NCBI GenBank assembly: GCA_028871455.1
Contig: JAGWNF010000004.1
Coordinates: 62,001 to 126,000 of the forward strand
Direction of reading: 5' to 3'
Origin: Alphaproteobacteria bacterium
Lineage (GTDB): Bacteria; Pseudomonadota; Alphaproteobacteria; ATCC43930; CGMCC-115725
Length of the DNA: 64,000 bases
Shown: positions 1 through 64,000 of the stretch, in pieces
How positions within the stretch are numbered: the first letter of the stretch is position 1
Layout: every line of letters starts with the position of its first letter
Notes under the pieces: model-generated
Database searches by the model: none
Seen by the model: only the letters and a program-made list of their open reading frames with translations
What the model was told of the DNA's origin: nothing
Made by a program: the position numbers and the translations under genes

Positions 1-3000
1 GCGCCGCCAGATCCTCGCGCTCGAACGGTTTCTGCACCAGCTCGATGCCGGGCTCGGCGCGGCCGCGATCGACCACCACGTCCTGCGGATAGCCGGTCAT
101 GAACACCACCTTGAGGTCGGGCTGAAGCACGCGCGCCTGATCGGCCAGATGCCGGCCGTTGATGCCCGGCATCACCACGTCGGTGAGCAGCAGATGGACG
201 CGCCGTCCGGGCTCGGCGACGAGCTCGAGCGCGCGGGCGGCGTTGTCGACCTCGATCACGTGGTAGTTGAGCTCGCGCAGGATCTCGGCGACGTAGCCGA
301 GTACGTTGAGGTCGTCCTCGGCGACCAGGACGGTCTCGCCGTGACCCGGTTGCGCCGCCGGCATCGCCGACGGCTTGACGCGCGCGGTTTCGGGCACGGC
401 GGCGGCGATGAAATGCGGCAGCATCAGCCGGATGGTGGTGCCGCGGCCGACGACGCTGTCGATCGCGATCGAGCCGCTCGACTGCCGCGCGAAGCCGTAG
501 GCCATGCTGAGGCCGAGGCCGGTGCCCTTGCCCGACGGCTTGGTGGTGAAGAACGGCTCGAAGGCGCGCGCCACCGTCTCCGGCGCCATGCCGATGCCGC
601 TGTCGCTGACCGCCAACATGACGTAGGGGCCGGGCGTCAGGTTGCTGGCACGCGCGGTCTCCTCGTCGAGCACCACGTTCGCCGTCTGGATCTCAAGCCG
701 GCCGCCGCGCGGCATCGCGTCGTGCGCGTTGATGACGAGGTTGAGGATCACGGTCTCGAGCTGGTTGGCGTCGCAGAAGCACGGCGGCACGTTCTCGCCG
801 AGCACGAAATCGTAGCCGATGGTCTCGCCCTGGGTACGGCGGATCAGGTCGGTCATGCCGGCAACCAGCTTGTTGACGTCGACCGCCCGTGGCCGCAACG
901 GCTGCTTCTGGCCGTAGGCGAGCAGGCGCTGGGTCAGCGTCGCGGCCCGGCTCGCGGCGGCCGTGGCGGCGGTGACGGCGCGGCGGGCGCGGCTCTCGTT
1001 CGAACCGAGCGCGCGGCCGGTGATCTCAAGATTGCCGATGATGGCGGTGAGCAAATTGTTGAAGTCGTGGGCGATGCCGCCGGTGAGCCGACCGATCGAT
1101 TCCGTCTTCTGCAGCTGGTGCAGATTCTCCTCGGTCTGGTGGAGGACGCGCGCGGCTTCGCGCTCGGCGGTGATGTGGCGGCCGCTGACATAGATGAGGC
1201 CATCCTCGGCAGTCATCGTCCAGGCGATCCAGCGGTAGGAGCCATCCTTGTGGACGAAGCGGTTCTCCATGCGCACCGTGCCGGCGCCTTCCGCGAGCCG
1301 GCGGCGGCCTTCGATCGCCGCCGCCGCGTCCTCGGGATGGCGCAGCTTGCCGACATCGATCGCCTTGATCTCGTCCTCGCTCCAGCCGAGCGTGCGCGTC
1401 CAGGCCGGGTTGAGGCTGATGAAATAGCCGTCGAGGGTGGTGACGCCGAGCAAATCCTCGGAGACCTGCCAGATGCGGTCGCGCTCGCGCGTGCGGTGCG
1501 CCGCGAGCCGTGCGAAGCGCTGGCGCTCGCCGGTGCCGAGCATCAACAGCGCACCGAGCAGGCTGGTGCTGAGCACGCCGGCGATCAGCACGGCGACGCT
1601 CTGCCAGTCGCGATGCTGGCTCAAATAGAGCGCGGTCGGCGTGGTCTCGAGGAGATAGTGGCGGCCGCCGAAGGCGAAGCTCTGGCCGTAAGGCGTGGCC
1701 CCCAAGCCGGTCGAGAGCTGATCGAACAGCGCCTGCTTGGCGTCGCGATCGACCAGGCGGACGGCGAGCTGGTCGTGCACCAGGCCAAGCAGCGCGTCCA
1801 TCAGCGCATCGGCCCGCAGCGCCAGCGCCAGCACGCCGGCGCCATTCGGTCCGCGCGGCACCGCGACCGCCAGCAGCAGGCCGGTCGGATTGCCCGCCTG
1901 CTCGACCAGCGCCAGCGGCGCGGTCGCAGTGACGGCGCGGCTCTCGACGGTCTGGTCGATGGCAGCGCGGCGCACCGGATCGGCGGCGAGATCGAAGCCG
2001 TAGAGCACGGCGGCATTTGCCGGCGCGAGATAGGTGATCGGATAGTATTCGGCGCGCGCGCCGGCCCGGTGCAGCTTGCCGAGGTCGCCGAGCTCGCGGA
2101 GCTCGTAGCCGCGAACGGTGCGCCGCTCGAGCGCCTCGAAATCGGCGCGGTGGCTGAGGTCGACACGTGGCGCCCACTCCACCGCCTTCACCGCCGGAAA
2201 TCGGTTCAGCAGGTCTTGCGTCAGATCGGCGAAGTCGCGCCGCGACACCGGATCGGGATCGTCGAAGGAGCGGGCGAGCTGATCGAGCAGCACGCCGTAC
2301 TGGTCGAGCCGGGAAGCCGCACGGTCCACCAGCTGCTGCGACAAGAGGCGGAACGCGAGCAGCGACTGGTCGCTCTCCCAGGCGCCGACGCGCACGAAGA
2401 TGGCGACGAAGAGCGCGAAGAACAGCAGCATCGGCACGGCGACCGGCCCGATGCGCGGTCGCCACACGGCGCGCGGCTCGCCGAACGCGACCATGACCAG
2501 CGGCAGGAAGAACAGCACGCCGAGCGTGTCGCCGACCCACCAAGTGAACCAGGTGCCGCCGAAATCGGCCATCGGCACCGCGCCGACGATCGCAAGACCG
2601 CCGAGCGCAAGCGTCGCCGCGACGGTGCAGAGCAGCGGCGAGACGCCGAAGAAGCGCGCGAGATCGCCGCCGCTGTCGAGCGGCGCGGGATAGCCCACCA
2701 ACCGGCGCAGCGCGCCGCCGCCGACCGCCGCCTGCACCGTCGAGGCGGCGGCGATGATCAGCGCGGCGAGGATCGCCATGACGCCGAAATGCTGATCGGC
2801 GGCGGCGCCGATCCAGAGATTGAGCGCGAACGAGCCGAGGAACGTCCACGGCAGGGTGACGTCGCCGCCGATGAGCATCGCCGCCATGGCGAGACCGGCG
2901 GGCGGAAAGATCGCGGTGGCATAACCCGGCGGTACCGCCAGCAGCAGGCCGAGGCGGCCGCTGACGACGTAGGCAACGGCCAAGCCCACGCCCGTCGCGA

Positions 3001-3049
3001 TCCGACGACGAGTCAAGAAACGGGAAAGTGAGCCGTCAATCCCGAGCAT
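1..3049 (-). CDS. Hybrid sensor histidine kinase, MASE1-CHASE-PAS-HisKA-HATPase-REC (3' end cut by window edge)
   Basis: About 1016 codons are visible from the ATG at 3049; the stop lies beyond base 1. The N-terminal third is strongly hydrophobic and carries the FPPAG signature of MASE1 near residue 49. A CHASE-like extracellular segment follows (about 290-480), then one more membrane helix near 500 and a PAS domain. The phosphoacceptor His661 sits in GGIAHDFNN. The ATPase has an N box and the G boxes DSGIGM and [10 protein letters not shown]-terminal receiver has its phosphorylatable Asp957 in [10 protein letters not shown] and a conserved Lys in VQKPFE. It should autophosphorylate and pass phosphate to its own receiver; the stimulus is unknown. 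A long reading frame on the opposite strand is only the shadow of this GC-rich gene. Confidence 0.93.
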
Positions 3050-3329
3050 CGGCCCAACGGTCTGCAGGCGCGCGCCAAGAAACGAAACGATCGGCAAAGA
3101 CAACTTTCGAATGAAAGCCCCGGAACGTGCAGTTGAACATCCGGATCAGCACGTTCGTCGGTTCGACCCTAACACCATATGGTCACAGCTCAAAGCGCGG
3201 ACGGCCACGCGCGCCCGCGCGGCGAGCGCAACCACGGTGCCGGTCGCTAAAATGCCGCAAATCGTTCTCGTGCTGTTGCCGCTCGGCGGCGGCGTGCCGC
3301 GCACCGGCATCGCCGTCGCGTGGCACCGG

Positions 3330-3767
3330 TCACGGCACCACGGTCACCGGCACCGGCGCGAGGCTCACCAGCTTCTGCGATACGCTGCCAAGCAGCAGTC
3401 CGCTGACGCGTCCGGCGCCGCGCTTGCCGACGACGATCGTCTCGGCGCCGGAGTCCCTGGCGAACTTGATGATCGTCGGCACGACTTCGCCGGTCCGCGA
3501 TTCCAGACGGATGGCGCGAGCGCCGAGCTTGCGCGCGCGGTCGCGCGCCGCGTTCAGCATCTCGGCCGACAGCGACGCCAACTCTTCGCGTAGCCAAGTG
3601 CCCTGCGCCCGGGTGAAGGCGCGGATCGTCCGGTCGGGCAGGCCGTAGCCGCCAATGACGTTGACGATCAGCAGATCGGCGCCTTCGCGCTTGGCGCGCC
3701 GTGCGGCGTAGTCGACGGCCCGGTCGGCGCCGGTGGAGCCGTCGATTGCAACCAGGATGCGACTCAT
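3330..3767 (-). CDS. Universal stress protein, UspA family
   Basis: 145 residues, a single Usp domain opening MSRILVAIDGS. The ATP-binding signature G-x2-G-x9-G-S is present near the C-terminus (GKRGAGRVSGLLLGS). I chose the ATG at 3767 because an SD-like GAAGG lies about 8 bases upstream; the frame stays open further upstream but that part does not resemble Usp. It starts 43 bases after the stop of the P-type ATPase on the same strand, so the two are probably co-transcribed. ATP-binding Usp proteins act in the cytoplasm under starvation, oxygen limitation or energy stress; pairing with an ATPase suggests a role in energy or pH stress (inference). Confidence 0.92.
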   Translation of the reverse strand: MSRILVAIDGSTGADRAVDYAARRAKREGADLLIVNVIGGYGLPDRTIRAFTRAQGTWLREELASLSAEMLNAARDRARKLGARAIRLESRTGEVVPTIIKFARDSGAETIVVGKRGAGRVSGLLLGSVSQKLVSLAPVPVTVVP

Positions 3768-3810
3768 CGACCGTTCCTTCTCATCGCGGACATGGATCGG
3801 GACGGCGCGC

Positions 3811-6285
<2,475 letters not shown>

Positions 6286-6433
6286 TCAGAGCGTCGCCCT
6301 TCGCATGGATCGAAGGATACCCGCGCCGCCGGCCCGCGACTACGCGGCGCGATTAATGCCGGCCGTGCCGGTCCGGCCGAAACGCCGCATCGGTGCGGTT
6401 GAGCTGTTGTTCCATCTCACCTCTCTCCGACGC

Positions 6434-7222
6434 CTAGGCCAGGATGTGGAAGCCGGCGTCAATATACTCGATGTTGCCGGTGAGCGCGGCGGCCGCGTCG
6501 CTCGCCAGAAACGTCGCGACGTTGCCGACATCGGCAATGCCGACGAGCTGGTGCTCCGGCGTGCGCGCCCGGGTGCGCTCGAGCAACTCGTCGAAACGAT
6601 CGATGCCCGAGGCCGCCCGCGTCTTCAGCGGCCCGGGTGACAGCGCGTGGACACGGACGCGTTTCGGGCCGAGCTCGGCCGCCAGATAGCGGACGGTGCT
6701 CTCGAGCGCCGCCTTCACCGGACCCATGAGATTGTATTCCGCGACCACCTTCTCCGAGCCGTAGAAGGTCACGGTGAGCAGGCAGCCGCCGTCGGTCATC
6801 AGCGGCTCGGCCAGGCGCGCCATGCGGATGAAGGAATGGCACGAGACATCCATCGCCGTGTTGAATCCCGCCTGCGAGCAATCGGTGATCCGGCTGTGCA
6901 GGTCCTCGCGCGGCGCATAGGCGATGGAGTGCAGCAGGAAATCGAGCCGGCCCCAGTCGTTCCGTATACGCGCGAAGACGGCTTCGAGCTGGCCCGGCTC
7001 GCGCACGTCGCAAGGCGCGACAATCGGGCTGGCGAGCCGTTCGGCCAGCGGCCGGACGAAAGGCTCGGCCTTGGCGTTCAGATAGGTGATCGCGAGCTCG
7101 GCACCGGCGCGCCGGAACGCCTCGGCACAGCCGAAGGCGATGCTGTGCTCGTTGGCGATGCCGACGATCAGCCCTTTCTTGCCGTCGAGCGGCACCTTCG
7201 CCTCGCTGTCGATTGCAACCAT
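6434..7222 (-). CDS. fabI: Enoyl-[acyl-carrier-protein] reductase, FabI type
   Basis: 262 residues from the ATG at 7222; a GTG at 7231 is a possible alternative start. It reduces trans-2-enoyl-ACP with NAD(P)H in fatty acid elongation. The FabI-specific cofactor motif GIANEHSIA is near the N-terminus. The active-site pair is seen as Y-x6-K in YNLMGPVKA, and the tail ends in the usual GNIEYIDAGFHI. Normal FabI length. A perfect FNR/FixK-type box lies 45-58 bases upstream of the ATG, so this copy may be expressed when oxygen is low and may not be the only FabI in the cell (inference). Confidence 0.92.
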   Translation of the reverse strand: MVAIDSEAKVPLDGKKGLIVGIANEHSIAFGCAEAFRRAGAELAITYLNAKAEPFVRPLAERLASPIVAPCDVREPGQLEAVFARIRNDWGRLDFLLHSIAYAPREDLHSRITDCSQAGFNTAMDVSCHSFIRMARLAEPLMTDGGCLLTVTFYGSEKVVAEYNLMGPVKAALESTVRYLAAELGPKRVRVHALSPGPLKTRAASGIDRFDELLERTRARTPEHQLVGIADVGNVATFLASDAAAALTGNIEYIDAGFHILA

Positions 7223-7266
7223 GCGCAACACGTTTCTCAGGTTCGCGCACCGCGGGGCATCGCGTA

Positions 7267-7280
7267 TTGATCGAAATCAA
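7267..7280. promoter_or_regulatory. FNR/FixK-type box upstream of fabI
   Basis: TTGATCGAAATCAA matches the TTGAT-N4-ATCAA consensus at all ten defined positions. Its centre is 51 bases upstream of the fabI ATG; a class II site at -41.5 would put the transcript start about 10 bases before that ATG. It lies between divergent genes, so it could also act on the plus strand. Confidence 0.65.
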
Positions 7281-7410
7281 GCGGCAGATGAAAGGCTTGT
7301 CATCATGCGGGCCGGGCCGGCCGAAGCGCGCGGCGACCTTGCGCCGGCGCGGCGAAGCCCGATACTGGACGCGGGAACCGGGCGGCCCGGTTGCCGCCAA
7401 GCCCCCTGCG

Positions 7411-7424
7411 CTGATGCAAATCAA
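7411..7424. promoter_or_regulatory. Second FNR/FixK-like box, upstream of the 7523 gene
   Basis: CTGATGCAAATCAA matches nine of the ten defined positions of TTGAT-N4-ATCAA. It lies about 105 bases before the ATG at 7523, so an activated transcript would have a leader of roughly 60 bases. Confidence 0.45.
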
Positions 7425-7522
7425 CGCGCACGAATGCCGAGACGCCATATGATTTTTCGTGCCAATACCGGAAGTGACCCGACGCCGCACCGAGAACGCG
7501 CTCAGAGCGCGGAGGCTATCCG

Positions 7523-8134
7523 ATGAACTTTTTCACGTCAGCGCGATCGGCCCCGAGCCCGCCGCACGCACACGCCATCCGGCTCAAGCTGCACGAGATG
7601 GGTCAGTTCTTTAATTCCATGGACCCGTCGCCGTTCATCGAGCGCGGTCTCGATCCGGACGCGGAGGAATTCATCGTGAGTTGGGCGCACGAACTGCCCG
7701 CCGGCGCGCCGCTGAAGCTGCGGATCGATTTGGAGCAATGGCCCGCGGAGGACCCCAAGGACGTGATCCGACAAGCCGTTCACAATCATTTCAGCCACCG
7801 CGCCCGGCTTACCGACATGGAATTCAGACTCCTGATGAAGCAAGGCCGCACCAGCCTGCTGATCGGTTTGGCGTTTCTCGCCTCCTGCCTCCTCCTCACC
7901 CAGACGCTGCTTTCAGGAAAGACCGGCACGTGGGCCAGCGTTCTGCGCGAAAGTCTGACGATCGCAGGCTGGGTCGCGATGTGGCGGCCGATGCAAATCT
8001 ACCTCTATGACTGGTGGCCGTTGCGCCGCCGGCGTCGAATCTACCGGAAGTTGAGCCGCATGTCGGTGGATCTGGTTCAACCGAGAAAAGTCAATCGTCC
8101 CCAGGCCGCGGCGGAAGCGGTCGCGAGCCCATAA
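7523..8134 (+). CDS. Conserved-looking membrane protein of unknown function
   Basis: 203 residues and no family I can name. The first 110 residues are soluble and acidic, with a pattern (DPSPFIERGLDPDAEEFIVSWAHEL) that suggests a folded cytoplasmic domain. Two hydrophobic helices follow at about 111-131 and 140-158. A very basic stretch, WWPLRRRRRIYRKL, then fits the cytoplasmic side by the positive-inside rule. It lies 26 bases before the AI-2E-type permease on the same strand, so co-transcription is likely. The upstream FNR-like boxes suggest expression under oxygen limitation. Confidence 0.75.
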   Translation: MNFFTSARSAPSPPHAHAIRLKLHEMGQFFNSMDPSPFIERGLDPDAEEFIVSWAHELPAGAPLKLRIDLEQWPAEDPKDVIRQAVHNHFSHRARLTDMEFRLLMKQGRTSLLIGLAFLASCLLLTQTLLSGKTGTWASVLRESLTIAGWVAMWRPMQIYLYDWWPLRRRRRIYRKLSRMSVDLVQPRKVNRPQAAAEAVASP

Positions 8135-8160
8135 GGTCTCATTCGGAGAACGGCAACGAC

Positions 8161-9210
8161 ATGCGCCTCAACGACCGCAAGCTCGCGAACTGGCTCGTCA
8201 GCATCGCCGCGCTGCTGGTGCTGCTGGTTTACGGCCGGCCGCTGTTGGTGCCGCTGGTCTTCGCGCTGCTGCTCTGGGCGATTCTCAACGCGCTGACCGA
8301 CGTGCTGCGGCGCTGGCATTTCCCGGCCTGGGTGGCGTGGCCGACGGCCTTCGTCCTGATCGGCGCCGCGCTCTATTTCGTGGCGCTGGTGCTGATCGAC
8401 GAGGCGGCGGCGCTGGCGGCGCAGCTACCTGATTACGTCGCCCGGCTCGGCCAGGCGTGGACGGCGCATATCCCCTTCTCGCGGCAGCCGCTCGATGTCG
8501 GCGCGCTGCTCAAGCAGTCCGACCTGCCGAGCATGCTCGGCGGCGCCGCGGCGTCGATCGGCAATACCGTGCTCGAGCTCGGCCTGGTCGTGGTCTATGT
8601 CGGCTTCCTGCTGGCCGAGCAGCGCTATCTCCCCGCCAAGCTCGCGCGGCTCCGGCGCCACCGCATGGCGCAGGACGAAGGCGAGCGGCTGATCCACGCC
8701 ATCGGCCGCCAGATCCGCTCCTATCTCGGCGTCTGCACGCTGCTGAGCGTCGGCATCGGCGCGCTGTGTTACGTGGTGCTGTCGGTGCTCGGCGTCGGCT
8801 TCGCCGGCTTCTGGGCCGTGGTGCTGTTTTTCCTCACTTACATTCCGGTGGTCGGCGGGTTCGGGGTCGCGCTGCCCGCGTTGATGGCGCTGGCGCAGTT
8901 CCAGTCGCCCGGACCGGCGATCGTCATCGTGATCATTCTCGGCACCGCCCACTTCATCGCCACCAACGTCATCGAGCCGATCATGCTCGGCCGCTCGCTC
9001 AATCTCAGTCCGTTCGTCATCATCCTGTCGCTGACCTTCTGGGGGCTGCTCTGGGGCGTCGGCGGCTTGTTCGTCGCGGTGCCGATGACCGGCGCGATCG
9101 CGATCGCCTGCCGCCACATCGAAGGGCTCGGCTGGTTCGCCGAGATCATCGCCGGCCCGCCGCCGCGCCATCATCGCTGGTGGCCGCGCGCGACGGTGAC
9201 GCGCAAGTGA
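8161..9210 (+). CDS. AI-2E family transporter (PF01594-type permease)
   Basis: 349 residues from the ATG at 8161, which has an SD-like GGAGAA upstream. Seven or eight hydrophobic helices are arranged as in AI-2E/YdiK/PerM proteins: a helix pair at the N-terminus, a soluble middle segment, then a cluster containing YIPVVGGFG, NVIEPIMLG and the terminal GGLFVAVPM. Family members export autoinducers or act as Na+/H+ antiporters, so the substrate cannot be told from sequence. The frame is open further upstream but overlaps the preceding gene and lacks family resemblance. Confidence 0.9.
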   Translation: MRLNDRKLANWLVSIAALLVLLVYGRPLLVPLVFALLLWAILNALTDVLRRWHFPAWVAWPTAFVLIGAALYFVALVLIDEAAALAAQLPDYVARLGQAWTAHIPFSRQPLDVGALLKQSDLPSMLGGAAASIGNTVLELGLVVVYVGFLLAEQRYLPAKLARLRRHRMAQDEGERLIHAIGRQIRSYLGVCTLLSVGIGALCYVVLSVLGVGFAGFWAVVLFFLTYIPVVGGFGVALPALMALAQFQSPGPAIVIVIILGTAHFIATNVIEPIMLGRSLNLSPFVIILSLTFWGLLWGVGGLFVAVPMTGAIAIACRHIEGLGWFAEIIAGPPPRHHRWWPRATVTRK

Positions 9211-9288
9211 CGCTCCGGCGACGGCGGCGCGACGCTGGGATGACGCGGCGATGGCATCCCAAGGACACTGTGAAAACTGTGCACAAAC

Positions 9289-9308
9289 TTATCCACAACG
9301 GTGGATAA
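9289..9308. promoter_or_regulatory. Inverted pair of DnaA boxes
   Basis: TTATCCACA at 9289-9297 is a perfect DnaA-box consensus. GGTGGATAA at 9300-9308 is its reverse complement with one mismatch. The two are separated by two bases. It could be an origin-like site, a DnaA titration site or a DnaA-regulated promoter. Confidence 0.6.
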
Positions 9309-9501
9309 CTTTCTGAGCGCATTCTGTGACTTGATGAGTCGGCGGCGCCGTCTAGGGGATTCACCTGATGGACAACGCGTCGGCGGTGGCAGCATCGTGT
9401 CCGCGGAACAACCTCGACGCGGGATACGCCGGCCTGACCTCCGGCATACACCCTAGACGTCGAGGGGGATCACTCGAAGCCAACCGTGATCGAATCCCGG
9501 C

Positions 9502-9520
9502 GCCAGCACCGGGTGCTGGC
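9502..9520. promoter_or_regulatory. Perfect hairpin/operator-like palindrome upstream of the phasin gene
   Basis: GCCAGCAC-CGG-GTGCTGGC: 8-bp arms and a 3-base centre, ending 26 bases before the phasin ATG. It could be a repressor site or a leader hairpin in the mRNA; there is no T run, so it is not a terminator. Confidence 0.4.
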
Positions 9521-9546
9521 ACGCACCTATCCAGAGTGAGAGATTC

Positions 9547-10011
9547 ATGGCCAAGACCACCGAACCCGCCGGCGACTTCGTCAATCCCTTCGCCAAGCTG
9601 ATGGGCGAATGGCCCGCCTTCGCCTTCAATTACGACGCCATGCTCGACGGCCAGCGCCGGAACTGGGCGGCGCTGGTGGAAGCCAACAAAGTCTGGAGCG
9701 AGACCGCCCAGGCGCTGGCGACGCGGCAGATGGAAGTGGCGCGCCAGGCGATGGAGGACTTCGCCGCGCTGGTCGAGGAGAGCTGGCGCAAGCCGGGCGC
9801 CTTCGAAGACCAGATCGGCAAGGGCGCCGAGTGCACGCGCCACACGCTCGAAGGCTTCTGCGACCTCGCCGACCACGCCACCAAATCGGGCGCCGAGATC
9901 ATGAAGCTCTTCAACAAGCGGATGAGCGAGACGCTCGATGACGCGCGCACCGTCGCCAAGCGCGCGCCGTCGGGATCGGGTTCGTCGACGCACGTCGCGG
10001 CGGCGGACTAG
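9547..10011 (+). CDS. Phasin family protein
   Basis: 154 residues, mostly helical and amphipathic, with the phasin pattern NPFAKLMGEWPAF near the N-terminus and W..L..AN..V..E..Q repeats through the middle. Phasins coat polyhydroxyalkanoate granules and set their size. The ATG at 9547 follows a GAGAG-type ribosome site. A 57-residue ORF follows 28 bases later. No PHA synthase is in the window; a second phasin lies at 43533-43997. Confidence 0.85.
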   Translation: MAKTTEPAGDFVNPFAKLMGEWPAFAFNYDAMLDGQRRNWAALVEANKVWSETAQALATRQMEVARQAMEDFAALVEESWRKPGAFEDQIGKGAECTRHTLEGFCDLADHATKSGAEIMKLFNKRMSETLDDARTVAKRAPSGSGSSTHVAAAD

Positions 10012-10039
10012 TCGGGACCCAGGTTCAGGGAGCAACGCG

Positions 10040-10213
10040 ATGATGGCAACCGCGGAACCACGCGAAGCCCGCTACGACCGGACGCGGCGGGAGCATCAGC
10101 ACCAATGGCTGATCACCAAGCTGCGCTGGATGGGCCTCGAGCACGAGGCCGACCAAATGACGGCGGCGTGCGAGACGCCGGCCTGCATGACCGAGCCGGC
10201 GGAAACCGACTGA
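10040..10213 (+). CDS. Small conserved-looking protein, 57 aa
   Basis: Starts MMATAEPREARYDRT, with a CAGGGAG ribosome site about 9 bases upstream of the ATG. It is rich in charged residues and ends with three closely placed Met/Cys residues (MTAACETPACM). No family recognised. It is followed by a strong terminator, so the phasin and this ORF probably form one transcription unit. Confidence 0.6.
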   Translation: MMATAEPREARYDRTRREHQHQWLITKLRWMGLEHEADQMTAACETPACMTEPAETD

Positions 10214-10267
10214 GCATCACCACCGGGAGAACAGGGAGCACGTCACCCCATGCTCCGCCGTTTCCCC

Positions 10268-10300
10268 GACCCTCGCTCCGCTGAGCGAGGGTCTTTTTTT
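10268..10300 (+). terminator. Rho-independent terminator
   Basis: A perfect 11-bp stem GACCCTCGCTC / GAGCGAGGGTC with a CGCT loop is followed by seven T. It closes the phasin/small-ORF unit. Confidence 0.95.
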
Positions 10301-10324
10301 GCCGGTGGATGAAGACAGGTCTCG

Positions 10325-10371
10325 CCCCCCTCCCATTCCCTCCCCCTCGAGGGGGGTTAGGGTGGGGGTGA
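10325..10371. repeat. Dispersed palindromic element, copy 1
   Basis: C-rich head, CCCCTCGAGGGG centre and G-rich tail (TTAGGGTGGGGGTGA). It lies between the terminator and the 3' end of gor and is the first of about twenty related copies between 10.3 and 20.2 kb. Confidence 0.85.
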
Positions 10372-10385
10372 GATGACACCGCGCC

Positions 10386-11762
10386 CTATTCCGCCGCCTT
10401 GGCCTTGGGGTCGGGCAGCTTGGTGCGGAGGGTGACGAATTCCTCCGACGCCGTCGGATGGATGCCGATGGTGCGGTCGAATTGCTTCTTGGTGGCGCCG
10501 CAGGTGAGCGCGACGGCGAGGCCGCCGATGATCTCGGGCGCGTCGGGCCCGATCATGTGCGCGCCGAGCACGCGGTCGCTGGCGCGGTCGACGATCAGCT
10601 TCATCAGCGTCTTCTCGTCGCGGCCGGAGAGCGTGTTCTTGAGCGGCCGGAAGAGCGTGCGATAGACGTCGATCGCGGCGAACTGCGCGCGCGCCTCGCG
10701 CTCGGTCAAGCCGACGGCGCCGATGGTGGGATTGGAGAACACCGCGGTCGGCACCACGTCGAGCCGGGCGCTGGTCGGATTGTCGTTGAAGAGGGTCTCG
10801 GCCAGGGCGCGGCCTTCGGCGATCGCGGTCGGCGTCAGGTTGAGCATGTCGGTGGCGTCGCCGATGGCGTAGACGTTGGGCACCGAGCTGCGCGACCACT
10901 CGTCGACCCTGATCGCGCCGGTCTCGGGATGGAGCGCGACGCCGATCTCGGCGAGGCCCATGCCGGTGGTGTTGGGCAGCCGGCCGGTGGCGTACATGAC
11001 GACATCGGCCGAAAGCTCGCCGCCCGCCTTGGTCGTCAGGTTGAAGCCTTCGCGCTCCGGCTCGATCGCCGCGATCTCGGTGCGGGTGTGGATGACGATG
11101 CCGCGGGCGCGCATCGCCTGCGCCAGGTGAACGCGGACGTCGTCGTCGAAGCCGTTGAGCAATTCCTCGCCGCGGATCACCATCTGCACCGCGGCGCCGA
11201 GGCCGTGGAAGATGCCGGCGAACTCGACGGCGATGTAGCCGCCGCCGACGATGACGATGTTGCGCGGCAGGGTCGGCAGGTCGAGCGCCTCGTTCGACGA
11301 GATGACGTGCTCGACGCCGGGGATCTTCGGCGTCACCGGATGGCCGCCGATGGCGAGCAGGATGTGGGCGGCGGTCAAGCGCTGGCCGCCGACCTCGATG
11401 GTGTGCGCGTCGAGCAGCTTGGCGCGGCCTTCGATCAGCCGCGCGCCGGCATCGGCCAGCATCTTGCGGTAGACGCCTTCGAGCCGCGAGGTTTCCTGAT
11501 TCTTCGCCGCGATCAGTTCGGGCCAGGAATGCGCCGGCGGCGCGACGTGCCAGCCATAGCCGGCGGCATCCTCGACGTCGTCGGCAAAGTGCGCGGCATA
11601 GACCAAGAGCTTCTTCGGCACGCAGCCGCGCAACACGCAGGTGCCGCCGACCCGGCCCGCCTCGCAGATGGCGACGCGGGCGCCGTGGCTCGCGGCGCGG
11701 CGCGAGGCGGCGACGCCACCCGAGCCGGCGCCGATGGTGAAGAGGTCGAAGTCGTATTCCAT
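10386..11762 (-). CDS. gor: Glutathione-disulfide reductase
   Basis: 458 residues. Cytoplasmic FAD enzyme that reduces GSSG to GSH with NADPH. The FAD-binding GAGSGG is at residues 11-16. The redox disulfide Cys42/Cys47 sits in GGTCVLRGCVPKK. The NADPH fold reads VGGGYIAVEFAG, and the C-terminal proton relay is GIHPTASEEF. Length is normal. ATG at 11762. The gene is flanked on both sides by the same palindromic repeat (copies 1 and 2). Confidence 0.95.
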   Translation of the reverse strand: MEYDFDLFTIGAGSGGVAASRRAASHGARVAICEAGRVGGTCVLRGCVPKKLLVYAAHFADDVEDAAGYGWHVAPPAHSWPELIAAKNQETSRLEGVYRKMLADAGARLIEGRAKLLDAHTIEVGGQRLTAAHILLAIGGHPVTPKIPGVEHVISSNEALDLPTLPRNIVIVGGGYIAVEFAGIFHGLGAAVQMVIRGEELLNGFDDDVRVHLAQAMRARGIVIHTRTEIAAIEPEREGFNLTTKAGGELSADVVMYATGRLPNTTGMGLAEIGVALHPETGAIRVDEWSRSSVPNVYAIGDATDMLNLTPTAIAEGRALAETLFNDNPTSARLDVVPTAVFSNPTIGAVGLTEREARAQFAAIDVYRTLFRPLKNTLSGRDEKTLMKLIVDRASDRVLGAHMIGPDAPEIIGGLAVALTCGATKKQFDRTIGIHPTASEEFVTLRTKLPDPKAKAAE

Positions 11763-11798
11763 GCGCGGATGCTAGCGGAAAGTGGCGGCGGGGTCAGG

Positions 11799-11849
11799 CC
11801 CCCCTCCCATTCCCTCCCCCTCGAGGGGGGAGGGTTAGGGTGGGGGTGA
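11799..11849. repeat. Dispersed palindromic element, copy 2
   Basis: Same type as copy 1 (CCTCCCATTCCCTCCCCC head, CTCGAG centre, GGGTTAGGGTGGGGG tail), between the small membrane protein gene and gor. Confidence 0.85.
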
Positions 11850-11868
11850 ATGCGAGCAACAACCACAC

Positions 11869-12141
11869 TCACGTCGTCTGGCTGCCGGTGACGGCGAGGT
11901 GGTCGGAGATGGTGTTGAGGCGCTTCAGGATGCCGAGCACCGTGGCGTAGATGACGAAGAAGTAGAAGAAGTAGTTGACGATCGGGATCAGCGACAGGAT
12001 CACCCAGAGCGCGACGCTGTGGCCGAGGCGCTTGGCGAGGAAGCCGTTGCCGATGGCGAAGCCGGCCCACAGCAGCACCAGGCCGCTGAACAGCGGCAGC
12101 GACGTCACCGCCTGGTCCATCATCCATACCGTGTCACTCAT
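11869..12141 (-). CDS. Small inner-membrane protein, 90 aa, unknown function
   Basis: ATG at 12141 with an AGGGAG ribosome site 8 bases upstream. Two hydrophobic helices (about 15-33 and 45-70), the second unusually aromatic (VNYFFYFFVIYATVLGIL). No recognisable domain. It stands alone between repeat copies. Confidence 0.6.
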   Translation of the reverse strand: MSDTVWMMDQAVTSLPLFSGLVLLWAGFAIGNGFLAKRLGHSVALWVILSLIPIVNYFFYFFVIYATVLGILKRLNTISDHLAVTGSQTT

Positions 12142-12262
12142 CCGTGTCTCCCTGGGTTGGGGCGGCGCGCGAGCGCGCGCGGAAAGGGTCGGCTCTTCTA
12201 TAACCGGAAAGCCGGCCGGCGGTCGCGAAGATTGGTGTGACGGGATGGTGACGGCGTGAAGG

Positions 12263-12303
12263 CCCCTCACCCCGACCCTCTCCCCGCAAGCGGGGCGAGG
12301 GAG
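12263..12303. repeat. Dispersed palindromic element, copy 3
   Basis: CCCCTCACCCCGACC head followed by the stem CTCTCCCCGC / GCGGGGCGAGGG with an AA loop. Confidence 0.85.
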
Positions 12304-12315
12304 AAAATCGGCGGC

Positions 12316-12771
12316 CTAATACTTGACGTGCAGGGCGATCCGGGTCGCGGGCGAGGCGACGGGGAACGCGGCCTCGGCGAAGGTCGGCCGCGAGATCACG
12401 GCGCGGATGCCGTTCGACAGCGCGTAGCCGTCGAGCGGATAGCCGAACCAGTTGGTCTTGAAGTGGCCGAGCTTTTCCTCGTCGTGATAGCAGCCGAGGG
12501 CATAGGTGCCGGGCGGCAGGTGATCGAAGCTGACGACGATCGGCGCAGTCGAGGCCTTCAGCTTGAGGCGGCGCAGCGCAAAGTCGCCGTCGGGAAAATG
12601 ATCGGGCGTGGCGAAGAGCGCGACGTAGACGTCGCCGCGATCGCTGTGAACGCCGGTGATGGTGACGGTGAGCGTCGCCGCGATGGCCGGCGATGCGAGG
12701 GCGAGCAGCGCCAGGCCGAGCCCCAGCACGCCGACAAGCCGCCGCGCGGCATTCCTCGCTGTGACGAGCAT
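12316..12771 (-). CDS. DUF2141 domain protein, exported
   Basis: 151 residues from the ATG at 12771. A signal peptide is visible (basic start, LVGVLGLGLALLALA, cleavage after ASPAIA). The mature part is one DUF2141 domain: LTVTITGVHSDRGDVYVALF, then DHLPPGTYALGCYHDEE and a NWFG..EGY-like region near the C-terminus. Probably periplasmic. DUF2141 proteins have no firm function; some are linked to the cell envelope. The reading frame extends upstream without a signal-like start, so I rejected the longer form. Confidence 0.85.
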   Translation of the reverse strand: MLVTARNAARRLVGVLGLGLALLALASPAIAATLTVTITGVHSDRGDVYVALFATPDHFPDGDFALRRLKLKASTAPIVVSFDHLPPGTYALGCYHDEEKLGHFKTNWFGYPLDGYALSNGIRAVISRPTFAEAAFPVASPATRIALHVKY

Positions 12772-12989
12772 GAACCGGAAGCTCCCTCGGAACCGACCGG
12801 CCAACCGGGCCGGACGGCGCCATCTATAGGCAAGGCGGGGTGGCGGGGCGAATGACATTCGCGCGAGCGGACGCGGCAATGACGGCGACGGTCACTTGCG
12901 GAAGACCGTGAAACTCGCCGGAAATGTCGACGGCAGCGACGGCGGCTCGGGCGCCGGGGTGTGAATGGCGGTGAGTGGGCTGCGAGATT

Positions 12990-13040
12990 CACCCCCTCCC
13001 TGACCCTCCCCCCTCGAGGGGGAGGGTTGGGGTGGGGGGC
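12990..13040. repeat. Dispersed palindromic element, copy 4
   Basis: Head ACCCCCTCCCTGACCCT, centre CCCTCGAGGG, tail GGGTTGGGGTGGGG. It is followed by about 45 bases that recur, with changes, beside copy 13 (16722-16768). Confidence 0.85.
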
Positions 13041-13057
13041 TTGCGGCGGCGGTAGCG

Positions 13058-13804
13058 TCAGCAGCTGCGAGTTCGCCAGCGGATGACCCCCTCACCCTGC
13101 CCTCTCCCCCTTTCAGGGGGCGAGGGAGAAAAAGAAGACGGGGGCGAGGGATTTTCCGTATCCGCGGCTGGCGACCCCTCACCCTGCCCTCTCCCCGCAA
13201 GCGGGGCGAGGGTTGAAGGAATACCGAGCGGGGCGCCGGCGGCGAGGCTGGCGCCCGTCTCGGCCAGGCGCTTGAGGCGTTCGAGCAGAATGGTGCGCGC
13301 GTCGCGGCCGTCCTTGCGCGCATAGGGCGGCGGCACCGCCGGCACGATCTTATCGAAGACGCCGAGGTGGCGCGCCAGGGCGTCGATCGCGCGCGACTTG
13401 CTGTGGAGCTTGACACGCAGGCCCGCACCCTCGCGGGGCGCCGCGAGCTCGGCGATGGCGGCGCGGTGATGCGGCGAGATCTGGTCCTTGGGACGGAGCG
13501 TGATGTCGTCAGCGCCGGTCCAGTCGAGCACGTCGCCGATATCGGCGAAGGCGACGCGGGCGAGCTCCAGGAGCACGCGCTCGCGCGCGACCTGGGCGCG
13601 GCGCGCTTCGGCGGCGCGGCCCTGGCGGATGGCTTCGGCGATATAGGGCAGCCGGCGCAGACGGCAGGCGCTCTCGGTGGCGCCCTTCGCCGAATAACCG
13701 GCGCGGATGGCGGCCTCGCGGCCGATGCCGGTGAGCAGGAACTGCTCGACGAATTTCTGCTGCCGCACATTGAGCGGCCGCTTGCGGTTGCGGCGATAGG
13801 CCAT
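13058..13804 (-). CDS. Phage-type terminase small subunit, orphan, with repeat-derived C-terminal tail
   Basis: 248 residues. The first 175 match the terminase small-subunit family: a DNA-binding N-terminus LNVRQQKFVEQFLLTGIGR, then AAIRAGYS..SACRLRRLPYI, and later VFDKIVP. From about residue 185 the protein is a translation of palindromic repeat copies 6 and 5 (APLAGRGQGEG and PSPPERGRGQGEG), so the natural C-terminus has been replaced. No large terminase, portal or capsid gene is nearby: this is a remnant or a domesticated orphan. A plausible original tail (FPASFTVFRK then stop) survives out of frame around 12892-12975. Confidence 0.8.
   Translation of the reverse strand: MAYRRNRKRPLNVRQQKFVEQFLLTGIGREAAIRAGYSAKGATESACRLRRLPYIAEAIRQGRAAEARRAQVARERVLLELARVAFADIGDVLDWTGADDITLRPKDQISPHHRAAIAELAAPREGAGLRVKLHSKSRAIDALARHLGVFDKIVPAVPPPYARKDGRDARTILLERLKRLAETGASLAAGAPLGIPSTLAPLAGRGQGEGSPAADTENPSPPSSFSPSPPERGRGQGEGVIRWRTRSC
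13087..13127. repeat. Dispersed palindromic element, copy 5
   Basis: CCCCTCACCCTGCC head, stem CTCTCCCCC / GGGGGCGAGGG with a TTTCA loop; lies inside the terminase reading frame. Confidence 0.85.
13175..13213. repeat. Dispersed palindromic element, copy 6
   Basis: CCCCTCACCCTGCC head, stem CTCTCCCCGC / GCGGGGCGAGGG. It lies inside the terminase reading frame, at the point where family resemblance stops. Confidence 0.85.
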
Positions 13805-13844
13805 GGGACTCCTTCGCGTTGCGTTTGTCGCAGGCGGCGAGATT

Positions 13845-13930
13845 CACCCCTCACCCAGCTTGGCGTAAGGCTCGCCCACAATTGGTCTCGCCAACGCCAA
13901 GCAACCCTCTCCCTCAAGGGGAGAGGGGCA
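13845..13930. repeat. Dispersed palindromic element, copy 7, with nested hairpin
   Basis: The CCCCTCACCC head and the CTCTCCCTC-AAGG-GGAGAGGG body are split by a second inverted repeat, CTTGGCGT (13859-13866) and ACGCCAAG (13894-13901). The nested hairpin sits at the head/body boundary. Confidence 0.75.
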
Positions 13931-13935
13931 ATTTT

Positions 13936-14043
13936 TTATGAACCCTCCCCCTTCGAGGGGGAGGAAATGGGAGGGAGCGTCCAGCCGATGCGGTGAAGCG
14001 CCCGCAGAACCTGGCCCGCTTTCGCGGCCGGCCAGACGCTCAC
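13936..14043 (-). pseudogene. hicA: hicA toxin remnant, truncated by a palindromic repeat
   Basis: 35 codons. The GTG at 14043 overlaps the hicB stop as GTGA, the usual spacing for coupled TA genes. Residues 1-23 (KAGQVLRALHRIGWTL) match the start of HicA toxins. From codon 24 the sequence is repeat copy 8 (PPISSPSKGEGS, then stop). The conserved GSH motif carrying the catalytic His, expected soon after this point, is gone, so the toxin should be dead. Confidence 0.8.
13943..13976. repeat. Dispersed palindromic element, copy 8
   Basis: AACCCTCCCCC-TTCGA-GGGGGAGG with the tail AAATGGGAGGG; forms the 3' end of the broken hicA. Confidence 0.8.
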
Positions 14044-14252
14044 GCCGGCGCGAACAGATCGCGCGCTTCGGCCGGCAGCGTCTCGCCGTGCTCGATGCGA
14101 TCGGCGATCACGCGGAGAGCCAGGGCGGTCGCCTTGATGCGCGCCTCGGCTTCGCTTTGGCCATAGGCGAGAACGCCCGGCAATGCCGGCACCTCGCCGA
14201 CCCACCTTCCGTCCGCTTCGCGTTCGGTCTCGATCCTGAGCATGGTCGTCAA
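14040..14252 (-). CDS. hicB: HicB-type antitoxin, short form
   Basis: 70 residues. The HicB partial RNase-H-like fold is seen in DGRWVGEVPALPGVLAYGQSEAEA, followed by a helix (ATALALRVIADRIEHGE). There is no C-terminal ribbon-helix-helix, as in short HicB proteins. It precedes the truncated hicA (4-base GTGA overlap), so this antitoxin is an orphan and may now be decaying or acting on another HicA. Confidence 0.85.
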   Translation of the reverse strand: MTTMLRIETEREADGRWVGEVPALPGVLAYGQSEAEARIKATALALRVIADRIEHGETLPAEARDLFAPA

Positions 14253-14401
14253 TTTACCGCCTCCTAGCTTATCACGGTATGAGCGCCCCTAATTTTCGCT
14301 CGCGCCACAGCCGCCTTGCCGATGTTCGTGTTTTGTTCCATAATCGGGGCGGAAAGTCAAGGGAAATCAAGAGACGGTCACGGACCTCGCCTTGCAACAA
14401 G

Positions 14402-14418
14402 TGTGTATGATATACACA
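14402..14418. promoter_or_regulatory. Palindromic operator of the intact hicAB operon
   Basis: TGTGTAT-GAT-ATACACA: 7-bp arms and a 3-base centre, ending on the A of the hicA ATG. Ribbon-helix-helix HicB proteins repress by binding such sites; position over the start region suggests autoregulation of hicA transcription. Confidence 0.65.
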
Positions 14419-14609
14419 TGAATAGCCGCGACGTGATCCGCGCGATCGAGGCGGATGGCTGGCGGCTGATCCGGGTGCGCGGGAGCCACAACCAATATCG
14501 CCACGGTACCAAGCCCGGTCTCGTGACGGTTCCGCATCCGAAGAAAGAGCTGCCCAAAGGCACGTTGCGAGGCATCGAGCGGCAAGCGGGCATTCGGCTG
14601 AACAGGTGA
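14418..14609 (+). CDS. hicA: HicA mRNA interferase toxin
   Basis: 63 residues, a double-stranded-RNA-binding-like fold. The catalytic His is in RVRGSHNQYRH, and the family tail reads PKKELPKGTLRGIERQAGI. The ATG at 14418 directly follows the operator; the open frame upstream of it does not resemble HicA. Four bases separate it from hicB. It should cleave translated mRNA unless bound by the HicB downstream. Length and motifs are intact. Confidence 0.92.
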   Translation: MNSRDVIRAIEADGWRLIRVRGSHNQYRHGTKPGLVTVPHPKKELPKGTLRGIERQAGIRLNR

Positions 14610-14613
14610 AAGC

Positions 14614-15003
14614 ATGCGGCACTACATCGGCCTGATCCATAAGGAAGCGGACAGCGACTTCGGCATCTCGTTTCCGGATTTTCCCGGCTGCGTCTCCGCC
14701 GGCAGTACGCTCGACGAGGCGCTCGCCATGGGTCGCGAGGCGCTCGAAGGCCACATTGAAGCGATGGCCGAAGCGGGCGAGCCGATTCCTGAACCGTCCG
14801 ACGTCGATACGGTGATGGAGGATCCGGAGAACCGCGACGGCGTGGTCGTGCTCGTGCTGGCGCCGGACCTTGGCGGAAAAGCGGTGCGCGTGAACGTGAC
14901 GCTGCCCGAAGGATTGCTCCAGCGGATCGACGAAGCGGCGCCGAACCGTTCGCGCTTTCTCGCGGAAGCGGCGGAGAAATTGTTGGAGCGGAAGAGAGCA
15001 TGA
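14614..15003 (+). CDS. hicB: HicB antitoxin with ribbon-helix-helix domain
   Basis: 129 residues. The N-terminal HicB fold is seen in DFGISFPDFPGCVSAGSTLDEA. The C-terminal DNA-binding RHH is seen in KAVRVNVTLPEGLLQRIDEAA..NRSRFLAEAA. It neutralises HicA and represses the operon, probably through the palindrome at 14402-14418. Its stop overlaps the next ORF as ATGA. Confidence 0.92.
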   Translation: MRHYIGLIHKEADSDFGISFPDFPGCVSAGSTLDEALAMGREALEGHIEAMAEAGEPIPEPSDVDTVMEDPENRDGVVVLVLAPDLGGKAVRVNVTLPEGLLQRIDEAAPNRSRFLAEAAEKLLERKRA

Positions 15004-15197
15004 ACGAACCGATTGAGAAACGCACGACTGGCACCTGGCAGGCGCTTGTGCTCGCCGATGCGAACCTGGCCGAGTTGGTACGAAAGGGATGGCTCACGCT
15101 GCCGACGCTGTCGGCTGAAGGTGCACCACCCAGCCTGCCCGTGGCGAAACTTGACGAGCTGCTCGCCGAACTCAGGGATGATCGCGACGCGCGTTGA
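15000..15197 (+). CDS. Short ORF coupled to hicB, 65 aa, possible antitoxin fragment
   Basis: The ATG overlaps the hicB stop (ATGA), so translational coupling is possible. The sequence WQALVLADANLAELVRKGWL...LDELLAELRDDRDAR resembles, only loosely, the C-terminal tails of Phd-like antitoxins. It may be the surviving tail of another antitoxin joined to the hic operon. Function unknown. Confidence 0.45.
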   Translation: MNEPIEKRTTGTWQALVLADANLAELVRKGWLTLPTLSAEGAPPSLPVAKLDELLAELRDDRDAR

Positions 15198-15215
15198 TCG
15201 TACGCCAAACACCGG

Positions 15216-15548
15216 ATGAGTAAGAACTCGGCGGCGGAGCTGCACGTGCCGGCGAACCGGATCAGCGCCATATTCCACGGCACGCGCGGCATCACCGCCG
15301 ACACGGCGATGCGCCTCGGCCGCACCTTCAACACGACGGCGGAATTCTGGCTCAATCTCCAGACGACGCACGACTTGACCAAGGCGCAGGCGGAAGTGGG
15401 CGCCGAGATCGAGCGCCGCGTGCGGCGTAAAACGCCACAACTCGGAGCGTCTTTGTATAATGTTTTTGATCTGCGCCGCAAAGACCAAAAAATAATTTCT
15501 AATTACCTCGTTTCGATCATCCTCACTTCATCATCTTCCAAACCATAG
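15216..15548 (+). pseudogene. HigA-family antitoxin lacking its N-terminus, with foreign C-terminus
   Basis: 110 codons. Residues 1-75 match the middle of HigA/VapI HTH antitoxins: MSKNSAAELHVPANRISAI, then HGTRGITADTAMRLGR and TTAEFWLNLQ. The usual first 20-25 residues (PGE..REE..LG) are missing, and nothing like them lies upstream. After about residue 75 the sequence turns AT-rich and no longer resembles HigA; it runs into the antisense methylase fragment. No HigB toxin is adjacent. Confidence 0.7.
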
Positions 15549-15712
15549 AGTTCAAAAATTTCGTTGTTTAATTCGGCTTCCTGCCGAGCGAGATCCGACT
15601 CCACCTTGGCGAGTTCCTTCTCCAGGTCCGTAATCTGCTTAACCAACGCGATATCAAACGGCATCTCAGAAATCTTTCCATGTTTATCCTTTTTTATTTC
15701 GCGAGAACGTAG
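15503..15712 (-). pseudogene. 3' fragment of an N6-adenine DNA methylase (restriction-modification type)
   Basis: About 70 codons ending at the TAA at 15503. The translation contains REIKKDKHGKISEMPFDIAL, then LVKQITDLEKELAKVES, then AELNNEIFELYGLEDDEV. This is the C-terminal coiled coil and terminal ELYGL motif typical of Eco57I-like and related R-M methylases. There is no start, and the frame breaks at about 15710 where a DUF262 fragment begins on the other strand. The stretch is clearly AT-richer than its surroundings. Confidence 0.7.
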
Positions 15713-15872
15713 CGCTTGCCTGAAATGCAGCGTCGCTACGTCTGGCGGTCGACGCGCGTGCGCGATCTTATGGACTCTCTTTATCGCGGCTACCCATCTG
15801 GCGCGATTCTACTTTGGGAAACAGACGAGGTGGTCCCACTTCAGCCAATGGCTGTTGCGCAGCGAGCAAACC
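15713..15872 (+). pseudogene. 5' fragment of a DUF262 (GmrSD-like) protein
   Basis: The translation from the TTG at 15716, LPEMQRRYVWRSTRVRDLMD, continues SLYRGYPSGAILLWETDE. It carries the R-x-YVW and G-x-L-W signatures of the DUF262 N-terminal domain, known from modification-dependent nucleases and other defence proteins. A stop sits just before it, where the first residues should be. It ends abruptly at the glmS-tail fragment. Junctions on both sides show it is a scrap. Confidence 0.7.
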
Positions 15873-15878
15873 CATATC

Positions 15879-16033
<155 letters not shown>

Positions 16034-16072
16034 GTCCGCAGCGTCGTCCCTCACCCGCGAGGCATCGGCCCA

Positions 16073-16149
16073 CCCCTCACCCTCCCGCTGCGCGGGGCGA
16101 GGGAATAATTGAAGACGCCCCTCACCCTCCCGCTACGCGGGGCGAGGGG
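16073..16149. repeat. Dispersed palindromic element, copies 10 and 11 in tandem
   Basis: Two near-identical units, CCCCTCACCCTCCCGCT(G/A)CGCGGGGCGAGGG. They start at 16073 and 16118, 45 bases apart, and both are followed by an (A)CAATTGAAG-like tail. Local tandem duplication. Confidence 0.85.
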
Positions 16150-16215
16150 ACAATTGAAGCGGGCGGAGAGAAAGAGTCAGCGCGCCGTCACGCGCCGCGA
16201 CAACGGGAAGCGGTC

Positions 16216-16416
16216 TTACACCGCCTCGAATTCCAGAGCCGTCGGCTTCAAATTCGGCGCGCGCTTGGAAAGGTCGAGCATCTCGATGCCCACGACTTCG
16301 TTCCGCTCGTTGTAATCCAGGATTACGCCCGGCGAGACTTCTGCCGATTCGACGATTTTGGAATCGTCGAGCCGCAAATACAACGCGTCAGCCTTTTTAT
16401 CGACATGCAGTCTCAT
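16216..16416 (-). CDS. DUF2283 family protein
   Basis: 66 residues, the whole DUF2283 domain: MRLHVDKKADALYLRLDD, then SPGVILDYNERNEVVGIEML. DUF2283 genes often sit next to DUF4258 genes and behave like small toxin-antitoxin pairs, though this is not settled. Here the ATG overlaps the stop of a 5'-truncated DUF4258 gene (ATGA). Confidence 0.9.
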   Translation of the reverse strand: MRLHVDKKADALYLRLDDSKIVESAEVSPGVILDYNERNEVVGIEMLDLSKRAPNLKPTALEFEAV

Positions 16417-16578
16417 AACTTGCCTTTCATGGCTCGATCGAAGAATACGCTTACAACCCGTTTAGGCTCAACGGCCGTGTTCACGGCAACGCGCAAGACC
16501 CGGCCACCGAACTCGGGAATTCGCCGGAAACGGCGTTCGACCGTCGGATCGCTCGGATCGCCGCTTCGCGGCCCGCCA
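16413..16578 (-). pseudogene. DUF4258 protein, 3' half only
   Basis: The translation DPTVERRFRRIPEFGGRVLR runs on through VVSVFFDRAMKGKL to a TGA that overlaps the DUF2283 ATG. This is the C-terminal half of a DUF4258 (BrnT/RelE-like fold) protein. There is no start codon, and a stop in the same frame lies near 16585, right beside repeat copy 12. The partner of DUF2283 has lost its 5' half. Confidence 0.65.
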
Positions 16579-16589
16579 AGTCAAAGCAG

Positions 16590-16616
16590 CCCTCTCCCCC
16601 TCACGGGGGCGAGGGT
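16590..16616. repeat. Dispersed palindromic element, copy 12 (headless)
   Basis: Only the stem CCTCTCCCCCTCACGGGGGCGAGGG; abuts the broken 5' end of the DUF4258 gene. Confidence 0.8.
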
Positions 16617-16671
16617 TCGGTAGCTTTGCGGAGCAACCGCGCATTCGATGTTAGCGCCGAGCGCGGCACGT

Positions 16672-16721
16672 CACCCCCACCCTAACCCTCCCCCCTCGAG
16701 GGGGAGGGTATGGGAGGGGGG
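16672..16721. repeat. Dispersed palindromic element, copy 13
   Basis: CACCCCCACCCTAACCCT head, CCCTCGAGGG centre and a GGTATGGGAGGGGGG tail. It is followed by a 45-base segment shared with copy 4. Confidence 0.85.
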
Positions 16722-16768
16722 CTTGCGGTGGCGGTCGCATCAGTGGCAGTGAGTTCGCGAGCGGACGG

Positions 16769-16823
16769 CCCCTCACCTGCCGACCGCTCTTCGCGGTCGG
16801 CCTCCCCCTCACGGGGGCGAGGG
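16769..16823. repeat. Dispersed palindromic element, copy 14, with nested hairpin
   Basis: The CCCCTCACC head and CCTCCCCCTCACGGGGGCGAGGG body are separated by CCGACCGC-TCTTC-GCGGTCGG, an extra perfect 8-bp hairpin. Same insertion position as in copies 7 and 15. Confidence 0.8.
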
Positions 16824-16853
16824 TACCAACGCGCAGTCGCGCGCCAGCACCCT

Positions 16854-17186
16854 TCACGCCGCCGGCTTGAAGATGATGCGGCCGCCTTTGCGCGTCTTCG
16901 CGCGCGGCCGGACGACGATCTCGACGTCGCGGCCGAACGCCGTCAGAAAGCCCATCAGGCGATCGACCGAATATTCGCGGAAGTGGCCATTGAACAGACG
17001 CGAGACTTCGGGCTGGCTGATGCCCATGCGATCGCCGGCCTCCGCCTGGGTCAGCTTGCGTGCCGCCGCGAGCCGGTAGATTTCGGAAACGATCTGCGCC
17101 TTGAGCAGGTGACCCTTAGCATCCGGCAGGCCGAGATCGGCGAAGATGTTGCCGCTGCCCGGCTCGATTTTTGCCCGTCGCGCCAT
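16854..17186 (-). CDS. HigA-type antitoxin, XRE HTH
   Basis: 110 residues. HTH seen in LTQAEAGDRMGISQPEVSRLF, followed by VDRLMGFLTAFGRDVEIVVRP, the typical XRE tail of phage-derived Gp49/HigB2-linked antitoxins. It starts 5 bases after the stop of the toxin gene, the reversed toxin-antitoxin order normal for hig loci. It probably represses the promoter at 17574-17602. Confidence 0.88.
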   Translation of the reverse strand: MARRAKIEPGSGNIFADLGLPDAKGHLLKAQIVSEIYRLAAARKLTQAEAGDRMGISQPEVSRLFNGHFREYSVDRLMGFLTAFGRDVEIVVRPRAKTRKGGRIIFKPAA

Positions 17187-17191
17187 GTCGC

Positions 17192-17566
17192 TTACTCCTT
17201 TGCAAACCGTGCCGCATGATCGAAAGCGGCATCCCGCAGGCGGCGCTCGATCAGCTCTAGATCGCGCTGCGGCGTGGCAATGCCGCGCTTCGATTTCTTC
17301 TGAAAGGCGTGCAGCACGTAAATCGCGTCCTTGAACCGCACCGTGTAAACCGCCCGATAGGCGTTGCCGTCGAATTCCGCCACCAATTCCACCGTTCCGG
17401 CGCCGAAGCCTTTGAGCGGCTTCGCCGCTGGCGGATGCTGACCGGTCTGCGCCAGAAACAACGCGAAGCCGAAACCGTCCTGCACGCGCGGCGGAAAGCG
17501 CTTGTAGTCGCGCTTGCTCGACCCGACCCAGAAAAGCGGGCGAAGCGGCGGCGCGGCGCTCGTCAT
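17192..17566 (-). CDS. HigB/Gp49-family RelE-like toxin
   Basis: 124 residues. Core signature YRAVYTVRFKDAIYVLHAFQ, then KKSKRGIATP and ERRLRDA, the RelE/HigB fold with its basic active-site stretch. The expected action is cleavage of mRNA on the ribosome. The ATG at 17566 lies about 8 bases after the -10 box, so the message may be nearly leaderless. The antitoxin follows directly. Confidence 0.88.
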   Translation of the reverse strand: MTSAAPPLRPLFWVGSSKRDYKRFPPRVQDGFGFALFLAQTGQHPPAAKPLKGFGAGTVELVAEFDGNAYRAVYTVRFKDAIYVLHAFQKKSKRGIATPQRDLELIERRLRDAAFDHAARFAKE

Positions 17567-17573
17567 CGCGCGA

Positions 17574-17602
17574 TTTATATTATGAGTTTATACTCATGTC
17601 AA
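17574..17602 (-). promoter_or_regulatory. higBA promoter with operator in the spacer
   Basis: On the minus strand: TTGACA (17602-17597), 17-base spacer, TATAAA (17579-17574). The spacer contains the inverted repeat ATGAGT-TTAT-ACTCAT (17582-17597, plus-strand reading), a natural binding site for the XRE antitoxin. It is the best sigma-70 promoter I see in the window. Confidence 0.85.
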
Positions 17603-17606
17603 GGTG

Positions 17607-17662
17607 GCCCTCACCCTCCCACCGATGGTGGGCCCCTCCCTCTCCCGCTTCGCGGGCGAGGG
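17607..17662. repeat. Dispersed palindromic element, copy 15, with nested hairpin
   Basis: CCCTCACCCT head, nested CCCACC-GAT-GGTGGG, then CTCTCCCGC / GCGGGCGAGGG. It ends 12 bases from the glmS stop. Confidence 0.8.
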
Positions 17663-17673
17663 AAGACAAAGGC

Positions 17674-19503
17674 CTATTCCACCGTCACGCTCTTCGCCAG
17701 GTTGCGCGGCTGGTCGACGTCGGTGCCCTTGTGCACCGCGACGTGATAGGCCAGGAGCTGCACCGGGATCGCGTAGAGCAAGGGTGCGACGAAGGGATCG
17801 CAGCGCGGCACCTCGATCTCGTGCGCCGACTGGCCGTTGAGCCGTGCCAGGCCCTCGCGGTCGGAGATCATCATCACCTTGCCGCCGCGCGCCAGGACTT
17901 CCTGGACGTTCGAGAGCGTCTTGTCGAAGAGCGCGTCCGACGGGGCAAGCACCACAACCGGCACGTTGTCGGAGATCAGCGCGATGGGCCCGTGCTTCAT
18001 CTCGCCGGCGGCGTAGCCTTCGGCGTGGAGGTAGCTGACCTCCTTCAACTTCAAGGCGCCTTCGAGCGCCAGCGGATAGGCGGTGCCGCGGCCGAGATAG
18101 AGCACGTCGCGCGCGCCGGTTTCGACCAGCCATTCGGCCATCGCCTCGATGCGCGCGTCGTGCGCCAGGACGTCGGCGGCGCGCTCGGGCACTTCGGTGA
18201 GCGCCAGGGTGAGATCGCCCTCGCGCTTGGCGTCGATGGCGCCACGCGACCGGGCGAGCGAGATCGCGAGACAGGCGAGGACGACGAGCTGGGTCGTGAA
18301 GGCCTTGGTCGAGGCGACGCCGATCTCGGGACCGGCCATGGTCTGGAACACCGCGTCGGAGGCGCGGGCGATCGAGCTTTCGGGCTGGTTGACGATCGAC
18401 AGGATGCGCGCGCCCTGTGATTTCGCGTAGCGCAGCGCCGCGAGCGTGTCGGCGGTCTCGCCCGATTGCGAGATGAAGAGCGCGAGGGTGTTCCTGGGCA
18501 CGAGGCCTTCGCGGTAGCGGAACTCCGACGCGATGTCGACCTCGCACGGCAGGCGCGCCAGGCCCTCGATCCAATAGCGCGCGATCAGGCCGGCGTTGTA
18601 GGAGGTGCCGCAGGCGACGATGGCGATGCGCTCGATCGATTTCAGATCGAAGGGCAGCTTGGGCAGGTGGACCGAGCGCGTCGCCGGATTGAAGAGCGCG
18701 CGCAGGGTGTCGCCGATCACCGCCGGCTGCTCGAAGATCTCCTTTTTCATGAAATGCGGATGGCCGGCCTTGCCGATGAGCGCGTCGGAGAGCGCGGTCT
18801 TGCGGATCTCGCGGTTGGCGATGCGGTTCTCGGCGTCGTAGATGGTGGCGCCGTCCTGGCTCACCACCGCCCAGTCGCCTTCCTCGAGATAGACCAGATC
18901 CTGGGTCAGCGGCGCCAAGGCCAGCGCGTCGGAGCCGACATACATCTCGCCGGCGCCATAGCCGATGGCGAGCGGCGAGCCGCGGCGGGCGCAGATGAGG
19001 CTGTCGTGATGGCCGGCGAAAAGCATCACCAGCGCGAAGGCGCCGTGGAGACGGGCGAGCGCGCTCGCCACCGCCTCCTGGGGCGAGGCGCCGCCGTGGA
19101 GATAGCGCGTCAGCAGCATGGCGACGGCTTCGGTGTCGGTTTGGGTTTCGAATTTGTAGCCGGCGGCCGTGAGCTCGGATTTGAGCTCGGAGAAATTCTC
19201 GATGATGCCGTTGTGGACGACGGCGACGCGGTCGGTGGCGATCGGGTGGGCGTTGGTCTCGTTGGGCACGCCGTGGGTCGCCCAGCGGGTGTGGCCGATG
19301 CCGATGCGGCCGGTGACGGGTTCCTTCGCCAGGCGGCGGGCGAGATTGTCGAGCTTGCCCTCGGCGCGGCGGCGGTCGATGTGACCGTTGACCAGCGTGG
19401 CGATGCCGGCGGAATCATAGCCGCGGTACTCGAGGCGCTTCAGGCCTTCGAGCAGCAGCGGCGCCGCCTCGCCCTTGCCGACGATGCCGACAATGCCGCA
19501 CAT
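17674..19503 (-). CDS. glmS: Glutamine--fructose-6-phosphate aminotransferase
   Basis: 609 residues, normal length. Makes glucosamine-6-phosphate, the first step to UDP-GlcNAc for peptidoglycan and LPS. The N-terminal glutaminase has Cys2 after Met (MCGIVGIVG) and HTRWATHG. Two SIS domains follow (CGTSYNAGLI, ISQSGETADTLAAL), and it ends [13 protein letters not shown]. The start at 19503 is fixed by the Met-Cys pair. The start codon overlaps the stop of the DUF559 gene (TGATG). The 3' end is the classic Tn7/genomic-island target and here is followed by the island remnant. Confidence 0.97.
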   Translation of the reverse strand: MCGIVGIVGKGEAAPLLLEGLKRLEYRGYDSAGIATLVNGHIDRRRAEGKLDNLARRLAKEPVTGRIGIGHTRWATHGVPNETNAHPIATDRVAVVHNGIIENFSELKSELTAAGYKFETQTDTEAVAMLLTRYLHGGASPQEAVASALARLHGAFALVMLFAGHHDSLICARRGSPLAIGYGAGEMYVGSDALALAPLTQDLVYLEEGDWAVVSQDGATIYDAENRIANREIRKTALSDALIGKAGHPHFMKKEIFEQPAVIGDTLRALFNPATRSVHLPKLPFDLKSIERIAIVACGTSYNAGLIARYWIEGLARLPCEVDIASEFRYREGLVPRNTLALFISQSGETADTLAALRYAKSQGARILSIVNQPESSIARASDAVFQTMAGPEIGVASTKAFTTQLVVLACLAISLARSRGAIDAKREGDLTLALTEVPERAADVLAHDARIEAMAEWLVETGARDVLYLGRGTAYPLALEGALKLKEVSYLHAEGYAAGEMKHGPIALISDNVPVVVLAPSDALFDKTLSNVQEVLARGGKVMMISDREGLARLNGQSAHEIEVPRCDPFVAPLLYAIPVQLLAYHVAVHKGTDVDQPRNLAKSVTVE

Positions 19504-19988
19504 CAGAGCACCGGAGGCGCCGAGACGCGCCGACTCTTCTTTAGGCCCCTCACCCCAGCCCTCTCCCCCTTCGGGGGCGAGGGAGTAGAGCGATCCTTCG
19601 TTACCCTCTCCCCGCCTGCGGGGAGAGGGAAGGGTGAGGGGTCGGCGAGCGCGGATTCGATGGCCGCCAGCACGCCCGGCAGATTGTCGTTCACGTCGTT
19701 GTTCCAGAAGCGGATGACACGATAGCCGTGCGCCGCAAGCGTTCGACTGCGCGCCGCGTCGCTCGACGCCTGGGCCGCATGCTGACCGCCATCGAGCTCG
19801 ACGACCAAACGCCGCAACGGACAGGCGAAATCGACGATGTAATGACCGATCAGCAGCTGGCGGCGGAACTTGGCGCCGGCGAAGCCGCGCGCGCGCAGCG
19901 CGCGCCACAAGCGCTGTTCGACATCCGTCTGATGGCGCCGCAGCTCGCGGGCTCGGACCGTCGTCGACGCGTCGGGGCGACCGCGCAT
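19503..19988 (-). CDS. DUF559 (Vsr-like nuclease fold) protein with repeat-derived tail
   Basis: 161 residues from the ATG at 19988. The core is a normal DUF559 domain: RARELRRHQTDVEQRLWRAL, GAKFRRQLLIGHYIVDFAC, VELDGGQH and YRVIRFWNNDV, with the catalytic Asp/Glu positions present. After NLPGVLAAIESALADPS the tail is translated from repeat copies 17 and 16 (PFPLPAGGERV, PSPPKGERAGVRG). The stop overlaps the glmS ATG as TGATG. The gene sits between glmU and glmS, so glmS translation may be coupled to it. Confidence 0.82.
   Translation of the reverse strand: MRGRPDASTTVRARELRRHQTDVEQRLWRALRARGFAGAKFRRQLLIGHYIVDFACPLRRLVVELDGGQHAAQASSDAARSRTLAAHGYRVIRFWNNDVNDNLPGVLAAIESALADPSPFPLPAGGERVTKDRSTPSPPKGERAGVRGLKKSRRVSAPPVL
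19546..19584. repeat. Dispersed palindromic element, copy 16
   Basis: CCCCTCACCCCAGCC head, CTCTCCCCC-TTC-GGGGGCGAGGG stem; coding for the DUF559 tail. Confidence 0.85.
19603..19641. repeat. Dispersed palindromic element, copy 17, reversed
   Basis: ACCCTCTCCCCGC-CT-GCGGGGAGAGGG stem followed by AAGGGTGAGGGG, i.e. the head on the other side. Confidence 0.85.
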
Positions 19989-19997
19989 GGCCGCCCT

Positions 19998-20026
19998 ACC
20001 CCTCACCCCGTTTCGGGGGCAAGGGT
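19998..20026. repeat. Dispersed palindromic element, copy 18 (partial)
   Basis: ACCCCTCACCCCGTTTCGGGGGCAAGGGT, just upstream of the DUF559 start. Confidence 0.75.
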
Positions 20027-20044
20027 GAAAAGGAAACGCCCGGC

Positions 20045-20087
20045 TCCCTCGCCCCGCGCAAGCGGGGAGAGGGTTGGGATGAGGGGT
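20045..20087. repeat. Dispersed palindromic element, copy 19, reversed
   Basis: TCCCTCGCCCCGCGCAAGCGGGGAGAGGG stem with a TTGGGATGAGGGG tail. Confidence 0.8.
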
Positions 20088-20133
20088 CATTGAAATTCGT
20101 TTCGACCATCCGCAAGCGCGCCCTGCCGCACGA

Positions 20134-20171
20134 CCCCTCACCCTGCCCTCTCCCCCTTCGGGGGCGAGGGT
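20134..20171. repeat. Dispersed palindromic element, copy 20
   Basis: CCCCTCACCCTGCC head, CTCTCCCCC-TTC-GGGGGCGAGGG stem; last copy in the window, downstream of glmU. Confidence 0.85.
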
Positions 20172-20206
20172 TCAATTACCATACCCCAAAATTCCCCAAC
20201 CCAACC

Positions 20207-21583
20207 TTACCGCCGGCCTTTGGCGGCGGGTTTGGCGTCGCGGGCGGCGATCTCGGCCTTGCGGCGGGCGCGCCAGGCCTTGGCGGCGCCGGGCTTCAGC
20301 CGCTGGCGCGCGCGGCCCAAGGCAAGCGCGTCGGCCGGCACGTTGTCGGTGATGACGCTGCCGGCGGCGATCATCGCGCCGGGGCCGATCGAGAGCGGCG
20401 CCACCAGCGACGCGTTGGTGCCGACGAAGACGCCCTTGCCGATGTTGGTGCGGAATTTCTCGACGCCGTCGTAGTTGCAGGTGATCGAGCCGGCGCCGAT
20501 GTTGGCGTCCTCGCCCACCGTGCTGTCGCCGAGATAGGCGAGATGGTTCGCCTTGACGCCCGACGCCAGGCGCGAATTCTTGACCTCGACGAAATTGCCG
20601 ATGTGGACCTCGGTGCCGAGCAGCGCGCCGGGACGCAAGCGCGCAAAAGGGCCGATGCGGGCGTGGTCGCCGATGGTCGCTCCCACGATATGACAAAAGG
20701 CGGGAATGGACACGCCCTCGCCCACTTTGACGCCGGGGCCGAAGACGACAAACGGACCGACGACGGTGTCGCGGCCGATCTTGGTGTCGGCGCAGAGGAA
20801 GACGGTCTCGGGCGCGGTGAAGCTGACGCCGCTTTCCATCGCCCGCCAGCGCAGGCGCTGCTGCATCACGGCTTCGGCATAAGCCAGCTCGTCACGCGAA
20901 TTCACGCCGAGGAGCTCGGCCGGGTCGCCCTCGGCGGTGCGGCAGATGAGGCCCTTGCTGCGCGCCAGGCCGATGACGTCGGTCAGATACTGCTCGCCCT
21001 GGGCGTTGTGGGCGGCAAGCTGGCCGACGAGGTCGAACAGCACCGGCGCCTTGACCAGCATGACGCCGGAAGAGACGAAATCGACGGCGCGCTCCTCTTC
21101 GGTGCAATCCGCCGCCTCGACAATACGCGCGAGCGAGCCGTCGTCGGCGAGGATGAGGCGGCCATAGGGACCGCCGTCGGCCAGGCGCATGCCGAGGACG
21201 ATCACCGCGGCGTTGGGCTGGCGCTTGCGCGCGTCGAAGAGCGGCTTGAAGGTCTCGCGCGTGACCAGCGGCGCGTCGCCGGCGACGATCAGGATGTCGT
21301 GCGTATAGCGGCCCAAAAGCGACTTCGCCGCGGCGACCGCGTGGCCGGTGCCCTTGGGCTGGCGCTGGATGACGAAATCGGCCGGCGCGATCGCGGCGAC
21401 GACGTCGTTCTGGTTGGGGCCGATCACCACCGCCAGGTGCTGCGGCTTCAACGCGCCGACCGCGCCGAGCACGTGCTGGATCAGCGGCCGGCCGGCGACC
21501 TCGTGCAGCACCTTGGGGCGCGCCGAGCGCATCCGCGTGCCCTTGCCGGCGGCCAGGATGAGAGCGGCGAACGAGGCGGGCAT
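20207..21583 (-). CDS. glmU: Bifunctional UDP-N-acetylglucosamine pyrophosphorylase / GlcN-1-P acetyltransferase
   Basis: 458 residues. The N-terminal uridylyltransferase has LILAAGKGTRMRS and QPKGTGHAV. The C-terminal left-handed beta-helix acetyltransferase has hexapeptide repeats (VVGPFVVFGPGVKVGEGV) and the active-site region VKNSRLASGVKANHLAYLGD with CNYDG. It completes UDP-GlcNAc synthesis begun by glmS, which lies downstream on the same strand; repeat copies and the DUF559 gene separate them. Confidence 0.97.
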   Translation of the reverse strand: MPASFAALILAAGKGTRMRSARPKVLHEVAGRPLIQHVLGAVGALKPQHLAVVIGPNQNDVVAAIAPADFVIQRQPKGTGHAVAAAKSLLGRYTHDILIVAGDAPLVTRETFKPLFDARKRQPNAAVIVLGMRLADGGPYGRLILADDGSLARIVEAADCTEEERAVDFVSSGVMLVKAPVLFDLVGQLAAHNAQGEQYLTDVIGLARSKGLICRTAEGDPAELLGVNSRDELAYAEAVMQQRLRWRAMESGVSFTAPETVFLCADTKIGRDTVVGPFVVFGPGVKVGEGVSIPAFCHIVGATIGDHARIGPFARLRPGALLGTEVHIGNFVEVKNSRLASGVKANHLAYLGDSTVGEDANIGAGSITCNYDGVEKFRTNIGKGVFVGTNASLVAPLSIGPGAMIAAGSVITDNVPADALALGRARQRLKPGAAKAWRARRKAEIAARDAKPAAKGRR

Positions 21584-21690
21584 CCGCGTCTCTTAAGGAA
21601 AGGCGCCGGGCGCGTCTAGCTTTATATAGGCGCGGCGCGGGCGGCGATTCCTTGACAGCCGCAAGGCCGGCGCCTTATCTCACCGGCCAC

Positions 21691-21765
21691 GGGCGCTTAG
21701 CTCAGCGGGAGAGCACACCCTTCACACGGGTGGGGTCGTAGGTTCAATCCCTACAGCGCCCACCA
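21691..21765 (+). tRNA. tRNA-Val (anticodon CAC)
   Basis: 75 bases with encoded CCA. Acceptor stem GGGCGCT / AGCGCCC, D-arm GCTCAGCGGGAGAGC, anticodon stem CACCC-TTCACAC-GGGTG giving CAC, and T-arm GTAGGTTCAATCCCTAC. All four helices pair. Confidence 0.97.
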
Positions 21766-21819
21766 TCGCCCCCGAGCCGCACCCCCGCCGGACCGCAGCC
21801 AGACACCAGGGAGACCCGA

Positions 21820-22128
21820 ATGAAGTTCCGCCCCTTGCACGACCGCGTCGTGATCCGCCGCCTGAAGCAGGAGGAAAAGACCGCGGGCGGCATCATCATC
21901 CCCGATACCGCCCAGGAAAAGCCGCAGGAGGGCGAGGTCGTCGCCGTCGGCCCCGGCGCGCGCGACGACCAGGGCAAGCTGCATCCGCCCGAGGTCAAGG
22001 CCGGCGACCGCGTGCTCTTCGGCAAATGGTCGGGCACCGAGGTCAAGCTCGACGGCGAGGAACTCCTCATCATGAAGGAGAGCGACCTCATGGGCGTCAT
22101 CGAAGGCAAGCCGACCAAGAAGAAATAG
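21820..22128 (+). CDS. groES: Co-chaperonin GroES
   Basis: 102 residues: [13 protein letters not shown], the mobile-loop region [33 protein letters not shown], and a slightly long Lys-rich end (KPTKKK). It caps the GroEL folding chamber. ATG with GGGAGA upstream. No groEL follows; the next gene is on the other strand. The groEL partner must be elsewhere, or this is an additional groES copy. Confidence 0.95.
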
Positions 22129-22149
22129 CGCCGCCGGCGCGGCGCCGGC

Positions 22150-22749
22150 TCAGAACCCGCCGTGGAAGCCGCCCATTGGCCCGAGCAGGATGACGTCCGC
22201 CACCTTCTTCTGCGCCTCGTCGAACGCCGCATAGAGCGGCTTGACCGCGGCGCTGGTGCGCTTGAACGCCTCGAGCCGCGCCGCCAGCACTTTCTCCTGA
22301 TCGTCGAGCCGCTCCGGCAGCGGCTTGGCCGCCCAGCCCCCGGCGTAAAACGGCCGCACCCGCAGGTTGATCGTCTTGGCGTTCGCGTGCACGGCTGCGG
22401 CGAACGCGTTCCATTCCGGCATCTGCTTGTCGGTGATCTTCAACTCGGCCTTGAGGAACGCCAGGCGGCCGTCGACGAACTCGACGGCGCTGTCTTCGTC
22501 TTCGCCCCACGCACCCCACATGCCGCCCATCATCCACGGACCCATGCCATGGAAGTCACGGTCGTAGCCCGGACCGCCGCGGCCATAGCCCATCATCGGT
22601 CCGTAGCCGTAACCGCCCATCATGCCATAACCCCCGCCGGCTCCCGGTCCTGGCGCCGGTGCGGCACCATCCGTATCTGCCGCTAGGCTCGACGAACCCG
22701 CCAAAAGCAGCAGCGCCGCCGCCGCTGTCAATGTGCGCCAGCCGGTCAT
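22150..22749 (-). CDS. Spy/CpxP-like (LTXXQ) periplasmic protein
   Basis: 199 residues from the ATG at 22749, which has a perfect AGGAGG ribosome site. Signal peptide ends near SSSLA. A Gly/Met/Tyr-rich low-complexity segment follows (GGYGMMGGYGYGPMMGYGRG) that could bind copper through Met. The helical Spy-like domain has LKITDKQMPEWNAFAAAV. Divergent from cueR-copA and preceded by an FNR-type box with a TATGGT -10 at the right distance, it is likely a periplasmic metal/envelope-stress chaperone. Confidence 0.82.
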   Translation of the reverse strand: MTGWRTLTAAAALLLLAGSSSLAADTDGAAPAPGPGAGGGYGMMGGYGYGPMMGYGRGGPGYDRDFHGMGPWMMGGMWGAWGEDEDSAVEFVDGRLAFLKAELKITDKQMPEWNAFAAAVHANAKTINLRVRPFYAGGWAAKPLPERLDDQEKVLAARLEAFKRTSAAVKPLYAAFDEAQKKVADVILLGPMGGFHGGF

Positions 22750-22805
22750 GGAAACCTCCTGAAAGAAGCTGATCTCGGACCATACGTGCGGTCCGTGCGG
22801 TCGCA

Positions 22806-22819
22806 TTGATCTGAATCAA
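22806..22819. promoter_or_regulatory. FNR/FixK-type box upstream of the Spy-like gene
   Basis: TTGATCTGAATCAA, all ten defined positions match. If it is a class II site, the start point falls near 22771, after a TATGGT box (22784-22779, minus strand), giving a leader of about 22 bases. Confidence 0.65.
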
Positions 22820-22830
22820 CCCTGCCGCTC

Positions 22831-22861
22831 TTGACCTTCCAGTCACTGGAACCTTTATAAG
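22831..22861 (+). promoter_or_regulatory. CueR/MerR-type promoter of cueR
   Basis: TTGACC (22831-22836), 19-base spacer, TATAAG (22856-22861). The spacer carries TTCCAG-TCA-CTGGAA. The over-long 19-bp spacer with a central palindrome is the hallmark of MerR-family activated promoters, and the palindrome fits the CueR half-sites. Confidence 0.85.
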
Positions 22862-22888
22862 TGATAGGCCATGCAGGCGAGGCAAATC

Positions 22889-23284
22889 ATGAATATTGGT
22901 GAAGTCGCAAACCAGGCGGGCGTAGCGCCCAAGACGATCCGCTATTACGAGAGCGTCGGACTGATTCCAGCTGCCACGCGCCGCGCCAACGGCTATCGCG
23001 ACTACCGCACGGCCGATTTACATACCCTGCGCTTCATCCAGCGTGCCCGTGCGCTCGGCTTCGCAGTCGCTGAAGTCGAGGAATTGCTCACGCTGTGGCG
23101 CAACAAGCGGCGCAAGAGTTCTGCGGTCAAGGCGATGGCAACGGCCAAGATCGACGAAATCGATCGCAAGATCGCGGCGCTCCAGGCGATGAAACGCGCG
23201 ATCCGCTACCTCACGGCAAATTGCCACGGCGATACCCGGCCCGAGTGCCCGATTCTCGACGAACTGGCCGGTGGGCGCGCTTGA
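22889..23284 (+). CDS. cueR: Copper-responsive MerR-family regulator CueR
   Basis: 131 residues starting MNIGEVANQAGV. MerR HTH followed by the dimerisation helix and a copper loop CHGDTRPEC. With the start at 22889 the two ligands fall at Cys112 and Cys120, the same numbers as in E. coli CueR; this supports the second ATG over the one at 22871. It twists its over-spaced promoter into an active form on binding Cu(I). Autoregulated by the promoter at 22831; copA follows 45 bases later. Confidence 0.92.
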   Translation: MNIGEVANQAGVAPKTIRYYESVGLIPAATRRANGYRDYRTADLHTLRFIQRARALGFAVAEVEELLTLWRNKRRKSSAVKAMATAKIDEIDRKIAALQAMKRAIRYLTANCHGDTRPECPILDELAGGRA

Positions 23285-23294
23285 TCCAGATCAG
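23281..23294. promoter_or_regulatory. FNR-like box before copA
   Basis: TTGATCCAGATCAG matches nine of ten defined positions. It overlaps the last codon of cueR; its centre lies about 42 bases before the copA ATG. Confidence 0.4.
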
Positions 23295-23329
23295 GGTGCC
23301 CGAGGCGCGTCCAAACCTATAGGCTATCC

Positions 23330-25681
23330 ATGGACCAAATGACTCACCATCATGCGACGCCGCCCGACGAGCGCGGCGCACGCGCGATCGATCCGGTCTG
23401 CGGCATGACAGTTAATCCGGAAAAAACGCCGCACCGGACGCACTATCACGACCAAGATTATTTCTTCTGTAACGCCGGCTGCCGCGCGAAGTTCGAAACC
23501 ATACCGGAGAAATATCTTCAGCCGAAGCCGTCGACGCCGGCGGATCATCCTGCCGCACCGCCGGGAACGAAGTGGACTTGCCCGATGCATCCCGAGATCG
23601 TGCGCGACGCGCCCGGCGTTTGCCCGATCTGTGGCATGGCGCTCGAGGCGATGACGCCTGCGCTGGTCGAGCAGAAAAATCCCGAGCTGATCGACATGGC
23701 GCGGCGGTTCTGGATCGGCACCCTGCTGGCGCTGCCAATCGTCGTTGTCGAGATGAGCGACCACATTCCTGGTCTCGATCTTCATCACTACCTCTCGCCA
23801 CGGACGTCAATCTGGATCCAGTTCTTGCTGGCCACGCCGGTCGTACTATGGGGCGGGTGGCCGTTCTTCCAGCGCGGGTGGGCGTCGTTTGTCAGCCGCA
23901 ATCTCAACATGTTCTCGCTGATCGCGCTCGGCACTGGCGCGGCCTATGTCTATAGCCTTGTCGCCACCTTCGTGCCGCAGGTCTTTCCAGCGTCGCTGCG
24001 CGACGCCGCCGGCAATGTTGCGGTCTATTACGAAGCGGCGGCCGTCATCACCGTACTCGTCCTGCTCGGCCAGGTGCTCGAGCTGCGCGCACGCGAGCGG
24101 ACCGGTGGCGCGATCCGCGCCCTGTTGAAACTCGCGCCCAAGACCGCACGACGCCTGCGCACCGATGGCAACGACGAGGAAATTCCGCTCGAAGCGGTCC
24201 ACATCGGCGACCGCTTGCGCGTCCGGCCCGGCGACAGCGTGCCGGTGGACGGTAGCGTCATCGACGGCCGCAGCGCGGTCGATGAATCGATGGTGACGGG
24301 CGAGTCCATGCCGGTCGAAAAAGCACCGGACGACAAGTTGATCGGCGGCACGATCAATGGCACCGGCGCCCTGGTGATGCGGGCGGAAAAAATCGGCGCC
24401 GATACCATGCTGGCGCGCATCGTTCAGATGGTCGCCGAGGCGCAGCGCAGCCGGGCACCAATCCAGAAGCTCGCCGATGCGGTCTCGTCCTGGTTTGTGC
24501 CAGCCGTCGTCGCGGTTGCGGCGATCTCTTTCGTCGTCTGGCTGTTCTGGGGACCGACGCCCGCTTTCGCCTATGCCTTGGTCACCGCCGTCTCGGTTCT
24601 GATCATCGCTTGCCCATGTGCGCTCGGCCTAGCCACGCCGATGTCAATCATGGTGGGAGTCGGCAAGGGCGCGACGGCGGGGGTACTGATCAAGAACGCC
24701 GAGGCGCTGGAGCGGCTGGAGAAAGTCGACACGCTGGTGATCGACAAGACTGGCACGCTCACTGAAGGCAAGCCGCGCGTCGTCGCGGTGGTACCGGCGG
24801 CCGCGTTCGACGAGACCGCCGTCCTGTCGCTCGGCGCCAGCCTCGAGCGGTCGAGCGAGCATCCGCTCGCCGCCGCCATCGTTTCGACCGCCGTCCAACG
24901 CGGCTTGGCGCTCAGCGACGTCCGCGACTTCGCCTCAGTGACCGGCAAAGGCGTGACTGGCAAAGTCGGCGTACGTGCGGTCGCCATCGGGAACGCCGCT
25001 CTTCTTAAGCAACTCGGCATATCAAGCAAGGATCTCGACCCGCGCGCCGACCAGCTGCGCCGTGAGAGTGCGACGGTGATGTTTGTCGCCATCGATAGGC
25101 ATCTCGCGGGCCTGATCGCAGTCGCCGATCCGATCAAGGCAACAACGCCCGATGCACTCGCCAGTCTGCGGCGCGACGGCATCCGCATCGTGATGGTGAC
25201 CGGCGACAACCACGCCACGGCGCAGGCGGTCGCGGCGAAACTCGGCATCGCCGAGGTCGAAGCCGAGATTCTGCCAGACCAGAAGAACGCGATCGTCCGA
25301 CGACTGCGGCACGAGGGTCGCGTGGTCGCCATGGCCGGCGATGGCGTCAACGACGCGCCAGCGCTGGCCGAGGCTGACGTCGGCATCGCCATGGCCACCG
25401 GCACGGAAGTCGCCATGCAGAGTGCCAGCGTGACGCTAGTCCACGGCAACCTTGCCGGCATTGTGCGGGCGCGCCGGCTGAGCCGGGCAACCATGCGCAA
25501 TATCCGGCAGAATCTGATCCTCGCCTTCGTCTACAACACGCTCGGCATTCCGATTGCCGCCGGCGTATTCTACCCGTTTTTCGGACTGCTGCTCAGTCCG
25601 ATCATCGCCGCCGCGGCGATGAGCTTCAGCTCGCTCTCGGTCGTGAGCAACGCGCTGCGGCTACGCTTCGCGCGGATCTAA
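23330..25681 (+). CDS. copA: Copper-exporting P1B-type ATPase with YHS and heavy-metal-binding N-terminus
   Basis: 783 residues. A His-rich start (MTHHH) leads into a YHS domain ([21 protein letters not shown]) and then a zinc-ribbon-like metal module ([16 protein letters not shown]). There is no classical CxxC HMA domain. The pump has the CPC motif at about Cys428, TGES, the phosphorylated Asp472 in DKTGTLTEG, an SEHPLA nucleotide loop and [10 protein letters not shown]. It moves Cu(I)/Ag(I) out of the cytoplasm. It follows cueR, with an FNR-like box between them. Its stop directly abuts the convergent maiA stop. Confidence 0.95.
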
Positions 25682-26326
25682 TTATCTTTCGAAGTCGGGC
25701 TGCTGGTCGGGCGCCGCGCGCTTGAAGGCGTCGAGCTTCATGCAGTTGCCGAAGACGCGCGCGATGATCGGATAGGGTGTCATGTCGAAGCTTGGATAGC
25801 GCTTGGCGTTGAACACCTGCGGCACGAGACAGATATCGGCGAGGCCCGGCGCATCGCCGTGACAGAAATCACCGGTGCGCGGATCACGCAGCGTCGGCTC
25901 GAGCGCCTCGAATCCCAACCGGATCCAGTGATTGAACCACTGCTCGATCGCCTTCTCGTCGTGTCCGAGAGGCTTCGCCAGGTAACGCAGCACGCGCAGG
26001 TTGTCGAGCGGATGGATGTCGGCTGCGGTAATCTGCGCGAGCGCTCGGATGCGCGCGCGATCCTCCGGCCCTTCCGGTAGCAGTTTGGGCGACGGATGGA
26101 TCTCTTCGAGATATTCGATGATTGCCAGCGACTGCACGAGGCGCGCACCGTCACTTTCGAGCAACGGCACCAAGCCTTGCGGATTCTTGGCAAGATAGAC
26201 CGAATCCCGCTGCTCGTTCCTGCGCAGGTGGACGAAGGCTGGCTCATACGCGAGGCCCTTGAGATTGAGCGCGATGCGCACGCGGAATGCCGCCGAGGAG
26301 CGGAAATAGCCATAGAGCTTCAGCAT
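25682..26326 (-). CDS. maiA: Maleylacetoacetate isomerase (zeta-class GST)
   Basis: 214 residues. GST fold with YFRSSAAFRVRIALNLKGL (active-site Ser region), NPQGLVPLL, SLAIIEYLEE and GDAPGLADICLVPQ. It isomerises maleylacetoacetate to fumarylacetoacetate in tyrosine/homogentisate breakdown using glutathione. The other pathway genes are not in the window. Divergent from the MarR gene, which is the likely regulator. Confidence 0.9.
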   Translation of the reverse strand: MLKLYGYFRSSAAFRVRIALNLKGLAYEPAFVHLRRNEQRDSVYLAKNPQGLVPLLESDGARLVQSLAIIEYLEEIHPSPKLLPEGPEDRARIRALAQITAADIHPLDNLRVLRYLAKPLGHDEKAIEQWFNHWIRLGFEALEPTLRDPRTGDFCHGDAPGLADICLVPQVFNAKRYPSFDMTPYPIIARVFGNCMKLDAFKRAAPDQQPDFER

Positions 26327-26336
26327 CGAATGCTGT

Positions 26337-26352
26337 CAACCGGTGTTGGTTG
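26337..26352. promoter_or_regulatory. Possible MarR operator between maiA and marR-type gene
   Basis: CAACC-GGTGTT-GGTTG, a short 5-bp inverted repeat just upstream of the maiA start. Suggestive only. Confidence 0.25.
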
Positions 26353-26480
26353 CACTGTTTTTCGTCGGCGAACACGGCGGCGTCAAGTTGCGGCGCCTTG
26401 GCCGCGAGAACCGCACGCCACTTGACGCCTGGCCTTAAAGGCGCGACCGTTAACAATGAAACTATCTCTTTGGGGGAGTA

Positions 26481-26972
26481 ATGGCTGAAACCGATACGGC
26501 GCCAGCCTTCACAATCGAGCAATTCCTGCCGTTTCGCCTCTCGGTGCTCAGTAACCGACTGACACGCGCGGCGGCACGCGTTTATTCGCGGCGGTTCCGA
26601 CTATCAGCGCCCGAATGGCGCACGATGGCTGTACTTGGGCGCTATGGCGCGATGAACGCCAACAATGTCGTCGAGCGTACCGCGATGGACAAGGTACGGG
26701 TGAGCCGAGCCGTCGCGCGGTTGACCGCCGCAGGTCATATTACCCGCCGGGTCGACCCGGCCGACCACAGGCGGGCTATTCTTGATCTCACGTCGCAGGG
26801 CGTGTCGACCTACCAACAGATCGTACCGTGGCTACGTGCGGTTCAGGACGAAATCTTAGCCGGCCTCAACGTCGGCGAACGTAGCCTGCTCGATCAGGTC
26901 CTCATCAAGCTTGAGCAGCGCAGCGTCGCGGCGGCGCACCGCCGCGGTGACGCGGCCGACTCCGAACAATAG
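26481..26972 (+). CDS. MarR-family transcriptional regulator
   Basis: 163 residues. Winged HTH: LSAPEWRTMAVLGRYGAMNA, MDKVRVSRAVARLTAAGHI, RRVDPADHRRAILDLTSQG. ATG with a GGGGGAG ribosome site. Placed divergently from maiA, it probably controls aromatic amino-acid catabolism genes in response to a phenolic intermediate (inference from position). Confidence 0.88.
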   Translation: MAETDTAPAFTIEQFLPFRLSVLSNRLTRAAARVYSRRFRLSAPEWRTMAVLGRYGAMNANNVVERTAMDKVRVSRAVARLTAAGHITRRVDPADHRRAILDLTSQGVSTYQQIVPWLRAVQDEILAGLNVGERSLLDQVLIKLEQRSVAAAHRRGDAADSEQ

Positions 26973-28649
26973 CTAGCGGAGTTTGCCGTCGATCTGACCA
27001 CCAAAGATCGGCATGTCGAGATCGAGCGTTCGTGTCTTCGGCGCGACTGCATAGATCGGCCGATAGAGGGTGAACGACTTGTCGCTGCGGCCCATCGTGC
27101 CACCGATGGTGAAATGCGTGACAGGTATGAAATCGGAGCTATTCAGCACCGTCCCGAGACGCCGCATTTCAATTAAATCGGTCCAGAACCCATCCTGCGC
27201 GACGACAAGATCGATGCCGAGACGTCGCATCATTGCCGCGATTTGCGCGCGCGAGTAAGACGCCTCGCCGACACCGCGACGGCGCTCGATGGCGATGCGC
27301 AGCAGCAGCTTGTCGGCGCGGATAGTAGCGATGTCACGCCGGTCCTCGCGCGTACGCAGATCAAAAATGAAATTGCCATCGCGATAGCCGGAGAACAGGA
27401 CGCGTGCACCATGCGGCGCATGATCGGCTACATAGTCGGCCATTTCCTGGTAACCCGTCACGATTGGCACGGGATCGTAGACGATCGTCCAGCTGAAGAC
27501 GCCGACACCGACCGCCAAGGCCACTAGCCCACCGGTGCAACGCGGCGCGAGGCGATCGAGCGCACACGCTGCCAGCACGGCCAGCGGCGGCACGGCAGTC
27601 ATCAGATGGCGCGGTTCACGCACGGCGATCGCCGTAAAGAAGGCATAGCCAACCAGCGCCCAACCGACCAGTAACCAAGCGGGCCAACCCTTCAGGGATG
27701 GCAGCCGACCGCTCGCCAGCAGTCCGACTCCGAGGACCGCCAAGCCGAGCATCGGCCAGCCGACGATCTGCGGCAGCAGCGTCGGATAGAACACCCAGGC
27801 GGCAACGCTCCAGCGCGGTAACTCGCCGCTCAGATCGGCTGCAGACTGGAAATTGGCGGTGCCGAAGATCAACAGCAGAGCGATTGCCGGCACCGCGCCG
27901 ACGCCGGCCGCGAACACGGTCCATAGCACGCGGCGATCGCGCAGCAGACCAGCACCGCGAGCCGCGAGGCCAGTCAACAACAGAACCACGACGATGAACA
28001 CGACATTATACTTAGTGTAGAGCGCAGCCGAGAAGAGCAGCGCGGCGATGATGAGATCGCGTCGACGGTCGCTCTTAAGAAACCGCGCGAAGGCGTAAAC
28101 GCCCCACACCAGCCATGCTGTCGCCGGCACATCGAGCATGACCTGCCGACCCCACAGCGCGAACTCGGGTGCGCCCATCAGAAGCAGCGCTGCGCCAAGC
28201 GCCGCCGGCCGCGATATCCACAACCGCGCCAAGCGATAAGTGCCGAAACCCAACACCGCATAGAAGAATGCGACCGTTGCCTGTGCCGCGAACTGGGTGA
28301 CACCGAAGAGCGCGAATGCCACTGCCTCAAAGACGTAGAATAGCGGCGGATAGAACAGGATCGAGAGCGCGGGATACTGGAGATAATAAGTCTCGGCCCA
28401 GGCGACGGGATGGCGTGGTAGCGCGACGATTAGGTCTTTAAGGAAAACGCCATTGAGCGCGTGGCGCGGCGCGTCACTCCATGCGAAGTTACCTCCGAGC
28501 GGCGAAGTCGCAAGTAATACCGCCGCTGCGACAGCAATCACGAAATGCGGCACGAGCCGGCGCGCGATGCCCCGGCCATTTCTTGCCCAGTCACTTACGC
28601 ACCAATCCGCTGCGGGTGCGGGCGATCCCATATCATCTCTGCTGCTCAC
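26973..28649 (-). CDS. Membrane glycosyltransferase, ArnT/PMT (GT39-like) family
   Basis: 558 residues (GTG at 28649; an ATG at 28631 is also possible). About eleven hydrophobic helices. The first periplasmic loop holds the catalytic-type acidic pattern NFAWSDAPRHALNGVF, and the next loop has YPPLFYVFEA. The C-terminal soluble part is periplasmic. It likely transfers a sugar from a polyprenyl phosphate to a cell-surface acceptor. Its stop lies directly after the MarR stop. Confidence 0.82.
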   Translation of the reverse strand: MSSRDDMGSPAPAADWCVSDWARNGRGIARRLVPHFVIAVAAAVLLATSPLGGNFAWSDAPRHALNGVFLKDLIVALPRHPVAWAETYYLQYPALSILFYPPLFYVFEAVAFALFGVTQFAAQATVAFFYAVLGFGTYRLARLWISRPAALGAALLLMGAPEFALWGRQVMLDVPATAWLVWGVYAFARFLKSDRRRDLIIAALLFSAALYTKYNVVFIVVVLLLTGLAARGAGLLRDRRVLWTVFAAGVGAVPAIALLLIFGTANFQSAADLSGELPRWSVAAWVFYPTLLPQIVGWPMLGLAVLGVGLLASGRLPSLKGWPAWLLVGWALVGYAFFTAIAVREPRHLMTAVPPLAVLAACALDRLAPRCTGGLVALAVGVGVFSWTIVYDPVPIVTGYQEMADYVADHAPHGARVLFSGYRDGNFIFDLRTREDRRDIATIRADKLLLRIAIERRRGVGEASYSRAQIAAMMRRLGIDLVVAQDGFWTDLIEMRRLGTVLNSSDFIPVTHFTIGGTMGRSDKSFTLYRPIYAVAPKTRTLDLDMPIFGGQIDGKLR

Positions 28650-28757
28650 GGCCGAAGAGCTTATTGAGCGAAAGTTAAGATCGGCGAAACGGATGATTGC
28701 GTGTCACCATGCCGTGCTATAAGCCTTTTTCCGACAAGGCATTTCGAGGCAATCCCA

Positions 28758-29210
28758 GTGGCCGGCGCGACCATCCTCGTTCTTAACGGTCCGAACCTGA
28801 ATCTGCTCGGTGTGCGCGAGCCGGAGACTTATGGCCGCGACACATTGGCAGACATCGAAGAGGCCTGCATGGAACGCGCCTCAGTGCTCGGGTTCATTGT
28901 CGACTTCCGCCAATCGAATCAGGAAGGTCAACTGGTCGACTGGATCCAGGAGGCGCGAGAAAATGCCGATGGCATCATCATCAACCCCGCCGGATATACC
29001 ACCACGTCGGTGGCATTGCTCGACGCCCTGCTTGCCGCCGAGTTGCCGATCATTGAGGTGCATTTGTCGAACATCCATCGGCGCGAGGCTTTCCGGCAAA
29101 ATTCTCTTGTCAGCCGCGCGGCTACGGGTGTGGTCTGCGGGCTCGGCGCGCAGGGCTATCTGCTCGCGCTCGAGGCGATGGCGCGGCTGCTAGAACGCGA
29201 CAACGACTAA
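28758..29210 (+). CDS. aroQ: Type II 3-dehydroquinate dehydratase
   Basis: 150 residues from the GTG at 28758, giving (M)[21 protein letters not shown]. The longer frame upstream does not match the family. Conserved [27 protein letters not shown], and the His-bearing [14 protein letters not shown]. It converts 3-dehydroquinate to 3-dehydroshikimate in the shikimate pathway. 13 bases before accB on the same strand, the common alphaproteobacterial aroQ-accB-accC order. Confidence 0.95.
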
Positions 29211-29223
29211 ATTCTGGATACTG

Positions 29224-29667
29224 ATGACAAAGCAGAGTGATCTGACCGTTGACGGCGACTTAGTCCGGGCGCTGGCGGCGCTGCTGGAAGAAACCGGCCT
29301 CAGCGAGATCGAATACGCCCACGGCGACCGCCGCATCCGGGTCGTCCGCAATGCGCCGACGGCGCCAGCCGTGACGGTTTCAATGCCGTCACCCAATGCG
29401 TCAGCCGGTACGTCGATGGCCGAGACAGAGCTTGTTGGCGCAGTTAAGGCGCCAATGGTCGGCACCGCCTATCTCGCGCCACAGCCGGGCGCTCCGCGCT
29501 TTGTCAAAGTCGGCGATCACGTGCGCGAAGGTCAAGCACTGCTAGTGATCGAGGCGATGAAGGTGATGAATCAAATCCAGGCACCACATTCGGGTCACGT
29601 GAAGGAAATCTTGGTCGCCGACGGCACGCCGGTCGAGTTCGGCCAAACCCTGATGGTGCTGGAGTAG
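29224..29667 (+). CDS. accB: Biotin carboxyl carrier protein of acetyl-CoA carboxylase
   Basis: 147 residues. An N-terminal dimerisation segment and a Pro/Ala-rich linker lead into the biotinyl domain, with the biotin-accepting Lys in VIEAMKVMNQI. It carries CO2 from AccC to the carboxyltransferase for malonyl-CoA synthesis. In operon with aroQ and accC. The bio genes at 55-59 kb supply its cofactor. Confidence 0.95.
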   Translation: MTKQSDLTVDGDLVRALAALLEETGLSEIEYAHGDRRIRVVRNAPTAPAVTVSMPSPNASAGTSMAETELVGAVKAPMVGTAYLAPQPGAPRFVKVGDHVREGQALLVIEAMKVMNQIQAPHSGHVKEILVADGTPVEFGQTLMVLE

Positions 29668-29691
29668 ACCGGACGGCGGAAACGCGGTGAC

Positions 29692-31032
29692 ATGTTCGAC
29701 AAGGTGCTGATCGCCAATCGCGGCGAGATTGCGCTGCGTATCCATCGCGCCTGTCGCGAGATGGGCATCCGCACGGTGGCCGTGCATTCGACGGCCGACG
29801 CTAACGCCATGCACGTGCGTTTGGCCGATGAGAGTGTCTGCATCGGTCCGCCGGCGCCGCGCGAAAGCTACCTTAACATTCCCGCCATCCTCTCTGCAGC
29901 GGCGATCACGGGTGCCGATGCGATTCATCCAGGACTCGGTTTTCTCGCCGAGAATGCCGAGTTTGCGCAGATCGTTGGTGAGCACGACCTGGTCTTCATC
30001 GGCCCCTCGCCCGAACATATCCGACTGATGGGTGACAAAGTTGCAGCGAAGCGCGCGGCGAAGGAGTTGGGCATTCCTGTGGTTCCCGGCGGCGATGCGG
30101 TCAACGACATCGTTCATGCACGGCAGGAGGCCGACCGGGTCGGCTATCCGATCCTGGTCAAGGCAGCAGCGGGCGGCGGCGGCCGCGGGATGCGGGTGGC
30201 ACGTGACCAAGGCGAACTCGAGACTATGTTTCCGATCGCGCAAGCCGAAGCGCAGACTTTCTTCGGCAACGGCGCCCTCTATCTCGAGCGGTTTCTTGCC
30301 AAGCCGCGACATATCGAGGTGCAGATCCTCGGCGATGGACAGGGTAGTGTCGTGCATCTCGGCGAGCGTGACTGCTCCCTGCAGCGCAAGCACCAGAAGC
30401 TGGTCGAGGAGACGCCATCACCCGGCCTTAATCTTACGGAACGTCGTCGCATCTGCGACCTGGCCGCCTCGACGATGCGCAAGCTGGGATACAAAAGCGC
30501 CGGCACGCTCGAGTTCCTCTATGAGAACGGCCAATTCTTTTTCATCGAGATGAACACGCGGCTGCAGGTCGAGCATCCGATCTCCGAAATGGTGACCGGC
30601 ATCGACGTCGTTCGCGAGCAAATCCGCATTGCTGCCGGCGCGGCGCTCGGCTACCGCCAGGAGGACATCGCATTCGCCGGCCACGCCATCGAGTGTCGCA
30701 TCAACGCCGAGCACCCGGATACCTTCGCGCCCTCGCCCGGCACCATCCAGCGTTATCACGCACCGGGCGGCATGGGCGTACGCGTCGATAGCGCACTCTA
30801 CCGGGGCTACACGGTGCCACCGCACTACGATAGCCTGATCGCGAAGCTGATTGTGCATGGCAGCAGCCGCAATGAATGCCTGATGCGCCTACGGCGGTCG
30901 CTGGAAGAATTCGTCGTCTCGGGCATCGAGACCACGATTCCGCTACATCAGAAAATCATGACGGCGGATGCGTTTCTGAACGGCGATTACGACATTGGCT
31001 GGTTCGAGCGTACCTTCGATCATACGCTTTAG
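29692..31032 (+). CDS. accC: Biotin carboxylase subunit of acetyl-CoA carboxylase
   Basis: 446 residues. ATP-grasp enzyme: [12 protein letters not shown] at the start, the glycine-rich loop [45 protein letters not shown]. Catalyses ATP-dependent carboxylation of the biotin on AccB. Normal length and motifs, 24 bases after accB. Confidence 0.97.
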
Positions 31033-31094
31033 ACCGTCGGACGACGCAGGACAAACTTGATCCTGCGCCATTCGCGTACCACGCTTGCTTCGCG

Positions 31095-31748
31095 ATGACG
31101 CCCGAGATCAGTCCAGTCTTGTTGTTGCGCGCCTATGCTGCGGGCATTTTCCCTATGGCGGAATCCGCCGACGACCCTGAGGTCTTCTGGGTTGATCCGG
31201 AACTCCGCGGCGTTCTGCCACTACACAGATTTCATCTCTCCAAGCGGTTGGCCCGAACCATCCGGTCCGGCCGGTTCGAAGTTCATTGCAACACCGATTT
31301 CGCTGCCATCATCCACGGCTGTGCGGAATCGACCGAACAACGCCAAAAGACCTGGATCAACCGCGAGATCGTCGCCCTCTACACCTCGCTCAACCGCCAA
31401 GGTTTTGCACACAGTGTTGAATGTTGGCGCGACGGCCGCCTCGTCGGCGGCCTGTATGGTGTCGCACTCGGCAGCGCTTTTTTTGGCGAAAGTATGTTCT
31501 CGCGCGAGCGCGATGCCAGCAAGGTCGCGCTGGCATATCTCGTCGCCATTCTGCGACAAGGCGCGTTCACCCTACTCGACGTGCAATTCGTCACGCCACA
31601 TCTGCAGCGTTTCGGAGCCATTGAGATTCCACGCGCCGAATACCATCGTCGTCTCGACGAAGCGCTACGGCACAAAGGTCACTTCGCTGGCAAACTCAAT
31701 GGCGCGGCAGTGGTCTCGGTTTTGCAATCGAGGACGTTGACATCATAG
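31095..31748 (+). CDS. aat: Leucyl/phenylalanyl-tRNA--protein transferase
   Basis: 217 residues from the ATG at 31095. [14 protein letters not shown], the W-x-DPE motif [12 protein letters not shown], and [18 protein letters not shown]. Adds Leu or Phe to proteins with N-terminal Lys/Arg, marking them for ClpS-ClpAP, whose genes are also in this window (40.6-43.3 kb). Its last 70 bases overlap the convergent DUF2155 gene. Confidence 0.95.
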
Positions 31749-32164
31749 ACCGGATCCTCGAGCGCCGAGATCGCCGGCGACGACGCGAACATCCATCCAC
31801 TGAAAACTTGCTTCGTCGCCGCTGAACTCGTGCCGGCACGCATCTTGTCGATGTCGAGAAAAGCGGCCGTTTCAGGCGGCTCTTCCGGCGGGCGCTTAAC
31901 GCAGGCACGAACGGTAATCAGCAACGTACCGAAACGCACCGGCTTGTCGATTGGTGCGTCAAAACGTGATACCCGCGCCGTGATCTTATCGAGGCCTTGC
32001 AGCACGGCCACGTTGTCCGATTGCCATTCCGTCTCCGCCTGCGGTCCGGACGGAGATTGCGCGAACGGTTGTGCGGACGGAACCGGAGCGTGCGCCGGCG
32101 CTTGGGCTTGCGCCGACGCGACCGCCAGGGCGGCGGCGGCACCCGCAACTAATGTCGTTCTCAC
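31679..32164 (-). CDS. DUF2155 domain protein, exported
   Basis: 161 residues with a signal peptide ([16 protein letters not shown]) and a Pro/Ala linker. The DUF2155 core includes [32 protein letters not shown] and [28 protein letters not shown]. Probably periplasmic; function unknown. The family is largely alphaproteobacterial and sits near aat as here. Start overlaps the stop of the upstream 75-residue gene (ATGA). Confidence 0.88.
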
Positions 32165-32388
32165 GGTTTCGCCCGATTTTTGTATGGATTGTCGAGACTG
32201 GCGGCGAGATCACGCATCACACGCCGAAACTGCGCCTCGTCGCAGCCCATCAGGACGGCATCATCGAGTGCATCTTGCGCGAGCTGCCGGATCTCTTCGA
32301 TGTTCCCGTTGAGCACTTTGATCTTGTCGAGACACGAAACCGGCTCACCTTCGGGCGTCAGCCAGGTCGGAAGCATCAGCTTGCTCAT
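32161..32388 (-). CDS. Small conserved-looking cytoplasmic protein, 75 aa
   Basis: Starts MSKLMLPTWLTPEGEPVSCL with a GGGAGG ribosome site 6 bases upstream. A helical segment IKVLNGNIEEIRQLAQDALDDAVLMG follows. No domain name recognised. It lies between mlaD and DUF2155 and overlaps the latter's start, so it is translated as part of that operon. Confidence 0.7.
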   Translation of the reverse strand: MSKLMLPTWLTPEGEPVSCLDKIKVLNGNIEEIRQLAQDALDDAVLMGCDEAQFRRVMRDLAASLDNPYKNRAKP

Positions 32389-32458
32389 GCTGCCTCCCAA
32401 TTCCATCCGCACTTTAGTCTATACAGAACGACCCCCGCCGCGCGTGAGCCGACCAGGA

Positions 32459-32962
32459 TCATGGCTTTGGCGGTGTCGGACCCGGTTGCGGCATCGGCGC
32501 GGCGCCACCCTGCCCCTTGTTTTGTCCGGCGCCGTAGATCACCTGGCCAATCAGCGATTGGAGATTCATCGCTGCCTGGGTATGCGTGATCCGACCGCCG
32601 GGCGGAATGACCTTGTCCTCGTTGCCGGGCTCGATCGACAGAAAATCGTCGCCTAGCAATCCCGGCGACGCGATGACGGCGACCGAGTCGACCGGCAATT
32701 TGACCTGGGGATTGACGGTAAACTTGACCGTGGCCAAGAAAGTGCGCGGGTCGAGCGTCTGCGACACCACTGACCCGACCTTGATACCGCTGATCTTCAC
32801 GTCGCTGCCGTCGCGCAACCCGTCGACACGATCAAATTGCGCCGTATATTCAGTACCACCGATCGCATTCACCTGGGTTGTCGTATAGGCGAAGAAGAGG
32901 AACACCGCTGCGACGACTAAGACGACGGCGCCCATGATGGTTTCGACGGCGTTCCGGCTCAT
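32459..32962 (-). CDS. mlaD: Phospholipid-trafficking MCE protein MlaD
   Basis: 167 residues from the ATG at 32962 with an AAGGAG site. One N-terminal membrane anchor (TIMGAVVLVVAAVFLFFAY). The MCE domain is AQFDRVDGLRDGSDVKISGIKVGSV, with SPGLLGDDFLSIEPG and a Pro-rich end. Periplasmic hexameric part of the MlaFEDB transporter that keeps outer-membrane lipid asymmetry. mlaE/mlaF are not adjacent, as is usual for this alphaproteobacterial arrangement. Confidence 0.92.
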   Translation of the reverse strand: MSRNAVETIMGAVVLVVAAVFLFFAYTTTQVNAIGGTEYTAQFDRVDGLRDGSDVKISGIKVGSVVSQTLDPRTFLATVKFTVNPQVKLPVDSVAVIASPGLLGDDFLSIEPGNEDKVIPPGGRITHTQAAMNLQSLIGQVIYGAGQNKGQGGAAPMPQPGPTPPKP

Positions 32963-33038
32963 GGCATTTCGGCTCCTTGATCGCGAGACGAATTGGGCCC
33001 CATCAGCGATCTGATCCCGACCGCAGCTTGCAGAAACA

Positions 33039-33416
33039 TCATTCCGGCGTCCAGGGCTCGTAATCGCCGGTTGCGCGCGCGCGCGGACCGCCTTTGAGCA
33101 CCGAGCCGGATGGACGATAGGCCGTGGGCGTTCCCGTAAGATTCGGTTGATGCGGCTGCTGCCAGGGATAGATGAGCTTGTCGGCATCGGCCGGCAACGT
33201 ATCGATGGTGTGATGCAGCCAGGCGTGCCACACCGGGGGTACCCGCGAGGCGTCTTCGTCGCCATTGTAGATCACCCAGCGCCGCTCGCGGCTTTCGCGC
33301 CCACCACCGCGCTTCAGCGGTCGGCCGTGACGTTCGCGATAATAACGGTTGCCGAAGGCGTCCCTGCCGACGAGCTCGCCTTGGAGCCAAGTGAAAATTT
33401 GCGTGCCGAGTGTCAT
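33039..33416 (-). CDS. NDUFA12-family complex I accessory subunit
   Basis: 125 residues. Signature LVGRDAFGNRYYRERHGRPL, RRWVIYNGDEDASRVPPVWHAWLHHT, and TGTPTAYRPSGSVLKGG. Homologue of the mitochondrial B17.2/NDUFA12 subunit of NADH:ubiquinone oxidoreductase, found in alphaproteobacteria. First gene of the minus-strand group with mlaD, the 75-residue protein and DUF2155. Confidence 0.93.
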   Translation of the reverse strand: MTLGTQIFTWLQGELVGRDAFGNRYYRERHGRPLKRGGGRESRERRWVIYNGDEDASRVPPVWHAWLHHTIDTLPADADKLIYPWQQPHQPNLTGTPTAYRPSGSVLKGGPRARATGDYEPWTPE

Positions 33417-33944
33417 GGCAATCCTGGCGCGAGTGAATTGGGTGCGATAGCGGCGCTGAAAGCGGCGCGACTATCGCACCGCGCGGGCTGCGTCGTCCAG
33501 AGCACATGCCGCGGCGCGATCGCACGTTGGCGCACTCGGGCCGCGCTCGACGCGCAGCGCGGACACCGTCGCCGCCTCGTGCCCGCATTTATCATCCATG
33601 TCATCGTGCAACCGCTCGCATTGACACGCAGTTCGATCGTCTGCCGCGTCGGAAAATCCACATCGAGTCGTTAGAAAAACACCACTCAAGCCTTACACGA
33701 GGATACGTATGTAACTGGCTGTGAAAGATTGATTTTTATTGCGCCAGCCGTGAAGTAACCTGATCGCCTTGTGGACAAGTCCTTGCTTCTACTACATTTT
33801 GTGGCAAGTCGTCGCGTGATACAAAATGTAGTTGAATGACCGCTGCCCTTCTGCCAACCTTTTGAGTCTGCGTTTGAGGTAGCACCATATGTTGTGCAGC
33901 CCGACGTAGGGGAAATGTAAGTTGCCGTCGGGGGGATTTAGCAT
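33417..33944. other. 528-base intergenic region between NDUFA12 and nrdJ
   Basis: No credible gene. The part next to NDUFA12 is GC-rich; the part next to nrdJ is AT-richer and holds a long inverted repeat (33791-33832) and a GTGGACAAG word. No cobalamin riboswitch elements were recognised. Confidence 0.6.
33791..33832. promoter_or_regulatory. 12-bp inverted repeat upstream of nrdJ
   Basis: ACTACATTTTGT (33791-33802) and ACAAAATGTAGT (33821-33832), perfect arms with an 18-base gap, so the arms are 30 bases apart start to start. Each arm holds an ACA-N3-TGT word. It could be a paired repressor site or an mRNA hairpin; it does not match the NrdR consensus well. Confidence 0.55.
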
Positions 33945-36900
33945 ATGCGTATCGACCGTCGATTCACATCGGCCGGCCAGGATCCCTACCAAGGGATCGC
34001 CTTCAAATCAGCCACCAGCGAAATCCGCAATCCCGATGGGTCACGGGTCTTCCATCTGCCGGACATCGAGGTGCCGGCGGACTGGAGCCAGGTCGCCTGC
34101 GACATCCTGGCGCAAAAGTATTTCCGCAAGGCGGGCGTACCGGCCCGGCTCAAGCCCGTCGAGGAAAAAGACGTGCCGGCGTGGCTGTGGCGCAAGGCGC
34201 TTGACGGCAAGGCGCTCGACAAACTGCCGGTGGCGGAGCGCACTACGGGCGAGCGCAGCGCCAAGCAGATCTTCCATCGACTTGCCGGCACCTGGACCTA
34301 TTGGGGCTGGAAGGGCGGCTACTTCGACAGCGAAGCGGACGCGCGAGCCTATTACGACGAGATGTGCTTCATGCTGTGCCGCCAGATGGCGGCGCCGAAT
34401 TCGCCGCAATGGTTCAATACTGGCCTCCACTGGGCCTATGGTATCGACGGTCCGGCGCAGGGTCATTTCTATGTCGACTACAAGACGGGTGAATTGACGG
34501 CCTCCCAGAGTGCCTACGAGCATCCGCAGCCGCACGCCTGCTTCATCCAGTCGGTCGCCGACGACCTCGTCAACGAGGGCGGGATCATGGATCTCTGGGT
34601 GCGCGAAGCGCGCCTGTTCAAGTACGGCTCGGGCACTGGTTCGAACTTTTCTCGGCTGCGCGGTGATGGCGAGAAGCTGTCGGGCGGTGGTCGGTCATCG
34701 GGCCTAATGAGCTTTCTCAAGATCGGCGACCGTGCCGCTGGAGCCATCAAGTCGGGCGGCACCACTCGACGCGCGGCGAAGATGGTCACAGTCGACATCG
34801 ATCATCCCGACATCGAGACTTATATCGATTGGAAGGTGATCGAGGAGCAGAAGGTGGCGGCGCTGGTTGCCGGCTCCAAGCTCACCCAAAAGCATCTCAA
34901 TCTCATCATGGCGTCCTGCCACGGCGCAGACGCGCAGGCGCTCGCCGACGCGCGTTTTGATCCCAATCGCAACTTGGCGCTGCGCCGCGAGATCAAGGCC
35001 GCACGCAAGACGATGATCCCCGAAAATTACATCCAGCGGGTGATCCAATTCGCGCGCCAAGGCTATAGCCAGATCGACTTCCAGACGTACGATACCGACT
35101 GGGACAGCGAGGCCTATCTCACCGTCTCCGGCCAGAACTCGAACAATTCCGTCCGCGTCACCAACGACTTCCTCGACCGCGTACTCAAGAGCGGCAAGTG
35201 GGAACTGATCCGCCGCACCGACGGCAAGGTCCACAAGTCGGTCGAAGCGCGGGATTTATGGGATAAGATCGCTTACGCCGCCTGGGCCAGCGCCGATCCT
35301 GGTCTGCAATATGATACGACGATCAACGAGTGGCACACCTGCGCCACATCCGGCCGGATCAATGCGTCGAATCCGTGCTCGGAGTACATGTTCCTCGATA
35401 ATACAGCGTGCAATCTCGCATCGCTCAACTTGATGGCGTTCCGCCGCGACGGTGGCACGTTCGACACGCCTGGTTTCGAGCACGCGGTACGGCTGTGGAC
35501 GATTGCGCTCGAGATCGCCGTACTGATGGCCCAGTTCCCTTCGCGGGAGATCGCCAAGCTCAGCTACGAGTTCCGTACCCTTGGCCTCGGCTACGCCAAT
35601 ATCGGCGGCCTGCTGATGGCCTCGGGCCTACCTTACGACAGCGAGGCCGGCCGCGCGTTGTGCGCGGCGATCAGTGCGGTGATGACGGGCGTCGCTTATG
35701 CAACCTCGGCCGAGATGGCAAGTGAATTGGGCGCGTTTCCCGGATTCGCCAAGAATCGCGAGCCGATGCTGCGGGTCGTCCGCAACCATCGACGCGCAGC
35801 TTACGGCGAGCGCAACGGCTACGAGGGCTTGTCGGTCGCACCGGTGCCGCTCGATGCGGTCAACTGTCCAGACCGGAACGTAGTCCAAGCGGCGCGCCAG
35901 GCTTGGGACCATGCGCTGCAACTCGGCGAGCTACACGGTTTTCGCAACGCCCAGGCGACGGTCATCGCACCGACCGGCACGATCGGCTTGGTGATGGATT
36001 GCGATACCACCGGCATCGAGCCAGACTTCGCGCTGGTTAAGTTTAAGAAGCTCGCCGGCGGCGGCTATTTCCGCATCATCAACCGCGTCGTGCCGGAGGC
36101 ACTCGCCAAGCTCGGTTATTCCGCGGCCGAAATCGAGGTGATTACGCGTTACGCCGTCGGTCACGGCACGCTCAAAGATGCACCAGCGATCAGCCACGCG
36201 GCGCTCAAATCTAAAGGCTTTACCGAAAGCGCTATCGAGGCGCTAGAAAGCCAACTCGCCACCGCCTTTGATATCAAGTTCGCCTTCAACAAATGGACGC
36301 TCGGCGAGGAATTCTGCCGCGCGGCTTTTGGCTTCACCGACGCGCAGTTCAACGATGTCGGTTTTGACATGCTCGCCGCGCTCGGCTTCACCAAGGCCGA
36401 GATCGAGCAAGCCAATACTCATTGCTGCGGTGCGATGACGCTCGAAGGCGCGCCTCATGTCAAACCGCAACATCTGCCAGTTTTCGATTGCGCCAATCCT
36501 TGCGGCCGTATCGGCAAGCGATCGCTGTCGGTCGAAAGCCACATCCGGATGATGGCGGCCGCGCAGCCGTTCATCTCCGGCGCCATCTCGAAGACCATCA
36601 ATATGCCGAACGCCGCCACGGTCGAGCAATGCAAGGACGCGTATATGCTGTCCTGGAAGCTCGGTCTCAAGGCGAATGCGCTCTATCGCGACGGCTCGAA
36701 GCTGTCGCAGCCGTTACAGTCGACCCTGATCGACGGCGACGCGGACGAGGATGCGGTTGCCGATCTCCTCGAAAAGACTCCAACCGAGCGTGTACCAGTC
36801 GTCGCGGAGCGGATTGTCGAGCGGGTGATCGAGCGCGTCGCGCAGAAGAACGAGCGCCGCCGCCTGCCACAGCGCCGCAAAGGCTACACGCAGAAGGCCA

Positions 36901-37631
36901 TTGTTGGCGGTCATAAGGTCTATCTGCGCACCGGCGAATACGAGGACGGCAAGCTCGCCGAGGTGTTCATCGATATGCACAAGGAGGGTTCGGCCTTCCG
37001 ATCGGTAATGAACAACTTCGCCATCGCGATCTCAATCGGCCTGCAATACGGCGTACCGCTTGAGGAATTCGTCGAGGCGTTCACCTTCACGCGCTTTGAG
37101 CCGCAGGGCATCGTCGAAGGCAACGAGGCGATCAAGATGGCAACCTCGTTGCTCGACTACATCTTCCGCGAGCTGGCGATCTCGTATCTCGGTCGCAACG
37201 ATCTGGCCCACGTCCAGCCATCCGACATTTTGCCAGACACCGTCGGCAAGGGTGCCGCCGAGTCGAACCTTCCCGAAGGACCGAAGCCGGATATGGCTGC
37301 AGTCATGCGCAAAGCTGCAGTTGCGGGCTTCGTGCGTAATCGGCTCATCGTTCTTCAAGGTGGGGCGGCGGGACAGGTAGGGGTGCAGGCCACCACGCTC
37401 AAATCCGGTTCTCTGGAGATACCGTCCGCCGGCAATGTTGCCGTCGGACATGATGTCGCGGTCGAAATCGAAACCGTGAAGGCGGTCGACGCCCGCTTCG
37501 AACAAATCAAGGTGGCGCGTATGAAAGGCTACGAGGGCGACAGTTGCAGCGAATGCGGCAACTTCACCCTGGTCCGCAATGGGACCTGCCTCAAATGCGA
37601 TACCTGCGGCAGCACCAGCGGCTGTAGCTGA
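33945..37631 (+). CDS. nrdJ: Class II (adenosylcobalamin-dependent) ribonucleotide reductase
   Basis: 1228 residues, the long NrdJ form. Signatures include [10 protein letters not shown], the Cys in [20 protein letters not shown], the active-site loop [31 protein letters not shown] and the C-terminal redox/zinc tail [15 protein letters not shown]. It makes deoxynucleotides with or without oxygen, using B12. No intein. A strong terminator follows. No nrdAB in the window. Confidence 0.97.
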
Positions 37632-37689
37632 TCGCAACGCGGACCCCGGCTACAGCCTCCCGGCCGGCACCGCGACTGAGGCAGAAATT

Positions 37690-37723
37690 GGGGGCGCGGT
37701 TCGCGCCGCGCCCCCTTTTTTTT
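37690..37723 (+). terminator. Rho-independent terminator after nrdJ
   Basis: GGGGGCGCGG-TTCGCG-CCGCGCCCCC followed by eight T. Confidence 0.95.
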
Positions 37724-37734
37724 GAGAAGAACCG

Positions 37735-38169
37735 ATGCTCATCCATCGCCGCAACCTGCGCATCGAATGGGCGCAGTGTGATCCTGCAGGGATTGTCTTC
37801 TATCCGCAGTATTTCGTCATTTTCGACACAAGCACCGGCCAATTGTTTGAGCGCACAGGCCTTTCGGCCTCAACCATCCGCGAAAGATACGGGATCGTTG
37901 GCTTTCCCTTGGTCGAATGCGGCGCAAGGTTCCTCCGCCCGTGCCGGTTCGACGACGCCGTCATCATCGAATCCCAGATCGGCAGCTGGGGCCGGACGAG
38001 CTTCACCGTCCGACACCGCATCCTGAAGGACGAGCAACCGGCCGCCGAAGGTTTCGAGAAGCGCATCTGGGCCGGACGCCGCCCCGACGGCAGTATCAAA
38101 CCCGGACTGGTGCCTGATGAGATCAAGGCGAGTCTGTCGGACGTGAGCGGCGCCACACGCCTCACCTAG
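37735..38169 (+). CDS. Acyl-CoA thioesterase, 4-hydroxybenzoyl-CoA thioesterase family
   Basis: 144 residues, single hot-dog domain. Active-site motif CDPAGIVFYPQYF with Asp16 as catalytic residue. Hydrolyses an aromatic or short acyl-CoA; the exact substrate is not readable. The ATG is only 12 bases after the nrdJ terminator, so it needs its own promoter or read-through. Confidence 0.88.
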   Translation: MLIHRRNLRIEWAQCDPAGIVFYPQYFVIFDTSTGQLFERTGLSASTIRERYGIVGFPLVECGARFLRPCRFDDAVIIESQIGSWGRTSFTVRHRILKDEQPAAEGFEKRIWAGRRPDGSIKPGLVPDEIKASLSDVSGATRLT

Positions 38170-38242
38170 GTCGGGATCGGTCGCCGAAAATGGCTTGCCG
38201 GGCGGGGATACCACTCCGCCGGTACCCCATATCATCTATTGC

Positions 38243-38271
38243 CCTCGTCGTTTTTTTTGACGTCGACGAGG
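38243..38271. other. Hairpin with T-rich loop
   Basis: CCTCGTCG / CGACGAGG with a 13-base loop that starts with eight T. Read on the plus strand the T run follows only one arm. It lies just before the terminator at 38289, so the two may frame a short RNA. Confidence 0.35.
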
Positions 38272-38288
38272 AGCCACGCGCAATGACT

Positions 38289-38318
38289 GCCGGCCATCCC
38301 CCCGATGGCCGGCTTTTT
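38289..38318 (+). terminator. Rho-independent terminator
   Basis: GCCGGCCATC-CCCCC-GATGGCCGGC, 10-bp perfect stem, then five T. It ends the thioesterase unit or a short RNA before it. Confidence 0.9.
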
Positions 38319-38379
38319 GCGGTGCCGGCTGGGCAAAGCCCATGGCCCGACCGATAATGAGTCGGATCGGGAGTGGAGC

Positions 38380-38844
38380 ATGGCAGTATCCATCGAGGCG
38401 CGGCTTAAGGAGCTCAAGATCGAATTGCCCAGCGCCGCCGCGCCGTTGGCGAATTATGTGCCGTTCGTACGGACCGGCGGCCTTTTATTCGTCTCCGGCC
38501 AAGTCTGCCAATGGAACGGCGAACGCCGATTCACCGGCCGGCTTGGGGCCGAGATTTCACTCGAAGACGGCCAACAGGCAGCGCGCTTATGCGGTCTCAA
38601 CCTGCTGGCGCAGGCGCGTGCAGCCATGGGCAGTCTCAATCACATCCGGCGCTGCGTTCGGCTCAATGGCTTCGTCGCCAGCACGCCCGAATTCGTGCAG
38701 CAACCGCAAGTGGTCAACGGCTGCTCGGATCTCTTCGTCGAGGTGTTCGGTGACGCGGGCCGGCACTCACGGGTCGCCGTCGGCGTGGCGGCGCTGCCGG
38801 GTGGCGTGGCGGTCGAGGTCGACGCGATTTTCGAGGTGGTCTGA
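38380..38844 (+). CDS. RidA family (YjgF/UK114) protein
   Basis: 154 residues from the ATG at 38380. LKIELPSAAAPLANYVPFVRTGGLLFVSGQV, GLNLLAQARAAMGSL and EVFGDAGRHSRVAVGVAALPGGVAVEVDAI match the longer RidA subgroup (YjgH-like). RidA proteins deaminate reactive enamines; this subgroup may have another substrate. The stop overlaps the next gene's ATG (TGATG). Confidence 0.9.
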   Translation: MAVSIEARLKELKIELPSAAAPLANYVPFVRTGGLLFVSGQVCQWNGERRFTGRLGAEISLEDGQQAARLCGLNLLAQARAAMGSLNHIRRCVRLNGFVASTPEFVQQPQVVNGCSDLFVEVFGDAGRHSRVAVGVAALPGGVAVEVDAIFEVV

Positions 38845-40004
38845 TGGATGGCGGCGACCGGCTAACGCTACGGGTCGTCGACAGTCTGGCGGAGGTTGAG
38901 CCGACCGGTTGGGATGCATGCGCCGGCGGCAATCCCTTCGTCACTCATGCGTTTCTCCAGGCCCTCGAGCAATCCGGCTCGGCAACTGCCGAGACCGGAT
39001 GGCTGCCGCAGCATCTTTTGCTTGAGGACAGTGATGGACAGCTGATCGGTGCGACGCCACTCTACGTCAAGAGCCATTCCTACGGCGAATATGTCTTCGA
39101 CCACGGTTGGACTGCGGCTTATGAACGCGCAGGCGGTCGATATTACCCCAAGCTCCAGGTCGCCGTGCCTTTCACGCCGGTACCTGGACCTCGCCTGCTG
39201 TTGCATCCCAATGCACCGCCGGAATCGCGACGGCAGCTCATCGGTGGACTGGTCGCAGTAGCAAAACGGACAGGCGTCTCATCTCTGCACGTCACATTCC
39301 CGACCGCCGACGACTGCGATGCGTTCGTCGCAGCTGGATTCCTGCGGCGCATCGGTCGCCAGTTCCATTGGGAAAACCAGGGATTTAGCACCTTCGATGA
39401 TTTTCTTGCCGTGCTCAACGCCCGCAAACGCAAACAGATCAAGCGCGAGCGCCGGGACGCGAATGCCGCCGTCACGATCGAGTTGCTCTCTGGCGACGAT
39501 CTCAAGAGCCGGCACTGGGATGCGTTCTTCCGCTTCTACATCTCGACCTCCGACCGGAAATGGGGCCCGCCCTATCTCACCCGCGCATTCTTCGATCTCC
39601 TGGGCGAGCGCATGGCCAACCGGGTGCTGTTAGTGATGGCAAAGCACGACGACCGCTATGTCGCCGGCGCGCTCAATCTGATCGGTTCCGATACGCTCTA
39701 CGGCCGCAATTGGGGTTGCATCGGCGATTTCCCGTTCCTGCATTTCGAGGCATGCTATTACCGCGCCATCGAGTTCGCGATCGCGTGCGGCCTCAAGCGT
39801 GTCGAGGCTGGCGCCCAGGGCGAGCACAAGATCCAGCGCGGTTATTTGCCTCAGCCGACCTACAGCGCCCATTGGATCCGCGACGCGGGCTTCCGCCAAG
39901 CTGTAGAGGATTTTCTCCAGCGCGAGAGCGTTGCCGTCAAGAGCGAGATGGAGGAGCTGGAAGAAGGCCTGTCGCCCTTCCGGCGGGACAGAGATGGATC
40001 CTGA
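38844..40004 (+). CDS. GNAT-like acyltransferase, DUF482 / FemAB-related family
   Basis: 386 residues. Signatures GNPFVTHAFLQALEQSGSA, YVFDHGWTAAYERAGGRYYPKLQVAVPFTPVPGPRLLL and a C-terminal GNAT half with VEAGAQGEHKIQRGYLP. The family is annotated as peptidogalycan biosynthesis/recognition protein, function not settled. Translationally coupled to the RidA gene. Confidence 0.88.
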   Translation: MDGGDRLTLRVVDSLAEVEPTGWDACAGGNPFVTHAFLQALEQSGSATAETGWLPQHLLLEDSDGQLIGATPLYVKSHSYGEYVFDHGWTAAYERAGGRYYPKLQVAVPFTPVPGPRLLLHPNAPPESRRQLIGGLVAVAKRTGVSSLHVTFPTADDCDAFVAAGFLRRIGRQFHWENQGFSTFDDFLAVLNARKRKQIKRERRDANAAVTIELLSGDDLKSRHWDAFFRFYISTSDRKWGPPYLTRAFFDLLGERMANRVLLVMAKHDDRYVAGALNLIGSDTLYGRNWGCIGDFPFLHFEACYYRAIEFAIACGLKRVEAGAQGEHKIQRGYLPQPTYSAHWIRDAGFRQAVEDFLQRESVAVKSEMEELEEGLSPFRRDRDGS

Positions 40005-40587
40005 ACTGCATCGGCGGTTCGCGGCTATCGCCGCCGGGATATCGCCCAGCCTCGAAGCGCATATCGCCGCTGCGCCAATTTGGTTTCCCGAGCGCCAAGA
40101 CAAGGGTGTCACCGCATTCCTCGCCCGCGCCATCGTCGGCCAGCAGCTTTCCGCAAAGGCGGCACGTAGCATCTGGACGCGTATCGAGACCGCTGGCGGC
40201 GATGCGTTTGGCGAGCTCTTCTGCGACACGAACGCGGCGCTGCTCAAGCAATGCGGCCTGTCGCGGAACAAGATCAAGGCGCTCTGTCATCTCGGCGCAG
40301 CCGATGCAGCTGGATTGCTCGACGGTGCCGAAATCCGGTCGCTTGATCACGCCGCGCGATCAGAGCAGCTGATCCAGATCTGGGGCATCGGTCAGTGGAC
40401 CTGCGACATGCTCGCCATCTTCTATTGTCGCGAGCTCGACATCTGGCCTGAAGGCGATCTTGCGGTGGTCCGCGGCCTCAAGCGCTTCGCGCGCCGTCGA
40501 CAGCCGAACCGTATCGCGGCGCTCTTCGCGCCCTATCGCTCGCTGCTCGCGCTTTATATGTGGCGGCTCGCCGGCGCGGCGATGTAG
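39994..40587 (+). CDS. DNA-3-methyladenine glycosylase, AlkA-type HhH-GPD
   Basis: 197 residues. FLARAIVGQQLSAKAARSIW, the helix-hairpin-helix LIQIWGIGQWTCDMLAIF and the catalytic Asp in WPEGDLAVVRG. Removes alkylated purines from DNA. The ATG lies inside the end of the acyltransferase gene (11-base overlap), so RidA, acyltransferase and glycosylase form one operon. Confidence 0.92.
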   Translation: MDPELHRRFAAIAAGISPSLEAHIAAAPIWFPERQDKGVTAFLARAIVGQQLSAKAARSIWTRIETAGGDAFGELFCDTNAALLKQCGLSRNKIKALCHLGAADAAGLLDGAEIRSLDHAARSEQLIQIWGIGQWTCDMLAIFYCRELDIWPEGDLAVVRGLKRFARRRQPNRIAALFAPYRSLLALYMWRLAGAAM

Positions 40588-40626
40588 GTCGAAACGATGA
40601 AGGCTGCCCGCAGGCGGCCTTCCCGG

Positions 40627-42942
40627 TTACTGGTCGACGAGCTCCTGTTCGGGTTGCTCGTCGGCGTCCTTGCTCGACAGCTTGGGTGGCGCCTCGATGT
40701 AAACGAAGGCCAGCTTGTCCCCTTCGCGCTTGACCCGCACCACACCACCCTTGGCAAGCTTGCCAAACAGCAGCTCCTCCGCCAGCGGCTTCTTGACGTG
40801 CTCCTGGATGATGCGGGCCAGCGGCCGCGCACCGTAAAGCCGGTCGTAGCCCTTTTCGGCGAGCCATTTCCGTGCCGGCTCGTCGAGTTCGATAGTGACG
40901 TTGCGGTCGGCGAGCTGCTCCTCGAGCTGGAGGATGAACTTGTCGACCACGCGGCCCACCGTCTCTGGCGTAAGCGCGGCGAACGAGATCACGGCGTCGA
41001 GCCGGTTGCGGAATTCCGGCGTGAACATCCGGTTGATCGCTTCCTCGTCGTCACCAACGCGCACGTCGCTGCCGAAACCGATCGCCGGTTTCGCCAGATC
41101 GGAAGCGCCCGCGTTGGTGGTCATGATAAGAATCACGTTGCGGAAATCGACATTCTTGCCGTTGTGGTCGGTCAGCTTTCCGTAATCCATCACCTGCAGC
41201 AGGATGTTGAACAGGTCGGGGTGCGCCTTCTCGATCTCGTCGAGCAGCAGGACGCAATGCGGATGCTGATCGACCGCATCGGTCAACAGGCCGCCCTGGT
41301 CGAAGCCGACATAGCCCGGTGGCGCGCCGATCAGGCGCGAAACCGTATGCCGCTCCATGTACTCCGACATGTCGAACCGCTTGAGCTCGATGCCGAGGGT
41401 CCGCGCGAGCTGCCGCGCGACCTCGGTCTTGCCCACGCCGGTCGGACCGGAAAAAAGATAGCTGCCGATCGGCTTCTCGGCGTCGCGCAGGCCAGCACGA
41501 GCGAGTTTGATCGCCGCCGTCAAGGCCTCGATTGCTTTGTCTTGGCCGAAGACCATCGTCTTCAGATCACGGTCAAGATTCTTGAGCACTTCGCGATCGT
41601 CGCGCGACACGCTCTTCGGCGGAATCCGCGCCATGGTCGCAACCACCGCCTCGACTTCTTTCGCAGTAATGGTCTTCCGCCGCTTGCTTTCGGGCAGCAG
41701 CATTTGCGATGCACCGACTTCGTCGATCACGTCGATGGCTTTGTCAGGTAGCTTACGGTCGCCGATGTAGCGGTTCGACAACTCGACCGCCGCGCGGATC
41801 GCATCGGCGGTGTAGCGGACACGGTGATGCCGCTCGTAATAGGGCTTCAGGCCCCGCAGGATCTTGACTGAATCCTCGACGGTCGGCTCATTGATGTCGA
41901 TCTTCTGGAAGCGCCGCACCAGTGCGCGATCCTTCTCGAAGTAGTTGCGGTATTCCTTGTAGGTCGTCGAGCCGATGCAGCGGATCGCGCCCGAGGCCAG
42001 CGCGGGCTTCAAAAGGTTCGACGCATCCATCGCGCCGCCCGACGTGGCGCCGGCGCCGATAACCGTGTGAATCTCGTCGATGAACAGGATAGCGCCGGGC
42101 ATGGCCTCGAGTTCGGCCAGCACGGCCTTGAGCCGCTCCTCGAAGTCGCCGCGATAGCGCGTTCCGGCTAGCAATGCGCCCATGTCCAATCCATAGATCG
42201 TCGCATTCTGCAGCACCTCGGGCACTTCACGCTGCACGATGCGGCGCGCCAGCCCCTCGGCGATGGCGGTCTTGCCGACGCCCGGATCGCCGACATAAAG
42301 CGGATTGTTCTTCGAGCGCCGGCAAAGAATTTGAATGGTGCGATCAGCCTCGGCCTCGCGACCGATCAACGGATCGATTTTGCCGTTGCGTGCTTTCTTG
42401 TTGAGATTGACGCAATAGGCATCGAGCGCGTCATGCGCCCGCTTCGGCTGCTTCTCGCTGCGCTCCTCTTCCTCGGCACCCTGGACGCGACGACTCTCCG
42501 AGCGGCCCGGTGCCTTGGCGATGCCATGCGAGATATAGTTCACGGCATCGAACCGCGTCATGTCCTGCTCCTGCAGGAAATAGACGGCATGACTTTCGCG
42601 TTCAGCGAAAAGCGCAACCAACACGTTGGCGCCCGTTACCTCCTCTCGGCCGGACGACTGGACATGGATCGCTGCCCGCTGCAGCACGCGCTGGAAGCTG
42701 GCCGTCGGCTTGGCATCCTCGACATGCGTCGCCACGAGATTGATCAGCTCGTTGTCGACGTAATTGATCAGCTCGCGACGAAGCTTCTCGAGATCGACGG
42801 TGCAGGCGCGCAGCACGGCCATCGCGTCCTGATCCTCGGTCAGCGCCAGCAATAGGTGCTCCAAGGTCGCGTATTCGTGGCGGCGTTCGTTGGCATAGCC
42901 GAGAGCGCGGTGCAGGGTCTTTTCGAGATTACGCGACAACAT
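40627..42942 (-). CDS. clpA: ATP-dependent Clp protease ATP-binding subunit ClpA
   Basis: 771 residues. N-domain LEKTLHRALGYANERRHEYAT; AAA1 with GDPGVGKTA and FIDEIHTVIGAGATSGGAMDA; AAA2 with FSGPTGVGKTE, LLLDEIEKAH and the ClpP-contact IGF loop (AIGFGS). Unfolds proteins for ClpP. Lies 40 bases after clpS on the same strand. Confidence 0.97.
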   Translation of the reverse strand: MLSRNLEKTLHRALGYANERRHEYATLEHLLLALTEDQDAMAVLRACTVDLEKLRRELINYVDNELINLVATHVEDAKPTASFQRVLQRAAIHVQSSGREEVTGANVLVALFAERESHAVYFLQEQDMTRFDAVNYISHGIAKAPGRSESRRVQGAEEEERSEKQPKRAHDALDAYCVNLNKKARNGKIDPLIGREAEADRTIQILCRRSKNNPLYVGDPGVGKTAIAEGLARRIVQREVPEVLQNATIYGLDMGALLAGTRYRGDFEERLKAVLAELEAMPGAILFIDEIHTVIGAGATSGGAMDASNLLKPALASGAIRCIGSTTYKEYRNYFEKDRALVRRFQKIDINEPTVEDSVKILRGLKPYYERHHRVRYTADAIRAAVELSNRYIGDRKLPDKAIDVIDEVGASQMLLPESKRRKTITAKEVEAVVATMARIPPKSVSRDDREVLKNLDRDLKTMVFGQDKAIEALTAAIKLARAGLRDAEKPIGSYLFSGPTGVGKTEVARQLARTLGIELKRFDMSEYMERHTVSRLIGAPPGYVGFDQGGLLTDAVDQHPHCVLLLDEIEKAHPDLFNILLQVMDYGKLTDHNGKNVDFRNVILIMTTNAGASDLAKPAIGFGSDVRVGDDEEAINRMFTPEFRNRLDAVISFAALTPETVGRVVDKFILQLEEQLADRNVTIELDEPARKWLAEKGYDRLYGARPLARIIQEHVKKPLAEELLFGKLAKGGVVRVKREGDKLAFVYIEAPPKLSSKDADEQPEQELVDQ

Positions 42943-42982
42943 CGAGTGTCAATCCTTCTACTGATACTAGCCCGCCGTCGGT

Positions 42983-43312
42983 TCAGTCCTTCTCAAGTGT
43001 GCATTGCAAGGGATGCTGGTGTTGACGCGCGAAATCCATCACCTGCGTCACTTTGGTTTCGGCGACTTCGTAAGTATAGACACCACAGACGCCGACTCCA
43101 CGGCGATGGACATGCAGCATGATCCGAGTCGCCTCGTCCCGGCTCTTGCCAAAGAAGCGTTCGAGAATGTGGACGACGAACTCCATCGGCGTGTAGTCAT
43201 CATTCAGCATCAGCACCTTGTACATCGAGGGCTTCTTCGTCTTCGGCTTAGCCTTGACGATGACACCCGTCGAGGGGCCTTCGTTGCCGTTGCGTTTCTC
43301 GATATCGCTCAT
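42983..43312 (-). CDS. clpS: Clp protease adaptor ClpS
   Basis: 109 residues. Core [65 protein letters not shown]. Binds N-end-rule substrates and delivers them to ClpA, which follows in the operon; aat in this window makes such substrates. Confidence 0.97.
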
Positions 43313-43532
43313 CCCGCGAGCTGCCAGACCGGACCCGACCGACGGCCCAATTCGCTACTTCAGCCATGATATTGGAAGCTGGCGGCCTCGTAAAAGGGGC
43401 TTTTGCACTTGGCCGCCGCCGAATCACGGCACATCCAGCGACAACCTACGCCGCCGCGGTTAACGCAGTGACAAAGAACTTGCCAACAGGATCGAGTGCC
43501 CGCCTGAAGACCCGGGCGCTCGCACCATGGAT

Positions 43533-43997
43533 TTATGCCGCGGCGGATTTCGCCAGCTTGCCCAAGGTCGCTTCGACGCGACCGCCGATCGGTCCCCACG
43601 CGCCGTTCGCAAGCGCGATGCTCAACTCGGAAAGCCGTGCGGTGCGTTCGACCAGCGCCCCCAAGCCACTCTTTGCAAGGTCGGCCTGAATCTCAAGCAC
43701 GCGCTCGAGCGTCTTTGCTTCGAGCAGCTCCTTCGTTGCCGTGCCTGCGGTCGCCAGCGTCTGGCGGGCGAAACCGACTACCTCGTTGGCGATCGCTTCA
43801 AGGCCTTCGGCCAGTGCGGCGTTGGCCTTGAGCGCCGCGTCGAAGTTATCCTGCGAGAGCGCCGTCATCTCGTCGTAATAGCCTTTGGCTGCGACCTCTG
43901 GCGCAGATACCGTTTCACTGGCGACGCGCTTCGTCTCCGCGGCGGCTGCCTGCGGCGCAGCGACGACCACCGCCGGCTTCTTCGGTTTCGGGCTCAT
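43533..43997 (-). CDS. Phasin family protein (second copy)
   Basis: 154 residues from the ATG at 43997, with a perfect AGGAGG site. A basic, Ala/Pro-rich start (PKPKKPAVVVAAPQAAAAET) precedes a helical phasin domain (YYDEMTALSQDNFDAALKANAALAEGLEAI). PHA-granule surface protein. It shares little sequence with the phasin at 9.5 kb, so the two are likely different phasin types. Confidence 0.85.
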   Translation of the reverse strand: MSPKPKKPAVVVAAPQAAAAETKRVASETVSAPEVAAKGYYDEMTALSQDNFDAALKANAALAEGLEAIANEVVGFARQTLATAGTATKELLEAKTLERVLEIQADLAKSGLGALVERTARLSELSIALANGAWGPIGGRVEATLGKLAKSAAA

Positions 43998-44352
43998 CGG
44001 ACCTCCTAAGTGCCATTGGGGTTTGCGGCGCCAACCCATGCTGGGCGTTATGCTGCGCTGCAACATGCACATATTGCCACGCTTCCGCACCAATGCAAAG
44101 GGGTGGAGGCGGGCGAACCCATCTCGGTATGCCATCATGGCTGTAGATCGTCGTTCCTCTGGGATACTCCGCAATTCTTTGAAAATTTTACATGAGGAAC
44201 GCGGAATAACTGGACACAGATTCCATGAATTCCTAATCTGCTAAAGGGCTTCGTACTTGCCACATAACCTCGGCCCGCTCCGATTCGCGGGTATGGTTTT
44301 GGGAGGAATTAGGGTTTTGGGGAGATTTAGTAGTTGGTGGGGTGAAGACACG
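43998..44352. other. 355-base intergenic region between phasin and carboxypeptidase
   Basis: No gene seen. Contains a TGC-rich motif at 44050-44070 (ATGCTGCGCTGCAACATGC) of the kind bound by PhaR repressors at phasin promoters, and an AT-rich stretch at about 44170-44240 suited to promoters of the carboxypeptidase gene. Confidence 0.45.
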
Positions 44353-45711
44353 ATGATGACCGCGGCGTCTCCGCGTTGTGCGCGATTCCGGCTGGGGTGG
44401 TTTGCTCTCTACGCCGCCCTGTTTGTAGTTCTCACTGGTCAGCCCGCATTCGCTCGCCGACATGCGCTGCATTTGCTCTACCCCGTCGGGCATACCTCAT
44501 CGATTGTCGTCGACGCGCAGACCGGCAAGGTGCTGAGCGCACACGATGCCGACCGGCCCGATTATCCCGCTTCGCTTACCAAGATGATGACGCTCTACCT
44601 GACATTTCAGGCCTTGGAGCAGCATAAGATCTCACTCGATGACATGTTCACCGTGTCGCTGCACGCGGCGCGCCAGGCGCCGTCCAAGCTCGGGCTACAT
44701 CGGGGCGAACATATCTCCGTCCGCGACCTGATCCTAGCGATCGTCACCCACTCGGCCAACGATGCGGCGGTGACGCTCGCCGAGAATCTAGCAGGCACCG
44801 AGTCAACCTTCGCTCAGCACATGACGGCGACCGCGCATGCGCTGGGTATGACAATGACGACGTTCCGCAACGCGTCGGGCCTGCCAAATCCGCCGAACAT
44901 CAGCACGGCCCGCGACCTTGCCACTCTGGCGCGGGCGTTGTGGCGCGATTATCCGAAGGAATATCGCTTCTTCGCCACCGAGCAGTTCGCGTTCAACGGC
45001 GCGACCTACGAGACGCATAATCACTTGATGGAAAGCTTCGCCGGCATGGATGGCATCAAGACCGGCTACATCCATGCATCAGGCTTCAACCTGGCGGCAT
45101 CGGCCGTGCGCAATGGGCGCCGCCTAATCGGCGTGATCATGGGCGGCAGCTCGGCGCATGCGCGTGATCTGCAAATGGCCAACCTATTGGATGACGGCTT
45201 CGCCGGCGTCGTTCCGGCGGATTCCGACATCCGCGTAGCAAGCGACGACGGCGTCGGCAACGCCATTGCAACGCAAGCAGCGTCGACGATCGCGGCACTC
45301 AGCCCGGTGGAACGCGCCGAGGCTGCGGTTCCGACCCGTGCGCAGACGACGACGCCGATGTCGCGCCGCGCCTTGCGTACAAGCCATGAATGGGAGATCC
45401 AGGTGGGCGCCTTTGCGAAACGAGAGGCCGCCGAACGTGCCGCCGCTCTCGCGCTCGCCAAGCTCCGCCTCAAAGGCAAGACGGCACATATCCTGCCGCC
45501 GGGACCAGCCGACAAAGAACCGCTCTATCGGACGCGAATCGCGGCGTTTACCGAGATGCAAGCGGAGCACGCCTGTCGCGTGCTACGAGCCAAGCTCCGC
45601 GACCACAAACTATGCGCGGTCATTCCGCCGATGCAGTCGGTGGCAGCCAATTTCGCGACGCCCCAGCTTGACCTGAGCATGCCGCCGCCAACCGAAACGA
45701 GCCGGAACTAG
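44353..45711 (+). CDS. D-alanyl-D-alanine carboxypeptidase with C-terminal SPOR domain
   Basis: 452 residues from the ATG at 44353. Signal peptide ends near GQPAFA (about residue 34). Penicillin-binding active site: Ser74-x-x-Lys77 (SLTK), SAN at 134-136, KTG at 236-238. The C-terminal 75 residues (EWEIQVGAFAKREAAERAAA) form a SPOR domain that targets septal peptidoglycan. It trims pentapeptides in the periplasm. Its last four bases overlap the convergent phosphomannomutase gene. Confidence 0.93.
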   Translation: MMTAASPRCARFRLGWFALYAALFVVLTGQPAFARRHALHLLYPVGHTSSIVVDAQTGKVLSAHDADRPDYPASLTKMMTLYLTFQALEQHKISLDDMFTVSLHAARQAPSKLGLHRGEHISVRDLILAIVTHSANDAAVTLAENLAGTESTFAQHMTATAHALGMTMTTFRNASGLPNPPNISTARDLATLARALWRDYPKEYRFFATEQFAFNGATYETHNHLMESFAGMDGIKTGYIHASGFNLAASAVRNGRRLIGVIMGGSSAHARDLQMANLLDDGFAGVVPADSDIRVASDDGVGNAIATQAASTIAALSPVERAEAAVPTRAQTTTPMSRRALRTSHEWEIQVGAFAKREAAERAAALALAKLRLKGKTAHILPPGPADKEPLYRTRIAAFTEMQAEHACRVLRAKLRDHKLCAVIPPMQSVAANFATPQLDLSMPPPTETSRN

Positions 45712-47123
45712 GCCGATTCGCCATAGAACTCCGGCGGCGGCACGATGCCGCTGGCCTTGAGCTGAGCGGCGAGTGATTCTTTGAGGTGTCTGAGTGCCGC
45801 CATATCGTGACCTTCGGCGCGCGCCACTAATACGTCCTGCGTATTTGATGCCCGCAATAGCCACCAGCCGTCTCGGGTCTTGACCCGCACGCCATCGACG
45901 GCGATCACATCGGCGTTGGCCGCTTTAAGCCGGCCCCGGACCTCTTCAATTACCTTGAACTTTCGATCATCGGCACACGGAAAGCGCAACTCCGGCGTAT
46001 TCACGACCGCCGGCATGCGATCGCGCAGCGCCGCCAAGCTTTCGTTGCCGCGCGCCACAATACCCAGCAACCGCACGGCGGCGTAGAGCGCATCGTCGTA
46101 GCCGTAATAGCCGTCAGCATAGAAGATGTGGCCGCTCATCTCACCGGCAAGCGGCGCGCCGACTTCCGCCATTTTTGCCTTGATCAGCGAGTGTCCGGTC
46201 TTCCACATCAGCGGTGTACCACCTATGCGTGCAATCTCGTCGAACAGCGTCTGGCTCGCCTTGACATCGGCGATGATCGTCGCACCAGGCCGCTTGGCGA
46301 TGATCTCGCCCGCGAGCAGGATCATGAACTGGTCGCCCCAGAGGATGCGTCCCTGCCCATCGACGACTCCAATGCGGTCTCCATCGCCGTCGAAGGCAAT
46401 ACCGAGATCGCATTTCTCGCGGACCACTGTGTCCTGAAGCTGCCGCATGTTTTTCGGCTCGGTCGGATCCGGATGATGAACCGGAAAGCGACCGTCGATC
46501 GTCTCATTGAGCAGCAGATGCCGCCCCGGAAGCGCCTTCACAAGAAGCTGGAGTGCCTCCCCGGTCGCGCCATTACCGGCGTCCCACGCCACGGTGAGCG
46601 CGCGCGGCCCGCCGCGGTAATCCGCAGCCAGCCGCGCGACATAGTCAGCCAGTACTGGTTGCTCGACGATACGTCCACGGCCCGATGGAAACTCTCCGGC
46701 CGCCGCAATCCGGCCGAGGCGCTGGATCTCGGAGCCGAAAAACGATTTCCGAGCGAGCACCATCTTGAAGCCGTTATGCGTCGGCGGATTGTGCGAGCCC
46801 GTCACCATCACGCCACCGGCAACGTCGAGCGTTTGTGTCGCGTAATAGAGCATGGGCGTCGGGCCGAGGCCGATGCGCACCACCTCGACGCCGCATTCGA
46901 CGAAGCCAGCGACCAGCGCGGTTTCAAGGCTCGGCGAGCTCAGCCGACCGTCACGGCCGACAGCAACGCGACGGCCGCCTTTTTCCGTGAGCACCGCGGC
47001 AAAGCTGCGGCCAATGGCACGCGCATCGGCTTCGTGCAACGTTCTGCCGACGACGCCGCGGATATCATATTCGCGCAGGATAGTCGGATCGAAGACGTGC
47101 CCTTCGTCGGCGCGTGTCGCCAT
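45708..47123 (-). CDS. Phosphomannomutase/phosphoglucomutase
   Basis: 471 residues. Four-domain alpha-D-phosphohexomutase: REYDIRGVVG, the phosphoserine loop VMVTGSHNPPTHNGFKM, the metal loop AFDGDGDRIGVVD and GEMSGHIFY. Interconverts hexose 1- and 6-phosphates, feeding both GDP-mannose (used by gmd/fcl at 60-62 kb) and UDP-glucose (galU, 9 bases upstream in the same operon). Confidence 0.93.
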   Translation of the reverse strand: MATRADEGHVFDPTILREYDIRGVVGRTLHEADARAIGRSFAAVLTEKGGRRVAVGRDGRLSSPSLETALVAGFVECGVEVVRIGLGPTPMLYYATQTLDVAGGVMVTGSHNPPTHNGFKMVLARKSFFGSEIQRLGRIAAAGEFPSGRGRIVEQPVLADYVARLAADYRGGPRALTVAWDAGNGATGEALQLLVKALPGRHLLLNETIDGRFPVHHPDPTEPKNMRQLQDTVVREKCDLGIAFDGDGDRIGVVDGQGRILWGDQFMILLAGEIIAKRPGATIIADVKASQTLFDEIARIGGTPLMWKTGHSLIKAKMAEVGAPLAGEMSGHIFYADGYYGYDDALYAAVRLLGIVARGNESLAALRDRMPAVVNTPELRFPCADDRKFKVIEEVRGRLKAANADVIAVDGVRVKTRDGWWLLRASNTQDVLVARAEGHDMAALRHLKESLAAQLKASGIVPPPEFYGESA

Positions 47124-47132
47124 GCCACAACC

Positions 47133-48005
<873 letters not shown>

Positions 48006-48265
48006 GGTTTCCGGTCCTGTCTCTGCTCTCGTGTGCGCCGCTTTTATACTGCTTCAGGTCGCTAATCCAGCCGCCGATCGTGGCTATTTTGAGTCCCAGC
48101 GCTGCAACAGCTTGTCGCTGCAATGTCGCACGACGCCGCCTTACGGCGAACAAAACAACGCGATTCGCCAGTTTCACCGAGTCGTAACACGTGCCGGGCC
48201 AGTCGATCCGTTTGCATTTGCCATAATACGGGCCGGCGCGCAGCACGTAGGTACTGTTCAAATAG

Positions 48266-48970
48266 TCATTCGCCGAGTAGGACGTCCTTGGCGCGATTGA
48301 GCTTCGCCGCCAGATAATTGGAGCCGCCCTGATCGGGGTGGACCTTCTTCATCAGGCGGCGATGTGCGTCGCGGATTTGAGCTTCGCCGGCACCTGGCGC
48401 GAGACCGAGGATTGCGTAGGCCTCCTCGCGCGTCATTGGATCTCCGGTGCTTGATCGGCGCGCGCCAGCGGATGCCTTCCCCCACCAATCCGGAACCGCG
48501 CGGTCCAGATAGGCTTCAACCAGCCGCGTTCCGTCGGCGTCGCTCGCGCGGCATTGTTGCCAAAGATCGAGCAGTTCAGCCTCACCCAAATGCTCCAGAC
48601 GACGGCCGGCATGCGTACCGCGCTTGACGACACCGCTCATCTCGCCGGTGGCATGATCGAGGGTCATTGCGATCATCTCCGATTCGACATGCGACGAGCG
48701 CGACGTGCTGGCGCCGGGCGCTGCTTGCGTCCGCCATTGGCGCCAAAGCCGGATCGCGACCGGTGAGAGCGTTCCAGCGGCGACCAGTGCCGGCAGCAAT
48801 CGTTCGCTCAATAGAAGAAGGACCAGCGCCGTGCCGGCGCCCAGAACCGCAAGTGCGCCAAGGAACCAGGTGATGAAGCGACTAAGTCGTGCGGGGTCCG
48901 CGGCGACGAAAGCGCGTGCGACCAAGAACAGCGCCGCCAGAACGCCAACACCGGCGATCAGATAGATCAT
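48266..48970 (-). CDS. Membrane-anchored J-domain protein
   Basis: 234 residues from the ATG at 48970. Two or three N-terminal hydrophobic helices, a charged middle part (EMIAMTLDHATGEMSGVVKRG), and a C-terminal J domain with the HPD motif in RLMKKVHPDQGGSNYLAAKLNRAKDVLL. The layout (anchor first, J domain last) recalls the Tim14/Pam18 and DjlA-type co-chaperones of DnaK. Coupled to the VWA gene by an ATGA overlap. Confidence 0.88.
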   Translation of the reverse strand: MIYLIAGVGVLAALFLVARAFVAADPARLSRFITWFLGALAVLGAGTALVLLLLSERLLPALVAAGTLSPVAIRLWRQWRTQAAPGASTSRSSHVESEMIAMTLDHATGEMSGVVKRGTHAGRRLEHLGEAELLDLWQQCRASDADGTRLVEAYLDRAVPDWWGKASAGARRSSTGDPMTREEAYAILGLAPGAGEAQIRDAHRRLMKKVHPDQGGSNYLAAKLNRAKDVLLGE

Positions 48971-49692
48971 GGACCGCCGATCTGGCGTGCCAGGAGCAGC
49001 GTGCCTCCGCCTGCCTTGCGGCTGTAATCGACGAGAGCCTGGCGACCGCCGGCAGCATAGGCGGCAACCGCGCCAAGCAATGCCTTGAGCTCGGAGGCGC
49101 TGGCAGAATCGAACGGGCAATAGGCACCCCGTGAAAGCCGTGCGATCTCCCGAAAGGTCCGAGCGGCGACGGCTTCGCCGCCTTCGTGAAAAACAAACAC
49201 GGGCACGTTTAACAACGCGAGCTCACCCGCAAGTTGCACCAGCGTGTCGGACGTCTCCTCCATCGCGTCGCCGACGAACACCAGGGCGTCGAGCCGATCG
49301 GCGTCGGCCTGTGCAATCGCGTGGCGCAAGACGCGCTCAATTTGCGTCTCACCAGCGACGCAGGACACTGCGCGCATAGCATCGTGCAGCTCGGCTGCAG
49401 CGTGCAACCAGCGGCTTGCCTTGCATTCGCCGAAGCCGCGGTAATAGACGAGTTGGATATCGATGCCGCCAAGACCCGACGCGGCCTCGAACATCTCACC
49501 CTGAATCCGACAAGCGCGATCCCAGGTCGGTTCACGGCTTGCCGTCGCGTCCATCGCGAATATCAGTCGACCTTTCGCCGAAGCCGGCCGCGGTCGCACC
49601 GGCAGCCTATCGAGCTTCGCTAGAAAAGCCGTGACTTCGGCCGATTGGCCGCTTACCGGCACTGGCCGTGGCCGTTCCCGATTGTCGCCCAT
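48967..49692 (-). CDS. VWA (von Willebrand A) domain protein
   Basis: 241 residues, no signal peptide. An N-terminal basic segment is followed by a VWA fold: the MIDAS-like DATAS in LIFAMDATASREPTWD, then a Gly-Asp in FVGDAMEETSDT. Cytoplasmic VWA proteins often assemble metal centres or scaffold AAA machines. Its stop overlaps the J-protein start, so the two are made together; it lies 33 bases after the ABC ATPase gene on the same strand. Confidence 0.85.
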   Translation of the reverse strand: MGDNRERPRPVPVSGQSAEVTAFLAKLDRLPVRPRPASAKGRLIFAMDATASREPTWDRACRIQGEMFEAASGLGGIDIQLVYYRGFGECKASRWLHAAAELHDAMRAVSCVAGETQIERVLRHAIAQADADRLDALVFVGDAMEETSDTLVQLAGELALLNVPVFVFHEGGEAVAARTFREIARLSRGAYCPFDSASASELKALLGAVAAYAAGGRQALVDYSRKAGGGTLLLARQIGGP

Positions 49693-49725
49693 GATACTTA
49701 TATGGGCTTGCCGCGCCGCCGGAGT

Positions 49726-50787
49726 CTAGGGCACGAGCGGATGTACATCCGCGGCGCGGATCAGCGCCACTATTGCCGCGCCAGGCGCAAGTCCGAGCTC
49801 AGCCGCGTCACGCGTCATCAGGCAGGCGATCAGGCGAATGCCGGCATCGAGCGTGACCTTCGTCAGCACGCCGAGGTTGTGCAATGCCACGACCGTCGCC
49901 GGGATGCGATTCTCGGCCGCGACGGCACTATCATCCGTTGCCACCAAGCGGATGGCATCCGCCCGGACGGCCAGATCGACCTCGCTGCCGCCGGGCCCGT
50001 CGCCAACCGCCCAAAAGATCTGGCCGCCAACCGCCACACGGAGTCCGCGCGGATCGCGGCTCGTGATTCGTCCTGCCAGAATATTCTCTATCCCCACGAT
50101 CTCGGCCACCGTTCGACTCAGCGGTCGATGGAAGACCTCAGAACTGGCAGCAAGCTGCAGGATTCTGCCCTCGCGCATAATCGCGACACGATCTCCCAGG
50201 GCGGCGACATCGGTATGATCGTGCGTCACGAATAGGGCCGGTATCCGGGCTGCGCGGAGAAACCGGAGAAGCTCGAGCCGGAGTTCGTCGCGCGCCGGCG
50301 CATCAAGCGCCGCGAAGGGCTCATCCAACAGAAACACGTCGGGACGACATGCCTGCGCCCGCGCCAGTGCTACGCGTTGCTTTTCGCCAGGACTGAGCAC
50401 CAATGGGCTGGCCTCGGCGAGGTGCGCGATACCGAAACGGGCGAGAAGCTCACCGATAGCCGGTGCCGCCCCGTCGCTGGAAGCCCCGCGAGCAGCGAGC
50501 GCGACGTTTTGAACGATGGTCAAATGCGGAAATAGACCGAAATTCTGCACGAGAAACCCGACTCGACGACGTTCAGGCGGCAGTGCCGTGACATCGCGAT
50601 CGCCGATGATGATGCGGCCGCACGCCGGACGATGGAATCCGGCGATCGTCTCCAGCAGTACCGACTTGCCAGCGCCGTTGGGACCGAGCACGACCAGTAT
50701 TTCGGGACCTTCTAGGGTGAACGAGATCTCGCCGAGGGTGAAGGAGCCGAGCGCAAGTGAGACTTCGGCCAGCGCGAGCGCGCTCAT
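49726..50787 (-). CDS. Tungstate/molybdate ABC transporter ATPase
   Basis: 353 residues from the ATG at 50787. Walker A GPNGAGKS, Q loop LVQNFGLFPH, signature LSPGEKQRVALARA, Walker B VFLLDEPFAALD, and a C-terminal TOBE-type segment (about 280-353). It powers the permease upstream; its ATG overlaps the permease stop (ATGA). Confidence 0.92.
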   Translation of the reverse strand: MSALALAEVSLALGSFTLGEISFTLEGPEILVVLGPNGAGKSVLLETIAGFHRPACGRIIIGDRDVTALPPERRRVGFLVQNFGLFPHLTIVQNVALAARGASSDGAAPAIGELLARFGIAHLAEASPLVLSPGEKQRVALARAQACRPDVFLLDEPFAALDAPARDELRLELLRFLRAARIPALFVTHDHTDVAALGDRVAIMREGRILQLAASSEVFHRPLSRTVAEIVGIENILAGRITSRDPRGLRVAVGGQIFWAVGDGPGGSEVDLAVRADAIRLVATDDSAVAAENRIPATVVALHNLGVLTKVTLDAGIRLIACLMTRDAAELGLAPGAAIVALIRAADVHPLVP

Positions 50788-51626
50788 CTCCCGCTGCCGG
50801 CGATCAAACGGCGGCCGTAGGCAAAATGCCGGAAGGCGATAAACAGCACGAGCGACACGAGCAACAGCAGGGCCGCCGCCGCCGAGGCGCTTTCGAGGCC
50901 GTAATTGAGGAACATTTCGTAAATCTGCACCGGCGCAGTCATTGGATAATAGACCAGAATCACGACCGCGCCGAATTCGCTGATCGATCGCGCGAAGGTC
51001 AGTGTCAGACCGGTCGCGATGCCGCGCCAAGCAAGCGGAAGCGTGACCCGCCATAGCGCCTGCAGTGGCCCCATCCCGAGCGTGCGCGCCACCATTTCCA
51101 GCCGAGGGTCGACCGCTTCGAAGGCGATCCGCGCTGCGTTGACGGTGTACGGCACCGATACGAACAGCATGGCGACCACGATACCGGCCAACGTGCCCCA
51201 GAAACGCAACCCGAACAGCGTCTCCAGCGGTTCGCCGAGGACGCCGTGGCGGCCGAAGACCATAAGAAGCGCAATACCAGCGACGGTGTGCGGCACGGTG
51301 AGTGGCAGATCGATCGCCGCCGCAACGGCGGTACGGCCGCGGAAATTCACCCGCGCCAACAGGTAAGCGAGCGGTACGCCGAACAGGCCTGCGACGAATG
51401 CCGTGAGCAGTGATGCGCCCACGCTCAGCGCCAGAGCATCGCGGACATCCGCTTGGCGCGCCACCTGCAGCATGCTGCCGCCCGTTTGGACAGCGAACAG
51501 TTGGATCAATGGCAGTAGAATGAATGCCAGCAGCAGCCCGCCGCATAACCACGCTACCAAGAGGACCGCCGGCGAGCCGCCGCGGACGCCAGCCGCCCAT
51601 GGCCGCGCGGCAACCGTCATCGGCAT
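50784..51626 (-). CDS. Tungstate/molybdate ABC transporter permease
   Basis: 280 residues, six membrane helices. The coupling motif is seen in EFGAVVILVYYPM, after the EAA-like loop AARTLGMGPLQALWRVTLPLAWRG. It lies 10 bases after the binding-protein gene. The ModB/WtpB/CysW-like type cannot be separated further by eye. Confidence 0.92.
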   Translation of the reverse strand: MPMTVAARPWAAGVRGGSPAVLLVAWLCGGLLLAFILLPLIQLFAVQTGGSMLQVARQADVRDALALSVGASLLTAFVAGLFGVPLAYLLARVNFRGRTAVAAAIDLPLTVPHTVAGIALLMVFGRHGVLGEPLETLFGLRFWGTLAGIVVAMLFVSVPYTVNAARIAFEAVDPRLEMVARTLGMGPLQALWRVTLPLAWRGIATGLTLTFARSISEFGAVVILVYYPMTAPVQIYEMFLNYGLESASAAAALLLLVSLVLFIAFRHFAYGRRLIAGSGR

Positions 51627-51636
51627 CTAGCCGGGA

Positions 51637-52605
51637 TCACGAATTGGGCCACGGCTTGACGAGCGGACGCAGAGCGCCGGGCATCTTGGCCGAATCCACC
51701 GCGTAGGCCGGCGCAAAGGTGCCGAAGCCGTCGGCACTCAGCACTTTCCGCCCAGCAGGGCCGAGCAGGAAGGCGATGTATTTCTCGGCCAGCGACTTGT
51801 TGGGGCTGTTGGCGACGATTGTAATGGCGTAGACGATCGGCTTGCCGGTGAGATCGCCGTTCTTGGTGTGCGCAACCCCTTGCGCATAGAACGCTGCATA
51901 TTTCGGATCGCTCAGATTGATTTGGACCGGCAAGTTGAGAAACTTCAAATGATGCTGCAGCGCATCGGAGCGATAGATCGCGAGATAGTCGATCTGCCCT
52001 AACTGCAGCGCCGAGATCAGCGACGTTTCCGTATCGCGCATGTTGCTGAGCGGCGCGTTGGCAAGAACTTCCTTGGCGAGGCCGGGCGAACGGTAGTGCT
52101 TCTCGGCTAGGCTCAGCATTTGTACCGTCTGGTAGCCGGACGGATCGGTGTTCGGATTGGATCGCCCGATCTCGACGCCCTTGCGCGCCAGCACGCGGTA
52201 CCAGTTCTGCGGCGTGATCTGGCGCGCGAATTTGCTCTGGTCCGTATAGACGAAGGTTATCGCGTTGCGCGCGAAACCGACATACCAGTCGGTATAGGCC
52301 GTCTTGCCGTTGCCGCCGAAAAGATATTTCGGAATGACATTGTAATCGGCTACCGCGAGAATATCGGCGTCACGGTGCAGATCCGTGATCTGGCGCGCCA
52401 TCTTAACGCTGCCACCGAATTGCGGCTGCACTTCCACGGTGGGATATTTCTGTTCGAACAGTTGGTCGACCTGTTTGAACGGCACTGCGAGCGTGCCCGC
52501 GGCGAAGATTGTCAGCGTTTGACTTGCCGCTCGGGCTGGCGCGCCGGCGCCAGCGACTGCCGTGATCGCAGCCAGTGCGAAAACCACGCGATCTCGTCGC
52601 TTCAT
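51637..52605 (-). CDS. wtpA: Tungstate/molybdate-binding periplasmic protein, WtpA-like
   Basis: 322 residues from the ATG at 52605, signal peptide ending near APARA. Oxyanion-site segments AGTLAVPFKQ, FGGSVKMARQITD, DILAVADYNVIPKYLF and NPNTDPSGYQTVQML match the WtpA/ModA-like archaeal-type binding proteins more than bacterial ModA. Start of the wtpABC-like operon, followed by the VWA and J-protein genes. Confidence 0.85.
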   Translation of the reverse strand: MKRRDRVVFALAAITAVAGAGAPARAASQTLTIFAAGTLAVPFKQVDQLFEQKYPTVEVQPQFGGSVKMARQITDLHRDADILAVADYNVIPKYLFGGNGKTAYTDWYVGFARNAITFVYTDQSKFARQITPQNWYRVLARKGVEIGRSNPNTDPSGYQTVQMLSLAEKHYRSPGLAKEVLANAPLSNMRDTETSLISALQLGQIDYLAIYRSDALQHHLKFLNLPVQINLSDPKYAAFYAQGVAHTKNGDLTGKPIVYAITIVANSPNKSLAEKYIAFLLGPAGRKVLSADGFGTFAPAYAVDSAKMPGALRPLVKPWPNS

Positions 52606-52820
52606 CGCTTTCCCTCCGGATTCGGCAATGGTGACTCGCGAGCGCGAGCCATAGGCAAGAATTATGCACCAGAGACAAAAAGGCGCGGAAGCCGTAAACG
52701 ACGCATATCGATGCCGACAAATGCGGTCTGACCCATCACGCCGGTCTGCGGGCGAACGTACGTTGCCCAATCCCCGCTTTCGCCCTAAATAGGCGCAACC
52801 ATCCACCACTCCGTGAATCC

Positions 52821-53441
52821 GTGTCTGCCGATCTCTCGCACGCGATCCATCACTATCTTGCTGATTACGGCTATCTCGCCGTCTTTCTCGGCATTTTCCT
52901 CGAAGATTTCGGCCTGCCAGTTCCGGGCGAAACGCTGCTCGTGACAGGCGCCGCGGTCGCCGGACAACACGCACTTAATATTTGGCTGCTCGCCGGCGTC
53001 GCCTGGCTCGGCGCGGTGTTCGGCGACAACGTTGGGTTCCTGATCGGGCACAGCGGAGGGCACAGCCTGCTCATCCGCTACGGCAGTCGCATCGGCATCA
53101 CGTCGAAGCGATTGGCCCATGTTGAACGCTTCGTCCAGCATTATGGCGCGCCGGTGATTGTCATCGCCCGCTTCATCGTCATTGCACGTCAGCTCAACGG
53201 CATTGCAGCCGGCAGCCTCGGCATGCATTGGGTGCGGTTCCTCACTTTCAACTGCATTGGCGCGGCACTATGGGTCGGATTTTGGAGCACCCTCGCCTAT
53301 TGGCTGGGCAAAACCATCTTCGTGCTGATCGACCGGATGCGTAACTTCGAACCGCTGATGATCGGTGTTGCCGTCGCTGGTGCGATTTTCGTCGGCGCTT
53401 ATGTCTGGTGGCATATCCGCCGTCAGACGGGCAGAACGTAG
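52821..53441 (+). CDS. DedA family membrane protein
   Basis: 206 residues from a GTG. Signature FLGIFLEDFGLPVPGETLLV (the acidic residues of DedA), ARFIVIARQLNGIAAG (the conserved Arg pair), and terminal membrane helices. DedA proteins recycle undecaprenyl phosphate or scramble phospholipids. Confidence 0.92.
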   Translation: MSADLSHAIHHYLADYGYLAVFLGIFLEDFGLPVPGETLLVTGAAVAGQHALNIWLLAGVAWLGAVFGDNVGFLIGHSGGHSLLIRYGSRIGITSKRLAHVERFVQHYGAPVIVIARFIVIARQLNGIAAGSLGMHWVRFLTFNCIGAALWVGFWSTLAYWLGKTIFVLIDRMRNFEPLMIGVAVAGAIFVGAYVWWHIRRQTGRT

Positions 53442-53465
53442 CTGTCTTTCACCAAAATCGCGGCT

Positions 53466-54305
53466 CTATTCGGCCGGCTTGAGCGGCGCCAAGTCTGAGT
53501 TCGGCCGCTGGCGACCGAGGCGCATGAACACGCTGATAACCGCGATTGTGCCGAGATAGAACGCGACTTGAATACCGAGCGGATGCGAGACATAGCCGAC
53601 CAAAGCATGAAGCATCTTGCCAATGAGGCTGTTTTCGCTCAGCAAAAAAGAGCTGTTCCACCACACGCCGCCGAGCGACGGCAGCAGACCAACCTGATTC
53701 AAGAAGGCCGCACCTTGCGACGCCATGCCGGCTGCGAGCAGCAGGATTAGCCAGCCCGTCACGGCAAAGAGATGCCGCAGTGGAATCCGCAGTAAGCCCC
53801 AATAGAGCGTAGCACCGGCCGCAGCGCCGCAGACTAGGCCGAGCACGCCGCCGGCCAACTCAGCCAGCGCGCCGGTGCCAGCGGCAGCAGCAATACCGTA
53901 AACGAACAGTACGATTTCGGAGCCTTCGCGCAGCACTGCTAGTCCGACGACCAGACCCAGCGCATAAAGCGGCCGAGCGCCGCTGCGGACCGCCGCCCCA
54001 ACCGCCGACGCCGAAGCTGCCAATTCGCGGCCGTGTCGTTGCATCCAGACATTGTGCCAGCCAAGCATGCCGACGGCGGTGAATAGGATGGCGGCGTCAA
54101 ATAGCTCCTGCCCCATACCGGCCACCGCGCCAGCAATCTCGCCGGTGAACGCGGCTACGAGCGTGGCGCCAGCCACCCCGCCCACAATGCCAAGGACAAC
54201 CACGCGGCTGCGCCGCGGCACGCCCACCGTTGCCGCTAGAACGATACTGACGATCAGCGCAGCCTCGAGGACCTCACGAAATACGATGACGGCGACCGCA
54301 AGCAT
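53466..54305 (-). CDS. FTR1-family iron permease
   Basis: 279 residues, seven helices. The two iron-relay motifs REVLEA (Arg10-Ala15) and REGSE (126-130) are intact. EfeU-like uptake of iron. A 6-3-6 palindrome of Fur-box type lies 25 bases before the ATG. The usual efeO/efeB partners are not adjacent, so it stands alone. Confidence 0.9.
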   Translation of the reverse strand: MLAVAVIVFREVLEAALIVSIVLAATVGVPRRSRVVVLGIVGGVAGATLVAAFTGEIAGAVAGMGQELFDAAILFTAVGMLGWHNVWMQRHGRELAASASAVGAAVRSGARPLYALGLVVGLAVLREGSEIVLFVYGIAAAAGTGALAELAGGVLGLVCGAAAGATLYWGLLRIPLRHLFAVTGWLILLLAAGMASQGAAFLNQVGLLPSLGGVWWNSSFLLSENSLIGKMLHALVGYVSHPLGIQVAFYLGTIAVISVFMRLGRQRPNSDLAPLKPAE

Positions 54306-54329
54306 GGCGAGAGCGACCCTAGTTGCAAA

Positions 54330-54344
54330 TGCGAAGCGTTCGCA
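54330..54344. promoter_or_regulatory. Fur-like box upstream of the FTR1 gene
   Basis: TGCGAA-GCG-TTCGCA, a perfect 6-3-6 palindrome preceded by TTGCAAA. The layout matches the alphaproteobacterial Fur/Mur box TGCAAA-TNA-TTTGCA with G for A in each arm. Confidence 0.5.
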
Positions 54345-54571
54345 ATATAGCGACGCGCCCGCGATCGTGCAAGCGACCTATTCTCGCCGGTCTACCCAAC
54401 CACCCGATAACGCCAATATGCCGCATCGGCCGGCGCTCGGCCGGGTTAGAAGCTTGGATACCACTGGCAGTGCCGAACAAAGCCCTGCCTCAAAATTGGG
54501 ACTGACGGCCGCTGAAAATATGAGATGGTTGCGACACCTAATCCAAAAATATTGGATGTGGAGTCCATCGC

Positions 54572-54994
54572 GTGTCCCTGTCCTCTCGCCGCCCGCCCAT
54601 GACCGATGCGGAGGCCGTACTCGCCGCGAACCTCGAATTCTATCGGGCATTTGGTCGCGGCGATTATGCCGGCATGGACGCAGTCTGGGCGCGACGAGCT
54701 GCCGTCCTTTGTCTGCATCCGGGATGGTCCGCAATCGAAGGCCGCGAGGCGGTAATGGAAAGCTGGCGCCGCGTTCTCGGCGATCCGGACTTCCGCATCA
54801 CCTGCCATGACTGGCGCGCGCACATTTATGGCGACCTTGCAATCGTGCTGTGCGAGGAGGAACTCGCTGGCAGCGGCGTGCTTGCAGCGACCAACGTTTT
54901 CATCCGAGAAGACGGCATCTGGCGCATGATCCATCACCAGGCCAGCGCGATCATCCCAAGTTACCGCACGGAGACGCCCGCTCAGCTGCATTGA
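54572..54994 (+). CDS. SnoaL-like/NTF2-fold protein
   Basis: 140 residues from the GTG at 54572, which has GGAG 8 bases upstream; the ATG at 54599 is the alternative. ANLEFYRAFGRGDYAGMDAVWA, CLHPGWSAIEGREAVMESW, VFIREDGIWRMIHHQAS. Small alpha+beta barrel found in isomerases and binding proteins; function not assignable. Confidence 0.82.
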   Translation: MSLSSRRPPMTDAEAVLAANLEFYRAFGRGDYAGMDAVWARRAAVLCLHPGWSAIEGREAVMESWRRVLGDPDFRITCHDWRAHIYGDLAIVLCEEELAGSGVLAATNVFIREDGIWRMIHHQASAIIPSYRTETPAQLH

Positions 54995-55018
54995 TGCAGA
55001 TGGCGCGTGTCGTCATCA

Positions 55019-56296
55019 TCACGAATCTATGACGACGCGCCGGATCACTGCGGTGAGCGCCGCTAAGTCGTCCGGGCCGATGGTGAACGCCGGCGTCAGA
55101 TAGATCACGCGGCCAAACGGCCGGATCCAGACACCTTCGGCGACAAACCGGTCGCGCAATGTTGGGATGGGTTCGGTAGACTCGAATTCGACCACACCGA
55201 CAGCGCCCTTGACGCGTACGTCCTTGACACCAGCCGCATTGCGGCACGGTTCGAGCTCTTCCGCGAGCTGCCGCCCGATCGCCGCGACCTGCGCCAACCG
55301 TGGCTCGCGTTCGAAAAGATCGAGCGAGGCGTTTGCGGCCGCGCACGCCAGCGCATTGCCCATGAAAGTTGGACCATGCATCAGCGCGTCCTGCGGATCA
55401 TCGGAAAGAAAGCCTTCGTAAACCTTGCGGCGCGCAATCGTCGCCGCCAGCGGCAAAGTACCGCCGGTAAGCGCTTTCGATAGCGTAACGAAATCAGGCA
55501 CGACGTCCGCCTCTTCCATCGCGAACATGCGGCCCGTGCGGCCGAAGCCGGTGAAGATCTCGTCGAAGATCAGTAGAAGATCGTGGCGGTCGGCGACGCG
55601 GCGCAAGCGACGCAGGACTTGTGGCTCATGGAACAACATGCCGCCGGCACCCTGCACCAGCGGCTCGACGATCAACCCGGCGAGATCGCGATCATGACCG
55701 GCCAGAAATCTATCGAGCGCTTCCTCGCCAGCCGCACCGCGCGGCAGCTCGTGGAGATAATGACGCTGCGCTTGATTGCCGAAACGGCCATGCATGCCGG
55801 TACGGCCGTCGCTGACCACCATCGCACCGAACGTATCGCCGTGATAGCCATGGGCGAAGTAAACGAAGCGGTCACGGCCCGTTTGGCCGCGATTGAGAAA
55901 AAACTGCGTTGCCATCTTGAGCGCGATCTCGACCGCTACTGACCCCGAATCCGAGAAGAACACATGATCGAGATCGCCGGGCAGCATCGCCGCCAGCCGG
56001 CCGGCAAGCCGCGCCGCCGGCTCGTTCACGAGGCCGGCCATCATGACGTGCGGTAGAATTTCGAGCTGGCGCGCGATGGCGTCGCGGATATGCGGATGGT
56101 TGTAGCCGTGGCACGCCGTCCACCATGACGCGATGCCATCGATGAGCACACGGCCATCGGCGAGATGAATACGACAGTCTTCGGTGCGGGCGACCGGCAG
56201 CGGTGCCGGCGCTGTTTGCATCTGCGCGTAAGGCAGCCAAAGATGATCGAAACCCGCGAGCGGCGCGGATGGCGCTCGCGCGGCGCGGCGCCTCAC
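55019..56296 (-). CDS. bioA: Adenosylmethionine-8-amino-7-oxononanoate aminotransferase
   Basis: 425 residues from the GTG at 56296, whose GTGA overlaps the bioB stop; this keeps the conserved N-terminal [11 protein letters not shown] that shorter starts lose. PLP enzyme: [41 protein letters not shown] and the PLP Lys in [12 protein letters not shown]. Third biotin step (KAPA to DAPA). Confidence 0.95.
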
Positions 56297-57261
56297 GACC
56301 CCATCGGCGACAATCCGAGCCGATCCATCATGATGCGATCGGTGTCGTGCGCCGGATTGGGCGTCGTCAGCAGCCGCGACCCGCAGAAGATCGAATTCGC
56401 GCCGGCGAGGAAGCACAGCGCCTGGAGCGCCTCGTCCATGCCTTCGCGTCCGGCCGAAAGCCGCACCACCGACTTGGGCATGCAGACGCGCGCAGCCGCG
56501 ATGGTACGAACGAATTCGAGTTCGTCAAGCGCGGCGGCATCGGCCAATGGCGTGCCAGCAACCTTGACCAGCATGTTGATCGGCACGCTGTCGGGATGCT
56601 CGGGCAGGTTCGCCAGCGCTGCGATCATACCGATCCGGTGCTCGCGGACTTCGCCCATGCCGACTATGCCTCCGCAGCAGACTTTCATGCCGGCTGCGCG
56701 CACACGTTCGAGCGTGTCGAGACGATCTCGATAGACGCGCGTGCTGATGATCGTGCCATAGTATTCCGGCGCCGTGTCGAGATTGTGGTTGTAGTAATCG
56801 AGGCCGGCCGTTTTGAGCTGTTCGGCTTGCCCGCGGGTCAACATGCCGAGGGTCGCACAGGTCTCGAGACCCAACGCCTTGATTCCGGCGACCATGGCGC
56901 AGACCGCATCGAGATCGCGATCCTTGGGCTCGCGCCAGGCGGCCCCCATACAGAAACGCTGCGCGCCCTGCGCCTTCGCCGCACGCGCCTCTGCGATCAC
57001 ATCATCAACGTCCATCAGCTTCGCGGCGTCGACGCCGGTCTCGTAATGCGCGCTTTGCGGACAATAGGCGCAATCCTCCGGACAGCCGCCGGTTTTGATT
57101 GATAGCAGCGTCGAGAGCTGGACCTCGTTGGGCGCGAAATAGCGGCGGTGAAGCGTCTGAGCGCGGAAGATCAGATCGCCGAACGGCAGGTCGTAGAGCG
57201 CGGCAATTTCGGCCCGTGTCCAATCGTGCCGCATGTCGCGCGGCTCGGCATCGTTCGGCAT
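56293..57261 (-). CDS. bioB: Biotin synthase
   Basis: 322 residues from the ATG at 57261 (GGAAG upstream). Radical SAM cluster ligands in [13 protein letters not shown], then [15 protein letters not shown] and [10 protein letters not shown]. Inserts sulfur into dethiobiotin. Translationally coupled to bioA; divergent from bioF across about 75 bases. Confidence 0.97.
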
Positions 57262-57336
57262 GGGGCTTCCTTCCGGCTTTGCTTTCACGCGCTGTCGGGT
57301 TAAGGCTACAGGGCCTCATCGTCAAGCGGAAGCTCC

Positions 57337-58488
57337 GTGACCGCACTCGACCATTTCGCCGCCCAGAAGCTTCGCGATCTCGAAGCGCGACAGCTGCGCC
57401 GCCGGTTGATCGAGAGCGCACGCACCGACGGCATTTACGTGGCGCGCAACGGCCGGCGGCTCATTTCATTCTCGTGCAACGATTACCTGAATCTTTCTCA
57501 TCATCCGAAAGTAAAAGAAGCAGCAATCGGCGCGCTCGAGCGCTACGGCGCCGGTGCCGGCGCATCGCGCCTCGTCACCGGCAACCATCCGCTGTTTGCG
57601 GCGCTGGAATCTCGCCTGACGAGCCTGAAGCAGACGGACGCGGCCTGCGTCTTCGGTTCGGGTTACCTCGCCAATGCCGGAATCATTCCGGCGCTTGTCG
57701 GCAAGGACGATCTTGTGCTGATCGACGAGCTGGCGCATGCGTGCCTGTGGGCCGGAGCGCGGCTGGCGCGCGCCAATGTGCTCGCCTTCCGCCACAACGA
57801 CATGGCGCACGCGGCGGCGCTGCTCGCTGAATTCCGACCGCAGCACGCCAACGCGATCATCGCTACGGATGGCGTCTTCTCGATGGACGGCGATCTAGCG
57901 CCGCTGCCGGCACTCGCGACACTCGCGCGACGGCATGATGCCTGGCTGCTGGTCGATGACGCGCACGGCCTTGGCGTGATCGGCGATGGCCGTGGTTCGC
58001 GGTTTGCGCATGACGAACTGCCCGAGGTGCCATTGCAAATGGGCACGTTGTCCAAGGCCGTCGGCGGCTATGGCGGCTATCTTTGTGCCTCGCGCACGGT
58101 GACCGACTTGATCGAGAACCGCGCCCGCAGTTTTGTCTATTCGACCGGCTTGCCGCCAGCGACTGTCGCTGCCGCGACCGCCGCGCTGGACATCATTGCC
58201 GACGACCACGATCTGGTCGCAAAGCCGCTGCGCAATGCCCGCCGATTCACCGCGGCCGCCGGCCTGCCCGAGGCGCAGAGCGCGATCGTGCCGGTAGTGC
58301 TGCGCACGGCTGAGCGCGCACTCGCCGCTTCGCGGCGGCTTGAGGACGAAGACTTTCTTGTCGTCGCCATCCGGCCGCCGACCGTGCCAGAGGGTACGGC
58401 CCGCCTGCGTCTTGCCTTCACCGCCGCCCACGCCGACGCCGACATCGACCGCCTGGCCGAGCTGGTGCATGACCGCGTGCTGGCGTGA
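57337..58488 (+). CDS. bioF: 8-amino-7-oxononanoate synthase
   Basis: 383 residues from a GTG. FSCNDYLNLSHHPKV, GAGASRLVTGNHPLF, DDAHGLGVIG and the PLP Lys in GTLSKAVGGYGGY. Condenses pimeloyl-thioester with alanine. Overlaps bioD (GTGA). Confidence 0.96.
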   Translation: MTALDHFAAQKLRDLEARQLRRRLIESARTDGIYVARNGRRLISFSCNDYLNLSHHPKVKEAAIGALERYGAGAGASRLVTGNHPLFAALESRLTSLKQTDAACVFGSGYLANAGIIPALVGKDDLVLIDELAHACLWAGARLARANVLAFRHNDMAHAAALLAEFRPQHANAIIATDGVFSMDGDLAPLPALATLARRHDAWLLVDDAHGLGVIGDGRGSRFAHDELPEVPLQMGTLSKAVGGYGGYLCASRTVTDLIENRARSFVYSTGLPPATVAAATAALDIIADDHDLVAKPLRNARRFTAAAGLPEAQSAIVPVVLRTAERALAASRRLEDEDFLVVAIRPPTVPEGTARLRLAFTAAHADADIDRLAELVHDRVLA

Positions 58489-59180
58489 GTACGATCTTTG
58501 TCACCGGCGCCGGCACCGATGTCGGCAAGACCTTCGTCACCTGCGGCTTGATCGCCGAACTACGCCGCCGCGGACGAGCCGTCGCCGCCTTCAAGCCGCT
58601 CGCCAGCGGCTTCGATCCGGCACGGGCAGCGGCGAGCGATCCCGGTGCGCTCCTCACGGCAATGGGCGAGCCGATTACGTCTGCCAATCTGGATCGCATC
58701 GCGCCCTGGCGCTTCGCCGCGCCGCTGGCGCCCGATGCGGCCGCCGCCGCCGAAGGCAAGCAAGTCGACTTCGACGCCGTAGTCTCATTTTCGCGTCGCG
58801 TGAGCGGGAGCGCCGACCTGGTCGTCATCGAGGGCGTAGGCGGCGTGATGTCGCCGATTGCCGCGCGTCATACCGTGATCGATTGGATCAGCGCGCTCGG
58901 CTCGCCCGCCCTGTTGGTCACGGGCAGCTATCTCGGTGCACAGAGCCACGCACTGACGGCGCTCGCTGCCTTGCGGGCACGCACCATTCCAGTTCGCGCA
59001 ATGGTTGTAAGTGAGACGACAGACACAACCATAAGCCTTGCCGATACAGTCCGGTCGCTGGCGCGCTTTACAGGATCGATGCCGATTGTCGCGCTTCCAC
59101 GGCTCGCATCTAGTGCATTGCATCCGGCCTTCGCCACCCTCGGCGACCTCTTTTGCTGCGATGCAGCGCGTGTTAAATGA
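58485..59180 (+). CDS. bioD: Dethiobiotin synthetase
   Basis: 231 residues from a GTG. P-loop GAGTDVGKTFVT, AAFKPLASGFDP, EGVGGVMSPI. Closes the ureido ring with CO2 and ATP. Together with bioBAF gives the last four biotin steps; no bioC/bioH for pimeloyl supply is seen here. Confidence 0.95.
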   Translation: MSTIFVTGAGTDVGKTFVTCGLIAELRRRGRAVAAFKPLASGFDPARAAASDPGALLTAMGEPITSANLDRIAPWRFAAPLAPDAAAAAEGKQVDFDAVVSFSRRVSGSADLVVIEGVGGVMSPIAARHTVIDWISALGSPALLVTGSYLGAQSHALTALAALRARTIPVRAMVVSETTDTTISLADTVRSLARFTGSMPIVALPRLASSALHPAFATLGDLFCCDAARVK

Positions 59181-59201
59181 AGGCCGGGAGAGGATAAAAA
59201 A

Positions 59202-60125
59202 ATGCGCGTAGTCATTGTCGGTCAGCAGGCTTTTGGCAAAGCCGTACTCGATGCATTTCTCGGTCGCGGCGACCAGATCGTCGGCATCTTCAGTCCGCCC
59301 GAGCATCCGGGCGGCAAAACCGATCCGCTCAAGGCGGCAGCGATCGAGCATCAGATACCGGTTTTCCATTTCCAGAATTACGGCACATCGGAAGCACTCG
59401 AGACGTTGCGCGATCTCAAGGCCGATATCGGCCTGCTCGCCTTCGTCACGCAGTTCCTGCCACAGGCTTTCGTCCGCTTGCCGAAGCACGGCATGCTCCT
59501 GTTCCATCCATCGCTACTGCCGTTGCACCGCGGGCCGTCGGCGATCAACTGGTCGGTGATCAACGGCGAGAAAAAGACTGGCCTGACCGTCTTGCGACCG
59601 TCCGATGGTCTCGATGAGGGCGCCATCATCCTGCAGCGCGAGGTCGAGATCGGTCCCGACGATACCGTCGGCACACTCTATTTCGACAAGATCTTCCATA
59701 TGGGCGTCGCGGCGATGATCGAGACGGCGGAGGCGGTGGCCGAAGGCCGCGCGCGCGAGCATCCGCAGGACGAGAGCCTCGCGACCTACGAAGGCTGGGT
59801 GCGCGAACGAGAAGCGCACATCAACTGGTCGAGTTCAGTCGACCGCATCTACGACCTGGTCCGCGGCTGCGACCCCTCGCCCGGCGCCTGGACCACCTAT
59901 CGCGGCCAGAAGCTCCAGCTTTTCGACGCGCGCAAGCGCCCGGCCGCGACCTTTGGCGCGGTGCGCGGGTTGAAGGCGGGCCAGATCGTCGCCTCGACTG
60001 CCGAGGACTTCAGCATCTATGCCCAGGGCGGCTTCATCGAGGTCAAGCGCTGCCGCCTCGGCGATGGCAAAAAGATTGCTGCCGGCGAGGCTGGCATCGA
60101 AGCCGGAATCATGCTCGGCGAGTGA
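59202..60125 (+). CDS. Formyltransferase-fold protein, Fmt/FDH-hydrolase-like
   Basis: 307 residues. N-terminal formyl-transferase fold with VIVGQQAFGKAVLDA, LLFHPSLLPLHRGPSAINW and SDGLDEGAIILQ; C-terminal Fmt-like domain. His and Asp of the active site are present, but the Asn of N-x-H-x-SLLP in true Fmt is Phe, as in the hydrolase domain of 10-formyl-THF dehydrogenase. It therefore probably acts on 10-formyl-THF but need not formylate Met-tRNA. 21 bases after bioD. Confidence 0.8.
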   Translation: MRVVIVGQQAFGKAVLDAFLGRGDQIVGIFSPPEHPGGKTDPLKAAAIEHQIPVFHFQNYGTSEALETLRDLKADIGLLAFVTQFLPQAFVRLPKHGMLLFHPSLLPLHRGPSAINWSVINGEKKTGLTVLRPSDGLDEGAIILQREVEIGPDDTVGTLYFDKIFHMGVAAMIETAEAVAEGRAREHPQDESLATYEGWVREREAHINWSSSVDRIYDLVRGCDPSPGAWTTYRGQKLQLFDARKRPAATFGAVRGLKAGQIVASTAEDFSIYAQGGFIEVKRCRLGDGKKIAAGEAGIEAGIMLGE

Positions 60126-60210
60126 GATCCATGCAATTCCACGGCTGTGACGAACCTCGGCGGAACGAAATCCCTGTCATATTCGCGCCCGTTCCGTCAG
60201 GGGCCGCGTA

Positions 60211-61184
60211 TCACCGCTGCGACCGCCGTTCACGATACCAGCGATAGGCGTCAGCGAGGCCCTCCTTGAGCCGGATGCGCGGCCGCCAGCCGAGCGCCTC
60301 TAGCTTGCGCGTGTCCAGCAGCTTCCGCGGCGCGCCATCTGGCTTCGACATGTCGAAGCGGAACCCGCCGGTATAACCGACGACCTCAGCGATCGTCTGA
60401 GCAAGCTCGGCGACGGTCATATCCTCGCCGCAGCCGACATTGACGTGGCTCTCGTCGGAATAGCGCTCCATCAGGAAAATCAGCGCATCCGCCAGATCGT
60501 CGACATGGAGGAACTCGCGCCGCGGCTTGCCGCTGCCCCAGATCTCGACCGAAGGCGCGTTCTCGCGCTTGGCGCGGTCGATCTTCATGATCAACGCCGG
60601 GATGACGTGGCTGCCCTCGAGATCGTAGCGGTCGCCGGGACCGTAGAGGTTCGTGGGCTGGGCGGAAATAAAATCGCAGCGCCATTGCCGACGATAGGCG
60701 GCGCAGAGCTTGAGGCCGGCAATCTTGGCGACGGCGTACCACTGGTTGGTCGGCTCGAGCGGACCGGAGAGCAGCTCGGCTTCGACCATTGGCTGTTTGG
60801 CGAGGCGCGGATAGATGCAGCTCGATCCGAGATAGAGCAGCTTCTTGACTCCGGCCTGGCGCGCCGCATCGATCAGGTTTCCGGCGATCATCAGGTTGTC
60901 GTAGAGGAATTCCGCCGGCCGCATCGAATTGGCGAGGATACCGCCGACCGTCGCCGCGGTGACGAAGACGACATCGGGCTTCAGCTTGCGCATCAGCGCC
61001 TCGACGGCGTCCTGCCGGCGCAGATCGGCCTCGGCGCGGCCGGCGGTCAGGACCGTACAGCCGGCGCCGTCGAGGCGGCGCACGACGGCGCTGCCGACCA
61101 TGCCGCGATGGCCGGCGACCAGCACCCGCTTGCCGGCGAGTGGAAAAATCACCGGCGTCGCCGGCGCCGTCTTGGGCTCGCGCA

Positions 61185-61185
<1 letters not shown>
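60211..61185 (-). CDS. fcl: GDP-L-fucose synthase
   Basis: 324 residues from the ATG at 61185. Rossmann GHRGMVGSAVVRRL, LGSSCIYP, the YxxxK of YAVAKIAGLKLC and SAQPTNLYGPGDRYD. Converts the gmd product to GDP-L-fucose for surface polysaccharide. Start overlaps the gmd stop (TGATG). Confidence 0.96.
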
Positions 61186-62243
<1,058 letters not shown>

Positions 62244-62371
62244 GGGCTGCTAGGGTCCTCCTGCCGGTCGCGATCCTATTACAATGCCGGGAATTCCGCG
62301 ACCGGCCTGTGACGCATTAAGCCTTGAGGAATCAGGGCGAATCGGGGCATTTTGCCGCCAAGGACGCGACG

Positions 62372-63526
62372 ATGAGCGAAGCCACCGCCCGCCGGATCGA
62401 ACCGCAGGCCCTGCCCGCGCGGGCCGCCGAGCTCACCGTGGTGATCCCGACCCTCAACGAGCGCGACAACATCGCGCCGCTGTTGGAGCGCCTCGAGCTG
62501 GCGCTCGCCGGCACGCGCTGGGAAGCCATCTTCGTCGACGATGATTCGACCGACGGCACCTCCGAGCTGGTGCGTGAAATCGGCCGCAACGACGCGCGCG
62601 TCCGTTGCCTTCAGCGCATCGGCCGGCGCGGCCTCTCCACCGCTTGCATCGAGGGCATTCTCGCCTCGGCTTCGCCCTTCGTCGCCGTGATGGATGCCGA
62701 CCTGCAGCACGACGAATCCTTGCTGCCGGGCATGCTCAACGCGTTGCGCCACGAGCCCTGCGACATCGTTGTCGGCTCGCGCTACGTGACCGGTGGCGGC
62801 CTCGGTGACTGGAACAAGACCCGCGCCAGCATGAGCGGCTTCGCTACCAGGCTATCGCGCCTCATCTGCAAGACCGAGATCGCCGATCCGATGAGCGGCT
62901 TCTTCATGCTGCGGCGCGACATGTTCGAGGCCGGCGTGCGTGATCTTTCGGGCCAGGGATTCAAGATCCTGCTCGATCTGCTGGCATCGCTGCCGGAACC
63001 GCCGCGGCTGAAAGAACTGCCATACCAGTTCCGCAACCGGCGCTACGGCGAAAGCAAGCTCGACACCATGGTGACGTGGGAGTTCGGCATGCTACTGGCC
63101 GACAAGCTGGTCGGCCATATCGTGCCGGTGCGCTTCGCGCTGTTCGCGACGATCGGCGCGCTCGGTGTCATCGTCGACCTGATCGTGCTGTGGGCCGTGC
63201 TAGCGGCCGGCGCCGGCTTCGTGCTCGCCCAGGCGGTCGCCACCGTCGTGGCGATGACCTCGAACTTCTTCCTCAACAACCTGTTCACTTATCGTGACCA
63301 GCGGCTCAAGGGCTGGCGTCTATGGCGCGGCCTGTTCTCGTTCTACGTGATCTGCTCGCTCGGTGCGATCGCCAATGTCGGATTCGCCGCGTTCGTGTTC
63401 GGGGGCGACGCACATTGGCTCGCCGGCATCGCCGGCATCCCATGGCTCGCCAGCGTGGCCGGCGTTATCGTCGGCTCGGTCTGGAACTACGCCGTCTCCT
63501 CGGTCTTCACCTGGAAGCGGAAGTAA
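62372..63526 (+). CDS. Polyprenol-phosphate glycosyltransferase (GT2) with GtrA-like membrane domain
   Basis: 384 residues from the ATG at 62372. GT2 domain: VVIPTLNERDNI, FVDDDSTDGT, VMDADLQHD, YRYGESKL-type RRYGESKLDT. Four C-terminal helices of GtrA type (FATIGALGVIVDLIVLW, NNLFTYRD, SVFTWKRK). Makes and flips a polyprenyl-P-sugar, possibly the donor for the GT39-like enzyme at 27-28.6 kb (inference). Confidence 0.92.
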   Translation: MSEATARRIEPQALPARAAELTVVIPTLNERDNIAPLLERLELALAGTRWEAIFVDDDSTDGTSELVREIGRNDARVRCLQRIGRRGLSTACIEGILASASPFVAVMDADLQHDESLLPGMLNALRHEPCDIVVGSRYVTGGGLGDWNKTRASMSGFATRLSRLICKTEIADPMSGFFMLRRDMFEAGVRDLSGQGFKILLDLLASLPEPPRLKELPYQFRNRRYGESKLDTMVTWEFGMLLADKLVGHIVPVRFALFATIGALGVIVDLIVLWAVLAAGAGFVLAQAVATVVAMTSNFFLNNLFTYRDQRLKGWRLWRGLFSFYVICSLGAIANVGFAAFVFGGDAHWLAGIAGIPWLASVAGVIVGSVWNYAVSSVFTWKRK

Positions 63527-63533
63527 TCGAGGC

Positions 63534-63884
63534 CTACTGCTGGCGCTGCGGCCGCAGCCGATACCGGTCGCCGGCGATCTTCTCGAACATGACATCGATC
63601 ATCGGATGGTTGATCGGTCCGTTCTCCGAGTCCGGCAGCAGGTTCTGCTCCGAGACATAGGCCTCGTATGGCCCGCCCTGGGCATTCTGCGCCAGCAGGT
63701 GGTAGAACGGCTGGTCCTTCGACGGCCGCCGATCCGCCGGGATCGACTGATACCATTCTTCCGAATTGTTGAAGATCGGATCGACGTCGTAGATCACGCC
63801 GCGGAACGGATAAAGGCGATGACGGACGATCTGACCGACCGAGAATTTGGCTTGCCGATAGATCAACTGGCCGCTGCAACCCAT
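63534..63884 (-). CDS. hspQ: Heat shock protein HspQ
   Basis: 116 residues. AKFSVGQIVRHRLYPFRGVIYDVDPIF, FYHLLAQ, YVSEQNLLPD. Small hemimethylated-DNA-binding-like fold; stimulates Lon and other proteolysis in heat stress. The stop lies 7 bases from the convergent glycosyltransferase gene. Confidence 0.93.
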   Translation of the reverse strand: MGCSGQLIYRQAKFSVGQIVRHRLYPFRGVIYDVDPIFNNSEEWYQSIPADRRPSKDQPFYHLLAQNAQGGPYEAYVSEQNLLPDSENGPINHPMIDVMFEKIAGDRYRLRPQRQQ

Positions 63885-64000
63885 AAGGCCCTCGCCGGCA
63901 CGCCGTTGTCACGCGTTCGAAACCTTAGAGTGATTCCGCCGCGGCGCTCAAGCGCGAACGCGTCGAGTCTCGCGACGAATCAACGCTGGCCCTGATAGCG

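Follow-up and report, generated by a model that had tools for sequence, protein, structure and literature searches.

Palindromic repeats in the linker of an orphan terminase small subunit gene, with a probable native C-terminal tail left out of frame

Orphan genes for the small terminase subunit (TerS) are a hallmark of phage satellite islands (PICI). In TerS proteins, DNA binding resides in an N-terminal region, oligomerisation in a central one, and contact with the large subunit, TerL, in a C-terminal segment, as laid out in the available text of PMC6854486. Described there is also a TerS kept by an alphaproteobacterial host, gp1 of RcGTA (gene 1, with TerL as gene 2), which has no N-terminal DNA-binding domain and whose C-terminus matters for TerL contact. 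Palindromic repeats inside ORFs have been described as well, slightly more than 10% of them at ORF ends; these are intragenic REPs and Rickettsia palindromic elements (RPE), with GTAG/CGTC superfamilies (available text of PMC3733652). In Bradyrhizobium, the palindromic repeats Br-REP1 and Br-REP2 lie near gene 3' ends, according to the accessible part of PMC5082802. Our literature search on orphan TerS found no paper on such genes, as judged by the listing, and the search on intragenic REPs with a frameshift returned nothing related.

The window, i.e., the whole 64-kb stretch of DNA analyzed here, belongs to a genome of 3,015,319 bases in 51 contigs (G000), and three other genomes of the same genus were examined (G001, G002, and G003). 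The minus-strand ORF 13058-13804 (248 aa) codes for a TerS. Residues 11-151 were matched to Terminase_2 (PF03592) in a profile search (4.4e-23; 82.9 bits, curated cut-off 26.1), and phrog_51 (terminase small subunit) was matched as well (5.8e-24). When a profile of the window TerS and its two orthologues was compared with solved structures, three distinct sequences were matched, all named terminase small subunit (best 3zqp, E 2.2e-5), and the matched chains include the helix-turn-helix part. In the AlphaFold model, built on a shallow alignment of 4 rows, an N-terminal helix-turn-helix was predicted with high pLDDT (helices 13-25, 28-34, and 42-51); confidence is limited to the N-terminal part (residues ~11-60, block means 88-93), and the mean pLDDT is 29-36 from residue 191 onward. 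The features of the locus are the following.

13262..13804, minus strand: TerS body, residues 1-181, predicted N-terminal helix-turn-helix and central region (PF03592, phrog_51, AlphaFold)
13215..13261, minus strand: native linker, residues ~182-196, with a counterpart in the orthologues (NAGAPLG..PS; orthologue alignment)
13176..13214, minus strand: palindromic repeat copy translated in frame, residues ~197-210 (repeat profile, sequence)
13127..13175, minus strand: stretch between repeats, with AADT in common with G003 and PSPPSSFSPSPP in common with G001 (orthologue alignment)
13089..13126, minus strand: palindromic repeat copy, residues ~227-239, at which the body and tail frames part; its loop is one base longer than in the corresponding G001 copy (species comparison)
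13058..13060, minus strand: stop codon of the present ORF (ORF listing)
12992..13038, minus strand: third palindromic repeat copy, beyond the stop and open in the tail frame (repeat profile, frame check)
12895..12963, minus strand: native tail HTPAPEPPSLPSTFPASFTVFRK of the C-terminus, in another frame than the body (counterparts at L036:4416-4484 and at the end of the L037 ORF)
12892..12894, minus strand: native stop codon, in the tail frame (ORF listing, tail comparison)
12316..12822, minus strand: DUF2141 gene, conserved downstream neighbour of TerS (Pfam, tblastn)
14418..15003, plus strand: HicA (14418-14606) and HicB (14614-15003), upstream neighbours, likewise present in G001 and G003 (Pfam, tblastn)

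The initial annotation had the protein translated from repeats after about residue 185. Two copies are indeed translated inside the ORF, and the repeat-coded part begins only near residue 197: residues 182-196 (ETGASLAAGAPLGIPS region) are matched by counterparts in the orthologues and are thus not repeat-derived. From ORF calling alone, the gene would pass as a 248-aa terminase, and its repeat-coded end would go unnoticed.

That this TerS is an orphan was borne out by the family match above together with the TerL searches. With C23 proteins as queries, one of them TerL, no TerL or portal match was obtained in the window, and none was obtained in six other orphan-TerS stretches of the genus (L035, L036, L037, L047, L048, and L049). 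Elsewhere in the window genome, PF03237 and phrog_2 searches identified one TerL, on contig C23 (L034:8191-9660), where a tandem TerS pair precedes it and portal and protease genes follow. Its frame is broken in the C-terminal part; the counterparts in G001, G003, G010, and G019 read on (by eye). Two more orphan TerS lineages were found in the genus. The first (contig C29 in G000, C40 in G001) shares its neighbours between these genomes and also with contig C6 of G003, in which a shorter TerS relative remains, and in the second (C56 in G001, C72 in G002) the neighbours are common to both genomes.

L035:2070-2606, L049:671-1195, L048:4897-5343, and L047:224-718: further orphan TerS genes of these two lineages, with no TerL match in their stretches
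L084:19431-19796: shortened C29/C40-type TerS relative in G003

Side-by-side pairs of TerS matches are common in the family (L039-L043 from G010 and G019; L034, L038, L045, and L046); a TerL match was present in L034, L038, L042, L043, L045, and L046 and absent from L039, L040, and L041. In five stretches from other genera of the family (L014, L015, L016, L017, and L028), the TerS match starts only near residue 57-66, and these proteins seem to have no N-terminal helix-turn-helix.

The neighbourhood of the window TerS is shared between species: genes for a gor-like protein, DUF2141, a UPF0150-like protein, HicA, and HicB flank it in the window, G001, and G003 (tblastn). The neighbours scanned comprised HicAB, the UPF0150-like gene (below cut-off), DUF2141, DUF2283, a HTH_37/Gp49-family pair, and metabolic genes. 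The earlier statement that no other phage gene lies nearby holds for structural genes, none of which was found among the neighbours scanned; the HicAB, Gp49, and HTH genes also have relatives in PHROGs. Between the window and G001, HicA and HicB are 97% and 96% identical, above the values for TerS (67%) and DUF2141 (73%), and a recent exchange of HicAB is one reading of this; in G003, the identities to the window are 65% (HicA) and 57% (HicB). As orphan TerS genes are typical of phage satellites, the protein could belong to a PICI-like island and redirect the packaging of a helper phage. We hold this to be very improbable: no integrase, AlpA-like regulator, or primase was present among the neighbours scanned, the gene has the same set of neighbours in three species, and close relatives were missing from the phage records and viral contigs searched. 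All TerS relatives in phage records (20) and plasmid records (2) were below 60% identity, and the viral contigs gave one locus at 28%, with the best 80 of 472 relatives at 41% or less.

Orthologues of the window TerS were found in two of the three other genomes of the genus examined, at 84% (G003) and 67% (G001) identity; G002 has other TerS genes only. All three species retain an open, HMM-intact body, and each has its own set of inserts between body and tail. The window has two B-type palindromes and one A-type, and G001 has tandem partial copies and one palindrome. In G003, there are an A-type palindrome, an in-frame tandem repeat of a short peptide (GHDEGV/GHDDGV; linker at L036 ~2120-2240) that adjoins a palindrome, and palindromes holding an insertion sequence (IS). 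The G001 ORF carries the body, repeat-derived residues, and tail in one frame and ends in STFPPGFALPPK. The G003 body runs into the IS (L036:2267-4232, contig C7; 1966 bp with 12-bp inverted ends), which lies inside a palindromic repeat and carries an IS1595-family transposase (PF12762, 4.2e-41), and past the IS the same frame ends in HTPPAEPPSPGRTFPPGFTLGRE. The IS is flanked by an 8-bp target duplication, CTTGAGGG, which is part of the palindrome. The length of the IS plus the duplication is divisible by 3, so body and tail are in a common frame once the element is taken out. The element also encodes a protein of 199 aa that was matched by neither Pfam nor PHROG. In the C29/C40 orphan lineage, TerS of C40 in G001 has a repeat-coded end (...WREVFKKQPSPPEGEREG) and the counterpart on C29 in the window genome ends in WREIVGAKR with no repeat, so a second orphan TerS has independently acquired repeats at its end.

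An orthologue free of inserts, with the tail directly after the domain, was not found. All three orthologous loci carry inserts, so the ancestral junction was not seen; the search of GTDB genome contigs for such an orthologue gave 3 loci, and among 43 genomes of the order, 15 had TerS and none a further close orthologue. Among the best 80 of 472 TerS relatives on viral contigs, neither the tail motif nor a clear repeat tail was present, and the one loose match to the repeat pattern (L159) was not repeat-like.

In a frame other than that of the body, 12892-12972 (minus strand) encodes the peptide TAIHTPAPEPPSLPSTFPASFTVFRK followed by a stop, ending in STFPASFTVFRK. A tail of this type (PASFTVFRK), surviving out of frame, had been noticed in the initial annotation, and both orthologues end in related sequences, RTFPPGFTLGRE in G003 and STFPPGFALPPK in G001, each followed by a stop; inserts stand before the tail in every case. 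Distant TerS paralogues end with no such tail. The likeness could in principle be due to chance, with the repeat-coded end being the gene's own end, and the comparison of the window with G001, taken alone, is weak enough to allow this (793 of 20,000 shuffles as good). The other two comparisons speak against it: between the window and G003, there are 15 identities in 25 residues, a score reached by 0 of 20,000 shuffles, and for G003 and G001, 2 of 20,000 shuffles were as good. In addition, the tail motif stands exactly three codons from the stop at all three orthologous loci and, at that distance, nowhere else among 98 DNA records (747 kb, with overlapping views). A chance likeness is thus hardly credible. 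The window and G003 tails agree in 15, 20, and 14 of 25 codons at the first, second, and third codon positions, respectively, with NG86 dN/dS of 0.367/0.801; this pattern, over only 25 codons, suggests coding sequence. Judged by these sequence comparisons, the out-of-frame peptide is the native C-terminus of TerS.

The entry of the repeats into an older gene and the accompanying frameshift, as first proposed, are supported by the related tails of both orthologues and by the species-specific inserts. The first repeat of the window keeps the frame: beyond it come AADT and PSPP residues, matching the orthologues. The loop of the second repeat has 5 nt, against 4 nt in the G001 copy, and beyond it the frames of body and tail differ; the frame change apparently sits at this copy with its one-base-longer loop. 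Both frame breaks, in the TerS tail and in TerL, could be assembly errors in an assembly of 51 contigs. On that account, the gene would be intact in the organism, and the real protein would be the body, three repeats, and the native tail. No stop interrupts the tail frame between the repeat and the native stop, and the break in TerL is a second one in the same genome, both of which fit an error. However, a palindrome with the identical 5-nt loop is present elsewhere in G001 and G002, which makes it a known variant, not an isolated odd base run, and a simple sequencing error less likely. We therefore rate an assembly or sequencing error as rather unlikely.

In every TerS pair compared, dN was lower than dS. 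The NG86 values (dN/dS) for the body were 0.105/0.228 (window and G003), 0.267/0.425 (window and G001), and 0.244/0.393 (G003 and G001); those for TerL-linked TerS were 0.152/0.604 and 0.188/0.775, and those for the other orphans were 0.140/0.439 (C29/C40) and 0.163/0.388 (C56/C72). These ratios indicate that the body is under purifying selection, weaker than in TerL-linked TerS by NG86 alone; among the TerS genes compared, NG86 places the window lineage under the least constraint. YN00 values were obtained for two pairs only, 0.079/0.627 for the window and G003 (ratio 0.13) and 0.130/0.693 for C29/C40 (ratio 0.19); in this single possible comparison they point the opposite way, with the window lineage no looser. 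A relaxed constraint on the window TerS would therefore be based on NG86, with YN00 against it.

Selection on the body is also what a domesticated protein would show, i.e., an orphan TerS whose body keeps a cellular DNA-binding role, with a dispensable tail and tolerated C-terminal repeats. Consistent with this, three orphan lineages are syntenic across species with open bodies and dN below dS: the window locus in G000, G001, and G003; C29/C40 in G000 and G001, shortened in G003; and C56/C72 in G001 and G002. In a tree of 59 rows, 18 of 19 bacterial-family rows were separated from the 40 viral-contig rows (support 88/97), although the tree was midpoint-rooted, the bootstrap was unsettled, and the viral rows were 40, in listing order, of 80 that are themselves the best 80 of 472. 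Against domestication, the window lineage is the one least constrained by NG86, and the tail shows conservation across species, strongest at second codon positions (20/25), which speaks for its past use. We regard domestication as possible though unlikely. Improbable in our view is the more elaborate proposal that a TerS lineage distinct from viral TerS and retained at three syntenic chromosomal places of one genus was domesticated as cellular DNA-binding proteins, with linker palindromes of varying loop length in the window lineage switching between translation with and without the native tail.

The repeats themselves are palindromic stem-loop units with visible inverted halves, of the form CCCTC.CCCC-loop-GGGG..AGGG. 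By profile, 16 copies were found at 10326-20170 of the window and none in the other 54 kb. The exact pattern occurs at 21 distinct places in the genome (34 rows, both strands), 13 of which cluster within 8.4 kb (C42:73812-82170, corresponding to 11.8-20.2 kb of the window). The repeat-rich stretch extends from a Pyr_redox gene to glmS-/glmU-type genes and includes HicAB and the HTH_37/Gp49 pair. Twenty more stretches of G000 and G003 were examined, mostly picked around copies far from TerS genes; palindromes in these adjoin ordinary unrelated genes, e.g., glmU, asnB-like, and phaR-like ones; the gene names were given by eye from translations, with Pfam support only for the glmU- and glmS-type domains of the window. 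As in REP-type elements, several dispersed, mostly intergenic copies were found, and in the window genome the copies are clustered.

A partnership of the repeats with TerS, like that of REP and RAYT, was also considered. In its favour are the 13 of 21 genomic places that fall in the 8.4 kb around the window TerS, and the spacing at TerS loci of the genus: 8 of the 11 examined, several of them mutual orthologues, have a repeat 51-196 bp downstream of the TerS domain. Among predicted genes of the same stretches, 4 of 12 TerS genes had a repeat near the 3' end, compared with 24 of 138 other genes, or 24 of 105 when the window was trimmed to 9-21 kb; the gene picks for these counts were imperfect and missed the L037 orphan TerS as well as the second TerS gene in both L045 and L046. 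The partnership was rejected because TerS genes were not clearly above their neighbours, the repeats occur elsewhere by ordinary genes, and 5 of 6 TerS stretches from other genera have no repeat. The clustering was treated as regional, which leaves the 8 of 11 TerS loci unexplained.

The explanation we favour, and consider moderately probable, is that of a vertically inherited orphan TerS whose linker was colonised by REP-like palindromes and which is now losing its tail, probably as a decaying remnant; the history is drawn from three orthologous loci only. The gene would have kept a fixed position (HicAB, UPF0150, TerS, DUF2141) during its vertical inheritance in a single alphaproteobacterial genus, and the comparison of three species shows that the linker ahead of the native tail repeatedly took up short REP-like palindromes. 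As long as the inserts were in frame, the product would have consisted of the body, a repeat-coded linker, and the native tail, as in G001 and in the IS-free reading of G003. In the window, body and tail frames would have parted at the repeat with the different loop length, leading to an early stop in repeat-coded residues and loss of the tail. As the C-terminus of phage TerS contacts TerL, the present product would not recruit TerL and might keep DNA binding or oligomerisation; most likely, the gene is a remnant under relaxed constraint. The three species thus provide a record of palindromic repeats entering a gene linker with the old C-terminus readable beyond, a case in which repeats appear to lengthen proteins and may then break them. 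The locus also adds to several orphan TerS lineages kept on bacterial chromosomes with no adjoining packaging partner.

Compared with the known systems, the window TerS shares with phage TerS of PF03592/phrog_51 its sequence family, the predicted helix-turn-helix, and the solved relatives, and differs in having no adjoining TerL or structural phage gene and in its repeat-coded C-terminus. Like gp1 of RcGTA, it is an alphaproteobacterial TerS kept by the host; unlike gp1, as described in the available text of PMC6854486, it has an N-terminal DNA-binding domain and no TerL neighbour. The repeats resemble Br-REP1 and Br-REP2 as alphaproteobacterial palindromes near gene 3' ends, and the consensus given in the accessible part of PMC5082802 differs from the CCCTC...GAGGG palindromes of the window. 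From the intragenic REPs and RPE of the GTAG/CGTC superfamilies, as presented in the part of PMC3733652 available, the window repeats differ in that neither the GTAG nor the CGTC end occurs within the 16 aligned copies (by eye). Repeat-invaded ORFs are thus already known; less usual here are the host gene, an orphan phage TerS, the native tail that apparently survives out of frame, and its documentation in three species, in each of which it is recognisable past the inserts.

Follow-up and report, generated by a model that had tools for sequence, protein, structure and literature searches.

Accretion of toxin-antitoxin and restriction-type genes downstream of glmS, with a displaced glmS 3' end, in an alphaproteobacterial chromosome

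Introduction

How do single toxin-antitoxin (TA) or restriction modules that carry no recombinase spread between chromosomes? This open question is raised by a locus behind glmS in the genome G000, a 3.0-Mb assembly whose nearest named relatives are Rhodospirillales-type Alphaproteobacteria. We analysed a window of 64,000 nucleotides, located in a contig of 172,772 bases, and compared it with other genomes (G001 and following). Genes have accreted on the downstream side of glmS, where added TA and restriction-type genes now separate it from its ancestral neighbour. The most recent arrival, a HigBA-like pair together with a DUF2283 gene, is enclosed by the functional glmS on one side and a detached copy of the glmS 3' end on the other, and the scraps beyond that copy are remains of earlier additions. 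A tail cut off in this way from an essential gene puts the arrivals in order, its synonymous differences reveal an origin of the DNA from a close relative, and such an arrangement lends itself to automated searches of any genome.

Results

Broken defence genes and a displaced glmS tail

The first-pass annotation described four pieces meeting within about 430 bases: a HigA antitoxin, an adenine methylase, a DUF262 nuclease-type protein and the tail of glmS (Table 1). The first three are indeed scraps of these genes. The HigA fragment is truncated at its 5' end, as described, and has lost its last few codons as well; covering only positions 26-80 of the 81 of TIGR02607, it does not amount to a full-length HTH antitoxin. 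The stretch homologous to the congener G001 runs from 15230 to 15426, at 96% identity. The adjoining block has a G+C content of 41.8%, the lowest 275-nt value in the window (64.3% overall), in line with the stretch having been called AT-richer than its flanks. It holds a minus-strand reading frame of 53 codons, which matches positions 1135-1180 of the 1182 of the PADLOC profile REase_MTase_IIG (E 3e-4) and shares 50% identity over 46 aa with the very last C-terminal residues of a DNA methyltransferase from Methylocystis, confirming the 3' end of a methylase. The DUF262 piece, likewise correctly recognized as N-terminal core, matches positions 15-53 of PF03235 (E 7e-10) and is 87% identical over 55 aa to residues 21-75 of the intact WP_174040790.1 from a Rhizobium rhizogenes plasmid. 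Only about 55 residues of the N-terminal domain of this GmrSD/DUF262 restriction protein remain; an intact homologue is present in G024. The methylase and DUF262 genes are not adjacent in the plasmid matches, which provide no sign of a common origin as one system.

The fourth piece is glmS 3' sequence, as annotated, but not the end of the gene. It is a detached copy of 115 nt, comprising the last 37 codons and the stop codon, and the DUF262 fragment ends directly at this stop codon. The true glmS ends 1.8 kb away, at 17674, and is intact, as it is full length in nearly all relatives. The two copies of the tail differ at 9 of 115 positions, with a longest identical run of 38 nt. The main omission of the earlier reading is therefore that its glmS tail is a displaced duplicate, which parts the older scraps from a younger intact TA insert and recurs elsewhere; the feature as a whole extends over about 2.4 kb, up to 17674, rather than about 430 bases.

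Between the two tails lie an intact toxin-antitoxin pair, a DUF2283 gene and REP-like hairpins. The window thus combines a rebuilt target gene with a displaced 3' fragment at the far end, as in islands of tyrosine integrases. Neither the open reading frames of the insert nor a PF00589 search of the contig revealed an integrase gene at a border. We did not find the donor; homologues of HigBA in G010 and G024 reach 74-75%, and the one in G010 is located about 5 kb to the other side of glmS.

Table 1. Features of the glmS downstream region in the window
Feature	Position	Strand	Evidence
gor (glutathione-reductase-like), ancestral downstream-side neighbour of glmS	10386..11762	-	gene order in relatives
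HicA toxin, older TA block	14418..14609	+	PF07927, E 5e-23
HicB antitoxin, older genus-shared TA block	14614..15003	+	PF15919, E 6e-33; G001 90%, G003 74%
HigA antitoxin fragment, truncated at both ends	15230..15436	+	TIGR02607, 26-80/81; 96% to G001:C377:9028-9224
AT-rich block with C-terminal end of type IIG-like DNA methylase	15437..15711	-	reading frame 15503-15664
DUF262 (GmrSD_N) fragment, residues 21-75 (full protein about 566 aa)	15712..15877	+	PF03235; WP_174040790.1
Displaced glmS tail, severed from the gene	15878..15992	-	92% identity to 17673-17787
G+C-rich REP-like hairpin repeats adjoining the displaced tail	15993..16195		repeat family D2
DUF2283 gene, young insert	16216..16416	-	PF10049, E 7e-17
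Antitoxin-like HTH gene (HTH_37), young insert	16854..17186	-	PF13744, E 1e-23
Toxin-like gene (Gp49/HigB-RelE type), young insert	17192..17566	-	PF05973, E 8e-21
True glmS 3' end, one repeat copy	17673..17787	-	direct repeat D1
glmS, intact glucosamine-fructose-6-phosphate aminotransferase, 3' end at left	17674..19503	-	ORF; orthologue 94% identical in G003

Ancestral neighbourhood and turnover in congeners

In G020, G012 and G028, glmS is almost directly followed by gor, and the order glmS-gabD-gor is found in G037, G038, G039 and G056; in these relatives nothing is inserted between glmS and gor or gabD. The window has about 5 kb of small genes separating glmS from the gor block, and given the gene order in the relatives, this segment has accreted. 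The gor-side block through HicAB is common to G001 and G003, whereas the zone 15003-17674 is different in each. Past the shared part, G001 carries a BrnTA-like pair (recognized by eye), a HigA gene (TIGR02607 1-80 of 81) and further scraps, and G003 carries a nucleotidyltransferase, DUF4160-DUF2442, a glmS tail and a gene for a NucS/AlwI-like nuclease; because the G003 assembly breaks here into two contigs, its joint is inferred. As judged from these sequence comparisons, 15003-17674 is the zone of turnover, which supports the earlier suggestion of repeated gain and loss of defence and TA genes at one spot.

Recurrence of displaced tails

Detached tails downstream of glmS, sharing its contig and strand, at a distance of 0.8-1.9 kb, were observed in G000, G003, G010, G013 (two), G041 and G191, that is, in five alphaproteobacterial genomes besides that of the window and mostly beside different TA modules. 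The cargo is HigBA-like in G000, a nucleotidyltransferase with DUF4160-DUF2442 in G003, MNT-HepT in G010, a cyclase-like gene (by eye) and HicAB in G013, one gene without known family in G041, and ParDE-like in G191. The product of the G041 gene, a 172-aa protein encoded between glmS and the tail (L075:3611-4129), has no match in Pfam, PADLOC or NCBIfam. Behind the outermost tail of G013 comes gabD, the ancestral neighbour, and a tail adjoining gabD also occurs in G426, a less certain case with the tail on another contig than glmS; in both, the displaced tail therefore looks like the native copy. Counted from the stop codon, the tails start at -282, -125, -119, -114, -87, about -80 and about -60, three of them within about 12 nt of each other.

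When 387 genomes of the class were surveyed, G191 joined the list, along with a few uncertain cases on split contigs; no clear displaced tail emerged from about 170 genomes representing other classes of the phylum (G429 was set aside). The sample is biased to the window's family, home of four of the clear cases. G426 was kept out of the counts, as were G390, G059 and G315, with short tails on other contigs than glmS. We rejected the second tail of G022, which proved to be two overlapping contig ends, and did not count G588 (tails at contig ends only), G482 (second copy resembling a diverged paralogue) or G483 and G466 (near-full-length glmS duplicates). The second copy of G483 (L221:8226-10086), 1.1 Mb from the first, is 99.9% identical over 1861 nt and has two overlapping frames, as if frameshifted. 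We found no account in the literature of displaced glmS tails with TA cargo.

Detached gene ends are concentrated at glmS

As a control, we took the 1263 genes in the fetched loci that have 150 codons or more and searched the 3 kb downstream of each for its last 60 residues. Detached ends without a paralogous body were counted; G003 shows one body match, as its tail copy comprises 92 codons. Such ends occur in 6 of 109 glmS loci and 1 of 1154 other genes (Fisher 2e-6). When the window and G191, whose locus had been fetched for its tail, are left out, glmS retains 4 of 107 (Fisher 2e-4). The sole other case is gor in G038, a genome assembled as a single contig: its displaced 3' end measures about 52 nt and lies 2.4 kb downstream (L084:8115-10516), past genes for a LysR-type regulator and a SnoaL-like protein, both recognized by eye. 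This case suggests a general process rather than an enzyme specific to glmS.

One of the two tail copies is an imported allele

The coding differences between glmS and the displaced tail are synonymous in 8 of 9 instances in G000, 12 of 15 in G003 and 6 of 6 in G010. The excess in G000 has a P of about 1e-4 to 5e-4 under neutrality, and against the roughly 28% synonymous changes expected for a non-functional copy, P lies between 1e-5 and 8e-4 across the three. Since the differences are mostly synonymous, the copies diverged under selection, as working alleles in separate lineages, and one of them was imported and not duplicated in place. The tails of these three genomes are each closest to the glmS of their own genome, so the partner of the import was a close relative. 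Short tails restrict phylogenetic statements, and 115 nt do not resolve by similarity to other genomes which copy is native and which imported. The tails of G041 (4 synonymous, 3 non-synonymous) and G191 (2 and 5) look decayed and may be old or of other origin.

Discussion

Probable additive insertion anchored in the glmS 3' end

We consider it fairly likely that the locus arose by repeated additive insertion anchored in the 3' end of glmS, through homology-facilitated illegitimate recombination with close relatives. Incoming DNA, with the glmS 3' end of a close relative and different cargo behind it, would pair with the resident glmS. A single homologous crossover in the 3' region would then create a functional chimeric glmS, while the other end would be joined illegitimately just upstream, inside the resident tail, moving this tail and everything behind it about 1-2 kb downstream. 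Repetition would build up a stratigraphy, with a young intact TA module beside glmS, then the displaced tail, then older decayed scraps. Addiction would retain the TA genes while restriction genes decay. For the window, the presumed order is first the HicAB-HigA block common to the genus, second the methylase and DUF262 genes, now scraps, and last the HigBA-like insert, which would have displaced the tail with the scraps behind it.

The architecture fits one homologous and one non-homologous border. The crossover inside glmS was not located, and neither G000 against G003 nor G010 against G019 exhibits a clear sharp change of identity along the gene. The start points of the tails vary from about -282 to -60, as expected of illegitimate joints, and the three near -120 may point to a favoured site. 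Experimentally, homology-facilitated illegitimate recombination is a rare event (discussed in PMC5361080). The strong over-representation of glmS despite this rarity would be explicable only by a long conserved anchor or by selection.

Alternative explanations

The most serious alternative, which we nevertheless regard as unlikely, is site-specific integration, with the glmS 3' end as the attachment site of small tail-carrying cassettes or islands and a recombinase that acts in trans or has since been lost. A rebuilt gene with a displaced 3' fragment is the classic island signature, as set out for tRNA genes in PMC4383910, and both the cluster of three start points from -114 to -125 and the over-representation of glmS among genes agree with such a site. 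The remaining start points, however, are scattered from -282 to about -60, a comparable tail is displaced at gor, and the inserts of 0.8-1.8 kb carry no recombinase. The search for tyrosine recombinases (PF00589) found none on the glmS contig of G000, G010, G013, G041 or G191; the genomes of G041 and G191 have only two matches each, the number expected for XerC/XerD, with which we tentatively equate them. An integron-like cassette port at the conserved glmS 3' end of some Alphaproteobacteria, where small tail-ended TA cassettes would be exchanged between strains by a dedicated recombination activity in trans, is also unlikely.

It is rather doubtful that each displaced tail bounds a once-larger element, of which the integrase and the bulk were deleted and the TA genes left. 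TA genes tend to be retained. This tendency, the scraps, which show that deletion is common at the site, and the restriction- or Zorya-like genes past the tail in G003 and G010 would suit such decay, but the inserts are small and in many cases consist of one TA module, and no larger island bounded by a tail and equipped with an integrase turned up among the glmS loci examined.

In-place tandem duplication of the glmS end, with cargo inserted later, is very improbable: the repeat unit of G191 does consist of the tail and a parD-like gene, with mostly non-synonymous differences, but the synonymous counts of G000, G003 and G010 are unexpected for a non-functional copy and disfavour this reading for G000. 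An assembly artefact at the glmS repeat can be set aside almost entirely; such artefacts do occur, as G022 illustrates, but the copies in the window have no identical run longer than 38 bases, the site lies inside a 172-kb contig, and the architecture is repeated in the independent assemblies G003, G010, G013, G041 and G191. Equally negligible is Tn7-like transposition at attTn7, against which it counts that Tn7 is not known to copy the glmS end. Insertion of Tn7 just downstream of glmS and binding of TnsD to the end of the gene are described in PMC2918618.

Relation to known systems

The preferred reading, recombination anchored in a conserved gene end, has a precedent in the orphan immunity arrays of the Vibrio cholerae T6SS, which contain displaced effector ends and for which homology-facilitated illegitimate recombination has been proposed (PMC5361080). 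As in these arrays, and in the orphan modules of Rhs/CDI systems, a new module stands behind a conserved anchor, the old 3' end is shifted downstream, in those arrays together with the immunity genes, and successive rounds yield an array. Those arrays are anchored in the effector locus, whereas the present anchor is an essential housekeeping gene with no relation to its cargo of TA and restriction genes. The architecture is thus known from T6SS immunity arrays and seems to be new at a housekeeping gene. If general, it would allow additive insertions at housekeeping genes to be counted from the trace that each leaves.

Target-rebuilding islands (tRNA islands, phage 21 and e14 at icd) also restore a functional gene and leave a displaced 3' fragment at the far end, but the present inserts are small and lack an integrase, and the length of the displaced fragment is variable. 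The pdif modules on plasmids of Acinetobacter are short TA cassettes flanked by copies of a recombination site and in this resemble the present inserts; they differ in that their repeats are XerC/XerD sites, which the glmS tail is not known to be. Tn7 shares the address immediately downstream of glmS, but leaves no copy of it. No Tn7 gene was found at the locus, and a TniQ search without positive control gave no match in ten genomes, the control genomes being equally silent. A Bacillus cereus island directly behind glmS has been ascribed to Tn7 (PMC2359905).

Additional features of the locus

Between gor and the TA block, a lone phage-type terminase small subunit gene (13058-13804, minus strand; PF03592, E 4e-23) occupies the corresponding position in G001 and G003 with 75-87% identity, as a lone conserved prophage relic. 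In G010, the region past the displaced tail (L065:3937-6099) contains an OmpA-domain gene with ZorB-like PADLOC hits, followed by a gene for a large membrane protein; the two may belong to an atypical Zorya-like or envelope system. The G+C-rich REP-like hairpins of the window, with the sequences CCCTCACCC...GCGAGGG and AACCCTCCCCC...GGGGGAGG, are found at 13941-13975, 16073-16159, 16594-16616, 16684-16718, 16802-16824 and 17601-17672. They are dispersed across G000 and many relatives, often between TA genes and adjoining the displaced tail.
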